Shown here piece by piece: positions 1 through 41,934 of a stretch of DNA of 41,934 nt. The position numbers and the translations under genes were made by a program. The number at the start of each line of letters is the position of its first letter. Positions within the stretch are counted from its first letter, which is position 1. Under the pieces are notes generated by a model that did no database searches, had not been told where the DNA came from, and saw nothing but the letters and a program-made list of their open reading frames with translations. The DNA is taken from IMG/VR virus record IMGVR_UViG_3300004773_000008, positions 1 through 41,934 of that record; one strand, 5' to 3'. Source of the stretch: a virus.

Positions 1-774
1 GGAAATGTAAAAAAAGGAGATCTTGGAGGTTGGATTGAAAAAGAAGAGAATCTAAGCCAAGAAAATAATTGTTGGGTCTCTGGTGATGCTAAGGTATTTG
101 GCAATGCTGAGGTCTCTGGTTATGCTAGGGTCTCTGGTAAAGCTAAAGTCTCTGGTAAAGCTAGAGTCTCTGGTAAAGCTAGAGTCTCTGGTAATGCTGT
201 AGTCTCTGGTGATGCTTGGGTCTTTGGTTATGCTAGTGTCTCTGGTAATGCTGAGGTCTCTGGTAAAGCTAGAGTCTCTGCTATGATCTCTGGTGATGCT
301 AGGGTCTATGGTGATGCTTGGGTCTCTGGTAAGGCTAGAGTCTCTGGTGATGCTGAGGTCTATGGTGATGCTATAGTCTTTGGTTATGCTATAGTCTTTG
401 GTTATGCTTTGGTCTTTGGTGATGCTGTAGTCTCTAGTAATGCTCGGGTCTCTGGTGATGCTGTGGTCTCTGGTGATGCTAGAGTCTCTGGCGATGTTTG
501 GGTCTTTGGTGATACTGTGGAAGTAGAAAGTAAAAATGCCGAGGTCGAGAGGTTGAAGGGTATAAAACAGATCAAAGTATCAAAGCGTCCTTACGACTAC
601 GAATGCGGAGATGGATGCTGTTCCGAATACGGAGAAACTTGGTCAGTTGACGGAATAGAGGTTGCACACGGCCCTTGTGAGGGTAATCGCCTTCAGCAAC
701 TTCTAAAGCACCTTGGGTATAACGCCCGCATCGTGACTGAAAATGAAGATGGCGAGGAAATTTGCGAGCTATGA
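1..774 (+). CDS. Hexapeptide-repeat (left-handed beta-helix) phage protein, 5' truncated by window
   Basis: The frame is open from base 1, so the gene starts outside the window; an internal ATG at 283 is not the true start. The visible N-terminus carries the GDLGGWIEKEENLS motif that precedes beta-helix repeats in many phage proteins. About 25 six-residue units follow (consensus V-S/F/Y-G-x-A-x), expected to fold as a left-handed beta-helix. One unit near base 280 is two residues short. The last ~85 residues form a different domain with a Cys-rich YECGDGCC segment and an acidic end, possibly metal binding. The function of such proteins is unknown; a structural or binding role is inferred. The missing N-terminus appears to lie at the other end of the window (41875-41934). 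Confidence 0.85.
   Translation, partial: GNVKKGDLGGWIEKEENLSQENNCWVSGDAKVFGNAEVSGYARVSGKAKVSGKARVSGKARVSGNAVVSGDAWVFGYASVSGNAEVSGKARVSAMISGDARVYGDAWVSGKARVSGDAEVYGDAIVFGYAIVFGYALVFGDAVVSSNARVSGDAVVSGDARVSGDVWVFGDTVEVESKNAEVERLKGIKQIKVSKRPYDYECGDGCCSEYGETWSVDGIEVAHGPCEGNRLQQLLKHLGYNARIVTENEDGEEICEL
73..520 (+). repeat. 18-bp tandem coding repeats (hexapeptide units)
   Basis: About 25 degenerate copies of an 18-bp unit around GTCTCTGGTGATGCTAGG encode the beta-helix rungs of the gene that contains them. Wobble and middle positions vary, but GTCT and GGT..GCT are strongly kept. At about 280-290 one unit is 6 bp short, which removes two residues and keeps frame. Tandem DNA of this kind can expand and contract by slippage or recombination. 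Confidence 0.9.
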
Positions 775-828
775 CAACTGACCCAGAAGTTCTATCGGTA
801 TGAATGTGGATCAACTTAAAGTGGAATA

Positions 829-990
829 ATGAGTGCAGGAAAAGGAAGCAAACCAAGGCCATATTGCCCGACGAAATACGCCAAGGAACATGAGCGTATA
901 TTCAAGAAACGCCCGACGAAAAATGACCCGACGAAATCGCCCGACGATCAAGAAATTAAATCCAAAAAATTCAATGCCCAGCAAAGTTAG
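829..990 (+). CDS. Small basic phage protein (53 aa)
   Basis: ATG at 829 opens a 53-residue frame that begins MSAGKGSKPRPYCPTKYAKE, continues with PTK repeats and ends in a Lys-rich tail. The start resembles short phage proteins of the SAGKGSKPRP type that are often encoded near replication or small-gene clusters; their function is unknown. A competing frame from 833 gives 74 residues of unlikely Arg/Asn-rich composition and is rejected. It lies downstream of the hexapeptide-repeat gene on the same strand, with no clear Shine-Dalgarno. Confidence 0.6.
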   Translation: MSAGKGSKPRPYCPTKYAKEHERIFKKRPTKNDPTKSPDDQEIKSKKFNAQQS

Positions 991-1216
991 CAATCGTCTT
1001 ACAAACCACATTGTGCGTACTTGTAAGACAAAATGCATTGCAAGTATTTGTAAGTGATTGCAAGACAAGTGCATGACAAAGCATAAAAGGCCGTAGAATC
1101 GTTGCAATGTTTGGGGCATGATCATAGCAGGAGAAAATCAAAGCGATTTTAAGGCGATTTTAAAGCGTTTGCTTTTCCCTTCATCCAGACATTAAAACGA
1201 TTATTTAAAGACACAA
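991..1216. other. Intergenic region with short repeats
   Basis: There is no credible gene here; together with the terminator and its flank the gap runs to 1387. It holds GTCTTACAA at 996 and TTGTAAGAC at 1021, plus diverged copies at 1048 and 1058. At 1141-1167 there is a tandem GCGATTTTAA repeat. The first motif recurs around terS. Confidence 0.5.
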
Positions 1217-1250
1217 AAAAAGGGAGGTTTTATCCTCCCTTTTCTTTTGT
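1217..1250. terminator. Bidirectional intrinsic terminator
   Basis: A 9-bp stem AAAGGGAGG/CCTCCCTTT (1219-1227 with 1234-1242) encloses a TTTTAT loop. It is followed by a T-rich tail on the plus strand and preceded by an A-run that acts as the tail on the minus strand. It lies between convergent genes (829-990 rightward, 1388-1630 leftward), so it probably ends both transcripts. Confidence 0.85.
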
Positions 1251-1387
1251 TTGTTTCTTGGCTATTTTCGCCGTTTTTCTTCTCTCCTTTGTCTCCACAT
1301 AGTGGAGAGACAAGCGTAGAAGGTGAAAAGGGGAAGTGATAGGAGAATGCCGACCACTGAGATTTTTAACGCCTCAAGGATTGTCAT

Positions 1388-1630
1388 TTATTGCTTGGCT
1401 TTCCTGTAGTTTTCTAATTCCCTTCCCATTCTTACCAAGTCACAAGAAAGGTTGATTGTTGATCTTGCCAGTGAGAGAATGATCTCCTTTGAAGTCAAAC
1501 CATGCAGATCAGAATGAGAATATCGAAAGCCTTTTAGGGTCATTAGCCATTCTTCATCAAGTGCATGCAATACGTCGTTTATGTCGTAATCTTCTGGATT
1601 ATTAAAACTATGGTGTTCTAAGGCATTCAT
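1388..1630 (-). CDS. Hypothetical small protein (80 aa)
   Basis: Not recognised. It is an 80-residue, soluble, acidic-to-neutral protein starting MNALEHHSFNNPEDYDINDV, with predicted helices and a basic C-terminus (ENYRKAKQ). It has no Cys cluster or membrane segment. It is second in a leftward pair with 1710-2003 and ends before the bidirectional terminator. No Shine-Dalgarno is visible. Confidence 0.6.
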   Translation of the reverse strand: MNALEHHSFNNPEDYDINDVLHALDEEWLMTLKGFRYSHSDLHGLTSKEIILSLARSTINLSCDLVRMGRELENYRKAKQ

Positions 1631-1709
1631 ATTTTCAGTTGTGGTCGGTGATTAAAAAAGCTAAGCTAACTAAGAAGAAAAGTGCGAGTATGGTGAACAT
1701 ATTAGATAT

Positions 1710-2003
1710 TCATGCTGCTATGATTCTGGCGCATTCTTTAGCGGTGAAAACGCATCCAGCAAGTGAAAGAAAATCGTCAGCCTCGTGCATTTTCTTTTCA
1801 ATTCCCTTTTTCAGGTTGTAATCTTGGAAAATGTTATCCCAGTTACTCAGTGGAATATCATTCAGGTGTGGGTCTTTTGATGCCTTCACTTTATCAATGC
1901 CTATTTTGGCTTTTACTGCTTCGACAAGTTCGGGCGTGATGAATTGCGCGTAATACTCGGAAAAGGTGGCTTTTCCGTCCATGTAATCTCTCCGTGTTTT
2001 CAT
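1710..2003 (-). CDS. Hypothetical protein (97 aa)
   Basis: Not recognised. The frame could be extended to 2066, but the ATG at 2003 is preferred because AAAGGAA lies just upstream on the minus strand, one of the better ribosome sites in the window. The protein begins MKTRRDYMDGKATFSEYYAQ and is helical and Lys-rich. It is first in a leftward pair and diverges from terS, so the 210-bp space between them (2004-2213) should hold promoters for both directions. Confidence 0.65.
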   Translation of the reverse strand: MKTRRDYMDGKATFSEYYAQFITPELVEAVKAKIGIDKVKASKDPHLNDIPLSNWDNIFQDYNLKKGIEKKMHEADDFLSLAGCVFTAKECARIIAA

Positions 2004-2180
2004 TGTTTTTTTTCCTTTATTGGGTGGCTTAGTTGTTTCTTTGTTTGTTTGCGTGTCTCTCGACATTCAAAAGATAGCAATCCCACGCCGTATTGGAAGC
2101 AAAACCGAACAAAGAAAGAAAATAAATTCTGTCACGAAAAACTTAAAAGCTTGCATTTTCTCTAAAGGTTGATCTATTTT

Positions 2181-2195
2181 AATTGTCACACAATT
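2181..2195. promoter_or_regulatory. Inverted repeat upstream of terS (operator-like)
   Basis: AATTGT-CAC-ACAATT is a perfect 6-bp inverted repeat in the divergent region 19 bp before the terS start; TTGTTACAC directly after it repeats TTGTCACAC. The TGTCAC hexamer recurs at about 2133, 2184, 2375, 2432 and 2441. A repressor or TerS site is possible; this is inference from position and symmetry only. Confidence 0.35.
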
Positions 2196-2213
2196 GTTAC
2201 ACCTTATTTCGCA

Positions 2214-2711
2214 ATGCCTTCACCATTAGCAGTAGACAGAAATCAAGTAAGAGCAACATACCTCGCAACAGGTTGTCTTACAGAGACAGGAAGGCTTCAC
2301 GGCATCAAACCTGCGACGATTAGGCAATGGGCAAAGCGTGATGAATGGCCCACATCCACAAATGCACAGAAGCTTGTCACGAAATCCAAGGAGATCTTGG
2401 AGATCAAAAGAGATAATGGACATAGGGATGCTGTCACAATCTGTCACGCCAGTGATGCACTGCAGGTTTCGCTTGAAGAGAACAAGAAAAGCTTTCACAC
2501 GTCAATGGCACAAGGTCTTACAAGAGCAGCGAATGCATTACAAGGTATGGACGGCCTCTCAGCGTTGGAGTCATCACGGAGAATGGTAGACCTAGCAACA
2601 GCAGGTAAGACGATCTTTGGCATAGGTAGCGACACAGATAAACCCACATTGTCGTTGAATGTCCTGCAGATGGGTATTGATGCGCTTGCGAGCTTTCCAA
2701 AGGCTTTGTAA
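2214..2711 (+). CDS. terS: Terminase small subunit-like protein
   Basis: A 165-residue protein from ATG 2214; a start at 2169 would add an unlikely 15-residue extension. The N-terminal ~50 residues form a helix-turn-helix (VRATYLATGCLTETGRLHGI then KPATIRQWAKRDEW), as in small terminase subunits that bind the packaging site. The rest is helical and suited to oligomer formation. TerS recognises pac DNA and passes it to TerL. It is transcribed alone between leftward genes, 33 kb from TerL on this linear map (about 7 kb if circular). GTAAGAC motifs lie inside and just after the gene. Another HTH protein cannot be excluded. Confidence 0.6.
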   Translation: MPSPLAVDRNQVRATYLATGCLTETGRLHGIKPATIRQWAKRDEWPTSTNAQKLVTKSKEILEIKRDNGHRDAVTICHASDALQVSLEENKKSFHTSMAQGLTRAANALQGMDGLSALESSRRMVDLATAGKTIFGIGSDTDKPTLSLNVLQMGIDALASFPKAL

Positions 2712-2920
2712 GACGTAGATGACGTAAGACAGTGTGTTCGCCCTGGTCACTGAGCTATCGCTCAATGTAAGACATATACTCTGCTTGCCTTACTCTCCGC
2801 TTCGCTTCGCTTGCGTCTCGTTGTCTTACAACGCCAGACCTTGCCCTTCCAGGCCAATCATTTAAGGAATCCCTTATTTTGTAGGACGGCGAATGACGGG
2901 CACCCCCCCCTTGTCTTACG
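2275..2920. repeat. Cluster of GTAAGAC/GTCTTAC motifs in and after terS
   Basis: Copies start at 2275 and 2515 (inside terS), then 2708, 2724, 2767, 2823 and 2913, in both orientations; the commonest long form is TTGTAAGAC. Two more lie at 996 and 1023. Only three were noticed in the other ~39 kb (near 16852, 30711 and 40972). The 305-bp gap 2712-3016 has no credible gene; it also holds small hairpins (TGAGC/GCTCA at 2751-2764, an 8-bp stem at 2921-2947) and a run of eight C. Confidence 0.55.
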
Positions 2921-3016
2921 TTTTTGCGTGACGATTCTCCGCAAAAAACCTCTCCACAATTTTTTCCAAAAATCCCAGAGTGACAAACACCCCTGTTTTT
3001 TTAACACTTTACTCTG

Positions 3017-3124
3017 TTACTGCCTTTTTAAGTCCCTTGCTAGTTTTGCGGCTACTTCCCTCATTTCGGCAGATAGGAGAACCACTTCCTCGTAGGATAG
3101 TTTCTTGAGTTTTTTAGTTTTCAT
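3017..3124 (-). CDS. Small helical protein (35 aa), translationally coupled
   Basis: This short leftward frame reads MKTKKLKKLSYEEVVLLSAE and ends DLKRQ. Its ATG shares bases with the stop of the upstream gene in a TAATG overlap, the arrangement of coupled phage genes. It is predicted to be one amphipathic helix with a very basic start. Function unknown. Confidence 0.5.
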   Translation of the reverse strand: MKTKKLKKLSYEEVVLLSAEMREVAAKLARDLKRQ

Positions 3125-3345
3125 TATTTTTTACGCTTCTTTGTTTCTGGGAGTTTTGCTGTATGCGCCCGACCATAGATCGTCATATTTGCTATTTCTT
3201 GAGGTAGGTTTTGAACATGGATCTTGAGTCTTAGAGCGAACTCTGGAGTGAGTAGTTTGATAAGGTGAGCGAACTCTTCTCCGTTGGAAGCAAGTTGTTT
3301 TGCTTGAGATAGAGTATGTAGTTGAAGATCGTCGTATGATTTCAT
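3124..3345 (-). CDS. Hypothetical small protein (73 aa)
   Basis: Not recognised. It begins MKSYDDLQLHTLSQAKQLAS and ends in a basic tail (LPETKKRKK). It is mostly helical, soluble and without Cys. It is the first gene of a leftward pair whose second gene overlaps it by TAATG, and it diverges from the candidate RNA region that starts just beyond it. No clear ribosome site. Confidence 0.55.
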   Translation of the reverse strand: MKSYDDLQLHTLSQAKQLASNGEEFAHLIKLLTPEFALRLKIHVQNLPQEIANMTIYGRAHTAKLPETKKRKK

Positions 3346-3422
3346 GTAAAGATTTTATAGATTCATCGGCACATTGGAAAGGATAAGTTCCAATATCTCG
3401 TTTTTTTAGACATAACAGAAAG

Positions 3423-3428
3423 TATAAT
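3423..3428 (+). promoter_or_regulatory. Possible -10 box before the structured RNA region
   Basis: A perfect TATAAT sits in AT-rich DNA just before the hairpin-rich region, downstream of a weak hairpin (TTGGAA/TTCCAA, 3374-3393) and a T7 run. No good -35 lies at 16-18 bp, so this is only a candidate start point for the RNA. Confidence 0.25.
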
Positions 3429-4004
3429 TGGATTTGAATTGATGTTTTGATTCCATGTTTTGTTTATATGGTACTCATGGTTCCATATTTGTTAATTGTA
3501 TCTAAATGGATGCAATTGGATCTGAGCATAAGAAGCCCACAGAGCGTAACTGGGTGCTTCTGCACTCCCTCGGCTTCAAGTATGACCTATAGAGCCTTAT
3601 CTGCTGGGTGGATTGGAGTGAGAGGGAATGGCGTTGGGGTGGGATTGCACCACGCTCTACTGCTAAAGCAAGTGTACTCACTAGAGCCAACACATATTCC
3701 TCAAATTAAGATCTGGCGGCAATTCCAGATCTCTTGACCTTCACCTGTGGCTCGACACGATCTCGGTTTCCAGAGGCTACACCAGTTGCTGTTTTCCAGT
3801 AACTGGGGCAAATATAGGATTGACTTGTGATCCTGTCAACACTACTTTCTTTCCACACCTCCTACTCTCAATTAAAGCGATCTGATCAATCGTAAACCCG
3901 ACTTGTTGGATGTTGAGAGAAAGAGGGCCTGTCATGCGGCAAGCGTGGCTGACTCCTGCTGGGATGGATAACGCTGGTTTACAGAAACTCCCAGATAGTT
4001 CAAT

Positions 4005-4071
4005 CACCGATTCGTCTAGTGGGAAGATCTCGTTCTAACGAGAGACGGAGTGTTCGATTCCTCCATCGGCT
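4005..4071 (+). other. tRNA-like structure (non-canonical or decayed tRNA)
   Basis: A 5-bp acceptor-like stem CCGAT/ATCGG (4007-4011 with 4065-4069) is followed by TC and a D-arm (4014-4028) with loop AGTGGGA, which keeps the canonical A14, G18-G19 and A21. Next is an anticodon-type stem TCTCG/CGAGA with a 6-base loop TTCTAA rather than 7. The T-arm is GGAG.G/CCTCC with one bulged T and the canonical loop TTCGATT. It has no CCA, a short acceptor and a 3-base variable region. The elbow is intact but decoding features are not, so a tRNA mimic inside the larger RNA is favoured over a working tRNA. Confidence 0.5.
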
Positions 4072-4087
4072 AATTGAGTATTTTTAG

Positions 4088-4261
4088 ACCATTCACGAGT
4101 GGTATGTCGTGTTTACCTCAAAGGCTGGGAATGAAGCGTAGCTTGATTAAAAAATACTGGGATAATCACCTATGAGGTGAGTTTATACATACAAATCTAA
4201 ACCCCGCCTGAACGATAAATAGGCGTGGTTTACCATTCACGAGTGGTGTATCGTGTTTACC
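4088..4261 (+). repeat. Pair of 30-nt direct repeats inside the structured RNA region
   Basis: 4088-4117 and 4232-4261 match at 28 of 30 bases. Both start with the hairpin ACCATTCACGAGTGGT and end TCGTGTTTACC; the two differences fall directly after the hairpin. The spacing is 144 bases. Smaller repeats nearby are GACTTATRC (4291, 4341) and CCCGATNGGGT (4362, 4403). Confidence 0.85.
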
Positions 4262-4493
4262 ACCAAGGAGTGGTGATTCTAATTCAATATGACTTATGCG
4301 GAGATTAGAGGGATTATTCTCCGCAAAACATCCAATTGATGACTTATACATCAAATATATGCCCGATTGGGTATAAAATTGAGGTATAACTCAAAGATCA
4401 TACCCGATAGGGTTTACAAAACCTTGCCATTTATGAACATTTGTGTAGAGTCTCTAATTTAGATGAAGATTCTTCTAAATAGTTCACTGCGTT

Positions 4494-5189
4494 ATGAGTG
4501 AAGTTACGACTTGCGATATTTTCATTCGCTCATATGCGAATGATTTTAATTGGCTGAAGTATTGCTTGAGGAGTTGTGATAAGTTTCTAACAGGGTTCAG
4601 GAACATTCACATTGCCATTCCAGCCTCTGACATTGGAAAATACAAGCACCACGGCAGTGAGAAGGTGCATTTGATTGAAAACTGGAGTGATGACTACCTT
4701 GGGCAGCAGAATACCAAGCTTCATGCCGATCAATATTGCGGTTCTGATTTCATTCTTCATTTGGATTCCGATTGCGTTTTCACTTCACCAACCACTCCAG
4801 AGGACTTCCTCATCAATGGGAAGGCTGTTATTCTTCACGAGGATGGCGTAGAAACGCACTGGCCCCCAATAGTTGAGAGAACCATAGGCTTTCATATGGA
4901 AAGCGAGTATATGAGGCGTTTACCGATTATCTACCCAAGGTGGATTTATGGGGAATTCAGAGAGTTTATCAGCAAAATGCATGGGATTCCATTGAAGGAG
5001 TGGATTAAAATCCAGCCATACAGGGAGTTTAGTGAGTTTAATTGCCTTGGGGCGTGGGCGTGGAAGTACGCACAGACAAGAATTGAGTGGAGATTGCCAA
5101 GTCAGATGCCAGTTAAGGCAAAACAATTCTGGAGCTGGGGGGGAATTGATGGTTGCGTGGAGGAAATTGAAAAGATCCTTGCAAGCTGA
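4494..5189 (+). CDS. GT-A type glycosyltransferase-like protein
   Basis: A 231-residue protein. A beta strand leads into DSDCVF (residues 91-96), the Asp-x-Asp metal/nucleotide-sugar motif of GT-A enzymes, preceded by YLGQQNTKLHAD (68-79). The overall pattern resembles the DUF6492-type glycosyltransferases. It would move a sugar from a nucleotide donor to an unknown acceptor in the cytoplasm, perhaps virion proteins or host surface sugars. It is the first gene after the structured RNA and stands upstream of the neck gene, so it is probably in the late operon. A second GT-A-like gene lies at 16871-17899 but does not look like a copy of this one. Confidence 0.75.
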   Translation: MSEVTTCDIFIRSYANDFNWLKYCLRSCDKFLTGFRNIHIAIPASDIGKYKHHGSEKVHLIENWSDDYLGQQNTKLHADQYCGSDFILHLDSDCVFTSPTTPEDFLINGKAVILHEDGVETHWPPIVERTIGFHMESEYMRRLPIIYPRWIYGEFREFISKMHGIPLKEWIKIQPYREFSEFNCLGAWAWKYAQTRIEWRLPSQMPVKAKQFWSWGGIDGCVEEIEKILAS

Positions 5190-5191
5190 TG

Positions 5192-5210
5192 TTGTAAGTA
5201 TTACTTACAA
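5192..5210 (+). promoter_or_regulatory. Inverted repeat over the ribosome-site position of the next gene
   Basis: TTGTAAGT-ATT-ACTTACAA is an 8-bp perfect inverted repeat that ends 4 bases before the ATG at 5215, where a Shine-Dalgarno would lie. As RNA it would form a hairpin masking the start; as DNA it could be an operator. Its half-site TTGTAAG matches the motif clustered around terS. Confidence 0.4.
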
Positions 5211-5214
5211 GTTC

Positions 5215-5454
5215 ATGATTGCTGAAGAATATCCAGATGAAGACCCAGAGCTTGCTCGTATTGATGCTATTCTTGACCAAGTAAGGGCTATTATTGGGGA
5301 ACATTTTGAGATTGGAATCGTCCTCCTTTCTAATGTTGGTGAGAATGGAATTACCAGCTATCACTCCACTCAATTTGGAAATAAGTTTGCTCTGAACGGC
5401 ATGGTCGATGCATATCGTGATGGTATGTTTGATTATGACGATGAGGAAGATTAG
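5215..5454 (+). CDS. Hypothetical acidic protein (79 aa)
   Basis: Not recognised. The chosen ATG is the first in frame after the glycosyltransferase stop; an upstream ATG at 5149 would overlap that gene's conserved end. The protein starts MIAEEYPDEDPELARIDAIL, alternates helices and strands, and ends in a strongly acidic tail (MFDYDDEED). It lies between the glycosyltransferase and the neck gene. The hairpin at 5192-5210 sits directly before it. Confidence 0.6.
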   Translation: MIAEEYPDEDPELARIDAILDQVRAIIGEHFEIGIVLLSNVGENGITSYHSTQFGNKFALNGMVDAYRDGMFDYDDEED

Positions 5455-5495
5455 CGTTGACTTAATTTACTTGATTAAGTACGAATATACCACTC

Positions 5496-6224
5496 ATGGC
5501 TACCCTCACTTTTGCAGATGCTAAAACTCTTTTAGCTCCATACATCACATCGCAGGGGGCAAGCGATCCTATTGTTGCATCCGCAATTAATGACGTAAAC
5601 GAAAGATTCATTACGTCTGGTCAGTGGAGGGGCAATCGTTTCATTATGAACTTTGCCGTCACTACTGATGAGGGCGGCAACTATGTATTTGATACTGTTG
5701 CTGGTGTTGAGAGTGTACTAAAGGTTATTGCGCTTAATGCAGATGCTACTGGTGGAGACACCGCGGACATCATGAGTGATTGGTTCCCTTGGGTTGAGGG
5801 CGGCCTTGGTTGGCTTCCTGCCAATTATGCGGGAGACACGCAAATCCTACGACAAGGGCAAGTTAAGTCTTACCCACTCCCTTCTGGAGATGGGGATGGT
5901 CACTTTACTGTTGATACTCAGCGGTATCGTGTAATAGGACGAGTTCCAGAGACAAGAACAATGTATTGCATCGTAAGGCGTGGATATGTGCCATTGGTTA
6001 ACAGTACAGATAGGCTCGTTCCTTCTAACCGCAATGCGTACAGGTATGGTGTACAGGCTTGGAATTACGAAAATATTAACGAGTTGGAACGAGCCAAGGT
6101 ATATTGGGAACTTGCCTATCAGTGCCTTAATGATGAAACAGCCAGCTTTGAGGATGGGGAGCAATCTTCAGTAGATATTCAGACAAAAGCATTCGCCCCA
6201 TCTCTAATCCGCAACCTAATCTAA
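5496..6224 (+). CDS. Probable virion neck or head-tail connector protein
   Basis: A 242-residue protein starting MATLTFADAKTLLAPYITSQ. The N-terminal region has a helical motif (VASAINDVNERFITSGQWRG) and the C-terminal half another (NAYRYGVQAWNYENINELERAKVYWELAY, in part), around a beta-rich centre. This helix-sheet-helix plan and the position directly before the internal virion proteins suit a short-tail connector; that role is inferred, not shown by a recognised motif. A small hairpin (ACTTAAT/ATTAAGT, about 5460-5480) lies just before it. Confidence 0.5.
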   Translation: MATLTFADAKTLLAPYITSQGASDPIVASAINDVNERFITSGQWRGNRFIMNFAVTTDEGGNYVFDTVAGVESVLKVIALNADATGGDTADIMSDWFPWVEGGLGWLPANYAGDTQILRQGQVKSYPLPSGDGDGHFTVDTQRYRVIGRVPETRTMYCIVRRGYVPLVNSTDRLVPSNRNAYRYGVQAWNYENINELERAKVYWELAYQCLNDETASFEDGEQSSVDIQTKAFAPSLIRNLI

Positions 6225-6227
6225 CTT

Positions 6228-6971
6228 ATGGGAAATCCTTACTTTAATAGCCTGTCACTTCCAATTGGATCGCAAGATACTGGACTTCCATTGCTTAATA
6301 CACCGAAAGTGGATACATCTTCGTTGTATCAGCCATTTAATCAAAGTCCAAGCTCCGCTCTTTCAACAGGAATGCAGATTCCACAGAATCTCGGAATGTC
6401 TGGAGAGTCATCCATGCCACTAGGCAATGAATCAGCTCAGAACTCACAGCAATCTGCAAAGCAAAAGCAAAGCTATTTGCAGCAAGCATTTAATAGCGTA
6501 CAGGCTTTGTATTCCCCTATGGGCGGTAGGCCAATTGGAGGTTCTGAGGATGTCAGGGTTAAGTCTGATGCCTATGGTCGCCCATACACTGTTGTTAATA
6601 TGAGTGCTAGGGATGGGTCTGGACAATTTAAAGAGAGAACCGAATTTGACCTAAGTGGAAACCCAGTAAAAACCAGAGGAAACATCATGGAGGGAATGGG
6701 AAAGGTCGGCAATCAACAACCTGAGTCACAGCAATCACAAACGGCAGAAACCATTAGCCTTGGTATAGATAAAAATGCTCCATCTCAAGTTGGATGGAAG
6801 GGGCCGCATAGTTGGGAGTATGGTTCCGACACGGCAAGGGATGTGCAGAATGCAACAAATGCTGCGGCGGCAACTGAAGTTCCTAAAATTAGAGCCGAGC
6901 AAGAAGCAAGAGCAGAAAAAATGAACGCAATGGGATTTAACCCAATTACTAGGGAACGTTTTCCAGAATAA
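6228..6971 (+). CDS. Low-complexity, Ser/Gln-rich probable virion protein
   Basis: Not recognised. The 247 residues are rich in Ser, Gln, Asn, Pro and Gly for the first ~90. A short folded-looking stretch follows (SDAYGRPYTVVNMSARDGSG, about 112-131), then a helical Ala/Glu-rich end. It starts 4 bases after the preceding stop and is followed by two internal virion-type proteins, so a minor virion or ejection role is likely. Confidence 0.6.
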   Translation: MGNPYFNSLSLPIGSQDTGLPLLNTPKVDTSSLYQPFNQSPSSALSTGMQIPQNLGMSGESSMPLGNESAQNSQQSAKQKQSYLQQAFNSVQALYSPMGGRPIGGSEDVRVKSDAYGRPYTVVNMSARDGSGQFKERTEFDLSGNPVKTRGNIMEGMGKVGNQQPESQQSQTAETISLGIDKNAPSQVGWKGPHSWEYGSDTARDVQNATNAAAATEVPKIRAEQEARAEKMNAMGFNPITRERFPE

Positions 6972-6989
6972 ATCTGAAAACTAATAATT

Positions 6990-7940
6990 ATGGCAACAGA
7001 AGATTCACCTAGATCCATTACTACCAGAACAGCTGGTGGTTCTCCATACCTTCAGTCCTTTATTCAACCAGCAGAGGTTGCTCAGACAGCACAGTTTGAG
7101 CGAGAGCTTCAGATGGCTAAAGAAGATAGGGCGCAGCAGTCATTTGACTTATCCAACGCCAGAGAAGCCAGAATGAATGAGGAATCTAGGATTAAAGAGG
7201 CCAGACTTCAACACAAGGAAGACAGGCAAACGGAACGTCAAAAGTTCATGGATGATTGGCGTATGCGGCAAGAAGAGCGCAATGCTGAATTAGACACCTT
7301 GAAGTTCAGACATCAAGAAGCACTTGAAAATGCGTCCCTTGCTGAAAAAAGGGATGAAACTGTTGCAGCTGAAGCAATTGCTAGAATTTCAAGTCTTAAT
7401 CCACAAAAGCTGTCGTTTGGGTATGATGCTAGAAGCCTAATGTATGAAGACAAGGGTCTTCAATCGGCATTGATTGGAAAGCATGGAAAGGCAGTTAAGG
7501 CGGCTCTTGATGAAAGAATGGAAAGCAACAGCAACCTCATTAAGAGTTACCAGCAGAGAGCGGCAGATGCTGGATATGCTGGAGACGTTATGGGGTTTGC
7601 AGATAAGACAGGCATGATGGATGACATTAAATTCTCTCAAACTATTGAGGCCGCAAGGACGCAGAAGCAAATCAAAGAGGCTGATGCACAGGCTCAAAGA
7701 AGTGCGGCGATGGCAGCAAGGGCCAAGGAGCTTGGCCTTGTTCCAGTCAAGCTTGATCCAAAAACGGAAGAGGTTACATATGGCAAGCCAGATGCTGTTG
7801 ATGTTCTAAACGCTGAAAATAAAGGTGGGGAATCAACACCTAATACTTCAGCATTGCCTAAAAAACAAACTCAAGCTACAACTCCTGCTCAACAAACTAC
7901 TGTTCGCAAATACAATGCCAAAACAGGAGCTTTAGAGTAA
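6990..7940 (+). CDS. Coiled-coil probable internal virion protein
   Basis: A 316-residue protein. Residues ~25-135 form a long highly charged helix rich in Arg, Glu and Gln. A mixed middle section follows, then a second Ala/Lys/Gln helix (~210-245) and a Thr/Gln-rich tail. The composition and place directly before the giant internal protein match helical ejection proteins of short-tailed phages. No catalytic motif is seen. AT-rich leader, no Shine-Dalgarno. Confidence 0.55.
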   Translation: MATEDSPRSITTRTAGGSPYLQSFIQPAEVAQTAQFERELQMAKEDRAQQSFDLSNAREARMNEESRIKEARLQHKEDRQTERQKFMDDWRMRQEERNAELDTLKFRHQEALENASLAEKRDETVAAEAIARISSLNPQKLSFGYDARSLMYEDKGLQSALIGKHGKAVKAALDERMESNSNLIKSYQQRAADAGYAGDVMGFADKTGMMDDIKFSQTIEAARTQKQIKEADAQAQRSAAMAARAKELGLVPVKLDPKTEEVTYGKPDAVDVLNAENKGGESTPNTSALPKKQTQATTPAQQTTVRKYNAKTGALE

Positions 7941-7950
7941 AAGGAGACAA

Positions 7951-10900
7951 ATGCCAACACTTGTAGATGTTCCCAGTTTAGGGAGAATTGAATTTCCAGA
8001 TGGAATGAATGATGATGCTATTGCGTCATCCATTAAAGATCTTTTATCTAAACAACAAGGAGGTGAACAAAATGAAGTCAACAAACAAAGTCAGCCAGAA
8101 GCCCAACTGGACAACAATGAACCACGCCAAGCCGACGAACAAATCCAACCTTCCAATGAAGCAGGGTTACAGTCCAGCAAAGTGCGGTTGCAGCAGCCTC
8201 AAGGGAAAGAACAGCCTGTCGGGAACGTCAACCCCAGTGTAAGCACTGGAACGCCAGTAATCACAGGAGGTGAGAACATTGCAGAAGAAAACCAACAAGC
8301 CACAAGTGGAATCCAAGGGGAAGAAGCAGGGCAAGGGGTACGAAGCCAAGGCCCTTCGGGGAACAAAGCGGAAGTAGGTCAGCAAAAGCCCCTTACCTCT
8401 CCGCTTTCCAGAGCTGCAGGAGCGGCCTTGTCGCCATTTGCTTACATTGGAGAGTCGGGGTGGAAGGGGATCGCTGGGCTTGCTAGGCAGGTAGGCGCAA
8501 ATGATGCCGCTGCATACGCAACGGAACAGTCTATTGGCTCCATTCAGAACCTTAAAGCTCTAGGTGCAGATGTTCCAACAGAAGGCATGGGCAAAACTCT
8601 TGGTGAGGCTGGTGCGTTAGCCATAGAAGCCCCGATTATGCTATTTGGCGGGATTGCTGGAGTTGGGGCATTCCTAGCACAAGGGTTTGGTGGAATGAAA
8701 GAAGACCTCAGATCAAAGTATCTACAAGAAGGAATGAGCGAGGATGAGGCAAATCGGAAAAGCACAAATCATGCGGCCCTTGCTACAGCAGCAGCTATTC
8801 CAGCTTATATTTTTGCTGGCAGTGTTGGTGGAAAAATTGCTGATGGATTAATTGCTGAATCAGCCCCCAAGGTTCTTGAGCTTACGGCTCGTTTTGGAAT
8901 TAATGGAACTGCCAACATGGTTGCAAGTGCAGCAACTCGTGGATTTGGTGCGGCATTAGAGGGAGAGGATATTGGAAAAGCGATTGCAGAAACCAGCCTT
9001 ACTGGTATTCTTCAAGACTTTGCCTTTGCTGGACACTCAACTGGCAAGTGGTTTAAGGAGTCTGTAAAAAAAGCAGAGGATGCCAAATTGCTTTCTGATG
9101 AGATGCTTAAGCAGGGGCTTACTAGCAGCGACAGAGCTGTGCGTGTTGCAGCTTTAAATGAAATGCAGGAGCGTCAAACCGCTCAAGAGGTGAATGCCGC
9201 AGAAGCTAATGAACTCCCACAAACCGCAAGGGTTATTGCTGAAACAGCAAAACCAACTGAGCCTCCACCAGCTGGAGGTCTTAAGAAGATGACTGATATT
9301 GTGGCTGAACAAAAGGCCGCAGAAGAACAGAAACAAGCGGAGGTCACTGCAGGAGCGGAGGCTGTTAAGCCAGAAGTTAAAGTGTACCCTCCAGACACAT
9401 CTGAAGAGATTGAGTCCATTTACAAGACGGCTGAAGAAGCAATTAAGGCTGGTGATAGAGAGACAGCAACCGCATCTCTTAATGCGGCAAAGGAAGCTGA
9501 ATCCAATCCAGAAAACGCTACAACTCCAGAAGCCCAAAAGGTTCGTGAGGAGAGGTGGAATCAAATAGACTCCTCTATTGAGAAGCTGTCTGATAAACGC
9601 TTAAGCACAGAGGTTGAAGGAGCAAAAGAAGTCAATCTAGCTGGGTCTATTGAGGGCAGGGAAATCCTCGACATGAACGCAAAGAAAGCTTTCGGTTATC
9701 TCGCCAAGAACAAAAACACCCCAGAGCCATTTCGTCAGTTCTTGACGGCTATTTCTAACTTCGCTGGAAGCAAGAAGCTTGGAGCTGATATTGTGAGAAG
9801 GCTTCCAGAAGAGGGAGAGGAGGGTTTCACCCCAGATATGAAGGGGGCATTGGGAGCTAGAAAAAAAGACACAAAGAGTATTCTAATTCCAAGAGGCAAG
9901 GTAGATGTTGCAACAGTTATTCATGAAGGGCTTCATACCCTCACTCAAGATGAGGTTGATCTACACGTTCAGCACAATGTCGGGGAAACTGGGTACAAAT
10001 ACCTAAATAGGTTAAACGAATCCCTAGCCAATGAATCCACTCCAGAGCCTATTAAGCGGTTAATTAACCTATATAAACTATCCCTACTGAAATACAAAGT
10101 TGGGAAAAAAACAGCATTTGATCTTTATTTTGATCGTGATAATGGACTCGCTGGAATGGCTGGTGACGTTCATGAGGTTTATGGGTTCAAGGACTTGCAT
10201 GAGTTTGTTTCCGAGGCGTTTGTCAGCAAGGACTTCCAAGAGGTGCTTAAGAAAATGGAGGGAGATAACGGAAAGTCGGTGTGGCAGAATCTCTTGGCTG
10301 TTATTTCAAAAATCTTCAATGTGCCAGAAGGCTCCATGCTTGAGAGCGTAATGGATTCATCTCTTGGTATTATCAAGCTTGACAGGCAAAAGCCATCTGA
10401 GGTTCAGCAAAGGTTCTCAAGGGCTAATAATCTATCTCCAGAGACAGCAAAGGTTGCCCAAGAAACGTCTACATTGTTCTCAAAGAAATCAGATCCGCTT
10501 AAATGGGAAAAGGCGAAAGATAGGCTTGGAATGTTTAGGGATGACTTGATTGCAATGGGGGTTGATGGGGCGGCAAAGAGCATTGCAGAAGAGGGAAAGA
10601 ATGTAGTGTCTTGGCTTAGGGGATCTGGCGCAATGGTTGGAGATTTGCTTGAAGGCAGGATTGTACCAAAACTTACAAGGGCTGGAGTTAAATTATCTGC
10701 CGTTGTCCACGCGCAGGCAAAGCGTTCAATTGATCCAATGGTTAAGGATTTAATTGCTAGGGTGTTCCCAGATAAATACAAAATGTCTCCAGAGGGGATC
10801 AAGATAATTGCAGATCATGAGTGGGAAATTGAAAAGCTTGAAAGGGAGAAGTCTCGACTTGAGAAATACGGAAAGAACAAATACACCCCAGCAGAATATG

Positions 10901-13485
10901 CTAAAGAGCAGTCTAAGATTGATGGGGCAATTAAGTTAACACGAAGCAAGCTGGAGCAAGACAGAGAGAAATACGACCTAGTTTCTAAGACGATGAAGAT
11001 CATTAACAAGGATAACATCCTTGGTGGTGCAGATACAATTACTGATGAAATTAGCAAAAGGACGCAAGAGGTTGAGTCATTAAAGATTGCGGAATCAGCA
11101 GGAACTGGAGGTCGTGGAGTGGCTGCAAAGATTAAAAAAGCCGAGCAGCACATCATTGATTTAAATGAGTCATTGGATGCCATTAAAAGGGTTCATGATC
11201 TCGACCAATACGCCAAAGACGTAGAGGCAGCAAAAGGAACCGACATTGAAGAGGACATCAAGCGGTGGAAGGAAATCGTCAACCCCATCATGGATGACCT
11301 CTACAAGAAGCTTAACGCCCATGAAGACATCCCGCAAACTGAACGAGGTAGGGTGTTTGGAGCCAGAATTAACCTTTTGGCTGAGCGGGAGGCTAACAAG
11401 TTTAAGGAGATGGATTCCATTGATGGGCCTCCATTGCCAATGATGAGCGTTGATTATCGGAATCCAGACATCAAAGCGGACAGACTGGCAAAAAAGGCCG
11501 CATTCAACACGGAATATTCCAATGATGCAGAGGCAATCCTTAAGAACTCACTTACAGCAAGAACAAATGAAGTCACCAAACTGGACTTCTATAATGACTT
11601 GATTGATAAAGGGGCGGCTGTTCTTGCAGATCCAAATGAAAAAGTTACGGAAATTAACGGCAAGCCTGTCAGGAGGATGGAGTTTGAGATGCCTGTTAGA
11701 ACCAAAGATGGGGCTAAGACAAAGCTTGTAAATAAGTCAATCTGGCTACAGGCAGATCTATACAAGGAAGTTAAACAGATCCTTGATATGACGGAGAGAG
11801 GGGAGCAGAACCCAATCACTCAAGGATCAACCATGATGCAGCTGATTGGCGTTGCTGATATGGTTGCCCACTTGAAGAATCTTCATTCGTCAGTAGCTAA
11901 TGCGCTAGGAAGAGATTCCCATGCAGCTGATATATTTTCTAAAATCCCATTAGCTGGATCAATTAATGCCATCAAAGAGATTCGGTCAGTAATGAAGGAG
12001 ATTCAGCAGGACGGCCCAAAGATTCGCGCAGAGAAAGCAGAGCTTGCAAGGCTTTCTGGTCTTCGTCCTCATTACGACCAAAATGGCATTATGAGGCTAC
12101 TTACCAAGCACCAGCATGAGTATCTTCACGAAACAGATATTGCAGCTCGTGTTATCATGGCTAGGAGGTATAAGTCTTTGGTCGAAAGGTTTGGAGCAGA
12201 GGACACACCAGAGGCAAAAATTGATTTCGTAAACCAGATTGGTGAATATAACAGGAGACTAATGGGCCGTCATGAAGCAGCCCTTCGTGATTCTGGATGG
12301 TCTCCGTTCATTGTAGCTGGTCGTGCGATGAATAGGATGGCTCGTAGGCTTGTCTTAGCGCAAACAGGATTCAAGTCCAAGGACGCAAAAGCGCAATTGC
12401 AAGCAAGAGCAATTCAAGCATCTGGGCTGGTAATGGCAACTGTAGTGCCGTCTATGATCAACCTAATGACCACTGGCAGTATGTTTGGGCGCAATGGAAC
12501 TCCAATTGGAGCAATTGATTTCGGCCCAAATTTTGATACTAGCGAGGGAAAGCACAGAATTTTTGATTTGTATCAAATGGTGGGAATTCGCCGTGGATTA
12601 AGACAGCTTGGAATTAATGCCTTGGTGGAGGGCATGAGATCTGGATTATCCTCCAAGGAAATTCAGAAAAATGTTGGCAATGACATCATGACAACCAGCT
12701 TACATCCGTTTATTGGGCCTGGAGTTGGCCTTGCAATGGAAACATTAACAGGCAAGCGACTTGATATGCGAGTTGGGTTTTCTGATATTTACACTGCAAG
12801 AAAGGTGGGTGGCGTGGCCCAGTATATTGAAAACTTTAGAACTGGATTGAAGCAACAAAACGAATTGCTCTATAGTTCTGGGCTTGGATATGCAATTGAA
12901 AAAGGCATGGAGCTTGGAGGCATACCAAGACCAATGGAGCAGAACGAATCTGAAACCATGAGGGATTTGGGAATTCCAAATGTTCCAGTAGTAAAGCAGG
13001 TCTTTACTGCTGGAGCAACAGCAGCTGGCGCATTCGGAGCAAAACTATCCGTCTCTCCAGCACTTAAGCTGTCTTCTCAGCTTGGAAGCAAGCAGCAGTA
13101 CACCCCAAAGCAAGACATTCGATATAACTACAGGAAGGAAATCCTAAAAGCCGTCCAAGATAAAGATTTGGCAAAAGCTAGAGAAATCTATAAGAAAGGA
13201 GTCGAGGAGGATGTGCTTACCAAAGCTGACGAAAAGACACTTAAAGGTAAAATCACTCAGCCAGATTTGTTGATTCAGCGAACCTCTCGCCTTAAGACGG
13301 CAGAGGACGCATTGAGTGTGTTCCGAGTTGCAGATACCGAGGAGCAAGATAAGATTGCTGGAATTGTGTATAAAAAAATATATGGTTCTAGTGCATTAAC
13401 AAGCCAAGAAAAGTTGCAATTTATTAAAGAATTTAAAAGCGTTGCCAAAAAAGGGACAAAAGTATACAACAAATTCAATAGATAA
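7951..13485 (+). CDS. Giant polyvalent internal virion protein with metallopeptidase motif
   Basis: An 1844-residue protein and the largest gene here, with a clear AAGGAG ribosome site before ATG 7951. Residues ~2-33 (VDVPSLGRIEFPDGMNDDAI) match the start of many phage ejection proteins. A Gln/Glu-rich linker follows, then a hydrophobic Gly/Ala region (~150-360) that could insert in membranes. About residues 570-800 resemble a zincin peptidase: HEGLH at 658-662 and a downstream HEFVSE (750-755) as a likely third ligand. The C-terminal half has long coiled-coil helices (~960-1140), then a region like the large polyvalent protein domains (LPD type) of phage ejection proteins (~1320-1640). Likely ejected with DNA to make a channel and cut peptide bonds in the envelope or in host or virion proteins; the target is unknown. 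Confidence 0.7.
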   Translation: MPTLVDVPSLGRIEFPDGMNDDAIASSIKDLLSKQQGGEQNEVNKQSQPEAQLDNNEPRQADEQIQPSNEAGLQSSKVRLQQPQGKEQPVGNVNPSVSTGTPVITGGENIAEENQQATSGIQGEEAGQGVRSQGPSGNKAEVGQQKPLTSPLSRAAGAALSPFAYIGESGWKGIAGLARQVGANDAAAYATEQSIGSIQNLKALGADVPTEGMGKTLGEAGALAIEAPIMLFGGIAGVGAFLAQGFGGMKEDLRSKYLQEGMSEDEANRKSTNHAALATAAAIPAYIFAGSVGGKIADGLIAESAPKVLELTARFGINGTANMVASAATRGFGAALEGEDIGKAIAETSLTGILQDFAFAGHSTGKWFKESVKKAEDAKLLSDEMLKQGLTSSDRAVRVAALNEMQERQTAQEVNAAEANELPQTARVIAETAKPTEPPPAGGLKKMTDIVAEQKAAEEQKQAEVTAGAEAVKPEVKVYPPDTSEEIESIYKTAEEAIKAGDRETATASLNAAKEAESNPENATTPEAQKVREERWNQIDSSIEKLSDKRLSTEVEGAKEVNLAGSIEGREILDMNAKKAFGYLAKNKNTPEPFRQFLTAISNFAGSKKLGADIVRRLPEEGEEGFTPDMKGALGARKKDTKSILIPRGKVDVATVIHEGLHTLTQDEVDLHVQHNVGETGYKYLNRLNESLANESTPEPIKRLINLYKLSLLKYKVGKKTAFDLYFDRDNGLAGMAGDVHEVYGFKDLHEFVSEAFVSKDFQEVLKKMEGDNGKSVWQNLLAVISKIFNVPEGSMLESVMDSSLGIIKLDRQKPSEVQQRFSRANNLSPETAKVAQETSTLFSKKSDPLKWEKAKDRLGMFRDDLIAMGVDGAAKSIAEEGKNVVSWLRGSGAMVGDLLEGRIVPKLTRAGVKLSAVVHAQAKRSIDPMVKDLIARVFPDKYKMSPEGIKIIADHEWEIEKLEREKSRLEKYGKNKYTPAEYAKEQSKIDGAIKLTRSKLEQDREKYDLVSKTMKIINKDNILGGADTITDEISKRTQEVESLKIAESAGTGGRGVAAKIKKAEQHIIDLNESLDAIKRVHDLDQYAKDVEAAKGTDIEEDIKRWKEIVNPIMDDLYKKLNAHEDIPQTERGRVFGARINLLAEREANKFKEMDSIDGPPLPMMSVDYRNPDIKADRLAKKAAFNTEYSNDAEAILKNSLTARTNEVTKLDFYNDLIDKGAAVLADPNEKVTEINGKPVRRMEFEMPVRTKDGAKTKLVNKSIWLQADLYKEVKQILDMTERGEQNPITQGSTMMQLIGVADMVAHLKNLHSSVANALGRDSHAADIFSKIPLAGSINAIKEIRSVMKEIQQDGPKIRAEKAELARLSGLRPHYDQNGIMRLLTKHQHEYLHETDIAARVIMARRYKSLVERFGAEDTPEAKIDFVNQIGEYNRRLMGRHEAALRDSGWSPFIVAGRAMNRMARRLVLAQTGFKSKDAKAQLQARAIQASGLVMATVVPSMINLMTTGSMFGRNGTPIGAIDFGPNFDTSEGKHRIFDLYQMVGIRRGLRQLGINALVEGMRSGLSSKEIQKNVGNDIMTTSLHPFIGPGVGLAMETLTGKRLDMRVGFSDIYTARKVGGVAQYIENFRTGLKQQNELLYSSGLGYAIEKGMELGGIPRPMEQNESETMRDLGIPNVPVVKQVFTAGATAAGAFGAKLSVSPALKLSSQLGSKQQYTPKQDIRYNYRKEILKAVQDKDLAKAREIYKKGVEEDVLTKADEKTLKGKITQPDLLIQRTSRLKTAEDALSVFRVADTEEQDKIAGIVYKKIYGSSALTSQEKLQFIKEFKSVAKKGTKVYNKFNR

Positions 13486-13486
13486 T

Positions 13487-14845
13487 ATGGCGACTGCTAA
13501 ACCAACATTTCCCGATCCGCCACTTGAAACTGGCGTACCCCAGTATCCCACTCCTTTAGTACCAGACTACTACACGAGGGATGGTCATATCATCCTTGTT
13601 GAAAAGGTCAGTGTTAATAAAGGTTCATATAACCCACAGCCACTTGATGGATCGGTTATATACGACAAAAGAGATGCCAATGATTGGCCTGAGAATCTTT
13701 ATCTAGTATTCCAACAGGTTGAGCCAACTGGTCAATTTGTTTTTAACTACTGGGCAAATGATCGTACACTAGCAAGCCAAGACCCTTGGAATTATGGGCT
13801 TCAGTATAGTCTGAATCATCCATCATATAAGATTATTACGAGGAAATATATTACCCCTCGTGAAGACTACTCACCAGTTGCGTTAGGTGCAGTTGATCCT
13901 GTATTTGGTGGCAATGCTATTATCTCTCAACAGGAGATGGCTGAGTTGCCAGATGATAATCCACTTCGCTCTCGCTATGTTCAAGTTCAGAGGGTTTATG
14001 AGACTATTCCTAGTCCAACCATCACTGGAAAAGTCATGGCAGAGTTTGGTATTGCTACTGCCTCAAAGCAAATTGTTGTTGCTGGCACATCAATAGCCAC
14101 TCCAAATACGAACACAATCAAGTCTGAAATTGCATCAACAGATGCCGTTAAGTCCACACTTGATAAAGTTGTATATGATTCCACGGAGATCCTTGATGGG
14201 TATCAATATGACGCTGACCTTGGTCTAGTTGTACATACAACCAAGGAGTTAATAGCCGAAGGAACATCTCCATTTAGTCCAACCAATGGAACAATTGCAT
14301 ATAAAGATGAACCAATTAATGCTTGGCAATCTGTCAGGATTATTTCATCTATCAGTTCTCTTCCAGCGACAAGAACGGAATATAAAACTGGAGCTTATGC
14401 ATCTCCAAATTTAGTGTATGGGTTTAATACCTCTTCACTGCAAATGCCCAACTGGGATCTTAATGTTACTGTGACTCCTGTAATGAGGGCAAAGAGAAGC
14501 TATCAAACTGTCTTCAAGAATATCACAAGTTATGTATATGGACAACCAACTCCCAGCTATACACTATATGATCCTGTTTCAATTAATGTTTATTTTGATG
14601 GATACTTCTTTAAGATAAATATTCCAGATGCACTAACTGATAGTGGATTGTCTATATCGTTTACAACAGCAAGCAATGACCCTGTACATGGGTACATTAA
14701 TGAAACATATACTGTTCCAACATCAACTGAAACTGCTTCAGCGTATTTGGCAAAAGTTGGGACATATCAGTTAATTGCATATGAGATTGATTACTGGAAG
14801 GCAAATATCTGGAGAGTGGTTGAGCAATATGTTCTTCTGAAATAA
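13487..14845 (+). CDS. Probable structural protein (tail or fibre associated)
   Basis: A 452-residue beta-rich protein, rich in Thr, Ser, Tyr and Pro. ATG 13487 follows the previous stop by one base; an upstream ATG at 13442 would overlap the giant protein and is rejected. It begins MATAKPTFPDPPLETGVPQY. No family was recognised. Its position between the internal protein and spike-like genes suggests a tail nozzle or fibre-base role, by inference only. Confidence 0.55.
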   Translation: MATAKPTFPDPPLETGVPQYPTPLVPDYYTRDGHIILVEKVSVNKGSYNPQPLDGSVIYDKRDANDWPENLYLVFQQVEPTGQFVFNYWANDRTLASQDPWNYGLQYSLNHPSYKIITRKYITPREDYSPVALGAVDPVFGGNAIISQQEMAELPDDNPLRSRYVQVQRVYETIPSPTITGKVMAEFGIATASKQIVVAGTSIATPNTNTIKSEIASTDAVKSTLDKVVYDSTEILDGYQYDADLGLVVHTTKELIAEGTSPFSPTNGTIAYKDEPINAWQSVRIISSISSLPATRTEYKTGAYASPNLVYGFNTSSLQMPNWDLNVTVTPVMRAKRSYQTVFKNITSYVYGQPTPSYTLYDPVSINVYFDGYFFKINIPDALTDSGLSISFTTASNDPVHGYINETYTVPTSTETASAYLAKVGTYQLIAYEIDYWKANIWRVVEQYVLLK

Positions 14846-14846
14846 G

Positions 14847-16103
14847 ATGGACACAAAAGACATTAAGGCTGAGTTCTCTGGATTTGGCCCAATACCAAGT
14901 TCAAAGACAACATTTGCTCAAGGTATTGGAATGGGTGGTTCGTTTGCTCCTGTGTGGACAAAAGAACCAATTATGATGGCAAGTACAAGACCATCAAGCA
15001 GCCAGATGAGTTTTCCATTCTGGGATTGGAGCAAAACGCAAATAAACTCAGACCCACAGAACCCAATCTATGCATATGATGTATGGTTCGGAAAACCTGC
15101 GGCTGATTCCGAAACCCCAGCAGAAGTATACACGCTATCTCTATATACGGCAGTTGAAAATGAAGGGATAACGCTAGATGGAACTGACATTCCTCATTTA
15201 ACGACATACATGGCTAATGGTTCTTATGGAAATTTAGGAGGTGACGGAAGTCTTTCTTTAAGGAATGGTGATGGTAATCATCTTGATTTAAATCCAGAGT
15301 ATATACAATTCCAAGATATATCAAATCAAGATACTGGATACCTCGGATTTGATAAGGTTTCAATTTATGATGCATCTAATAGTTCCACTATGGATGCTAC
15401 CAGCATTGAAATGACTAGTATTAACGGATCTGGAATTTCATTAGATATTGCAACAGGTGAAGTTAAAACATATAGCAATAATGGGTCATATGTTTCTATG
15501 GGTGATTCTGGTGTTGTGTCATTAGGTGACTCACAGGGAGAACTAGCTGTTCTTGATATTTCTGATGAAGGTCATTTAACGTGTTATCCAAACACTGGAA
15601 CAGAAGCAAATGGATATTATGGTGCTTTATCATCCGTTCTCAAAAATCCTTCAGATGATAAAGCTGAAGTTGATGCTGATGGATTTTCCGTTACTAACTC
15701 TGATGGAACTAAATATTCTGCATTGGGAAGGGAGCAACTAAATATTTATAGCCAAGATGGTGCTACTCTTTTAACAACGTATTCACTTAATATCCAGAAT
15801 ACAGCACCAATGGGTGGAGGGTCAGGAACATATGAACCGCATCAACTAACCCTAAGCAATCCATATGCTGGAGAGGCATTTCTCACCCCTCACCTACTTC
15901 AACTAAATGCCAATGGAAAGCAAGGCTCGTATGAGCCACATCAACTAACACTTGCCGCTGGTCAGGGTGCAGGGGCTAATGTATTTATAAATGTTCCAAC
16001 AGATGGAAGTGGATCTGAAATCAGTGCTTATTGGCAAGAGATTGATGTTTGCGTTGACGGAACCGCCATGAAAATGAAAGTTCTTGGAACTGAACCTTAC
16101 TGA
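14847..16103 (+). CDS. Probable tail fibre/spike-like protein
   Basis: A 418-residue protein, Gly/Ser/Asp/Asn-rich, whose centre (~115-300) has short repeated beta-strand phrases like those of fibre shafts. Two internal repeats stand out: YEPHQLTLSNPYAG and YEPHQLTLAAGQGAG (~330 and ~367). The C-terminus (EIDVCVDGTAMKMKVLGTEPY, in part) is compact and may be a chaperone or trimer tip. It starts one base after the preceding stop. A receptor-binding role is inferred from composition and context. Confidence 0.55.
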   Translation: MDTKDIKAEFSGFGPIPSSKTTFAQGIGMGGSFAPVWTKEPIMMASTRPSSSQMSFPFWDWSKTQINSDPQNPIYAYDVWFGKPAADSETPAEVYTLSLYTAVENEGITLDGTDIPHLTTYMANGSYGNLGGDGSLSLRNGDGNHLDLNPEYIQFQDISNQDTGYLGFDKVSIYDASNSSTMDATSIEMTSINGSGISLDIATGEVKTYSNNGSYVSMGDSGVVSLGDSQGELAVLDISDEGHLTCYPNTGTEANGYYGALSSVLKNPSDDKAEVDADGFSVTNSDGTKYSALGREQLNIYSQDGATLLTTYSLNIQNTAPMGGGSGTYEPHQLTLSNPYAGEAFLTPHLLQLNANGKQGSYEPHQLTLAAGQGAGANVFINVPTDGSGSEISAYWQEIDVCVDGTAMKMKVLGTEPY

Positions 16104-16106
16104 TAT

Positions 16107-16541
16107 ATGGCAACCTACATTAAAAGCTGTGAAGAGTGCAGTACAGCAGATGCATGCGGATGCTTCCCAATCGCTGATGGCGGTTCTATTGAAATAACAG
16201 AAGCTAATAAGACAGACTGTTTCACTTATTTCGCTGCATATGGAGATTGCCAGCAGTCCATTGGGATTACAATTACAAATTCAACAGAATCATCTATTAC
16301 TATAAATGTTGATGGTGGTGTAGATGATGATGTGGCTTTTGATGGCGTTGTTTATGAAGAGGGCGAATATTGCTTTTTTCGAGCAGATTGTGGTTGGTTC
16401 ACTGTGTGTGGAGGTGTAAATGGAGCACATTCATTTTCATATCAGCAGGTTCTTTCTATTGGATCATCATTAAACATTAAAGGAATAGACAATGGATATG
16501 GAGGTAGGATTTCTTGCAAAATTACAATCTCGGCTGCTTAA
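16107..16541 (+). CDS. Cys-rich small beta protein, probably virion associated
   Basis: Not recognised. The 144 residues carry about ten Cys. The start (SCEECSTADACGC) could bind metal or form disulfides. The rest looks like a beta-sandwich with repeated strands (ITITNSTESSITINVDGG). It starts 3 bases after the spike-like gene, suggesting a partner or decoration of it. Confidence 0.5.
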   Translation: MATYIKSCEECSTADACGCFPIADGGSIEITEANKTDCFTYFAAYGDCQQSIGITITNSTESSITINVDGGVDDDVAFDGVVYEEGEYCFFRADCGWFTVCGGVNGAHSFSYQQVLSIGSSLNIKGIDNGYGGRISCKITISAA

Positions 16542-16554
16542 CAAATAATTTGCG

Positions 16555-16869
16555 ATGCCATCTGGAAAACCACTTTATAATGTAGATGGATCTGAAAATC
16601 CAGAGGTTGCAAATATATTAAAAAAAGTAATGTCTTTTTCTGACGATATGGGAAAATGGGCAAGATCTGATTTCAAGACTACTACCGCAGAACAGCTCGA
16701 AGAAAGGATAGCTATTTGCAAGTTATGCGAATTTTGGAATGCATCTGGGTTTGCTGGAACTGGCAAGTGCAATAAGTGCGGCTGCTCCACGCAAGCAAAA
16801 CTCCGAATGTCTACATCTAAATGCCCTATTGACAAGTGGGGGCCAGTTGATGTAAGACAAGTGGATTGA
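16555..16869 (+). CDS. Zinc-ribbon-like small protein (104 aa)
   Basis: Cys residues at 55, 58, 72, 75, 77 and 90 form CKLC, CNKCGC and SKCPIDKW, a compact zinc-binding pattern. The N-terminal half is helical. A similar module lies in 29747-30409. It is packed 1 base before the second glycosyltransferase, so the two are probably co-translated. Its role, perhaps guiding a partner enzyme, is unknown. Confidence 0.65.
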   Translation: MPSGKPLYNVDGSENPEVANILKKVMSFSDDMGKWARSDFKTTTAEQLEERIAICKLCEFWNASGFAGTGKCNKCGCSTQAKLRMSTSKCPIDKWGPVDVRQVD

Positions 16870-16870
16870 A

Positions 16871-17899
16871 ATGATTGTTGCCATCTCTTACCACGATGGG
16901 GATCTTCCCCTTATGCGCCGCTGGGCTGACCATGTTTGCAAACTTGGTCTTTATAAAAACCACAAGCTGGTCTTGATTCCAATTAGGAAATCCAGCACCA
17001 ACCTAGTGCTTGGGCCACTAATGAATTGCTTTGGTGAGGTTATTATTGAGCCTTGCGATCATGCCTATGGTGGATGGCCTCAGTCCTGCAATATGGCATT
17101 TGAATCTATGGCTTGGTTAGCTTCTACGAAACTCAAGCAACCATTCCTATGGATGGAGCCAGATGCCGTTCCGCTTAAAGCGTCTTGGGTTGATGATATT
17201 GAGGTTGCTTACAATGAAGCTAGAAAGCCGTTTATGGGGTCTTTAGTCGAGATCGCTGGTATCATGCCAAATGGCGTAAATCACATGAGTGGTGTCGCTG
17301 TATATCATTGGGATCTGCATCGCCTCGCCCCATCTATTTTTAATAACGAGAAGACAGCTTGGGATATTGCTAGTGCCTCTAATGTCATCCACCAGATGCA
17401 TGAGACTAAGCTTATCCAACATGATTGGATTCCAGAAAAGAAATGGCGCAGGGATGTGGTGACTAAAGATTGCGTAGATCCGCTTGCTGTAATATACCAT
17501 CCAGATAAATTGGGCGTGTTAATGTTTGATGGCGTAATTCCGAATGGTACGCAGGGAGATCCTGCGGCTGGTGCTGTGCTGGTTACACAGATTCCACATG
17601 AAACAAAGGATGAGCCAAATATTTACAAAGAGACGGCCCAGATGATCATCAAGCAGTATGATGCTCCGTATACCATCAGTGCTGTAATCAATTATGCAAA
17701 AACCAACCCCAAAGCCAAAAAAGACCTCCTCCAAACCCTCGTCAAAGAAGGCATCCTCACCAAAGCCTCATGTGCCAAGCTCTTTGGAAAGAAAGTTCGA
17801 TCTTCTGTGGGCAAGCGTGGACGGCCCAAAACTGGAGATCGAATTAAAGTTCCATCCAGTTCGCCGTTGGAGAGCGGATTATGCTCATCACGAGTCTAA
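16871..17899 (+). CDS. Glycosyltransferase-like protein with dual-coding 3' end
   Basis: A 342-residue protein. FLWMEPDAVPLKASW (92-106) holds an Asp-containing GT-A-type motif (E96, D98), with conserved-looking GGWPQSCN (67-74) and NHMSGVAVYHWD (137-148). It probably transfers a sugar to an unknown acceptor. The basic C-terminal ~68 residues (after ~275) lie in DNA that also encodes, in another frame, the start of the nuclease at 17694, a 206-base overlap. The last ~20 residues (KVPSSSPLESGLCSSRV) look unconstrained, as expected if the other frame leads there. Confidence 0.7.
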   Translation: MIVAISYHDGDLPLMRRWADHVCKLGLYKNHKLVLIPIRKSSTNLVLGPLMNCFGEVIIEPCDHAYGGWPQSCNMAFESMAWLASTKLKQPFLWMEPDAVPLKASWVDDIEVAYNEARKPFMGSLVEIAGIMPNGVNHMSGVAVYHWDLHRLAPSIFNNEKTAWDIASASNVIHQMHETKLIQHDWIPEKKWRRDVVTKDCVDPLAVIYHPDKLGVLMFDGVIPNGTQGDPAAGAVLVTQIPHETKDEPNIYKETAQMIIKQYDAPYTISAVINYAKTNPKAKKDLLQTLVKEGILTKASCAKLFGKKVRSSVGKRGRPKTGDRIKVPSSSPLESGLCSSRV

Positions 17900-18080
17900 G
17901 ACTCTAATTGAAATTGAGGGTGGAGCTTGGGGTGGTAGGCATTCCAGAGGTGGTGGATTCTTAGCTGATGCTGAAAAGTATTGGGAGGCAACCAAACTTG
18001 GCTGGAAGGTTGTGCGTTGGACTTCTCCGTTGATTACACAGGAGAATTGCTTGGTTCTAAAAGAGATGTTGACGAAATAG
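17694..18080 (+). CDS. DUF559/VSR-like endonuclease domain protein
   Basis: A 128-residue protein. A Lys/Pro/Ser-rich N-terminus leads to LERKFDLLWASVDGPKLEIE and then to the PD-(D/E)xK-type core FHPVRRWRADYAHHESKTLIEIEGG (in two parts), followed by HSRGGGF, DAEKYWEAT and GWKVVRWT. This is the order of small phage nucleases related to very-short-patch-repair and DUF559 enzymes, which cut DNA with a metal. Candidate active residues are the Asp of RADYA and the Glu of EIEGG. Its first 206 bases overlap the glycosyltransferase gene in another frame. Confidence 0.75.
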   Translation: MQKPTPKPKKTSSKPSSKKASSPKPHVPSSLERKFDLLWASVDGPKLEIELKFHPVRRWRADYAHHESKTLIEIEGGAWGGRHSRGGGFLADAEKYWEATKLGWKVVRWTSPLITQENCLVLKEMLTK

Positions 18081-18103
18081 GTCATTGATGCAATCATGCA
18101 TCC

Positions 18104-18745
18104 ATGAAAAGATACAAGCGAGGTGATGTAAGGGAGGACGGGATGGTGTTCCGAAACTACACTGGGCGTGGAACTGAATGGTGGGTGACTCCAGGGAAGC
18201 TTGCTAAGATGCGAAATCAAAACAGTAAAGACATGGTAAAATGGAGGGGAGACAACAAAGAAATTGTTTCAGAAAGAAATAAAAAATGGCGTGATACAAA
18301 CCCGGGCAAGGCTAGGGATAACTTACGCAAATGGAGAAAAGAAAACAGAGAAAGGGATTTAGAGTCTACTAGAAACTGGAGAAAGAAAAATCCAGATAAG
18401 GTCAAGTTGATGTATGAGAATAAAAAGAAAGACATTAACAAATTTAGATTAGATGGAAGGGTTCGCAGGGCAAAGCGTAGGTCTCTTCTTCTTGATAGGC
18501 TTCATCCAGAACATGACGCAAAAATTGAGAAAGCATTAATTCTACAATCTCAGTCTTTATTTCAGTGTCTTGGTGTAAAGTTTGAAGTTGATCATATTAC
18601 TCCAATCACAAAAGGCGGCTGGCATCATCACTCAAACCTCCATGTTATCCCAATGACTCTGAATAGAAGGAAACACAATAAGGATAATTCAGTATTACCA
18701 AATTGTTGGAATTTAGAAGAAAGATGTAGATTGTTGTTGACATAA
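18104..18745 (+). CDS. HNH homing-type endonuclease
   Basis: A 213-residue protein. The C-terminus holds FEVDHITPITKGGWHHHSNLHV and MTLNRRKHNK, an HNH nuclease core (D163 H164, N178/H180, N187). The N-terminal ~110 residues are highly basic, with repeats of the KWRxxN type (KWRGDNKE, KWRDTNPGK, KWRKENRE, NWRKKNPDK) that probably bind DNA. Free-standing HNH genes cut alleles that lack them and spread by repair. It stands directly before the capsid gene with a direct-repeat region between, so it may target the capsid locus. Confidence 0.85.
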   Translation: MKRYKRGDVREDGMVFRNYTGRGTEWWVTPGKLAKMRNQNSKDMVKWRGDNKEIVSERNKKWRDTNPGKARDNLRKWRKENRERDLESTRNWRKKNPDKVKLMYENKKKDINKFRLDGRVRRAKRRSLLLDRLHPEHDAKIEKALILQSQSLFQCLGVKFEVDHITPITKGGWHHHSNLHVIPMTLNRRKHNKDNSVLPNCWNLEERCRLLLT

Positions 18746-18772
18746 TTATAGCAATTAGTTATTTGACGATAA

Positions 18773-18837
18773 GCGTGATAGTCCAAAAGAGTCGCTAACT
18801 TTTAATTTAGGCGTGATAGTTAGGAAGGTCGCTGACT
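18773..18837 (+). repeat. Direct repeat pair upstream of the capsid gene
   Basis: 18773-18800 and 18811-18837 share GCGTGATAGT at the start and GTCGCTRACT at the end, with a 38-bp period. CTAACT (18795-18800) and AGTTAG (18818-18823) can also pair as a hairpin. They lie in the 163-bp gap between the HNH gene and the capsid gene. They could be operators, a leader RNA, or scars of HNH-driven repair. Confidence 0.75.
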
Positions 18838-18908
18838 CCAAATAAGACAACATCTTACTAGATCCGTCTGGCTTGATAAACTAACAACAACTTAAATTAT
18901 ATTATATT

Positions 18909-20078
18909 ATGGCTATTACATGTTCCACAGTGAACGATTTGTTTCAAAGAGAAACGAACAGGTTCAGCGTTGACGTTCACGAGCGTTACTCCGTTGACGG
19001 CCCTTGGGGTCGCCTTGTCCGTGTCGGCAAATTCCCTCAGGGAATGGGTACGACCCTTAATGAAGTCACAGTTGAGCGTGTTCTCTCTGGTGATTTTGAA
19101 AACGCTTGGACTAATGTTGGTGTGTCGAATGGCACTTCCAGCAATGGTTGCGTTCCTTCCCCTTCGGATCTTGACTTCGGTCAGACTGTCCGTAGCTGGA
19201 ACCTCCAGAGCCGCAGCTACCAGACCCCTTGCATCTGCTTGGACGATCTCAAAACCTCTTTCGAGATTGAGTCCCAGATTGCAAAGACCGTTACTCAGCT
19301 CACTCAGCTGACCAAGACTGTCCTCGACAATCGTCGCCGTAGCGAGTATCTGCGCCTTGTTTCTAAGGTACAGGCTGGTTACAACACTGAGTACACGACC
19401 CTCAACACAGTTCCAGTTCCAACCTTCCAGTTGGCTCAGGATCAACTTGATGAGCTTCGTGTTCGCCTGATCCGTGATGGTGCAGGTCACAACGCACTTG
19501 GTAAAGAGAATGGTGTTCCTGTCCTTGGACTGATCACCAGCCCTGAGACCAGCCGTGCGCTTATCCGCAACAACTCGGAGCTTCGTCAGGACATCCGTTA
19601 TGCAACTCCTAGTGAGCTTATTGCTCCTCTTGGTGTCGAGCGTTCATTCGGTGGATTCTACCACATGATTGATCTTGAGGTTCCTCGCTTCACCTATTCT
19701 GGTGGTGCGTACACCCAGATCTACCCATTCGTGCAGTCCAGCACGACCACTGGGTACAAGTGGGATGCAAATCCAGCGTATAACAACGCTCCTTACGAGG
19801 CCGCATACATCTTCCACCCAGATGTGTATGAGGAGGCAGTTCAACAGGTCGGGCCAAACATCGCTGGCGCAAGCTTCGATGATTATCCTTACTACTACTC
19901 TGGTCAGTTTTTCTGGCTGAACATCCGTGATGCGGTCGCCAATCCTCTTGGCAAGATCGGACGCTGGATGGGAGTGTTCACGAGTGGCAGTCGCCCGATT
20001 GCTCCTTACCTTGGACGAGTGATCATCCACAAGCGTTGCGCTAACGACTTCGGTAGCGTTGCTTGCGTGAACTCCTAA
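18909..20078 (+). CDS. Major capsid protein (HK97-like, inferred)
   Basis: A 389-residue protein from ATG 18909 after an AT-rich leader. It has a long helix around ~115-155 (spine-like) and a C-terminal segment, YIFHPDVYEEAVQQVGPNIA then NPLGKIGRWMGVFTSGSRPI, of a kind seen in phage major capsid proteins. The gene has its own strong terminator. Codon choice (CGT, CTC/CTT, AAC, GGT) is more biased than in its neighbours, as expected for the most abundant virion protein. It lies far from portal and scaffold, which is unusual. Confidence 0.8.
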   Translation: MAITCSTVNDLFQRETNRFSVDVHERYSVDGPWGRLVRVGKFPQGMGTTLNEVTVERVLSGDFENAWTNVGVSNGTSSNGCVPSPSDLDFGQTVRSWNLQSRSYQTPCICLDDLKTSFEIESQIAKTVTQLTQLTKTVLDNRRRSEYLRLVSKVQAGYNTEYTTLNTVPVPTFQLAQDQLDELRVRLIRDGAGHNALGKENGVPVLGLITSPETSRALIRNNSELRQDIRYATPSELIAPLGVERSFGGFYHMIDLEVPRFTYSGGAYTQIYPFVQSSTTTGYKWDANPAYNNAPYEAAYIFHPDVYEEAVQQVGPNIAGASFDDYPYYYSGQFFWLNIRDAVANPLGKIGRWMGVFTSGSRPIAPYLGRVIIHKRCANDFGSVACVNS

Positions 20079-20098
20079 TCAGAGTTAGCTAATCAAAG

Positions 20099-20137
20099 AA
20101 AGCCCCCTTGGAGAAATCCTTGGGGGCTTTTCTTTTT
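20099..20137 (+). terminator. Intrinsic terminator after the capsid gene
   Basis: AAAGCCCCC (20099-20107) pairs with GGGGGCTTT (20122-20130); a 2-base internal loop and an inner GGA/TCC helix close on a GAAA tetraloop. The tail TCTTTTT follows. It isolates the capsid transcript from the decoration and fibre genes. Confidence 0.92.
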
Positions 20138-20141
20138 ACCA

Positions 20142-20170
20142 TTGACCAACAAGGTAATACAAAGTAACAA
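20142..20170 (+). promoter_or_regulatory. Possible promoter for the decoration/fibre operon
   Basis: TTGACC (20142-20147) and TAACAA (20165-20170) are 17 bp apart, directly after the capsid terminator and before ATG 20179. The -35 is good and the -10 poor. A promoter is expected here because the terminator blocks read-through. Confidence 0.3.
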
Positions 20171-20178
20171 TTCACATT

Positions 20179-20457
20179 ATGACCGCATCATTTACTATCC
20201 CCAATGGTTTCACTGCTCCAGACGGAGTTAAAGAAGGAGCTGAATTCTCAGAAATCGCTAAGTTCAAGATTGCAGATGGAAAGATTCATATCATTGCCAT
20301 TGGTCAGGATGAAACTCCAATTGAATCCAAGTCAGACAAGCCAAAGCCCAAGAAGGCTAAAGACGCAATGAAAGAGGAAATTGCGGCTATGGAAGGAAAG
20401 ATGACAGATACCGAGTCTCCAGAAGAGGAGATGGCGGCAGAAGAGGAGATTGATTAA
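20179..20457 (+). CDS. Small acidic protein (92 aa), virion-region
   Basis: Not recognised. The first ~50 residues look folded (FKIADGKIHIIAIGQDETPI). The remainder is a disordered Lys- then Glu-rich tail ending EEEMAAEEEID. It is the first gene after the capsid terminator and is followed 3 bases later by a decoration-like gene. A capsid accessory role is a guess from position. Confidence 0.55.
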   Translation: MTASFTIPNGFTAPDGVKEGAEFSEIAKFKIADGKIHIIAIGQDETPIESKSDKPKPKKAKDAMKEEIAAMEGKMTDTESPEEEMAAEEEID

Positions 20458-20460
20458 TTT

Positions 20461-20898
20461 ATGAGCAGGGACTTTCGCCCTGTTTATTCGTCCATATCTG
20501 ATGGGTCGGATGTTACGCTTTGCCGTATTTTAGAAACAACTTCTCAGCTTTCCGTTGGTGTTAATGGTGGGCTACTACCTCATAAGAAGATTAGTGCGGC
20601 TAGTATTAACGCCACAGTAGTCAAGGCTGGATCTGGTAAAGTTTATAACTTTATTGCAACCAACACTCATAATCAGACTCATTATGTGAGGTTTTATGAT
20701 TTGGCAACCACTCCAAATCCATCAACTGATGTTGAGGATTACATACTCCCATTAGGTGCTAATGAAACGATTAGTCTTGCACTAGGTACTGCTCCATTTC
20801 ATTTCCATAATGGGATTGCTTATGCAATGACTTCTGGAGCTACTGGAAGTGGTTCTGTTGGGGCTGCAGACATTGTTTTAAATTTAACGTATGCTTAA
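20461..20898 (+). CDS. Beta-rich virion protein of the shared N-terminal module family
   Basis: A 145-residue protein with a short N-terminal module (MSRDFRPVYSSISDGSDVTL then CRILE), a diverged copy of that in 20941-21564 and 23777-24106. The rest (VYNFIATNTHNQTHYVRFYD to IVLNLTYA) looks like a compact beta-sandwich of decoration-protein type. A common virion docking site for the module is inferred. It starts at a TAA-TTT-ATG junction. Confidence 0.55.
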   Translation: MSRDFRPVYSSISDGSDVTLCRILETTSQLSVGVNGGLLPHKKISAASINATVVKAGSGKVYNFIATNTHNQTHYVRFYDLATTPNPSTDVEDYILPLGANETISLALGTAPFHFHNGIAYAMTSGATGSGSVGAADIVLNLTYA

Positions 20899-20940
20899 AT
20901 CATTGCGTTAATACGCAAGACATATTAATACTACAGAATC

Positions 20941-21564
20941 ATGAGCATCCCATTTCAACCAGTTAATTCCAACCCAAGGGATGGTGAGTTAATCACGCTG
21001 TGTAAGATTCTTGAAGCGGTTTCAACTGGTGGTGGAGACTCCGATGTTGCGGTAGGTGCTGACGGAGTAACTAGGGTTCCTCTAAATGTTAATTCTGCTG
21101 GTGAGCTAAAGGTTAATGTTGAGGCGAGCATTGATGCTGATCTTTCGCTGATTGAGAACAAACTAGATACGATTATTGGTATTGAGACACCGCAAGCGGC
21201 AGACGTTTCGGCTATTAAGACAAGTACAGCAAGTGTGGCAACAAAGATGTCTGATGGATCTCAGACAGCATCTATAATTATCCCAACTTCATTTAAGACA
21301 GGTCAGTCCAAAATTGCAGTAACAGGAACAGCTGTTCAGTTGGCAAGCAATGCGCTCACTCAGGGGGTTTTGATTAGTTCACTTTCAACTAATGTAGGCA
21401 GTATTACAATTGGAACATCGTCTGCTTTGACAAATGTTGTAAACGGAACAGGTAATGGTGCGATTCTAACCGCTGGAAGCACCAAGAGCATTGCCGCTAC
21501 CAACACGAATCTCGTGTGGATCAACGGAACGGCAGGCGACATCATTTCCTTTATCGGGAGTTAG
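20941..21564 (+). CDS. Virion protein with shared N-terminal module
   Basis: A 207-residue protein starting MSIPFQPVNSNPRDGELITL, then CKILEA; the first ~27 residues closely match 23777-24106. A short coiled segment (ADLSLIENKLDTIIG, about 65-79) leads to a Thr/Ser/Ala-rich beta domain. The DNA turns GC-rich from about 21480, inside its 3' end, which suggests a recombination joint with the following fibre. It lies 4 bases before that fibre gene. Probably a fibre adaptor or decoration protein. Confidence 0.55.
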   Translation: MSIPFQPVNSNPRDGELITLCKILEAVSTGGGDSDVAVGADGVTRVPLNVNSAGELKVNVEASIDADLSLIENKLDTIIGIETPQAADVSAIKTSTASVATKMSDGSQTASIIIPTSFKTGQSKIAVTGTAVQLASNALTQGVLISSLSTNVGSITIGTSSALTNVVNGTGNGAILTAGSTKSIAATNTNLVWINGTAGDIISFIGS

Positions 21565-21567
21565 ACT

Positions 21568-23109
21568 ATGCCACTCCTTCCTTTCTCAGACGCATCGCCT
21601 CCGACAACGAATGCTTCGCTCTTAACGAGCGGCACGCTCGAGGATGCACGACTTTCGTCAAATGTCGCCCTCGACAACCAGAACAACAGCTTCACCGCAG
21701 GGCAGAGCATCACCGCAACAGCGAACACCTCAGCCTTGACTGCGACGTATTCGGTCACAGGAGCGAACACGACTCCGTTGCTGGATCTGTCTGGAACGTG
21801 GAATACGACGGGAGTTGCTGGGGGTATCCTTCTCAACATCACAGACACGGCGAGTAATAGCGGATCTCTCCTGTGCGATTTGAGAGTAGGGGGAACAAGT
21901 AAGTTCACCGTAAATAAATTAGGGTATGCTTTTGTTGCAGCATCAACCAGTGCAACGGTAAACTGTCTACAGCTTGGATCTTCAAATACTGGGTTTAGCG
22001 ATGCAAGCTCTCAACTAACAGTAAACAACCAAGGATCTGCTTGTGCAGCCTTTGTTAGCGGATCTATTAAATGCACATCGTACGGGCTAACGTCCTCTAT
22101 CGGTTCTGGGGCTGATGTAATTCTTAATCGGGATGCGGCATCAACCCTCGCCCTGCGAAATGGCGGCACGGCAGCCTCGCCAGTGCCTCAAAACCTCCGT
22201 GTCTATAACTGGTACACCGATGCGAGCAACTTAGTCAGATCGGGACTGCGCTTTGCGTCCAATGTCGCGGAACTCTACGCGGAGGCAGTCGGAACAGGAG
22301 TCCAACCGCAGCTTGGCATCAATCTCGGCACAACCTCCGCGACTAGCGGAAGCGTTCCGCTGAACATTACGCAGACTTGGAATGCTGGTGCTGGCGTGAC
22401 TCAAACTGCGCTGAAGCTAAATGTTACCGACTCGGCAAGTGCCGCCACAAGCCTCCTGATGGATTTGCAGGTTAATGGAACCAGTCGTTTTAGTATTGGT
22501 TCGCAATCAAACGGAATATTGACCTACTCGTCCGCGTCAACCGACTGCACAGGGATTAGGTTGACTAATACCTCATCCAGCGGCAAAACGTATGCGTTTA
22601 TCTCAACGGGGCAACTCCACGCAGCGTCCAGTGGAGTGTTTGGTCTCTTTAACCTTTCAGACAGTAAATATGTTTATGTCTGTAGTCCAGATGCTTTTGG
22701 GATAAATGTCAGTTCTTTTTACGGGTTCATGGCGACGTCCTACGGACCAAACCCAAGCGGGTATGATGTTCGCATCTACCGCGATGCGGCCAATATATTA
22801 GCCCTGCGAAATGGAACGAATGCGAACACGCTTAGAGTATATGGCTCGTTTACGGACTCCTCAAACGGACGCCGACTCGACATCACCTCGACTACGGCTG
22901 GGATCTTCACGCTGACAGCTACGGGAAACGGAACGGGCGCAACGGGCAACCTTCTCAAGCTCACCCAGCCAATCCTGCTTCCTGCTTCCTCGGTCTCATT
23001 GGCTACGAATGGCGACCTCGCTTTTGAGGCGACTAGCAATACGACCCTTACCATCCGTTATCGTGGATCTGATGGGACAACACGATCTGCCGCCATAACC
23101 CTCGCCTAA
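21568..23109 (+). CDS. Probable tail fibre protein
   Basis: A 513-residue protein, Thr/Ser/Asn/Gly/Ala-rich. Two module types recur: TPLLDLSGTWN..LLCDLRVGGTSKF (~68-113) with LNITQTWN..LLMDLQVNGTSRF (~264-308), and ILNRDAASTLALRNG (~184) with RIYRDAANILALRNG (~401), each followed by NLRVY or TLRVY. Repeated beta modules of this kind make trimeric fibre shafts that bind host surface. The GC content is visibly higher than in the flanking genes, so the gene was probably acquired as a block. Confidence 0.7.
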   Translation: MPLLPFSDASPPTTNASLLTSGTLEDARLSSNVALDNQNNSFTAGQSITATANTSALTATYSVTGANTTPLLDLSGTWNTTGVAGGILLNITDTASNSGSLLCDLRVGGTSKFTVNKLGYAFVAASTSATVNCLQLGSSNTGFSDASSQLTVNNQGSACAAFVSGSIKCTSYGLTSSIGSGADVILNRDAASTLALRNGGTAASPVPQNLRVYNWYTDASNLVRSGLRFASNVAELYAEAVGTGVQPQLGINLGTTSATSGSVPLNITQTWNAGAGVTQTALKLNVTDSASAATSLLMDLQVNGTSRFSIGSQSNGILTYSSASTDCTGIRLTNTSSSGKTYAFISTGQLHAASSGVFGLFNLSDSKYVYVCSPDAFGINVSSFYGFMATSYGPNPSGYDVRIYRDAANILALRNGTNANTLRVYGSFTDSSNGRRLDITSTTAGIFTLTATGNGTGATGNLLKLTQPILLPASSVSLATNGDLAFEATSNTTLTIRYRGSDGTTRSAAITLA

Positions 23110-23112
23110 TTT

Positions 23113-23283
23113 ATGAACAACGAAATGACACCACAACAAGCCCTCCAACTCCTATCAGAAGCCCTTGAGCCAAAAGCCCAAGGGCAAATCTCCCGCGCTG
23201 GCTACATCGCCATCCAGAAGGCTTTAGAAACCATCGCCGTTTTGATTCCCAAGGAAGAAGCCGAACCTCAACCCGCCGAATAA
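23113..23283 (+). CDS. Small helical protein (56 aa)
   Basis: ATG 23113, at a TAA-TTT-ATG junction, opens MNNEMTPQQALQLLSEALEP and ends IPKEEAEPQPAE. It is amphipathic helical with an acidic, Pro-rich tail. It sits in the GC-rich block with the fibre and overlaps the next gene by TAATG. It may be a fibre chaperone or accessory; function unknown. Confidence 0.6.
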   Translation: MNNEMTPQQALQLLSEALEPKAQGQISRAGYIAIQKALETIAVLIPKEEAEPQPAE

Positions 23284-23534
23284 TGCAACTCACCATCGAC
23301 CCATCCAAACTAAGCGGCCTCAACGCCATCGTCGCCCGACTGAATGCAGTCGAGGGAGCCGAGCAGGTCACGGCAGAAGCGTATCTGTCCACACGGGTTG
23401 ACGAGATCCTAGCCTCCTATGATGCCGCAGAGGTAGCGAAAAAAAACGCTTCCTTCTTTGACCTTGCCGCAACTCTTCCCACTGAAGCTCAGGAGCAGAT
23501 CAAGGCACTCGTGCAGCAGTTAGCTTCTGAATAG
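23283..23534 (+). CDS. Small helical protein (83 aa), fibre-block partner
   Basis: Not recognised. It starts MQLTIDPSKLSGLNAIVARL in a TAATG overlap with the preceding gene, so it is translationally coupled. It is helical throughout, with Ala/Glu/Gln-rich repeats and no Cys. High-GC DNA ends with this gene, so it probably travelled with the fibre. Confidence 0.6.
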   Translation: MQLTIDPSKLSGLNAIVARLNAVEGAEQVTAEAYLSTRVDEILASYDAAEVAKKNASFFDLAATLPTEAQEQIKALVQQLASE

Positions 23535-23536
23535 TT

Positions 23537-23767
23537 ATGAAGCCTCTTAGTGACATATGGCTTCTTATTAGGTGTTACCCCATTGCCAAAGCTTGTGTTC
23601 TAAAGCAATCAGAAACTGACTATATTGGATCTGTTAGAATGCAGATTTCCTACAATGAAGTAAGGACAAATATCGTTAAGGCTGGAATTAGATCAAACAG
23701 CACAATCGTAGGGGCAGTTGTGTATATTGCAATATCACTTGCCTATCTACTCAATAAAAGATATTAA
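23537..23767 (+). CDS. Small protein with C-terminal membrane segment (76 aa)
   Basis: Not recognised. It starts MKPLSDIWLLIRCYPIAKAC and has a hydrophobic segment at about 55-72 (STIVGAVVYIAISLAYLL) followed by NKRY. Base composition is back to the AT-rich norm. Function unknown; a tail-anchored membrane protein is likely. Confidence 0.55.
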   Translation: MKPLSDIWLLIRCYPIAKACVLKQSETDYIGSVRMQISYNEVRTNIVKAGIRSNSTIVGAVVYIAISLAYLLNKRY

Positions 23768-23776
23768 TTTAATTAT

Positions 23777-24106
23777 ATGACAACATTTCAACCTGTAACA
23801 TCTAATCCAGCAGACGGAGAATTAATTACGCAATGTAAGATTCTAGAGGCCGTTGATGGTGTTTTGAATGTATCCGATCACAACTCTGGAGCTAACGGAG
23901 GAAAGATTGTCCTTGCTTCTACTTCCTCTGGATCTGGAGCTTGGTACGCACTTCAGTTTGTGACTAGCGGAACGCTTTCTGCTTACGTTGGCAACATTAC
24001 TGGAACCATAACTGGCGTTACTTTTCCTGCTGGTTTTGTCCTATACGGAAATACTACCAGCTTCACAACTGGTTCTGGAACTTCCGTAGTAGCTTACACA
24101 ACCTAG
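23777..24106 (+). CDS. Beta-rich virion protein with shared N-terminal module
   Basis: A 109-residue protein. MTTFQPVTSNPADGELITQ then CKILEA matches the start of 20941-21564 almost residue for residue. A compact Gly/Ser/Thr-rich beta domain follows (KIVLASTSSGSGAWYALQFV). It is directly followed by a receptor-binding-like gene, as the 20941 copy is followed by a fibre, so the module may mark adaptors paired with fibres. Confidence 0.6.
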   Translation: MTTFQPVTSNPADGELITQCKILEAVDGVLNVSDHNSGANGGKIVLASTSSGSGAWYALQFVTSGTLSAYVGNITGTITGVTFPAGFVLYGNTTSFTTGSGTSVVAYTT

Positions 24107-24108
24107 TC

Positions 24109-25035
24109 ATGCCAAGCCTCGCCCTGAAGGCTAGTATAAATTTTCCGTTTGTTGGGCCAAGTGGCCCTGTTTATCCTTGGGTTGATCCCGATGGTCAGGA
24201 TTGGTACAACCGAGTTGTTTCTGCTGGCGGCTCAATAACAATCGCCAACCAAGCCGCATTTGATGCAGCGTTTCAATCTTTGAAGTCCACCAATGGAAAT
24301 GATGGCGTTTCCTTGTGGTCTCATGTCAGCCAAGGGTATTGGTTCATCGGTCAGGAATCATTGACTAATGGCTTAATGGTTCCGTTTTACCGATCAGATG
24401 TTTCTGGTGGATCTGCGGTTTGGGGGCAAAGTGCTACTAATAATAATTATAGCACATATACAAAAACAGGCGGATTAGTTGGAGATGGATTTACAACCTT
24501 TGTTGAAACTACTATTAATAATAATGATAACACAAACTGGCCTGTAAGTAGTGGTAGTATTGGAAGGATGGGTTATGTTTACATGGCTAATACAGGGGTG
24601 TCTGGAACTCAGAGAACATTCCATCCTTTTGGAAGCCAAAATACTTCTAGGGCATTTGATTGCCAGTTAAGTCATAATGGAGTTCCTCTAAATATATCTT
24701 ATAGAATTTCAAATAATTCCCCATCACAAACAATTGGAACACTTATTGCTGCAGTATGGCAAGATGGAGGATGGGGTATCGCATCAAACCAACAGGCAAC
24801 AAGCAGACAAATTGTTATTTGCGGAACAGGAAAAAGTTATACGATTCCGTTGAGTACGCCATCTTCCACTTCATTAACTAACTCACTAATGAAGATTGGT
24901 AGAGCTGGAACCTCCATTTCTGAATGCAATATAAAATGTGCTATTTTTGGTTCTAGGTGGAATTACACTTCAAACCCAAACGCATTTTCTCTTATTGACG
25001 GCATCGTAAACACGCTTGTTGCATCTCTTACATAA
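24109..25035 (+). CDS. Probable receptor-binding or fibre tip protein
   Basis: A 308-residue protein, beta-rich with many Asn, Ser, Gly and Trp. The first ~55 residues (YPWVDPDGQDWYNRVVSAGG) are a short segment found before tip domains. The remainder resembles a lectin-like sandwich (FVETTINNNDNTNWPV, GYVYMANTG, TFHPFGSQNTSR). No enzymatic residues stand out. It starts 2 bases after the module protein. Host sugar binding is inferred. Confidence 0.55.
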   Translation: MPSLALKASINFPFVGPSGPVYPWVDPDGQDWYNRVVSAGGSITIANQAAFDAAFQSLKSTNGNDGVSLWSHVSQGYWFIGQESLTNGLMVPFYRSDVSGGSAVWGQSATNNNYSTYTKTGGLVGDGFTTFVETTINNNDNTNWPVSSGSIGRMGYVYMANTGVSGTQRTFHPFGSQNTSRAFDCQLSHNGVPLNISYRISNNSPSQTIGTLIAAVWQDGGWGIASNQQATSRQIVICGTGKSYTIPLSTPSSTSLTNSLMKIGRAGTSISECNIKCAIFGSRWNYTSNPNAFSLIDGIVNTLVASLT

Positions 25036-25036
25036 A

Positions 25037-25276
25037 ATGAACTGGCTCATCGTAACTCCAGAACAAAAGGCCGAATTGGATGCCATTAATGATGTACATC
25101 CTTTTCAGAAATGTTCTCCAGGTGAAACGGCAGAAGGGGTTATGCTAACTACATCGGATAAGATCGGTTCTGAATATTGGGCAGATTGGCAAAATTGGCT
25201 ATTGTCGCTAACACTATTTCATGGACAACCAATCTGGCCTAATTCTACTGTAGAAGTAGAAACAACCACTCTGTAA
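25037..25276 (+). CDS. Small fibre-associated protein (79 aa)
   Basis: ATG 25037 follows the preceding stop by one base; an earlier in-frame ATG at 25016 overlaps that gene. It begins MNWLIVTPEQKAELDAINDV and is Trp-rich (YWADWQNWLLSL). The pattern resembles short proteins encoded after phage fibre genes. Function not known. Confidence 0.55.
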   Translation: MNWLIVTPEQKAELDAINDVHPFQKCSPGETAEGVMLTTSDKIGSEYWADWQNWLLSLTLFHGQPIWPNSTVEVETTTL

Positions 25277-25277
25277 T

Positions 25278-25457
25278 ATGAGCGATCACATTTCACAATC
25301 AGACGTAGGGCCAACTTCAGCTATTGTATCTCTTGTTTCACTTGTTATTAGTTTTTTTGATGTAACTCATGTGTGGCTTCAAAATCTAACTCTTCTTGTT
25401 TCCTTGTGTGCTGGTATTATTGCCATCTGTGCAGGTATTAAAAGACTATCAAAATGA
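25278..25457 (+). CDS. Holin-like small membrane protein (59 aa)
   Basis: ATG 25278 follows a TAA by one base. Two hydrophobic stretches (about 13-28 and 37-53) are separated by a short polar turn (DVTHVWLQN), and the end is basic (GIKRLSK). Size and plan match class II holins, which make the inner-membrane pore that lets endolysin out. Its stop overlaps the start of the spanin-like gene by ATGA. Confidence 0.6.
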   Translation: MSDHISQSDVGPTSAIVSLVSLVISFFDVTHVWLQNLTLLVSLCAGIIAICAGIKRLSK

Positions 25458-25816
25458 ACAAACTTCTTATTGTTTGTGCCTCCATGATTCTTATTGGATG
25501 CGCCCATAAGCAGGAGCATTTCACTCCACCATCCAGCGTTGCTATACAGCGTAATGTGGCTCGTATAGCCCCCCACATCAAGCCAGAAGGACAACATGCA
25601 TACATTGACCTCCAGAAGTCTTTGGACGATTACACGGCAAAGGTGGACGCACAGACGCAACTGCTAGCGAAAGCTCAGGAGGAGGCTTTATATTGGAGAC
25701 AGAAACAAATCAAAGCTCTGAGGGAACTCTGGATGTGGCGTGGAGTTACCATTTTGTCTATTGCCGCAGTATGTGCCTACATTGGTATTAAAACAGCATG
25801 GAAATTCCGTCCTTAA
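25454..25816 (+). CDS. Unimolecular spanin-like lipoprotein
   Basis: A 120-residue protein. The N-terminus MNKLLIVCASMILIGCAH is a lipoprotein signal with lipobox LIGC, so C16 would be lipidated. The middle (~46-92) is a charged coiled coil (DLQKSLDDYTAKVDAQTQLL). A hydrophobic segment at ~97-114 is followed by TAWKFRP, giving a C-terminal membrane anchor. An outer-membrane lipid at one end and an inner-membrane helix at the other is the plan of u-spanins such as phage T1 gp11, which fuse the two membranes in the last step of lysis. It sits between membrane genes just before the endolysin. Confidence 0.65.
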   Translation: MNKLLIVCASMILIGCAHKQEHFTPPSSVAIQRNVARIAPHIKPEGQHAYIDLQKSLDDYTAKVDAQTQLLAKAQEEALYWRQKQIKALRELWMWRGVTILSIAAVCAYIGIKTAWKFRP

Positions 25817-26127
25817 AGAAAATAGTATCACAAAGGCTTTTTATCAGCCTTATCGGTATTGCTCTTATTCAGATTAGTTGGAGGTGGGCTATTGCTCACT
25901 TGTACTCTCTACCTCACGAGGCATTGGCTGGGTTTGTCAGCATCACAACCAATACCCTCTACATTACTGGAGCTATTGTGATCTTCATGGTAACTGGAAG
26001 GTTGGTTTACGATTGGAAGGTGGGAACAAGTCAGATTCAAAATGTGGCATCTTCCGTTGAAACCATCAAAGAAGAGATTACTCAAAGAATTCAAAAACCA
26101 AAACATTTCGATGACGAGGCTATTTAA
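25798..26127 (+). CDS. Two-helix membrane protein, holin candidate (109 aa)
   Basis: Overlaps the spanin-like gene by 19 bases. Two membrane segments are visible (about 14-31 and 50-68). The C-terminal tail is amphipathic and soluble (NVASSVETIKEEITQRI). The position between spanin and endolysin suggests a holin or antiholin; it competes for this role with 25278-25457 and 26679-26927. Confidence 0.55.
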   Translation: MEIPSLKKIVSQRLFISLIGIALIQISWRWAIAHLYSLPHEALAGFVSITTNTLYITGAIVIFMVTGRLVYDWKVGTSQIQNVASSVETIKEEITQRIQKPKHFDDEAI

Positions 26128-26545
26128 GGATACGATCATACCTTGGGTCTTCAAATGGGAGGGAACAGTCTATGAAAATGATCCCAATGATGCAGGTGGA
26201 GCTACCAAGTATGGGATCGACCAGCGTTCTCATCCAAGTGTCAATATCAAGAACCTAACGGCTGAAGAGGCAACCGATATTTATTGGAGCGAGTACTGGA
26301 TCAAGTTCGCTTGCGATCATATGGATTGGCCTATGAATTTTATATTTTTTAATTGTTGTGTGAATTGCGGATTCTCAAGGGCGCATAAGATTTTAAAATT
26401 ATCTGGAGATAATGGATCGAAGTTCATCAAAGAGCAGGAAGCATTCTACAAGCGACTAGTAGATCAAAAGCCCTCAACAAAGATTTATTTAAAGGGCTGG
26501 TTGAACCGAACGAAGGATCTGAGGAAGGTTTGCGTGTTGTCTTGA
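26111..26545 (+). CDS. Endolysin, GH108-type muramidase
   Basis: A 144-residue protein from ATG 26111, overlapping the preceding gene by 17 bases. FKWEG (residues 14-18) holds the catalytic Glu E17, followed by YENDPNDAGGATKYGID (21-37), the signature of GH108 lysozymes. The end (KFIKEQEAFYKRLVDQKPS, KGWLNR) fits the small domain that usually follows. It cuts the glycan chain of peptidoglycan at lysis. There is no signal peptide, so release depends on a holin. Confidence 0.85.
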   Translation: MTRLFKDTIIPWVFKWEGTVYENDPNDAGGATKYGIDQRSHPSVNIKNLTAEEATDIYWSEYWIKFACDHMDWPMNFIFFNCCVNCGFSRAHKILKLSGDNGSKFIKEQEAFYKRLVDQKPSTKIYLKGWLNRTKDLRKVCVLS

Positions 26546-26678
26546 TCTTCAACAACAGGCTTCAGAAATGTCGGGCCTGTCGGCAGGGTAACAAACTTTG
26601 GGGGCAAATAGTCAAGCCTAAAAATAAAAAAAGATTTTCTCGACATTCATAACCCATGTGAATAAAACGCTTCTCGTT

Positions 26679-26927
26679 ATGACAACACCAAAAACACCAT
26701 CCACTAAAAAGAAGACCATCAAGCCAGCCTCTAAAACCATCACCGCCAATGAGGTTATTATGATGCGCCTAGAGGGGCAGACCAACTCAATCAATGAGCT
26801 ATATGACAATGTGGAGTTCCTGCACGGAGAGCTTGATATTGCCATTAAGATTATTGGCGGCATGGGACTTGCGGCACTCATGCTCGGAATCACCCTCGCT
26901 GTCATTGCAATTCTTCACTTATTCTAA
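26679..26927 (+). CDS. Tail-anchored small membrane protein (82 aa), holin candidate
   Basis: ATG 26679 is preferred; a GTG at 26658 in frame would add 7 residues. The Lys/Thr-rich start (MTTPKTPSTKKKTIK) is followed by an amphipathic helix and one C-terminal membrane helix (~60-80, GGMGLAALMLGITLAVIAIL). One C-terminal helix with a charged N-terminus also occurs in some holins. It is the second gene after the endolysin stop, with a 133-bp gap before it that holds only small hairpins. Confidence 0.5.
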   Translation: MTTPKTPSTKKKTIKPASKTITANEVIMMRLEGQTNSINELYDNVEFLHGELDIAIKIIGGMGLAALMLGITLAVIAILHLF

Positions 26928-27064
26928 TGAGCGATCAGACCAAAATGACAGACAAGGAAAAAATTGAATTTCTTCTTGCATCTCTTGAGGATCTTCGATC
27001 AACTCTTGACGAAGCAATCTCCTTCCTAGACGATACTGCCATTCAGATCGACGAGAGGGGATAG
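26927..27064 (+). CDS. Small acidic coiled-coil protein (45 aa)
   Basis: A TAATG overlap with the preceding gene starts MSDQTKMTDKEKIEFLLASL and ends IQIDERG. It is predicted to be one long acidic helix. Coupling supports that it is real. Function unknown. Confidence 0.55.
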   Translation: MSDQTKMTDKEKIEFLLASLEDLRSTLDEAISFLDDTAIQIDERG

Positions 27065-27084
27065 CCCACAACCAAAAAAACAAC

Positions 27085-27819
27085 ATGAAAACAGAAACCA
27101 CACCACACCAAGAATACTCACTGGCACTTGTTGCCGCTATTGGTGAGCTATCCAATGTCCCAAAGACTGCGGCTAATCCTTACTTCAAGTCGAAGTATGC
27201 ACCATTAGATGCAATCATTGACGCAACTCGTCCTATCCTACTCAAGCATGGATTGGCTATTAGCCAGACTCCATTGTTTATGGAGGGAACAGCAGGGGTT
27301 GAAACCACGATCATCCACAAGGGGGGGCACTCTACCACTACAACGCTACTACTCCCCCTCAAGGATCAGTCTCCTCAGGGAGTTGGTGGAGCAATCACCT
27401 ATGCTCGTCGTTACGCACTTGCAGCAGTTCTTGGTATTGCGTCTGAGGATGACGATGATGGAAATGTGTCGAGTGGCCTCCACAAGAAGGAGGAGGCTCG
27501 TCCAGCAGTTGCCAAGGTTATGGATAAGAATCCATCAGTGCGTCCAGCAGGTGCAGTTACTGGGATGTGGAGGGGAGTCCTTCCAACCAATACGAAGGTA
27601 GCTGCAAAGTCCAAGGAGGGCAGCCCTAAGGTTTGGACGCTGTATGCAGTCGAGTTTAACGACAACGGAAAGGTGATTGAGGCAATGACCTTTGACGAGA
27701 AGTTGTTTGATGCTGCTACTGAGTTTGGAAAGCAGGGTACTATCGTTGATGTTGGCATTGCCCCATCAAAGAAAGACCCAAGCAAGTTTGAACTCGTTAC
27801 TATTTCCCCCTCGGAGTAA
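27085..27819 (+). CDS. erf: ERF-family single-strand annealing protein
   Basis: A 244-residue protein. NPYFKSKYAPLDAI (31-44), HGLAISQ (55-61) and GGAITYARRYALAAVLGI with the acidic EDDDDG (101-126) are the core signatures of the ERF superfamily, which anneals complementary single strands and supports phage recombination and genome circularisation. The last ~110 residues are unlike ERF cores. It heads the early-type cluster that runs to the portal. Together with the RecB-like nuclease it could make concatemers for packaging. Confidence 0.88.
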   Translation: MKTETTPHQEYSLALVAAIGELSNVPKTAANPYFKSKYAPLDAIIDATRPILLKHGLAISQTPLFMEGTAGVETTIIHKGGHSTTTTLLLPLKDQSPQGVGGAITYARRYALAAVLGIASEDDDDGNVSSGLHKKEEARPAVAKVMDKNPSVRPAGAVTGMWRGVLPTNTKVAAKSKEGSPKVWTLYAVEFNDNGKVIEAMTFDEKLFDAATEFGKQGTIVDVGIAPSKKDPSKFELVTISPSE

Positions 27820-27833
27820 TGGGAATTGACTAA

Positions 27834-28586
27834 ATGAAAACTCCCCAAAAATTCCATATAGGAAAGAAGTCTATAAAATTTCTTAGCGTTGGTTGCAGTC
27901 ATGGCAAATACGCAGACCCAACCGCATTTGATGCAGTCATTAGGGCAAGAGAGGCATGGAAGCCACAGGAAGTTATCCATCTAGGTGATTGGGCTGATAC
28001 TGCAGCCATGAGAAAGGGGGCTGCAGGGAGTACTGATGAGTCTGAGCCTGTTCGTCCAGACATTGATGGAGGTCTTCAGTTTCTTAAAGATATTGGAGCT
28101 ACCATAGCCTTGGATGGAAATCATGAGGTAAGAATCCAATATCTTAAATCCAGCAATAATGCTATTACATCCTGTTGTGCTGAGTCAATTGATCAGCATA
28201 TTGATGAATACCTAGCTAAGATTAAATGCCGCAGGATTCCCTATACAGGCGTACACCAAAAATTTTTACTAGGAGATGTGACCTTCACACATGGTACGAT
28301 TTTTAACGAAAATAGTGCTAGGGATATGGCAGAGATGTACGGAGGAAAAGTAGTATTTGCACACACTCATCGAAGTCAAATGGCAGAAGGCAGGACGAGC
28401 AAGGAGAGTAGTGGATTCTGTGTTGGCACACTCACTCGTAAGGCAAGTATGGACTATGCCTCATACCGTAGGGCTACTCTTGGGTGGCGACAAGGGATGG
28501 TTATTGGAGAGGTGATCGGAAATGATTCTGCAGTTTGGTTATTGACTCGTGGGGAGTTTGACAAAGAATGGAGACTTCCTATATGA
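27834..28586 (+). CDS. Calcineurin-like metallophosphoesterase
   Basis: A 250-residue protein with the family motifs in order: GCSHG (20-24), HLGDWAD (49-55), DGNHE (94-98), FTHG (151-154) and AHTHR (176-180). These bind two metals and hydrolyse phosphoesters; targets include nucleic acid ends and nucleotides. The first motif normally reads D-x-H, but here Cys replaces Asp, which would change one metal site. It follows the ERF gene by 14 bases and overlaps the next by ATGA. A DNA-repair or nucleotide role is inferred. Confidence 0.85.
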   Translation: MKTPQKFHIGKKSIKFLSVGCSHGKYADPTAFDAVIRAREAWKPQEVIHLGDWADTAAMRKGAAGSTDESEPVRPDIDGGLQFLKDIGATIALDGNHEVRIQYLKSSNNAITSCCAESIDQHIDEYLAKIKCRRIPYTGVHQKFLLGDVTFTHGTIFNENSARDMAEMYGGKVVFAHTHRSQMAEGRTSKESSGFCVGTLTRKASMDYASYRRATLGWRQGMVIGEVIGNDSAVWLLTRGEFDKEWRLPI

Positions 28587-28819
28587 GCGCAAATCAATGG
28601 GCTGATGCTATTGCACGATCAATAGCTAATAAATCAGACAAGATTCCAGAGGGCTTTGAAACAGCAAAACAAATATCAGAACACATCGGGAAAAAATCAA
28701 CGCAAACAAAATTATACATAAAAGACCTTCTGATGCAGGGTAAGGTAGAAATGAAAAAATTTTACATTAAGAAAGAAACAGCAACAACTCTTGTTCCACA
28801 CTACAGACTAATAAAATGA
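28583..28819 (+). CDS. Small winged-helix-like protein (78 aa)
   Basis: The ATGA overlap sets the start at 28583. FETAKQISEHIGKKSTQTKL then IKDLLMQGKVEMKKFYI reads as helix-turn-helix plus wing, a small DNA-binding fold. It may regulate transcription of early or middle genes. No close family is recognised. Confidence 0.55.
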   Translation: MSANQWADAIARSIANKSDKIPEGFETAKQISEHIGKKSTQTKLYIKDLLMQGKVEMKKFYIKKETATTLVPHYRLIK

Positions 28820-29028
28820 CCAAATCAGATTTCTCTAAAGAATGTTATATTGAGCCGAACTTTACTTGGCTTGCGGGGCCATACGATACAACCATTAAAT
28901 CACACCAGCGTATGCTTAGGCGTGTTTTGAATGATATGATCAATGGCAACATTGAGCATCGTGTGGTTGAAGACAAGATGGGACGTTCTATGGTTGAACG
29001 CAGGGGCATGATTTTATCAAAAAAATGA
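28816..29028 (+). CDS. Hypothetical small protein (70 aa)
   Basis: Not recognised. ATGA overlap with the preceding gene. It begins MTKSDFSKECYIEPNFTWLA and is basic in its second half (VVEDKMGRSMVERRG). No membrane segment. Confidence 0.55.
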   Translation: MTKSDFSKECYIEPNFTWLAGPYDTTIKSHQRMLRRVLNDMINGNIEHRVVEDKMGRSMVERRGMILSKK

Positions 29029-29246
29029 ACGACCCAGTTAATAGCCCATCACACTACTTCTCCCCAACTGGTGGAGAGCTTGTAGATACCATTGCTCACC
29101 TTAATTACTTGAGGGCAAATGCAATCAAATACATCTTTCGTGCTGGCAAGAAATATCCAGAGAAGGAAATTGAAGATCTAAAGAAGGCTGTCTGGTGTTT
29201 AAACAAAGAACTCTCTATCATCGAATGTCAGCGACACAACAACTAA
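29025..29246 (+). CDS. DUF3310-like small protein (73 aa)
   Basis: The pattern DPVNSPSHY (3-11), ELVDTI (18-23) and NYLRANAIKYIFRAGKK (27-43), followed by EDLKKAVWCL, is the signature of DUF3310, sometimes labelled SaV-like or nucleotide-kinase-like in phages. Its function is not settled. ATGA overlap with the preceding gene; the family is typical of phage nucleotide and early gene clusters. Confidence 0.85.
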   Translation: MNDPVNSPSHYFSPTGGELVDTIAHLNYLRANAIKYIFRAGKKYPEKEIEDLKKAVWCLNKELSIIECQRHNN

Positions 29247-29305
29247 TAATTGGAGCCGTGTGTGCATCAGTATTTATGTATATCATGGTTTCATTTAGAC
29301 GATGA
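29225..29305 (+). CDS. Membrane micropeptide (26 aa)
   Basis: ATG 29225 lies inside the end of the DUF3310 gene and the stop overlaps the next start by ATGA. It encodes MSATQQLIIGAVCASVFMYI then MVSFRR, a single membrane helix with positive end. The double overlap supports a real gene, but the length is short. Confidence 0.4.
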   Translation: MSATQQLIIGAVCASVFMYIMVSFRR

Positions 29306-29580
29306 AATTCCAGAAAATTGGTAACATTAAGATTAATGGTGCTAATTGGAAGTATGGATATGGAAACACTGGATGCACAAATGGCAAAAAAAATGATGGC
29401 TTATGCGTATATGGCACAAGAAGCATTGTCATTAACCCAAAGTCAACGAGAACTCTTGAGGATGTCATTTGTCATGAAAGCCTTCACGCTAGGTTTCCCG
29501 ATCTATCAGAAGAGGCAGTCGATAATGCAGCAAACATTATTGGAGAAATTATCAACAAATTTAAAACACACAACGCATAA
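29302..29580 (+). CDS. Small metallopeptidase-like protein (HESLH)
   Basis: A 92-residue protein. RTLEDVICHESLHARFPDLS (50-69) holds H58-E59-x-x-H62 and is followed by EEAVDNAANIIGE, a pattern seen in short phage proteins with a zincin-like HExxH helix. The N-terminus is a small beta region with GTRSIVINP. The substrate is unknown and a third ligand is not clear, so it may be a non-catalytic metal-binding form. Confidence 0.7.
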   Translation: MKFQKIGNIKINGANWKYGYGNTGCTNGKKNDGLCVYGTRSIVINPKSTRTLEDVICHESLHARFPDLSEEAVDNAANIIGEIINKFKTHNA

Positions 29581-29583
29581 TTA

Positions 29584-29775
29584 ATGAAAACACTAGAAGA
29601 ACAATTTAAAGAGTGGTATGGAACTATTGGAATTAGAACATATTCAAATAATCATGGGTCTGCCAAAGGTCATGAGGATTATGCTAAAAACGCCTTCCGT
29701 GGTGGGTTTCATGCAGGATTAGAATACTTCAAACAAATACTTGAAAATGATAAGGCAGAAGCTAATCAAGACTGA
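29584..29775 (+). CDS. Hypothetical small protein (63 aa)
   Basis: Not recognised. It begins MKTLEEQFKEWYGTIGIRTY; YAKNAFRGGFHAGLEYF resembles a short motif (AFxxGFxAG) found in small phage proteins of unknown role. The next gene overlaps its 3' end by 29 bases. Confidence 0.55.
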   Translation: MKTLEEQFKEWYGTIGIRTYSNNHGSAKGHEDYAKNAFRGGFHAGLEYFKQILENDKAEANQD

Positions 29776-30409
29776 TTCAGTCCCTCCTAACCGCTATCGG
29801 TTTACTGTCCCAGAGACAGGGATGAAGATTGATGGTGAGTTGTCATGGGATAGCCTTTTATCCAGAGTTAAAGCTCATTATGTGGATAATGGAATTCCAC
29901 TGCCAAGTGATTGGGTTGAGCGTGTAGAGGATCAGTTATGTCGGCAGTTACCTCATGGGTGGTGCGTCTATACCGATGGAACTCCAGCTAAAGGAACTAG
30001 GCCGCTACTTTCCGCTGAAAGCATCATCAAGGGCATCACTTCACTATCAACTATGGCAATTGATGGAATGAAGGGGGAGGATGTGTTTGTTAGCCAAGAT
30101 GAGGCTAATAGAAGGGCTGAGATCTGCTCTCGTTGTTATAACAATATGACAACTAACTTTTGCGCTGGATGCGGTGTAATGCAAACAATTACAACCTTAG
30201 TTTCTAAAGTTAAGGGGAAACGAACAACCCCGCTGGATGCCAATCTTTATACCTGTGGCGTATGTGGTTGCAGAAATGAGGCAATTGTTCATGTAAAGAG
30301 AAAAGTGTTGCTCTCTGGCGAAAAATCCGAGACAACGGGGGATCGACCAGATTGGTGCTGGGTAAAAACAGAAGACTTAACACAAGCATCGGCATCACTT
30401 AAAATATGA
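29747..30409 (+). CDS. Zinc-ribbon protein upstream of portal (220 aa)
   Basis: ATG 29747 is chosen over a TTG at 29741. The N-terminal ~115 residues (PPNRYRFTVPETGMKIDGEL, DWVERVEDQLCRQLPHGW) resemble a protein often found before phage portals. The C-terminal part has Cys at 127, 130, 139, 142, 170, 173, 175 and 204 (CSRC, CAGC, CGVCGC, WCW), likely binding two metals. The last cluster echoes the small protein at 16555-16869. Its stop overlaps the portal start by ATGA, so they are co-translated; a packaging or head role is inferred. Confidence 0.6.
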   Translation: MIRQKLIKTDSVPPNRYRFTVPETGMKIDGELSWDSLLSRVKAHYVDNGIPLPSDWVERVEDQLCRQLPHGWCVYTDGTPAKGTRPLLSAESIIKGITSLSTMAIDGMKGEDVFVSQDEANRRAEICSRCYNNMTTNFCAGCGVMQTITTLVSKVKGKRTTPLDANLYTCGVCGCRNEAIVHVKRKVLLSGEKSETTGDRPDWCWVKTEDLTQASASLKI

Positions 30410-32640
30410 TTACATACGGACTTAAAGATCTACAAGAGGGCGAAAAGCCACCAAAAACAAGGGTGGAGGACGCTGGATCTGCTCGTGCCATGCTTTACAC
30501 CCTAACAGAAGATGATAAAATTGCATCCCATCGTCGCAGTCAAATCCAAGGAATTATCGACGGCAATCCTCCATTTAATGAACAGCAACTTCGTGAACTT
30601 GGTCAGGCAGATCGTATCAATGTAAACTGGGGTCATGCAGAGGCTAAGGTAGAGGCCGCAGTTATCCCTTACTTTGACATCCTTACCTCTGTTGGTTCGT
30701 ATGCTACTTGTAAGACAAAGTACGGCAAGGACATGGGCAAGCGTGAGGAGTGGAGCCGAATTATTACCGAAGAGTTTCATAGGCTTCTTTCTGGTTCAAA
30801 CCCCAACTTCCTTGCCCAGCATCAAGTTTGTCAGAAGTCTCTGGTTATTCATGGTCAATCCTGTATGTATTTCCCCGATCAAACCGATTGGAGGGCTAAG
30901 TCAATTGAGCCTTGGGCTATGGTAGTTCCAAGGGGAGCAAAGGTAGATTGGAACAATTGGGAGTTTTGCTATGTTCTTGATGAGCTTTATTGCGAGGAGC
31001 TTTATTCATATATCGAGAACAAAGAGGCCGCTGAAAGGGGTGGATGGGATGTGGGGGAGGTTAAGAAGGCTATTATGCAAGCTCGCGTTGATGAGCAGGA
31101 TCAACGCCGTCCCTGGGAGTGGTATCAGACTGAGCTTAAAAATAACGGACTCTACTACTCATACGCCAAGAGCAAGGTCATTAAGATCGCTCACTTCTAT
31201 GTTCGTGAATACGATGGTCGCATTTCTCACTACATCTTTGATCGCCTAAACAGCACTGAGTTCCTTTGCAAAAAGATTAGTCGCTATAAGGACTTCTCTA
31301 ACGCATTCACCATCTTCCTTAATGGTATTGGCAATGGGTACTATCATGGCGTGAGAGGACTAGGCCAGAAGGTTTACAAGTATGCGGAGGCAATGAACCG
31401 CATGAACAACTCACTCATGGAGAATGCCATCGTTGGTGGTGCCACCATGTTCCGAGCGGCATCTGCAGCTGATGCAGAAAAGATGAAGAGCATTCAGATT
31501 GGCCCTTGGAGGATTCTTCCATCTGGACTTGAGCTTGTTCAGCAGAATGTTTCTTCCAACTTGGGTGCTTCAATGCAAGTCGCTCAGTTCTTCAATGCAC
31601 AGGAGTCTGACGATATTGGCTCGTTTATGCCGTCAGTAGTTAATGGTGGTAGCAGGAAGGGAGCAAAAGAGGTTGAGCTTGAGATGGGAGAAAAGAGCCG
31701 TCTTACCAATACTCGTGCAGAGATCTACCTGCAAGCCCTTGATGTTCATTATACGGAGGTTTATCGTAGGGCATCTAATCCAAATCTTATTGAAGAGGAT
31801 CATGGCGGCAAGGAGGCACTAAGGTTCCAGAAGGCTTGTATGGATCGTGGAGTGCCAGCAGGAGCATTGCTTGACATGGACACTGTTCGGGCTACTCGCT
31901 CTATCGGGCAGGGGTCAGCTTCTGCACGACTACAGGCTATGAATCTGATTGGTCAATATCTACCTCAACTCCCAGAGTCCAATCGGAAACGAGTAATTAA
32001 TGCCAACATAGCGGCAATCGCAGGGCAAACTGGGGTTGAAACTTTCGGTATTCCAGAGGAGACAAGACCAGATGGCAACGACCTATCCATTGCATCTCTT
32101 GAGAACAATGCACTCCAAGCAGGGGGGCAGGTTCTCATTGATCCCGATCAGAATCACGCTACTCATCTTGCTGTACATTTGCAGTTTGGTGGTAGTGTTG
32201 TTGAGGCAGTTCAGAACCAGCAAGTAGACCCAAGGCAAGCAAGTCAGTCGATGCAAGCGTTACTTCCTCATCTTCTTGGTCATCTCCAGTTCTTGGAGAC
32301 AGATCCAACTCGTCAAGACCAGTTTGATGCGATGAATGAGCAGACCAGTGAGCTTATGAAGATCGCTGACCAGCTGGCTAGGATGGCAGAAGACCTCCAA
32401 CAGAAGGAGATGGAAGCACAGCAGTTGGCAATGGAACAGCAGGGTGGACAGCAAGATCCTCAACAAATGATTGCTATGAATAAAATAGAGCTTGACCGCT
32501 TGAAGTTCCAGAATGACGCTCAGATCAAGCAAGCAAAAGCCCAACACCAGATGCAGTTGCAAGATCGCAAGACGGCGCAGAGGCTGATGATTGATAAGCT
32601 AAAGATTGCCCAGAAATATGAACAAAACCAAAACCAGTAA
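30406..32640 (+). CDS. Portal protein
   Basis: A 744-residue protein of the size of large podovirus portals. The N-terminal two-thirds (RINVNWGHAEAKVEAAVIPY, GIGNGYYHGVRGLGQKVYKY, FNAQESDDIGSFMPSVVNGG) fit a portal clip/wing region. The last ~150 residues are a Gln/Met/Lys-rich long helix (QQKEMEAQQLAMEQQGGQQD), as in the barrel of P22-like portals. It forms the 12-fold ring through which DNA enters and leaves. It is followed by three small genes and the scaffold. Confidence 0.85.
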   Translation: MITYGLKDLQEGEKPPKTRVEDAGSARAMLYTLTEDDKIASHRRSQIQGIIDGNPPFNEQQLRELGQADRINVNWGHAEAKVEAAVIPYFDILTSVGSYATCKTKYGKDMGKREEWSRIITEEFHRLLSGSNPNFLAQHQVCQKSLVIHGQSCMYFPDQTDWRAKSIEPWAMVVPRGAKVDWNNWEFCYVLDELYCEELYSYIENKEAAERGGWDVGEVKKAIMQARVDEQDQRRPWEWYQTELKNNGLYYSYAKSKVIKIAHFYVREYDGRISHYIFDRLNSTEFLCKKISRYKDFSNAFTIFLNGIGNGYYHGVRGLGQKVYKYAEAMNRMNNSLMENAIVGGATMFRAASAADAEKMKSIQIGPWRILPSGLELVQQNVSSNLGASMQVAQFFNAQESDDIGSFMPSVVNGGSRKGAKEVELEMGEKSRLTNTRAEIYLQALDVHYTEVYRRASNPNLIEEDHGGKEALRFQKACMDRGVPAGALLDMDTVRATRSIGQGSASARLQAMNLIGQYLPQLPESNRKRVINANIAAIAGQTGVETFGIPEETRPDGNDLSIASLENNALQAGGQVLIDPDQNHATHLAVHLQFGGSVVEAVQNQQVDPRQASQSMQALLPHLLGHLQFLETDPTRQDQFDAMNEQTSELMKIADQLARMAEDLQQKEMEAQQLAMEQQGGQQDPQQMIAMNKIELDRLKFQNDAQIKQAKAQHQMQLQDRKTAQRLMIDKLKIAQKYEQNQNQ

Positions 32641-32701
32641 TTAAATGAGCGAGGCTTGGACACGCTTGGATGTGTAAGTAAACCAAAACCCAAAAAAACA
32701 A

Positions 32702-32881
32702 ATGACAACAAACCTCTTTGAATCGGGGGGGGAAGAAATGAGGGAGCAAATAGTTGCTCTAATCTATGAGCGATACATCCACTTTCGCACATTCAATGGC
32801 AGGGAGTCGGAGCAAGCTCTGATTCTCAAGAATCTCATCCACACAATCAGAGATGCAGAAGCTAAAGAGCATGGCGAATAA
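32702..32881 (+). CDS. Small helical protein (59 aa)
   Basis: ATG 32702 opens MTTNLFESGGEEMREQIVAL and ends RDAEAKEHGE; a run of eight G is inside. It is amphipathic helical and acidic. Its end overlaps the next gene by 11 bases. Not recognised; it lies between portal and scaffold. Confidence 0.55.
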   Translation: MTTNLFESGGEEMREQIVALIYERYIHFRTFNGRESEQALILKNLIHTIRDAEAKEHGE

Positions 32882-33080
32882 AGAAAATGACCCGAATGGC
32901 ATTTGCGGATATTCTGCAAGTGGGGATTTTGGAGTTGTTGCATCTACAAATCTACAAACATTATTTAACAGGATAATGGAAATGATTCAAGAATCGCATC
33001 CAGTAAACATTTCTATTAAATCATTTACCAATCAAGAGGGAGATGCTGCTTTTGAGAAACACAAAAAACACATTATATGA
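32871..33080 (+). CDS. Hypothetical small protein (69 aa)
   Basis: Not recognised. ATG 32871 gives MANKENDPNGICGYSASGDF; an upstream ATG at 32853 is buried in the preceding gene. It looks alpha/beta (VVASTNLQTLFNRIMEMI) with a basic end. ATGA overlap with the next gene. Confidence 0.5.
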   Translation: MANKENDPNGICGYSASGDFGVVASTNLQTLFNRIMEMIQESHPVNISIKSFTNQEGDAAFEKHKKHII

Positions 33081-33355
33081 CATTTGAAGAATGGAGGGCT
33101 GATGTAACCCTAGCTGTAGAGCTAAAGAAGATCCTGCAGTTGCCAGTGCTGCAAAAAGCATTGGCATTAACCGATAGCTTAACTGCTGCCAAGACCCTTG
33201 GTAACACCAATGCGCTGACTAAGATTGCAGACAATGCTAATGTATTGTTTGGATTCGATGCAGGACGAGCATCTGTCATTACCGACCTTCACAACCTGTC
33301 AATCGTTCCAGAGGAAATTGAAGAGGTTCAACCTAGTTACACAACGGAATTTTAA
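33077..33355 (+). CDS. Hypothetical helical protein (92 aa)
   Basis: Not recognised. MTFEEWRADVTLAVELKKIL and ALTDSLTAAKTLGNTNALTK suggest a helical, Ala/Leu-rich fold. It is placed right before the scaffold and joined to it by TAA-TTT-ATG. A head-assembly accessory is possible. Confidence 0.5.
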   Translation: MTFEEWRADVTLAVELKKILQLPVLQKALALTDSLTAAKTLGNTNALTKIADNANVLFGFDAGRASVITDLHNLSIVPEEIEEVQPSYTTEF

Positions 33356-33358
33356 TTT

Positions 33359-34558
33359 ATGTCAGACGAAAACATACCAAACCAAACGCAAGCGGCAGAT
33401 CCTGTCATTGCTTCCACTCCAGAGCCAAACACAGAGTCATGGGAGAGTCAGATCTCTCGACAACTGAATAAGAAACCAGACATCAAGAAGATTGACATTA
33501 AGTCACTTGAAGATCTTCCAGAGAGCATGGTTCCAACTGATCTTGATTATGTAGCCGAGCAAGATGCTAATGACTACCTAAAGCAGATGGAGGGAGGAAC
33601 CACTGAGCCAGAAATCGTAAAGGAGAAGAAGGCAAAGAAGGTTAAGGAAGAACCCGTTGAAGTTGTTGATAGCTTTGACATTTCAGACATTGATCTTACT
33701 AAAGATGTTGATCCTGCAGAGGTTCCAAAGAAGCGTTCAAAGGAAGAGAACATTGCTGAACTCCGCAAGAAGGCTGAAGCATACGAGGAGTCGCTTAAGG
33801 CCAAGGATACCGAGGTTCTTGCTTATCGTGAGAAGCTGGAGAAGCTAGAGGCAGAGATTGAGCGTGTAGCATTTGAGCGTTCTTCTACATTTAAGAATGA
33901 TTACGAAGCTCCATTTATTGCATTAGTCGACAAGGCAAAAGCATATGCACAGGAGTTTGCTGATGATGAATCCATTGCTGAGAAGGCACTTTCTCTCAAG
34001 GGTAGGGAGCGAGTTGAATTTATTGATGAGTCATTCGGCGGCGGTGCGGCGGCAGGACAATTCGCTATAATGTTGGATGCGGCTGATGCCAAGCGTGAGC
34101 AACTCAATTATGCTTTAGAAAACTCCAAGGAAACTGCTTACAAGGTTCAACAAGCCGAGCAGCAGCAGAGCCTAAAGATTGTAGAGGAAGTGAACACGAA
34201 CTTTGAGCGCATGACTAATCATCTTGCCAAGAAGTCTGATTTCTTCCGAATGACAGGTGACGAAGAAAACGATAACTTGGTAAAGCAGCGGATTGAGGCG
34301 GCAAGGGCAATCATTCATGGTAACGCCACCCAGAATGAAATGACCGTTGCTCCATTCCTAGCAGTGATTGCTCGTGAGGCAGTTGCTGAAAACGATAAGC
34401 TGAAAGCGGAACTTGCTAAATACAAGAGCCGAGTCAAGGACGATATTGCTGTCCAGCCTCGTATTAGCAAGGGATCTTCAAGCGACGATGATGGTGAGAC
34501 TAAGGGAAAGCCAAAATCTGCTCTTGACAGCATCCGTTCTCAGCTGCGATCTTACTAG
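33359..34558 (+). CDS. Probable scaffolding protein
   Basis: A 399-residue, highly charged protein. The N-terminal ~125 residues are acidic and disordered. A coiled coil spans ~135-170 (AYREKLEKLEAEIERVAFER), helices follow to ~345, and the C-terminus is a flexible basic tail (SALDSIRSQLRSY), the usual capsid-binding end of scaffolds. Composition, length and position after the portal all fit. The capsid gene that would normally come next is absent; a terminator follows instead. Confidence 0.7.
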   Translation: MSDENIPNQTQAADPVIASTPEPNTESWESQISRQLNKKPDIKKIDIKSLEDLPESMVPTDLDYVAEQDANDYLKQMEGGTTEPEIVKEKKAKKVKEEPVEVVDSFDISDIDLTKDVDPAEVPKKRSKEENIAELRKKAEAYEESLKAKDTEVLAYREKLEKLEAEIERVAFERSSTFKNDYEAPFIALVDKAKAYAQEFADDESIAEKALSLKGRERVEFIDESFGGGAAAGQFAIMLDAADAKREQLNYALENSKETAYKVQQAEQQQSLKIVEEVNTNFERMTNHLAKKSDFFRMTGDEENDNLVKQRIEAARAIIHGNATQNEMTVAPFLAVIAREAVAENDKLKAELAKYKSRVKDDIAVQPRISKGSSSDDDGETKGKPKSALDSIRSQLRSY

Positions 34559-34578
34559 CGTTGATTTAATCTAAAACA

Positions 34579-34625
34579 GAAGCCACTCTCTACCTCAAGT
34601 GAGGATCTGGGAGTGGTTTCTTTTT
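34579..34625 (+). terminator. Intrinsic terminator after the scaffold gene
   Basis: GAAGCCACTC (34579-34588) pairs with GAGTGGTTTC (34611-34620) with one G-T pair; an inner CCTC/GAGG hairpin sits in the loop. TTTTT follows. It ends the portal-scaffold transcript. Confidence 0.88.
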
Positions 34626-34637
34626 ATATCTGATTGG

Positions 34638-34669
34638 TTGACAATGTTTCTAAAAATGGAAAGTATGCT
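34638..34669 (+). promoter_or_regulatory. Possible promoter before the PAPS-reductase-like/TerL operon
   Basis: TTGACA (34638-34643) is a perfect -35, but the nearest -10-like box TATGCT (34664-34669) is 20 bp away, which is long. A promoter is expected between the terminator and ATG 34673. Weak evidence. Confidence 0.25.
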
Positions 34670-34672
34670 CAA

Positions 34673-35467
34673 ATGAAAAACAACCTACCTATTGTTGTTG
34701 CCTATGGTGGAGGCACAAATTCAGTTGCCATGCTTTGTGGATTCCTAGAACGAGACATCAAGCCAGAGCTTATCATCTTTGCTGATACCGGTGGTGAATT
34801 GCCGCACACCTACAACCACATTGAAATGATGTCTAAAAAGACAATGGAGTGGTGGGGAATACCCATTGAGATTGTTCACAAGACCTACAAGAAAGAAAAA
34901 ACAACTCTTGAGGGTGATTGCTTGAGAAACAAAACAATTCCATCTCTGGCCTATGGAAGAAAGGCTTGTAGTATGAAGTATAAGATTGACCCCAAAAAAA
35001 AATACATGGTCAAGTGGATGCGTGATCAAAATATAAACGAAGTTGTTTCTGCAGTTGGATACGATGCAGGAGAGGGACATCGTGCCATCAATATTAAAGC
35101 TAACACTTTTGGGAAGAATTGTGCAGAGACAATGTGGTATCCACTAATTGAATGGGCTTGGAGGAGACAAGAGTGCGCAGAAGCAATCAATCGTCATGGC
35201 TTGCCACAAGCTGGCAAGTCTTCCTGTTTCTTTTGCCCATCAATGAAATTAGGTGAAATCATACGACTTCGCAAAGAACATCCAAAATACTTCCAAAGAG
35301 CTATTGACCTAGAGGAAAACATGATTGTAAAAGGAAGGGTGGAAGGATTGAGATTTGGGGTAAAATGGAGCGAAATTGTAAAGGCTGATGATGATCAGCT
35401 TCAGATGTTTGAGTGGCTGGATAAGAATGATCCAGCAAAAATACCTTGCGGTTGTTATGACGGCTAG
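34673..35467 (+). CDS. PAPS reductase/PP-loop ATPase family protein
   Basis: A 264-residue protein from ATG 34673. VAYGGGTNSVAM (9-20) is the PP-loop and IIFADTGGELPHTY (34-47) the second family motif. GRKACSMKYKIDP (95-107) matches the R-x-C-S-x4-K pattern of CysH/DndC-like proteins. Cys at 185, 188, 259 and 261 (SCFFCPS, PCGCYDG) could hold an Fe-S cluster or zinc. Such phage proteins may act in sulfur metabolism or nucleic-acid modification; the substrate here is unknown. It stands between scaffold and TerL, separated from the first by a terminator. Confidence 0.8.
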   Translation: MKNNLPIVVAYGGGTNSVAMLCGFLERDIKPELIIFADTGGELPHTYNHIEMMSKKTMEWWGIPIEIVHKTYKKEKTTLEGDCLRNKTIPSLAYGRKACSMKYKIDPKKKYMVKWMRDQNINEVVSAVGYDAGEGHRAINIKANTFGKNCAETMWYPLIEWAWRRQECAEAINRHGLPQAGKSSCFFCPSMKLGEIIRLRKEHPKYFQRAIDLEENMIVKGRVEGLRFGVKWSEIVKADDDQLQMFEWLDKNDPAKIPCGCYDG

Positions 35468-35756
35468 TGAATTTACAATGCTTTTTTGTATTGGTGTTTT
35501 AGGATTTGTTCAAAACATGGCTGGAACTTGGGCATCTAGATCACGCAACCAACAGGATGTTGAGCATCATAGATGGGCGGCAATTGCATCAAACTTAATT
35601 TATTTCTTGGTTTCTATTCTTATTTGGGGCCAGTTGTGGTCATCCATGACTTCTGGTGGATTCTGGAAGGTTGTAGCCACTGGCATTGTTTATACAGTAT
35701 CAACATCTGAAGGTTCGGTATGGATGATGAGGTTTTTAATTAAAAGAGGACGATAA
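35457..35756 (+). CDS. Membrane protein upstream of terL (99 aa)
   Basis: ATG 35457 overlaps the preceding gene's end by 11 bases. There are about three hydrophobic segments (FTMLFCIGVLGFVQNMAG, ASNLIYFLVSILIWGQLW, VVATGIVYTVSTSEG) with a polar loop SRSRNQQDVEHHRW. Not recognised. It is not near the lysis genes, so a holin role is less likely. It lies 4 bases before terL. Confidence 0.6.
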   Translation: MTASEFTMLFCIGVLGFVQNMAGTWASRSRNQQDVEHHRWAAIASNLIYFLVSILIWGQLWSSMTSGGFWKVVATGIVYTVSTSEGSVWMMRFLIKRGR

Positions 35757-35760
35757 CACC

Positions 35761-37449
35761 ATGAATCTACAGACCTACGGACTAGACTTCAGTAAGTTTC
35801 CCAATATCACTCAATTAGAGATTGAGTTGCTAATGGTTGCCGACAAAGACCCATCTCGCATCACAGGGATTAGCAGGGGTCAACATATCAAGCATTGCAT
35901 TCATATGCTATGGCCCGATGTGATTAAAAGCTGGAACAACTGGAACGAGCTGGCGTTATGGGCATGGACAAACTATGACGAGATCGGGGTTACTGGATGC
36001 GCCGCCGCTGGTAAGACATTCACATTCACCCTCTTGTCCTTGGTTGAGTACCTAGCTAAACCCATGGGAACTCGTGTTGCATTAACGAGTACGACTGTTC
36101 CATCACTCAGGGGCCGTATCTGGGCTGAGATGATGAAGTTCACCAGACCTTGCGTTCCGTTATTCGGGTTGAATGTGGTGGATTCCCAAACCAAGATCCA
36201 GTTCACCAAGGGTGATGACAGGTCTGCTATAACAGCCCTTGCCGTTGATTCTGGGGCCGTAGAACAAGCCGTAGGAAAGCTACAGGGTGTTCACCTACCC
36301 AGAATGCTAATCATGGTTGACGAGGCAGCACAGACCAATCCAGCTGTATTCTCAGCAAGAGCAAACTTGGCTGTTGGTACGGACTTCTACCACTTCATCG
36401 CTATCGCTAATGCTTCCAGTATGTTTGATCCTCATGGATTATTCTGTGAACCAAAAATGGGATGGGGGAGTATCGGGGATGATGATGAACATTGGGAAAC
36501 CAAGTCAGGAGTGTGTGTAAGGTTTGATGGACTCAAGTCTCCAAATATTAAGGCTGGTCGCTTATTGTACCCATACTTGTTCGGGCAAGACAATGTGGAC
36601 ACAATCCGCAAAAACTTTGGCGAGGGTAGTCTGGAGTGGAATAGCTATTGCAGGGGGATGTGGAGCAAGTCTGGAGCTAGGAATACGATGGTGGACTCAG
36701 CTATGATTACGGAGGGGTGCGCCAGAGATAAGGTTGTATGGAAGGGAGGGGATCTAAAAACTCTTGCAGCACTTGATCCAGCATTCACCACAGAGGGTGA
36801 TGATTGCGTACTCAGATTCGCAAAGGTTGGTAAGGCTCTTGATGGAGATCTGACAATCAACCTTACGGAAATCATTAAGTTGCATTTGATGGATGATCCA
36901 AACTATCCGTTGTTTTACCAAGTGGCAGATCAGACGATTGAGTTATTGAAGAAACACAATGTCGAGCCAGAGAATTTTGCTCTTGATGCAACTGGTGCTG
37001 GTGCTGGCATTGCCGACATCATCTCTCAACGATGGCAGTCGGGGTTTGTGCGGGTGAGTTTTGGTGGAGCTGCAACAGACTCCCCAATTAGCGTGGAGGA
37101 TGATCGTCCTGCAAAGCAAGTCTATGCCAATCGTGTGACTCAGCTGTGGGGTCAAATCAAGGTGATCATCATGAGTGGAAGAATGAGGGGGCTGGATGAC
37201 CAGACTGCACGAGAGCTTTGCGCTAGAATCTATTCCCTCAAGAACGAAAGAACATTGCTGGAAAGCAAGAAGGACTTGAAGAAGCGAACAAAAGGCAGCT
37301 CCCCAGATAGAGCCGATGCACTTGCGTTGCTTACTGAACTGTTCGTCGTACAAAACGGATTCGGAGATGCCACAGGAAGTCAATCCTCAAATTCTGATGA
37401 TTGGGAAAATTTTGTTATGGACAATGAATTAGAGTCTGACTATAGGTAG
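35761..37449 (+). CDS. terL: Terminase large subunit
   Basis: A 562-residue protein with full domain order. Walker A GCAAAGKT (79-86), Walker B MLIMVDE (182-188) and a coupling segment IAIANAS give the packaging ATPase. The nuclease has ALDPAFTTEGDD (D339), FALDATGAG (D409) and SPDRADALALL (D516/D519). It cuts concatemers and pumps DNA through the portal. It is preceded by a membrane protein and followed 3 bases later by a RecB-like nuclease, so packaging and replication genes are co-transcribed. Confidence 0.95.
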   Translation: MNLQTYGLDFSKFPNITQLEIELLMVADKDPSRITGISRGQHIKHCIHMLWPDVIKSWNNWNELALWAWTNYDEIGVTGCAAAGKTFTFTLLSLVEYLAKPMGTRVALTSTTVPSLRGRIWAEMMKFTRPCVPLFGLNVVDSQTKIQFTKGDDRSAITALAVDSGAVEQAVGKLQGVHLPRMLIMVDEAAQTNPAVFSARANLAVGTDFYHFIAIANASSMFDPHGLFCEPKMGWGSIGDDDEHWETKSGVCVRFDGLKSPNIKAGRLLYPYLFGQDNVDTIRKNFGEGSLEWNSYCRGMWSKSGARNTMVDSAMITEGCARDKVVWKGGDLKTLAALDPAFTTEGDDCVLRFAKVGKALDGDLTINLTEIIKLHLMDDPNYPLFYQVADQTIELLKKHNVEPENFALDATGAGAGIADIISQRWQSGFVRVSFGGAATDSPISVEDDRPAKQVYANRVTQLWGQIKVIIMSGRMRGLDDQTARELCARIYSLKNERTLLESKKDLKKRTKGSSPDRADALALLTELFVVQNGFGDATGSQSSNSDDWENFVMDNELESDYR

Positions 37450-37452
37450 CGG

Positions 37453-38160
37453 ATGGAAAAAACAAAACTGATACGAAACGCCCCTCACCAGAAATACTTT
37501 CTGGCAGACGGCACACAGGTGAGCGGTGGCTCGACCATTTGCAAAATCGGAGAAGACGCTGGAGGTCTAATCCACTGGGCGTGGGATCTTGGCAAGCAAG
37601 GCAAGGACTACCGCAAGGAGAGGGATAACGCCGCAGACATTGGCACGATTGCTCACTTCCTTATTGAGTGTTATCTAAACGGACAAGTTGCTGACTTAGA
37701 TGATTACTCAACGTCTGACATTGATAAGGCACTAGTCTGCTACAACAAGTTTGTCGATTGGTGGGAGGAGCAAAAACTTCGCAAGGTCTATACGGAAATC
37801 CAACTTGTAAATGAGACTTACAAATATGGAGGCACGATTGATCTAATTGCAGAGAGAGAAAACGGAGAGTTTGTTTTGATTGATTTCAAGACAAGCAAAA
37901 AGATTAGTGAAAGCTATTGGCGGCAATGCGCTGGATACGCTCAACTTTTCAATTGCAACAATCCACAAATGGTTGCAAGTCCATACAATGAAATCAAATC
38001 TCATGCTATCGTCCGTATTGGCAAGGAAGAGGAGGGTGACTTTGAGGTGGTATGGAAGGAAGACCTATCCAACTACTGGAACACCTTCAAGCAACAGGTA
38101 CTTGTATGGTGGGCATTGAAGGAAGAGAAACCAAAGAAAGAAAAGAAAGCAAAAAAATAA
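37453..38160 (+). CDS. RecB/Cas4-like PD-(D/E)xK exonuclease
   Basis: A 235-residue protein. GTIAHFLIE (64-72, H68), EIQLV (115-119), YGGTIDLIAE (125-134, D130), VLIDFKTSK (141-149, D144 and K146) and QCAGYA (158-163) are the motifs of RecB-family nucleases. It probably resects DNA ends to give single strands for the ERF protein. The tail is Lys-rich (KPKKEKKAKK). Confidence 0.88.
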   Translation: MEKTKLIRNAPHQKYFLADGTQVSGGSTICKIGEDAGGLIHWAWDLGKQGKDYRKERDNAADIGTIAHFLIECYLNGQVADLDDYSTSDIDKALVCYNKFVDWWEEQKLRKVYTEIQLVNETYKYGGTIDLIAERENGEFVLIDFKTSKKISESYWRQCAGYAQLFNCNNPQMVASPYNEIKSHAIVRIGKEEEGDFEVVWKEDLSNYWNTFKQQVLVWWALKEEKPKKEKKAKK

Positions 38161-38172
38161 CCAACCAACAAC

Positions 38173-39426
38173 ATGGCATTACCAACATCACTAGATGCAG
38201 AGAAGGCATTCATCTCTGCAATACTTCAACGACCAAGCATTATTAACGAGGCAGCAGATAGCATTAGCGAAAAGCTATTCTTTCATCCTACACACAAGAG
38301 GATCTTCTCAGCTGCCATAGAACTATGGAAGGAAGGCAATGGGTGTGACCTTGTAACGATCACTGAACATATGAGCAACACTGGAACACTAGAGGTTTCT
38401 GGTGGAGCCTCGTTTGTTTCTGAGTGCTTCCTTGCTCCCTGTGTTCCAAGTAACTGGCAGGAGTATGTGGAGATCCTAAAGTACAAACATACATCACGCC
38501 TTGCAATCGCAGCAGCCGAGAGGATCATTGCTAGTGCCAATGACCCAGCCACAGCAGGAGAGTTGAGCGAGATCGTACAGAAGGCATTGGTAGCTGTTGC
38601 GGCTGATGCTGAAACCTCATCTCGCATTGAGAGCGTGAAGGATGTAGCAATGGATCGTCTTACTGAGTATGATGACATGGTTAAGAACCGAGGAAAACTG
38701 ATTGGCATCACAAGCGGATTTGCTCCACTTGATGCTATGACAGGAGGGTTTCGTAATGGACAGTTGATCGTGATTGGTGCGCCCACCAAGGGAGGTAAGA
38801 CAGCTATGGCATTGAACATGGCAATGAGGACAGCTGACGTGGGTAACAATCCAGTTGGCATCATCTCGCTTGAGATGAGCAAGGGGGAGCTAATGGATCG
38901 TCTAATCTCCTCCAAGTCAGGAGCAGACCTTTCCCTGTTGACAAAGGCTGGAGATACCAACAAGCAACTCATGGATCAGATTCGTCATGGAGTGATGCAG
39001 ATCGCCAAGCTTCCAATCTGGATTCGCGACGAGAGCAGTTTGAACTGCCTACAACTCAGGGCTGCTATTCGTCGCATGGTAGCTGTTCACAAAGTCAAGC
39101 TTGTAGTGGTAGACTACATTCAATTGCTTGAGCCTACCAGCACCAAGGACAGCAGAGAGAGACAGGTTGCAGAGGCATCTAGGACGCTTAAAACCCTAGC
39201 CAAAGAGTGTGGCATTGTAATCATTGCACTCACACAACTGAATGCAGATGGAGCATCACGAGAGTCGAGAGCCATCGAACATGATGCCGATTTATTCTTG
39301 ACTATTTCTCAGGACGAGAAAGATCAGAGCAGTTGGTTTCTCAATATAAAGCTTGCTCGTGCTTGTCCTCGTGCTAGTATTCCACTCACGTTCCGATCTG
39401 AGTATCTACGATTTGACGAACGCTAA
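38173..39426 (+). CDS. dnaB: DnaB-like replicative helicase
   Basis: A 417-residue protein. The N-terminal ~110 residues match the DnaB primase-binding domain (SLDAEKAFISAILQRPSIIN). The RecA-like motor has GAPTKGGKT (202-210) as Walker A, IISLEMSKGELMDRL (230-244), VVVDYIQLLE (311-320) and a downstream LTQLNADGASRES. It unwinds DNA at the phage fork. No primase or polymerase gene was found, so it may recruit host enzymes. Confidence 0.92.
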   Translation: MALPTSLDAEKAFISAILQRPSIINEAADSISEKLFFHPTHKRIFSAAIELWKEGNGCDLVTITEHMSNTGTLEVSGGASFVSECFLAPCVPSNWQEYVEILKYKHTSRLAIAAAERIIASANDPATAGELSEIVQKALVAVAADAETSSRIESVKDVAMDRLTEYDDMVKNRGKLIGITSGFAPLDAMTGGFRNGQLIVIGAPTKGGKTAMALNMAMRTADVGNNPVGIISLEMSKGELMDRLISSKSGADLSLLTKAGDTNKQLMDQIRHGVMQIAKLPIWIRDESSLNCLQLRAAIRRMVAVHKVKLVVVDYIQLLEPTSTKDSRERQVAEASRTLKTLAKECGIVIIALTQLNADGASRESRAIEHDADLFLTISQDEKDQSSWFLNIKLARACPRASIPLTFRSEYLRFDER

Positions 39427-39442
39427 CCACAACCAACATCAT

Positions 39443-39709
39443 ATGCCAGAGTACGACAACACAAATAAGGGTGCGGCTTTCCGCAAAGACAATGCAAATC
39501 CAAAGGCTCCAAAGTGGGCTGGGCCTCTCAATGTAGAAGGCAAGGATTTTGAGATCAGTGTGTGGGAGAAGACATCCAAGCAGGGGGATGTGTTTCTTTC
39601 ATTCGGAATCAAGGAGCCTTGGAAAAAAGGAGTTGACAGCCACAACAAAGCCAAAGGAAATGGATTCCAGCCGCAAGGCCGTGAGGATGATTCTGACATT
39701 CCTTTTTAA
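39443..39709 (+). CDS. SSB-like small protein with acidic DDSDIPF tail
   Basis: An 88-residue protein from ATG 39443. NTNKGAAFRKDNANPKAPKW, NVEGKDFEISVWEKTSKQGD and FLSFGIK resemble the small OB-like DUF736 pattern. The last residues DDSDIPF are the acidic tip that bacterial SSB proteins use to call partners. It follows the helicase by 16 bases and ends the operon. Binding to single-stranded DNA is inferred. Confidence 0.6.
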   Translation: MPEYDNTNKGAAFRKDNANPKAPKWAGPLNVEGKDFEISVWEKTSKQGDVFLSFGIKEPWKKGVDSHNKAKGNGFQPQGREDDSDIPF

Positions 39710-39735
39710 TCTCGCCCTCTAAGGGCAGTACCCCG

Positions 39736-39782
39736 AAAGCCCCCATCCAGTTGTCATGTTCTGGGTGGGGGTTTTCTTTTGC
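39736..39782 (+). terminator. Intrinsic terminator after the replication genes
   Basis: AAAGCCCCCATCCAG (39736-39750) pairs with CTGGGTGGGGGTTTT (39761-39775), loop TTGTCATGTT, followed by CTTTT. A smaller GCCCT/AGGGC hairpin precedes it. It separates the TerL-helicase operon from the small-gene chain. Confidence 0.9.
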
Positions 39783-39893
39783 CCTAGTGTTTATGCGGCT
39801 CCAGCAGCCATGAAAATAATTGAAAATAATTCTTGATCGAAATCCAGAAACTGATTGAATGGTTTCAAGCGGATCAACCAACCGCATCACAAC

Positions 39894-40169
39894 ATGAAAA
39901 CAAAAAAAGCAAAAGTCCACATGGTGGATGCAACTGAGATAGCAGAAGAGATCACGAAGGAATTAACAGCGGAGTTCCGTTTGTTGATTCAAGGATTCGT
40001 AAACAAGTACACAGATGAGAACTCTTACCCAGAGGAGTACCACTCACTTGTATCATGGGGAGTGATTCCCATTTATGACATTCTCGACAACGAAGCACCC
40101 AGCTTCTTAAATATTGTTTGGAATGCTATAGACAATGCACTAAACGAAGAGCAAGAGGAGGCCGAGTAA
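39894..40169 (+). CDS. Hypothetical acidic protein (91 aa)
   Basis: ATG 39894 is preferred to 39855, which adds a low-quality leader. It begins MKTKKAKVHMVDATEIAEEI, is helical and ends in an acidic tail (NEEQEEAE). It is the first gene after the terminator. Not recognised. Confidence 0.55.
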   Translation: MKTKKAKVHMVDATEIAEEITKELTAEFRLLIQGFVNKYTDENSYPEEYHSLVSWGVIPIYDILDNEAPSFLNIVWNAIDNALNEEQEEAE

Positions 40170-40170
40170 C

Positions 40171-40377
40171 ATGAAAAACATAACCAAAGCAATTAATGAG
40201 GTGGAGTACCAGTTGCATGACATGGTTAAAAAAGCTATGCGTGACAACAGGGAGTCAATCTCAATCAATCGCCACCACGCTCGTTCACTCCTGACTTACC
40301 TTCAGCCTGCCAAGGGAGAACTTGATGAGATCAACGCAGATCAAAACCCAGAAGACTACGCCCACCTAAATAACTAA
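40171..40377 (+). CDS. Hypothetical small protein (68 aa)
   Basis: Not recognised. It begins MKNITKAINEVEYQLHDMVK and continues with SINRHHARSLLTYLQPAKGE. It starts one base after the preceding stop. Helical, soluble, without Cys. Confidence 0.55.
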   Translation: MKNITKAINEVEYQLHDMVKKAMRDNRESISINRHHARSLLTYLQPAKGELDEINADQNPEDYAHLNN

Positions 40378-40381
40378 AAAC

Positions 40382-40543
40382 ATGAACTATCATACCATGT
40401 CATACGTTGCGGCAGTTGCCGCATTATCGGGAAACCTCCCTGCATACGATGTGCCAATCGAATTGCAGGATCGCACAGAGTCACGCCCATGCTTGCACGA
40501 CGAGCGAGTTATCGTAGTTGAGCGTAACGAGGCTCCAGTATAG
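40382..40543 (+). CDS. Hypothetical small protein (53 aa)
   Basis: ATG 40382 opens MNYHTMSYVAAVAALSGNLP and ends VVERNEAPV. An Ala-rich helix comes before a strand-like end. A perfect 7-bp inverted repeat (TGCGGCA/TGCCGCA) lies in its first third. Spacing of 4 bases to the gene before supports it. Confidence 0.5.
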   Translation: MNYHTMSYVAAVAALSGNLPAYDVPIELQDRTESRPCLHDERVIVVERNEAPV

Positions 40544-40561
40544 ACGGCATACACTTCACTA

Positions 40562-40627
40562 ATGAAGAACTACTACAACTCCGTATGGGAGGATCGCAAG
40601 CCAACAATTATCGTTATCGAAAAATGA
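40562..40627 (+). CDS. Micropeptide (21 aa), coupled to next gene
   Basis: MKNYYNSVWEDRKPTIIVIE then K, with its stop overlapping the next start by ATGA. It may be a small regulatory leader for the membrane gene after it, or chance. Low confidence. Confidence 0.35.
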   Translation: MKNYYNSVWEDRKPTIIVIEK

Positions 40628-40848
40628 ACACACTCGTAATCACCACTGGAATCATTGGGCTTATCGGGGTATACATCCTCGGCCTGTGGCTATATGGTCA
40701 TCACGTTCGTCAGATCCAGCTTGAAGAATTAGCAGATCTATTCCGCAAGGATCAAGAGAAGTTTAACCTTTACTTCTACAATATTGCTATCAAGATCACC
40801 AAGCGTGAGATCGCCCAACAAAAACAAAACAATGACATCGCTTGTTGA
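40624..40848 (+). CDS. Small single-pass membrane protein (74 aa)
   Basis: ATG 40624 at an ATGA overlap. N-terminal membrane helix (TTGIIGLIGVYILGLWLYG, about 7-25) is followed by a charged helix (RQIQLEELADLFRKDQEKFN). N-in or N-out is unclear. Function unknown; its end overlaps the next gene by 17 bases. Confidence 0.55.
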   Translation: MNTLVITTGIIGLIGVYILGLWLYGHHVRQIQLEELADLFRKDQEKFNLYFYNIAIKITKREIAQQKQNNDIAC

Positions 40849-41020
40849 AGACGAATTCCAAAGGATGGAAGGGGTAATCGACGATCTAGAAAAAGCCAAC
40901 TCCTGCATTCTGGAGCTTTATCTATCAGCACAAAACACCCTAAAAGAAATCATCAAACTAAACTCACTTTGTAAGACAAAAGAAATCGCAGACATCATCG
41001 ACAAGGAACTTAACTCATGA
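40832..41020 (+). CDS. Small helical protein (62 aa)
   Basis: ATG 40832 is chosen; an earlier in-frame ATG lies in the preceding gene. MTSLVEDEFQRMEGVIDDLE suggests a coiled coil. Cys at 25 and 47 are not clustered. It overlaps the next gene by ATGA. Not recognised. Confidence 0.5.
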   Translation: MTSLVEDEFQRMEGVIDDLEKANSCILELYLSAQNTLKEIIKLNSLCKTKEIADIIDKELNS

Positions 41021-41223
41021 AACACACAAACAAATCGCAGTCATTCCGAATCCTCAACTTTATGAAGAGGGGCAGGGGTATCACACCAGTTCAAGCACTT
41101 AACAAATTTTGGTGCTTCCGATTGGCCTCCAGAATCCATGAACTAAAAGGCATGGGTCACAACATAACCACAACCAAAGTAACCAAGGGCGACAAGTCCT
41201 TTGCAAAATACAACCTTAACTAA
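41017..41223 (+). CDS. Helix-turn-helix protein (68 aa)
   Basis: ILNFMKRGRGITPVQALNKF then WCFRLASRIHELKGMGHNI is the pattern of the short phage HTH domain in which ITPxxAL and RLAxRIHxLxxxGH are conserved. It probably binds DNA and regulates early genes. ATGA overlap with the preceding gene. Confidence 0.8.
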   Translation: MKHTNKSQSFRILNFMKRGRGITPVQALNKFWCFRLASRIHELKGMGHNITTTKVTKGDKSFAKYNLN

Positions 41224-41225
41224 TT

Positions 41226-41552
41226 GTGAGCATTATTATTCCATCATCCATCGACGAAAACTCAGTACGAGTTCCAATGCAGTTCCCACTCCGAGCACAG
41301 GACGATAGCGTAGTTGACGCTAATGATCGTTGCGTTCTTACAATTGACGATAGCGTCACGATTCAAGAATCGTTAAAGTTCGCCAAGCTATTTGCTAAAG
41401 CCCCAGAGATGTGGGAGTTGCTAGGTGACGCATATGTCGTGCTTTCTGCCGTAGCTCGTACATCTGGTTTTGATCATGGATCTCCAGACGAGAAGGATAA
41501 GCAGGCTTGCATCTTGTGCCGTTGCGAATCCCTGCTTGATTCAATCCAATGA
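41226..41552 (+). CDS. Hypothetical protein (108 aa), GTG start
   Basis: Starts with GTG at 41226, two bases after the preceding stop. MSIIIPSSIDENSVRVPMQF and a helical centre (ESLKFAKLFAKAPEMWELLG) are seen, with a CILCRCE near the end. AKAPEMWELL occurs in several phage proteins of unknown role. ATGA overlap with the next gene. Confidence 0.6.
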   Translation: MSIIIPSSIDENSVRVPMQFPLRAQDDSVVDANDRCVLTIDDSVTIQESLKFAKLFAKAPEMWELLGDAYVVLSAVARTSGFDHGSPDEKDKQACILCRCESLLDSIQ

Positions 41553-41818
41553 AAAAAGGAAGAAAGTTTGTAAATTACATTCCTCACAACAAATATATTC
41601 ACATTGATACCAAGGGTAATGACTATGAGGATTATCTAATAAGCCTGTCAAATACTGTAAGTGCTGCTTGCGATAAGTTCTTTGCTAAGAGGGGAATCTT
41701 TCCAATCAATCCATTCATGAAGACAGATGAGGATGAGCGCAACAAACGAGCGCAAGCGGCGATGCAGATGGGATGGAAGATTGCTAAAGAGGAGCAGGAT
41801 AAGGAGGAGGCAAAATGA
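41549..41818 (+). CDS. Hypothetical small protein (89 aa)
   Basis: Not recognised. MKKGRKFVNYIPHNKYIHID is followed by a helical C-terminus (DEDERNKRAQAAMQMGWKIA) with a charged end. ATGA overlap with the preceding gene. Confidence 0.55.
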   Translation: MKKGRKFVNYIPHNKYIHIDTKGNDYEDYLISLSNTVSAACDKFFAKRGIFPINPFMKTDEDERNKRAQAAMQMGWKIAKEEQDKEEAK

Positions 41819-41862
41819 ATCCAGAACAAAAACTTCCACCTAGAGAACTCTGGGATAAATAG
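41815..41862 (+). CDS. Possible 15-residue micropeptide
   Basis: A strong purine-rich site (AAGGAGGAGG) precedes ATG 41815, and the start overlaps the preceding stop as ATGA. The product is MNPEQKLPPRELWDK. The ribosome site argues for translation, but it is too short for confidence. Confidence 0.3.
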   Translation: MNPEQKLPPRELWDK

Positions 41863-41874
41863 AGGAAATAACAA

Positions 41875-41934
41875 ATGAATACGATTATGAAATACAAATT
41901 AACTAAAAACACAAAAGAAGTAAATGGTATCACC
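41875..41934 (+). CDS. N-terminus of the hexapeptide-repeat protein, truncated by window end
   Basis: AGAGGAAATAACAA precedes ATG 41875. The 20 visible residues MNTIMKYKLTKNTKEVNGIT are the typical start of phage hexapeptide-repeat proteins that go on to a GDLGGWxEKEENLS motif, which is where base 1 of the window picks up. Joining the ends keeps the frame, though roughly ten residues usually found between the two motifs seem absent. This is probably the missing 5' part of the gene at 1-774. Confidence 0.7.
   Translation, partial: MNTIMKYKLTKNTKEVNGIT

Follow-up and report, generated by a model that had tools for sequence, protein, structure and literature searches.

Organization of the locus

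In the window, which is the whole 41,934-base virus record analyzed here, the stretch between a minus-strand gene (3124-3345) and a plus-strand gene starting at 4494 is devoid of credible genes, as had been stated from the sequence alone; the open reading frames overlapping positions 3346-4493 gave no Pfam match. The first gene codes for a conserved 73-aa protein, with homologs in the phage records L005, L006 and L008, and is oriented leftward from a divergent promoter; the second (4494-5189) codes for a DUF6492/Stealth-like, glycosyltransferase-like product and is preceded by a promoter-like sequence (TTGCCA, 16 nt, TAGAGT; plus strand, 4424-4451). Between 4465 and 4503 the window contains ATGAAGATTCTTCTAAAT, a sequence similar to the opening codons of the FkbM methyltransferase gene that L005-L008 have at this site; only the start of this gene is left in the window.

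Comparison of homologs divides the stretch into blocks with separate histories: block N (3527-3805), an RNA that we call M (3856-3994), a tRNA-like structure (3998-4078) and block D (4086-4430). On balance, the stretch appears to be a composite of independent noncoding elements, with the small RNA gene M at its center. The original prediction of a structured phage RNA was borne out, both by a better fold than that of shuffled sequences on either strand and by covariation within 3856-3994; the RNA at this locus is real and is new as an RNA family, while being smaller and more modular than first proposed. The supposed involvement of a tRNA-like sequence also proved correct; the tRNA-like structure at 3998-4078, a 37-nt direct repeat and a divergent promoter pair near 3811-3848 had gone unnoticed.

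From 3440 to 4430 the plus strand folds at -317.9 kcal/mol, as compared with -274.8±6.5 for dinucleotide shuffles (z=-6.65), and the minus strand reaches z=-6.12; since the two values are nearly equal, fold energy is silent on the strand. When calculated by segment, the excess is located mostly in 4086-4430 (z -4.1/-4.5), and both M (z=-1.8) and the tRNA-like part (z=+0.1) are unremarkable; fold energy was consequently dropped as support for M. Two stems that had been taken to indicate the plus strand, CCAUU-CACG-AGUGG and GCCC-GAUU-GGGU, can indeed be read there, but their two wobbles say little about which strand is transcribed.

Structure and conservation of M

RNA M (plus strand) was delimited by alignments, covariation, covariance-model matches and the lack of a conserved frame; no frame, on either strand of the core 3856-3994, is open across all of 15 homologs. 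Its fold comprises a closed three-way core, two further hairpins and many invariant unpaired bases. The core is formed by P1 (3858-3861/3923-3926 and 3865-3871/3913-3919), P2 (3878-3881/3889-3892), which carries the palindromic loop CUGAUCA, and the P3 hairpin (3896-3911); it is followed by hairpin P4 (3931-3937/3943-3949) and by P5 (3959-3964/3989-3994), which encloses GGAUAACG and P6 (3974-3976/3982-3984). The P3 of L047 contains an inserted hairpin, TGTCCCCGAAATCCGTTTCGGGAACATAC; the same element is free-standing at 2380-2400 of L119, as a small mobile hairpin would be.

Seven IMG/VR contigs with homologous loci were recovered with a pattern based on the 37-nt repeat together with the flanking protein (4494-5189), the others with further patterns. 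A covariance model of M found exactly one copy per record in 18 phage records, a count that takes in the partial copies in L005, L007 and L103. Two extra copies (L134 and L135) came from a final pattern scan restricted to P4 and P5, hence outside P2, and scored 127 and 123 bits with the model. One of the search patterns included UGAUCA, so that the invariance of this motif is biased for the loci recovered in that way; the partial copies in L005 and L007 lack it.

In a MAFFT alignment of 13 distinct M sequences, made without reference to structure, 88.1% of the cells were paired, while shuffles reached 69.1% and slid versions of the structure 36-45%; double changes were counted in 92 cells, where shuffles had 33.5±4.1 and slid controls 6-18. 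Double changes occur at all seven base pairs of P4, and P6 is found as CUG/CAG, CAG/CUG, CGG/CCG, GGG/CCC and GCG/CGC. A phylogeny-aware test was then applied, home-made on the model of R-scape (substitutions reconstructed by the Fitch method on a FastTree tree and reassigned branch by branch, with an APC-corrected G statistic). It gave E<0.05 at 10 of the 38 M pairs on a hand alignment that omits a 24-nt insert in P3 of L047 and whose refinement was guided by the structure, to the advantage of the latter; the MAFFT alignment was not so guided. Inclusion of L134 and L135 raised the number of pairs with E<0.05 to 15 of 38, as compared with 1-3 in slid controls; these two sequences, which had not been used in deriving the structure, contribute further compensating changes to P1 and P2. 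The covariation of M exceeds phylogenetic expectation, which places it among structured noncoding RNA genes; such covariation in homologs was the test set by the original prediction, and it is found in 3856-3994. We are highly confident that M is a conserved RNA.

Transcription of M

A sigma70-like promoter (TTGACT, 17 nt, TACTTT; plus strand, 3820-3848) precedes M, with the -10 element ending 7 nt before it. A -35/-10 pair of this kind, with 16-17 nt spacing and lying 7-9 nt before M, was found in all 18 loci checked, while the upstream promoter regions belong to several unrelated types (TTGACT..., TTGCCA...AATAGT, TTGTCA..., TTGCAC...). The combined p of 2e-24 for this placement assumes independent loci, which these are not. 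Because the position of the promoter is fixed, M is probably a small RNA gene that stands on its own; as judged from sequence, a separate transcription unit is very likely. The transcript of M would thus depend on a sigma70-type promoter of its own and begin with, or close to, the first conserved base.

Divergent from this promoter is a second one on the minus strand (3811-3839; TTGACA, 17 nt, TATATT), with 11 of 12 consensus matches; L005, L006 and L008 have it at the same strength, and the version in L053 and L119 is near-consensus. Block N, which would be read on the minus strand if the promoter is taken as a guide, is common only to the window, L005 and L006, and 99 nt of it (3527-3625) are identical in L006; these three homologs are too few for covariation, and the G-U changes within the block are mixed as to strand. 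The strong promoter beside it makes it probable that N is a minus-strand product, a leader of the gene 3124-3345 or an RNA upstream of it. In other phages the divergent transcript would enter an element Z or, in L003, an HNH gene.

Module Z, a conserved element that contains GAACCAAAACG and GGGGGGAUCAGGGGGGU and is often oriented divergently to M, was found on the minus strand of L002 (7254), L003 (2330), L008 (1206), L103 (2200), L119 (2005) and L127 (3056). It showed no homology with block N and, in the loci scanned, no Rfam match. Related genes for HNH-type proteins are present in the window (18104-18745), L127, L003, L047 and L076 at differing places; in L003 the gene adjoins the M promoter.

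The tRNA-like structure and other 3' modules

After M lies a degenerate tRNA-like structure (plus strand, 3998-4078), which was aligned by hand with those of L127, L003, L006, L013, L125 and L076. Like tRNAs (RF00005) it has a cloverleaf, with the D-loop AGUGG and the T-loop UUCGAUU retained; unlike them, it has a 6-nt anticodon loop and no CCA, and its acceptor helix continues past position 1 as UCA/UGA(U) through a single bulge that is A, C or U depending on the phage. Three pairs reached E<0.05 in the phylogeny-aware test, where anticodon and T stem pairs covary. In the window this part gave no ARAGORN call and no match to the Rfam tRNA model, and hence does not classify as a tRNA; the L125 copy passes the model with 36.2 bits and that of L007 narrowly fails (27.7).

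A U-run (4079-4085, plus strand), which from its sequence may be the 3' end of a transcript, follows the tRNA-like helix; it is seen in the window, L002, L003 and L125, is missing in L006, L013, L127 and L076, and in the window was not flagged by a simple terminator scan. The tRNA-like structure stands 3' of M in the window, L127, L002, L003, L006, L013 and L125, and in L076 a unit of this kind is found about 120 nt from M, past a terminator-like hairpin. Other phages have different arrangements: M ends in its own P5 stem followed by UUUUU in L008 and L011, and a module X with a U-run is located 3' of M in L047, L119 and L135; in L134, X comes after another module. The M transcript would then end after an interchangeable 3' module, and that of the window would consist of M, the tRNA-like part and the U-run, about 230 nt in all; that its 3' end falls in the tRNA-like part is the likelier case. 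Since the 3' modules interchange, the tRNA-like part would most likely form and protect the 3' end rather than carry the core function.

Module X is a hairpin, GGGGCAWUGAGGGG ... UAGCGACCUGAWCCCC, with a variable inner stem and a U-run after it. It occurs at 360-440 of L007, 3041-3120 of L003 and 6849-6923 of L006, besides the sites downstream of M in L047 and L119; being 3' of M in some phages and 5' in others, it resembles a separate small RNA with a terminator. A pattern scan of the genome collection for module X gave no match.

Block D (4086-4430) is rich in hairpins and holds the 37-nt element in two direct copies (4088-4124 and 4232-4268, 89% identical), as compared with a single copy in L002-L004. 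In the window and L002-L004 the block is located 3' of M, in L127 5' of it. In L003 the last 16 nt of the tRNA-like structure (3375-3390) recur about 300 nt further on (3681-3696), bracketing block D, as if D had been inserted at the 3' end of that structure. A pseudoknot pairing CACG with CGUG is possible in the 37-nt element; it is disrupted in L127 and is not claimed. Another recurring block, GGCUGGGAAUGAAGCGUAGCUUGAUU...GGAUAAUCACC, with a possible small hairpin, varies in position and orientation (window 4124-4180; L127 2225; L119 1530; L076 4610; L103 1890-1960, reverse).

Comparison with known RNA families

At gathering thresholds, a scan of the window with Rfam 15 gave nothing; the only match at relaxed thresholds, snoR77Y (E 0.013; 28.1 bits, the cut-off being 52), was taken as chance. 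GOLLD and ROOL are phage or prophage RNAs often found near tRNA islands, and the GOLLD linker sometimes holds tRNAs (PMC12286853). The GOLLD model (RF02032) did not match the window and, among the relatives, gave only a 5.5-bit chance match elsewhere in the L002 record; the ROOL model (RF03087) matched neither the window nor the relatives, the search of the latter being without a positive-control match. Like GOLLD, M is phage-borne and structured and may have a tRNA inside or beside it, but GOLLD often exceeds 800 nt and has a conserved 3' domain, whereas M is about 140 nt long; the internal promoter at M and the reordered modules also argue against a single transcript of about 800 nt. ROOL shares with M the condition of a phage-borne structured RNA near tRNAs and differs in size and fold. 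The likeness of M to both is one of shared company and not of membership.

M resembles stand-alone phage small RNAs in general, being short, with its own promoter and a terminator-like 3' end, though its sequence and fold match no Rfam 15 family. Three BLASTN queries against named phages gave no convincing match, nor did a search of the literature covered find a matching phage RNA. In a sampled genome collection six pattern matches were obtained, among which the model retained only L128 (14.3 bits, E 0.036), which was taken as chance. There was thus no convincing match to M among the Rfam families, named phage records or bacterial genomes searched. An Rfam abiF RNA (53.9 bits) was identified in the phage contig L002 at 4291-4327, directly after a 120-aa ORF.

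Genomic neighbors and possible role of M

In most records M is near terminase genes, which belong to different families. It is downstream of TerL in L011 and L076, where this is of the T7 type, and in L127, L125, L047, L119 and L103, where it is of the type encoded by the window (TerL at 35761-37449, recognized by homology and by Walker A). In L002-L004 M is convergent with TerL, in the window, L005 and L006 it is downstream of a putative small terminase, and in L013/L014 it lies antisense between scaffold and capsid genes, near the portal gene. The M sequences of L008 and L011 share about 94% identity, the latter phage having a T7-type terminase; such near-identity across the terminase divide indicates that M moves horizontally.

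We tentatively propose a role in trans for M, that of an accessory RNA whose target is a component common to the hosts of these phages; given the nearby tRNA genes, the likeliest such component would be the translation or RNA machinery. M possibly dimerizes, with the conserved self-complementary UGAUCA loop as the point of contact. A role in cis is disfavored in several phages because the neighbors of M are convergent or unrelated. A broader version, in which M is a horizontally shared RNA that dimerizes or oligomerizes to serve unrelated packaging motors or host take-over, with the tRNA-like tail swapped in, is unlikely.

It is improbable that M is a packaging RNA like the phi29 pRNA, with the palindromic loop serving for oligomerization on the portal/terminase motor. 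The two have in common a similar size, one copy per genome, a possible kissing loop and, for M, the frequent vicinity of packaging genes (terminases in most records, scaffold and portal in L013/L014). However, M has no sequence or structure match to pRNA: the Rfam model (RF00044) found none in 18 records, while recovering the phi29 control at 145 bits. Moreover, the terminases beside M come from unrelated families, some of them of the T7 type, whose packaging motors are not known to use RNA; M is antisense between structural genes in L014, and tRNAs and other accessory elements occupy the same location.

We also consider it improbable that M is the 5' element of a decayed tRNA gene, such as a processing or ribozyme-like leader releasing the tRNA, even if a tRNA-like structure lies at a nearly constant short distance from M in most aligned loci and the L125 copy still scores as a tRNA. 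No tRNA-like part adjoins M in L047, L119 and L135, that of L076 is 120 nt off and beyond a terminator-like hairpin, and no known ribozyme family matches. A cis-acting leader for downstream genes, either a put-type antiterminator or a riboswitch, would account for the promoter directly preceding M everywhere, and yet is very improbable: the next gene is convergent in L011 and L076, M is antisense to structural genes in L013/L014, and terminator-like hairpins come after it in L008, L011, L047, L119 and L135; put-like antitermination was rejected on gene orientation. Finally, a single giant plus-strand RNA over about 3440-4485, as originally predicted, whether a distant GOLLD/ROOL member or a new class of giant RNA, is largely refuted, despite the overall z of -6.65 and the tRNAs that a GOLLD linker can carry (PMC12286853), because the blocks occur separately and in a different order between phages, M has its own apparent start, a strong divergent promoter lies inside and neither model matches the region.

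The preferred reading is then that of a small, mobile RNA acting in trans. Phage-borne structured RNAs are few, and most are without known function; M is small, has a clear predicted start and strong covariation, and its model works in very different phages, which makes it amenable to expression, deletion and pull-down. The replacement of a tRNA-like structure by plain terminators at its 3' end offers a testable case of tRNA remnants reused as RNA ends. That M is exchanged between phages whose terminases are unrelated suggests a target shared by their hosts; if M is indeed a shared, oligomerizing RNA, it would represent a portable functional RNA among phages having almost no proteins in common.
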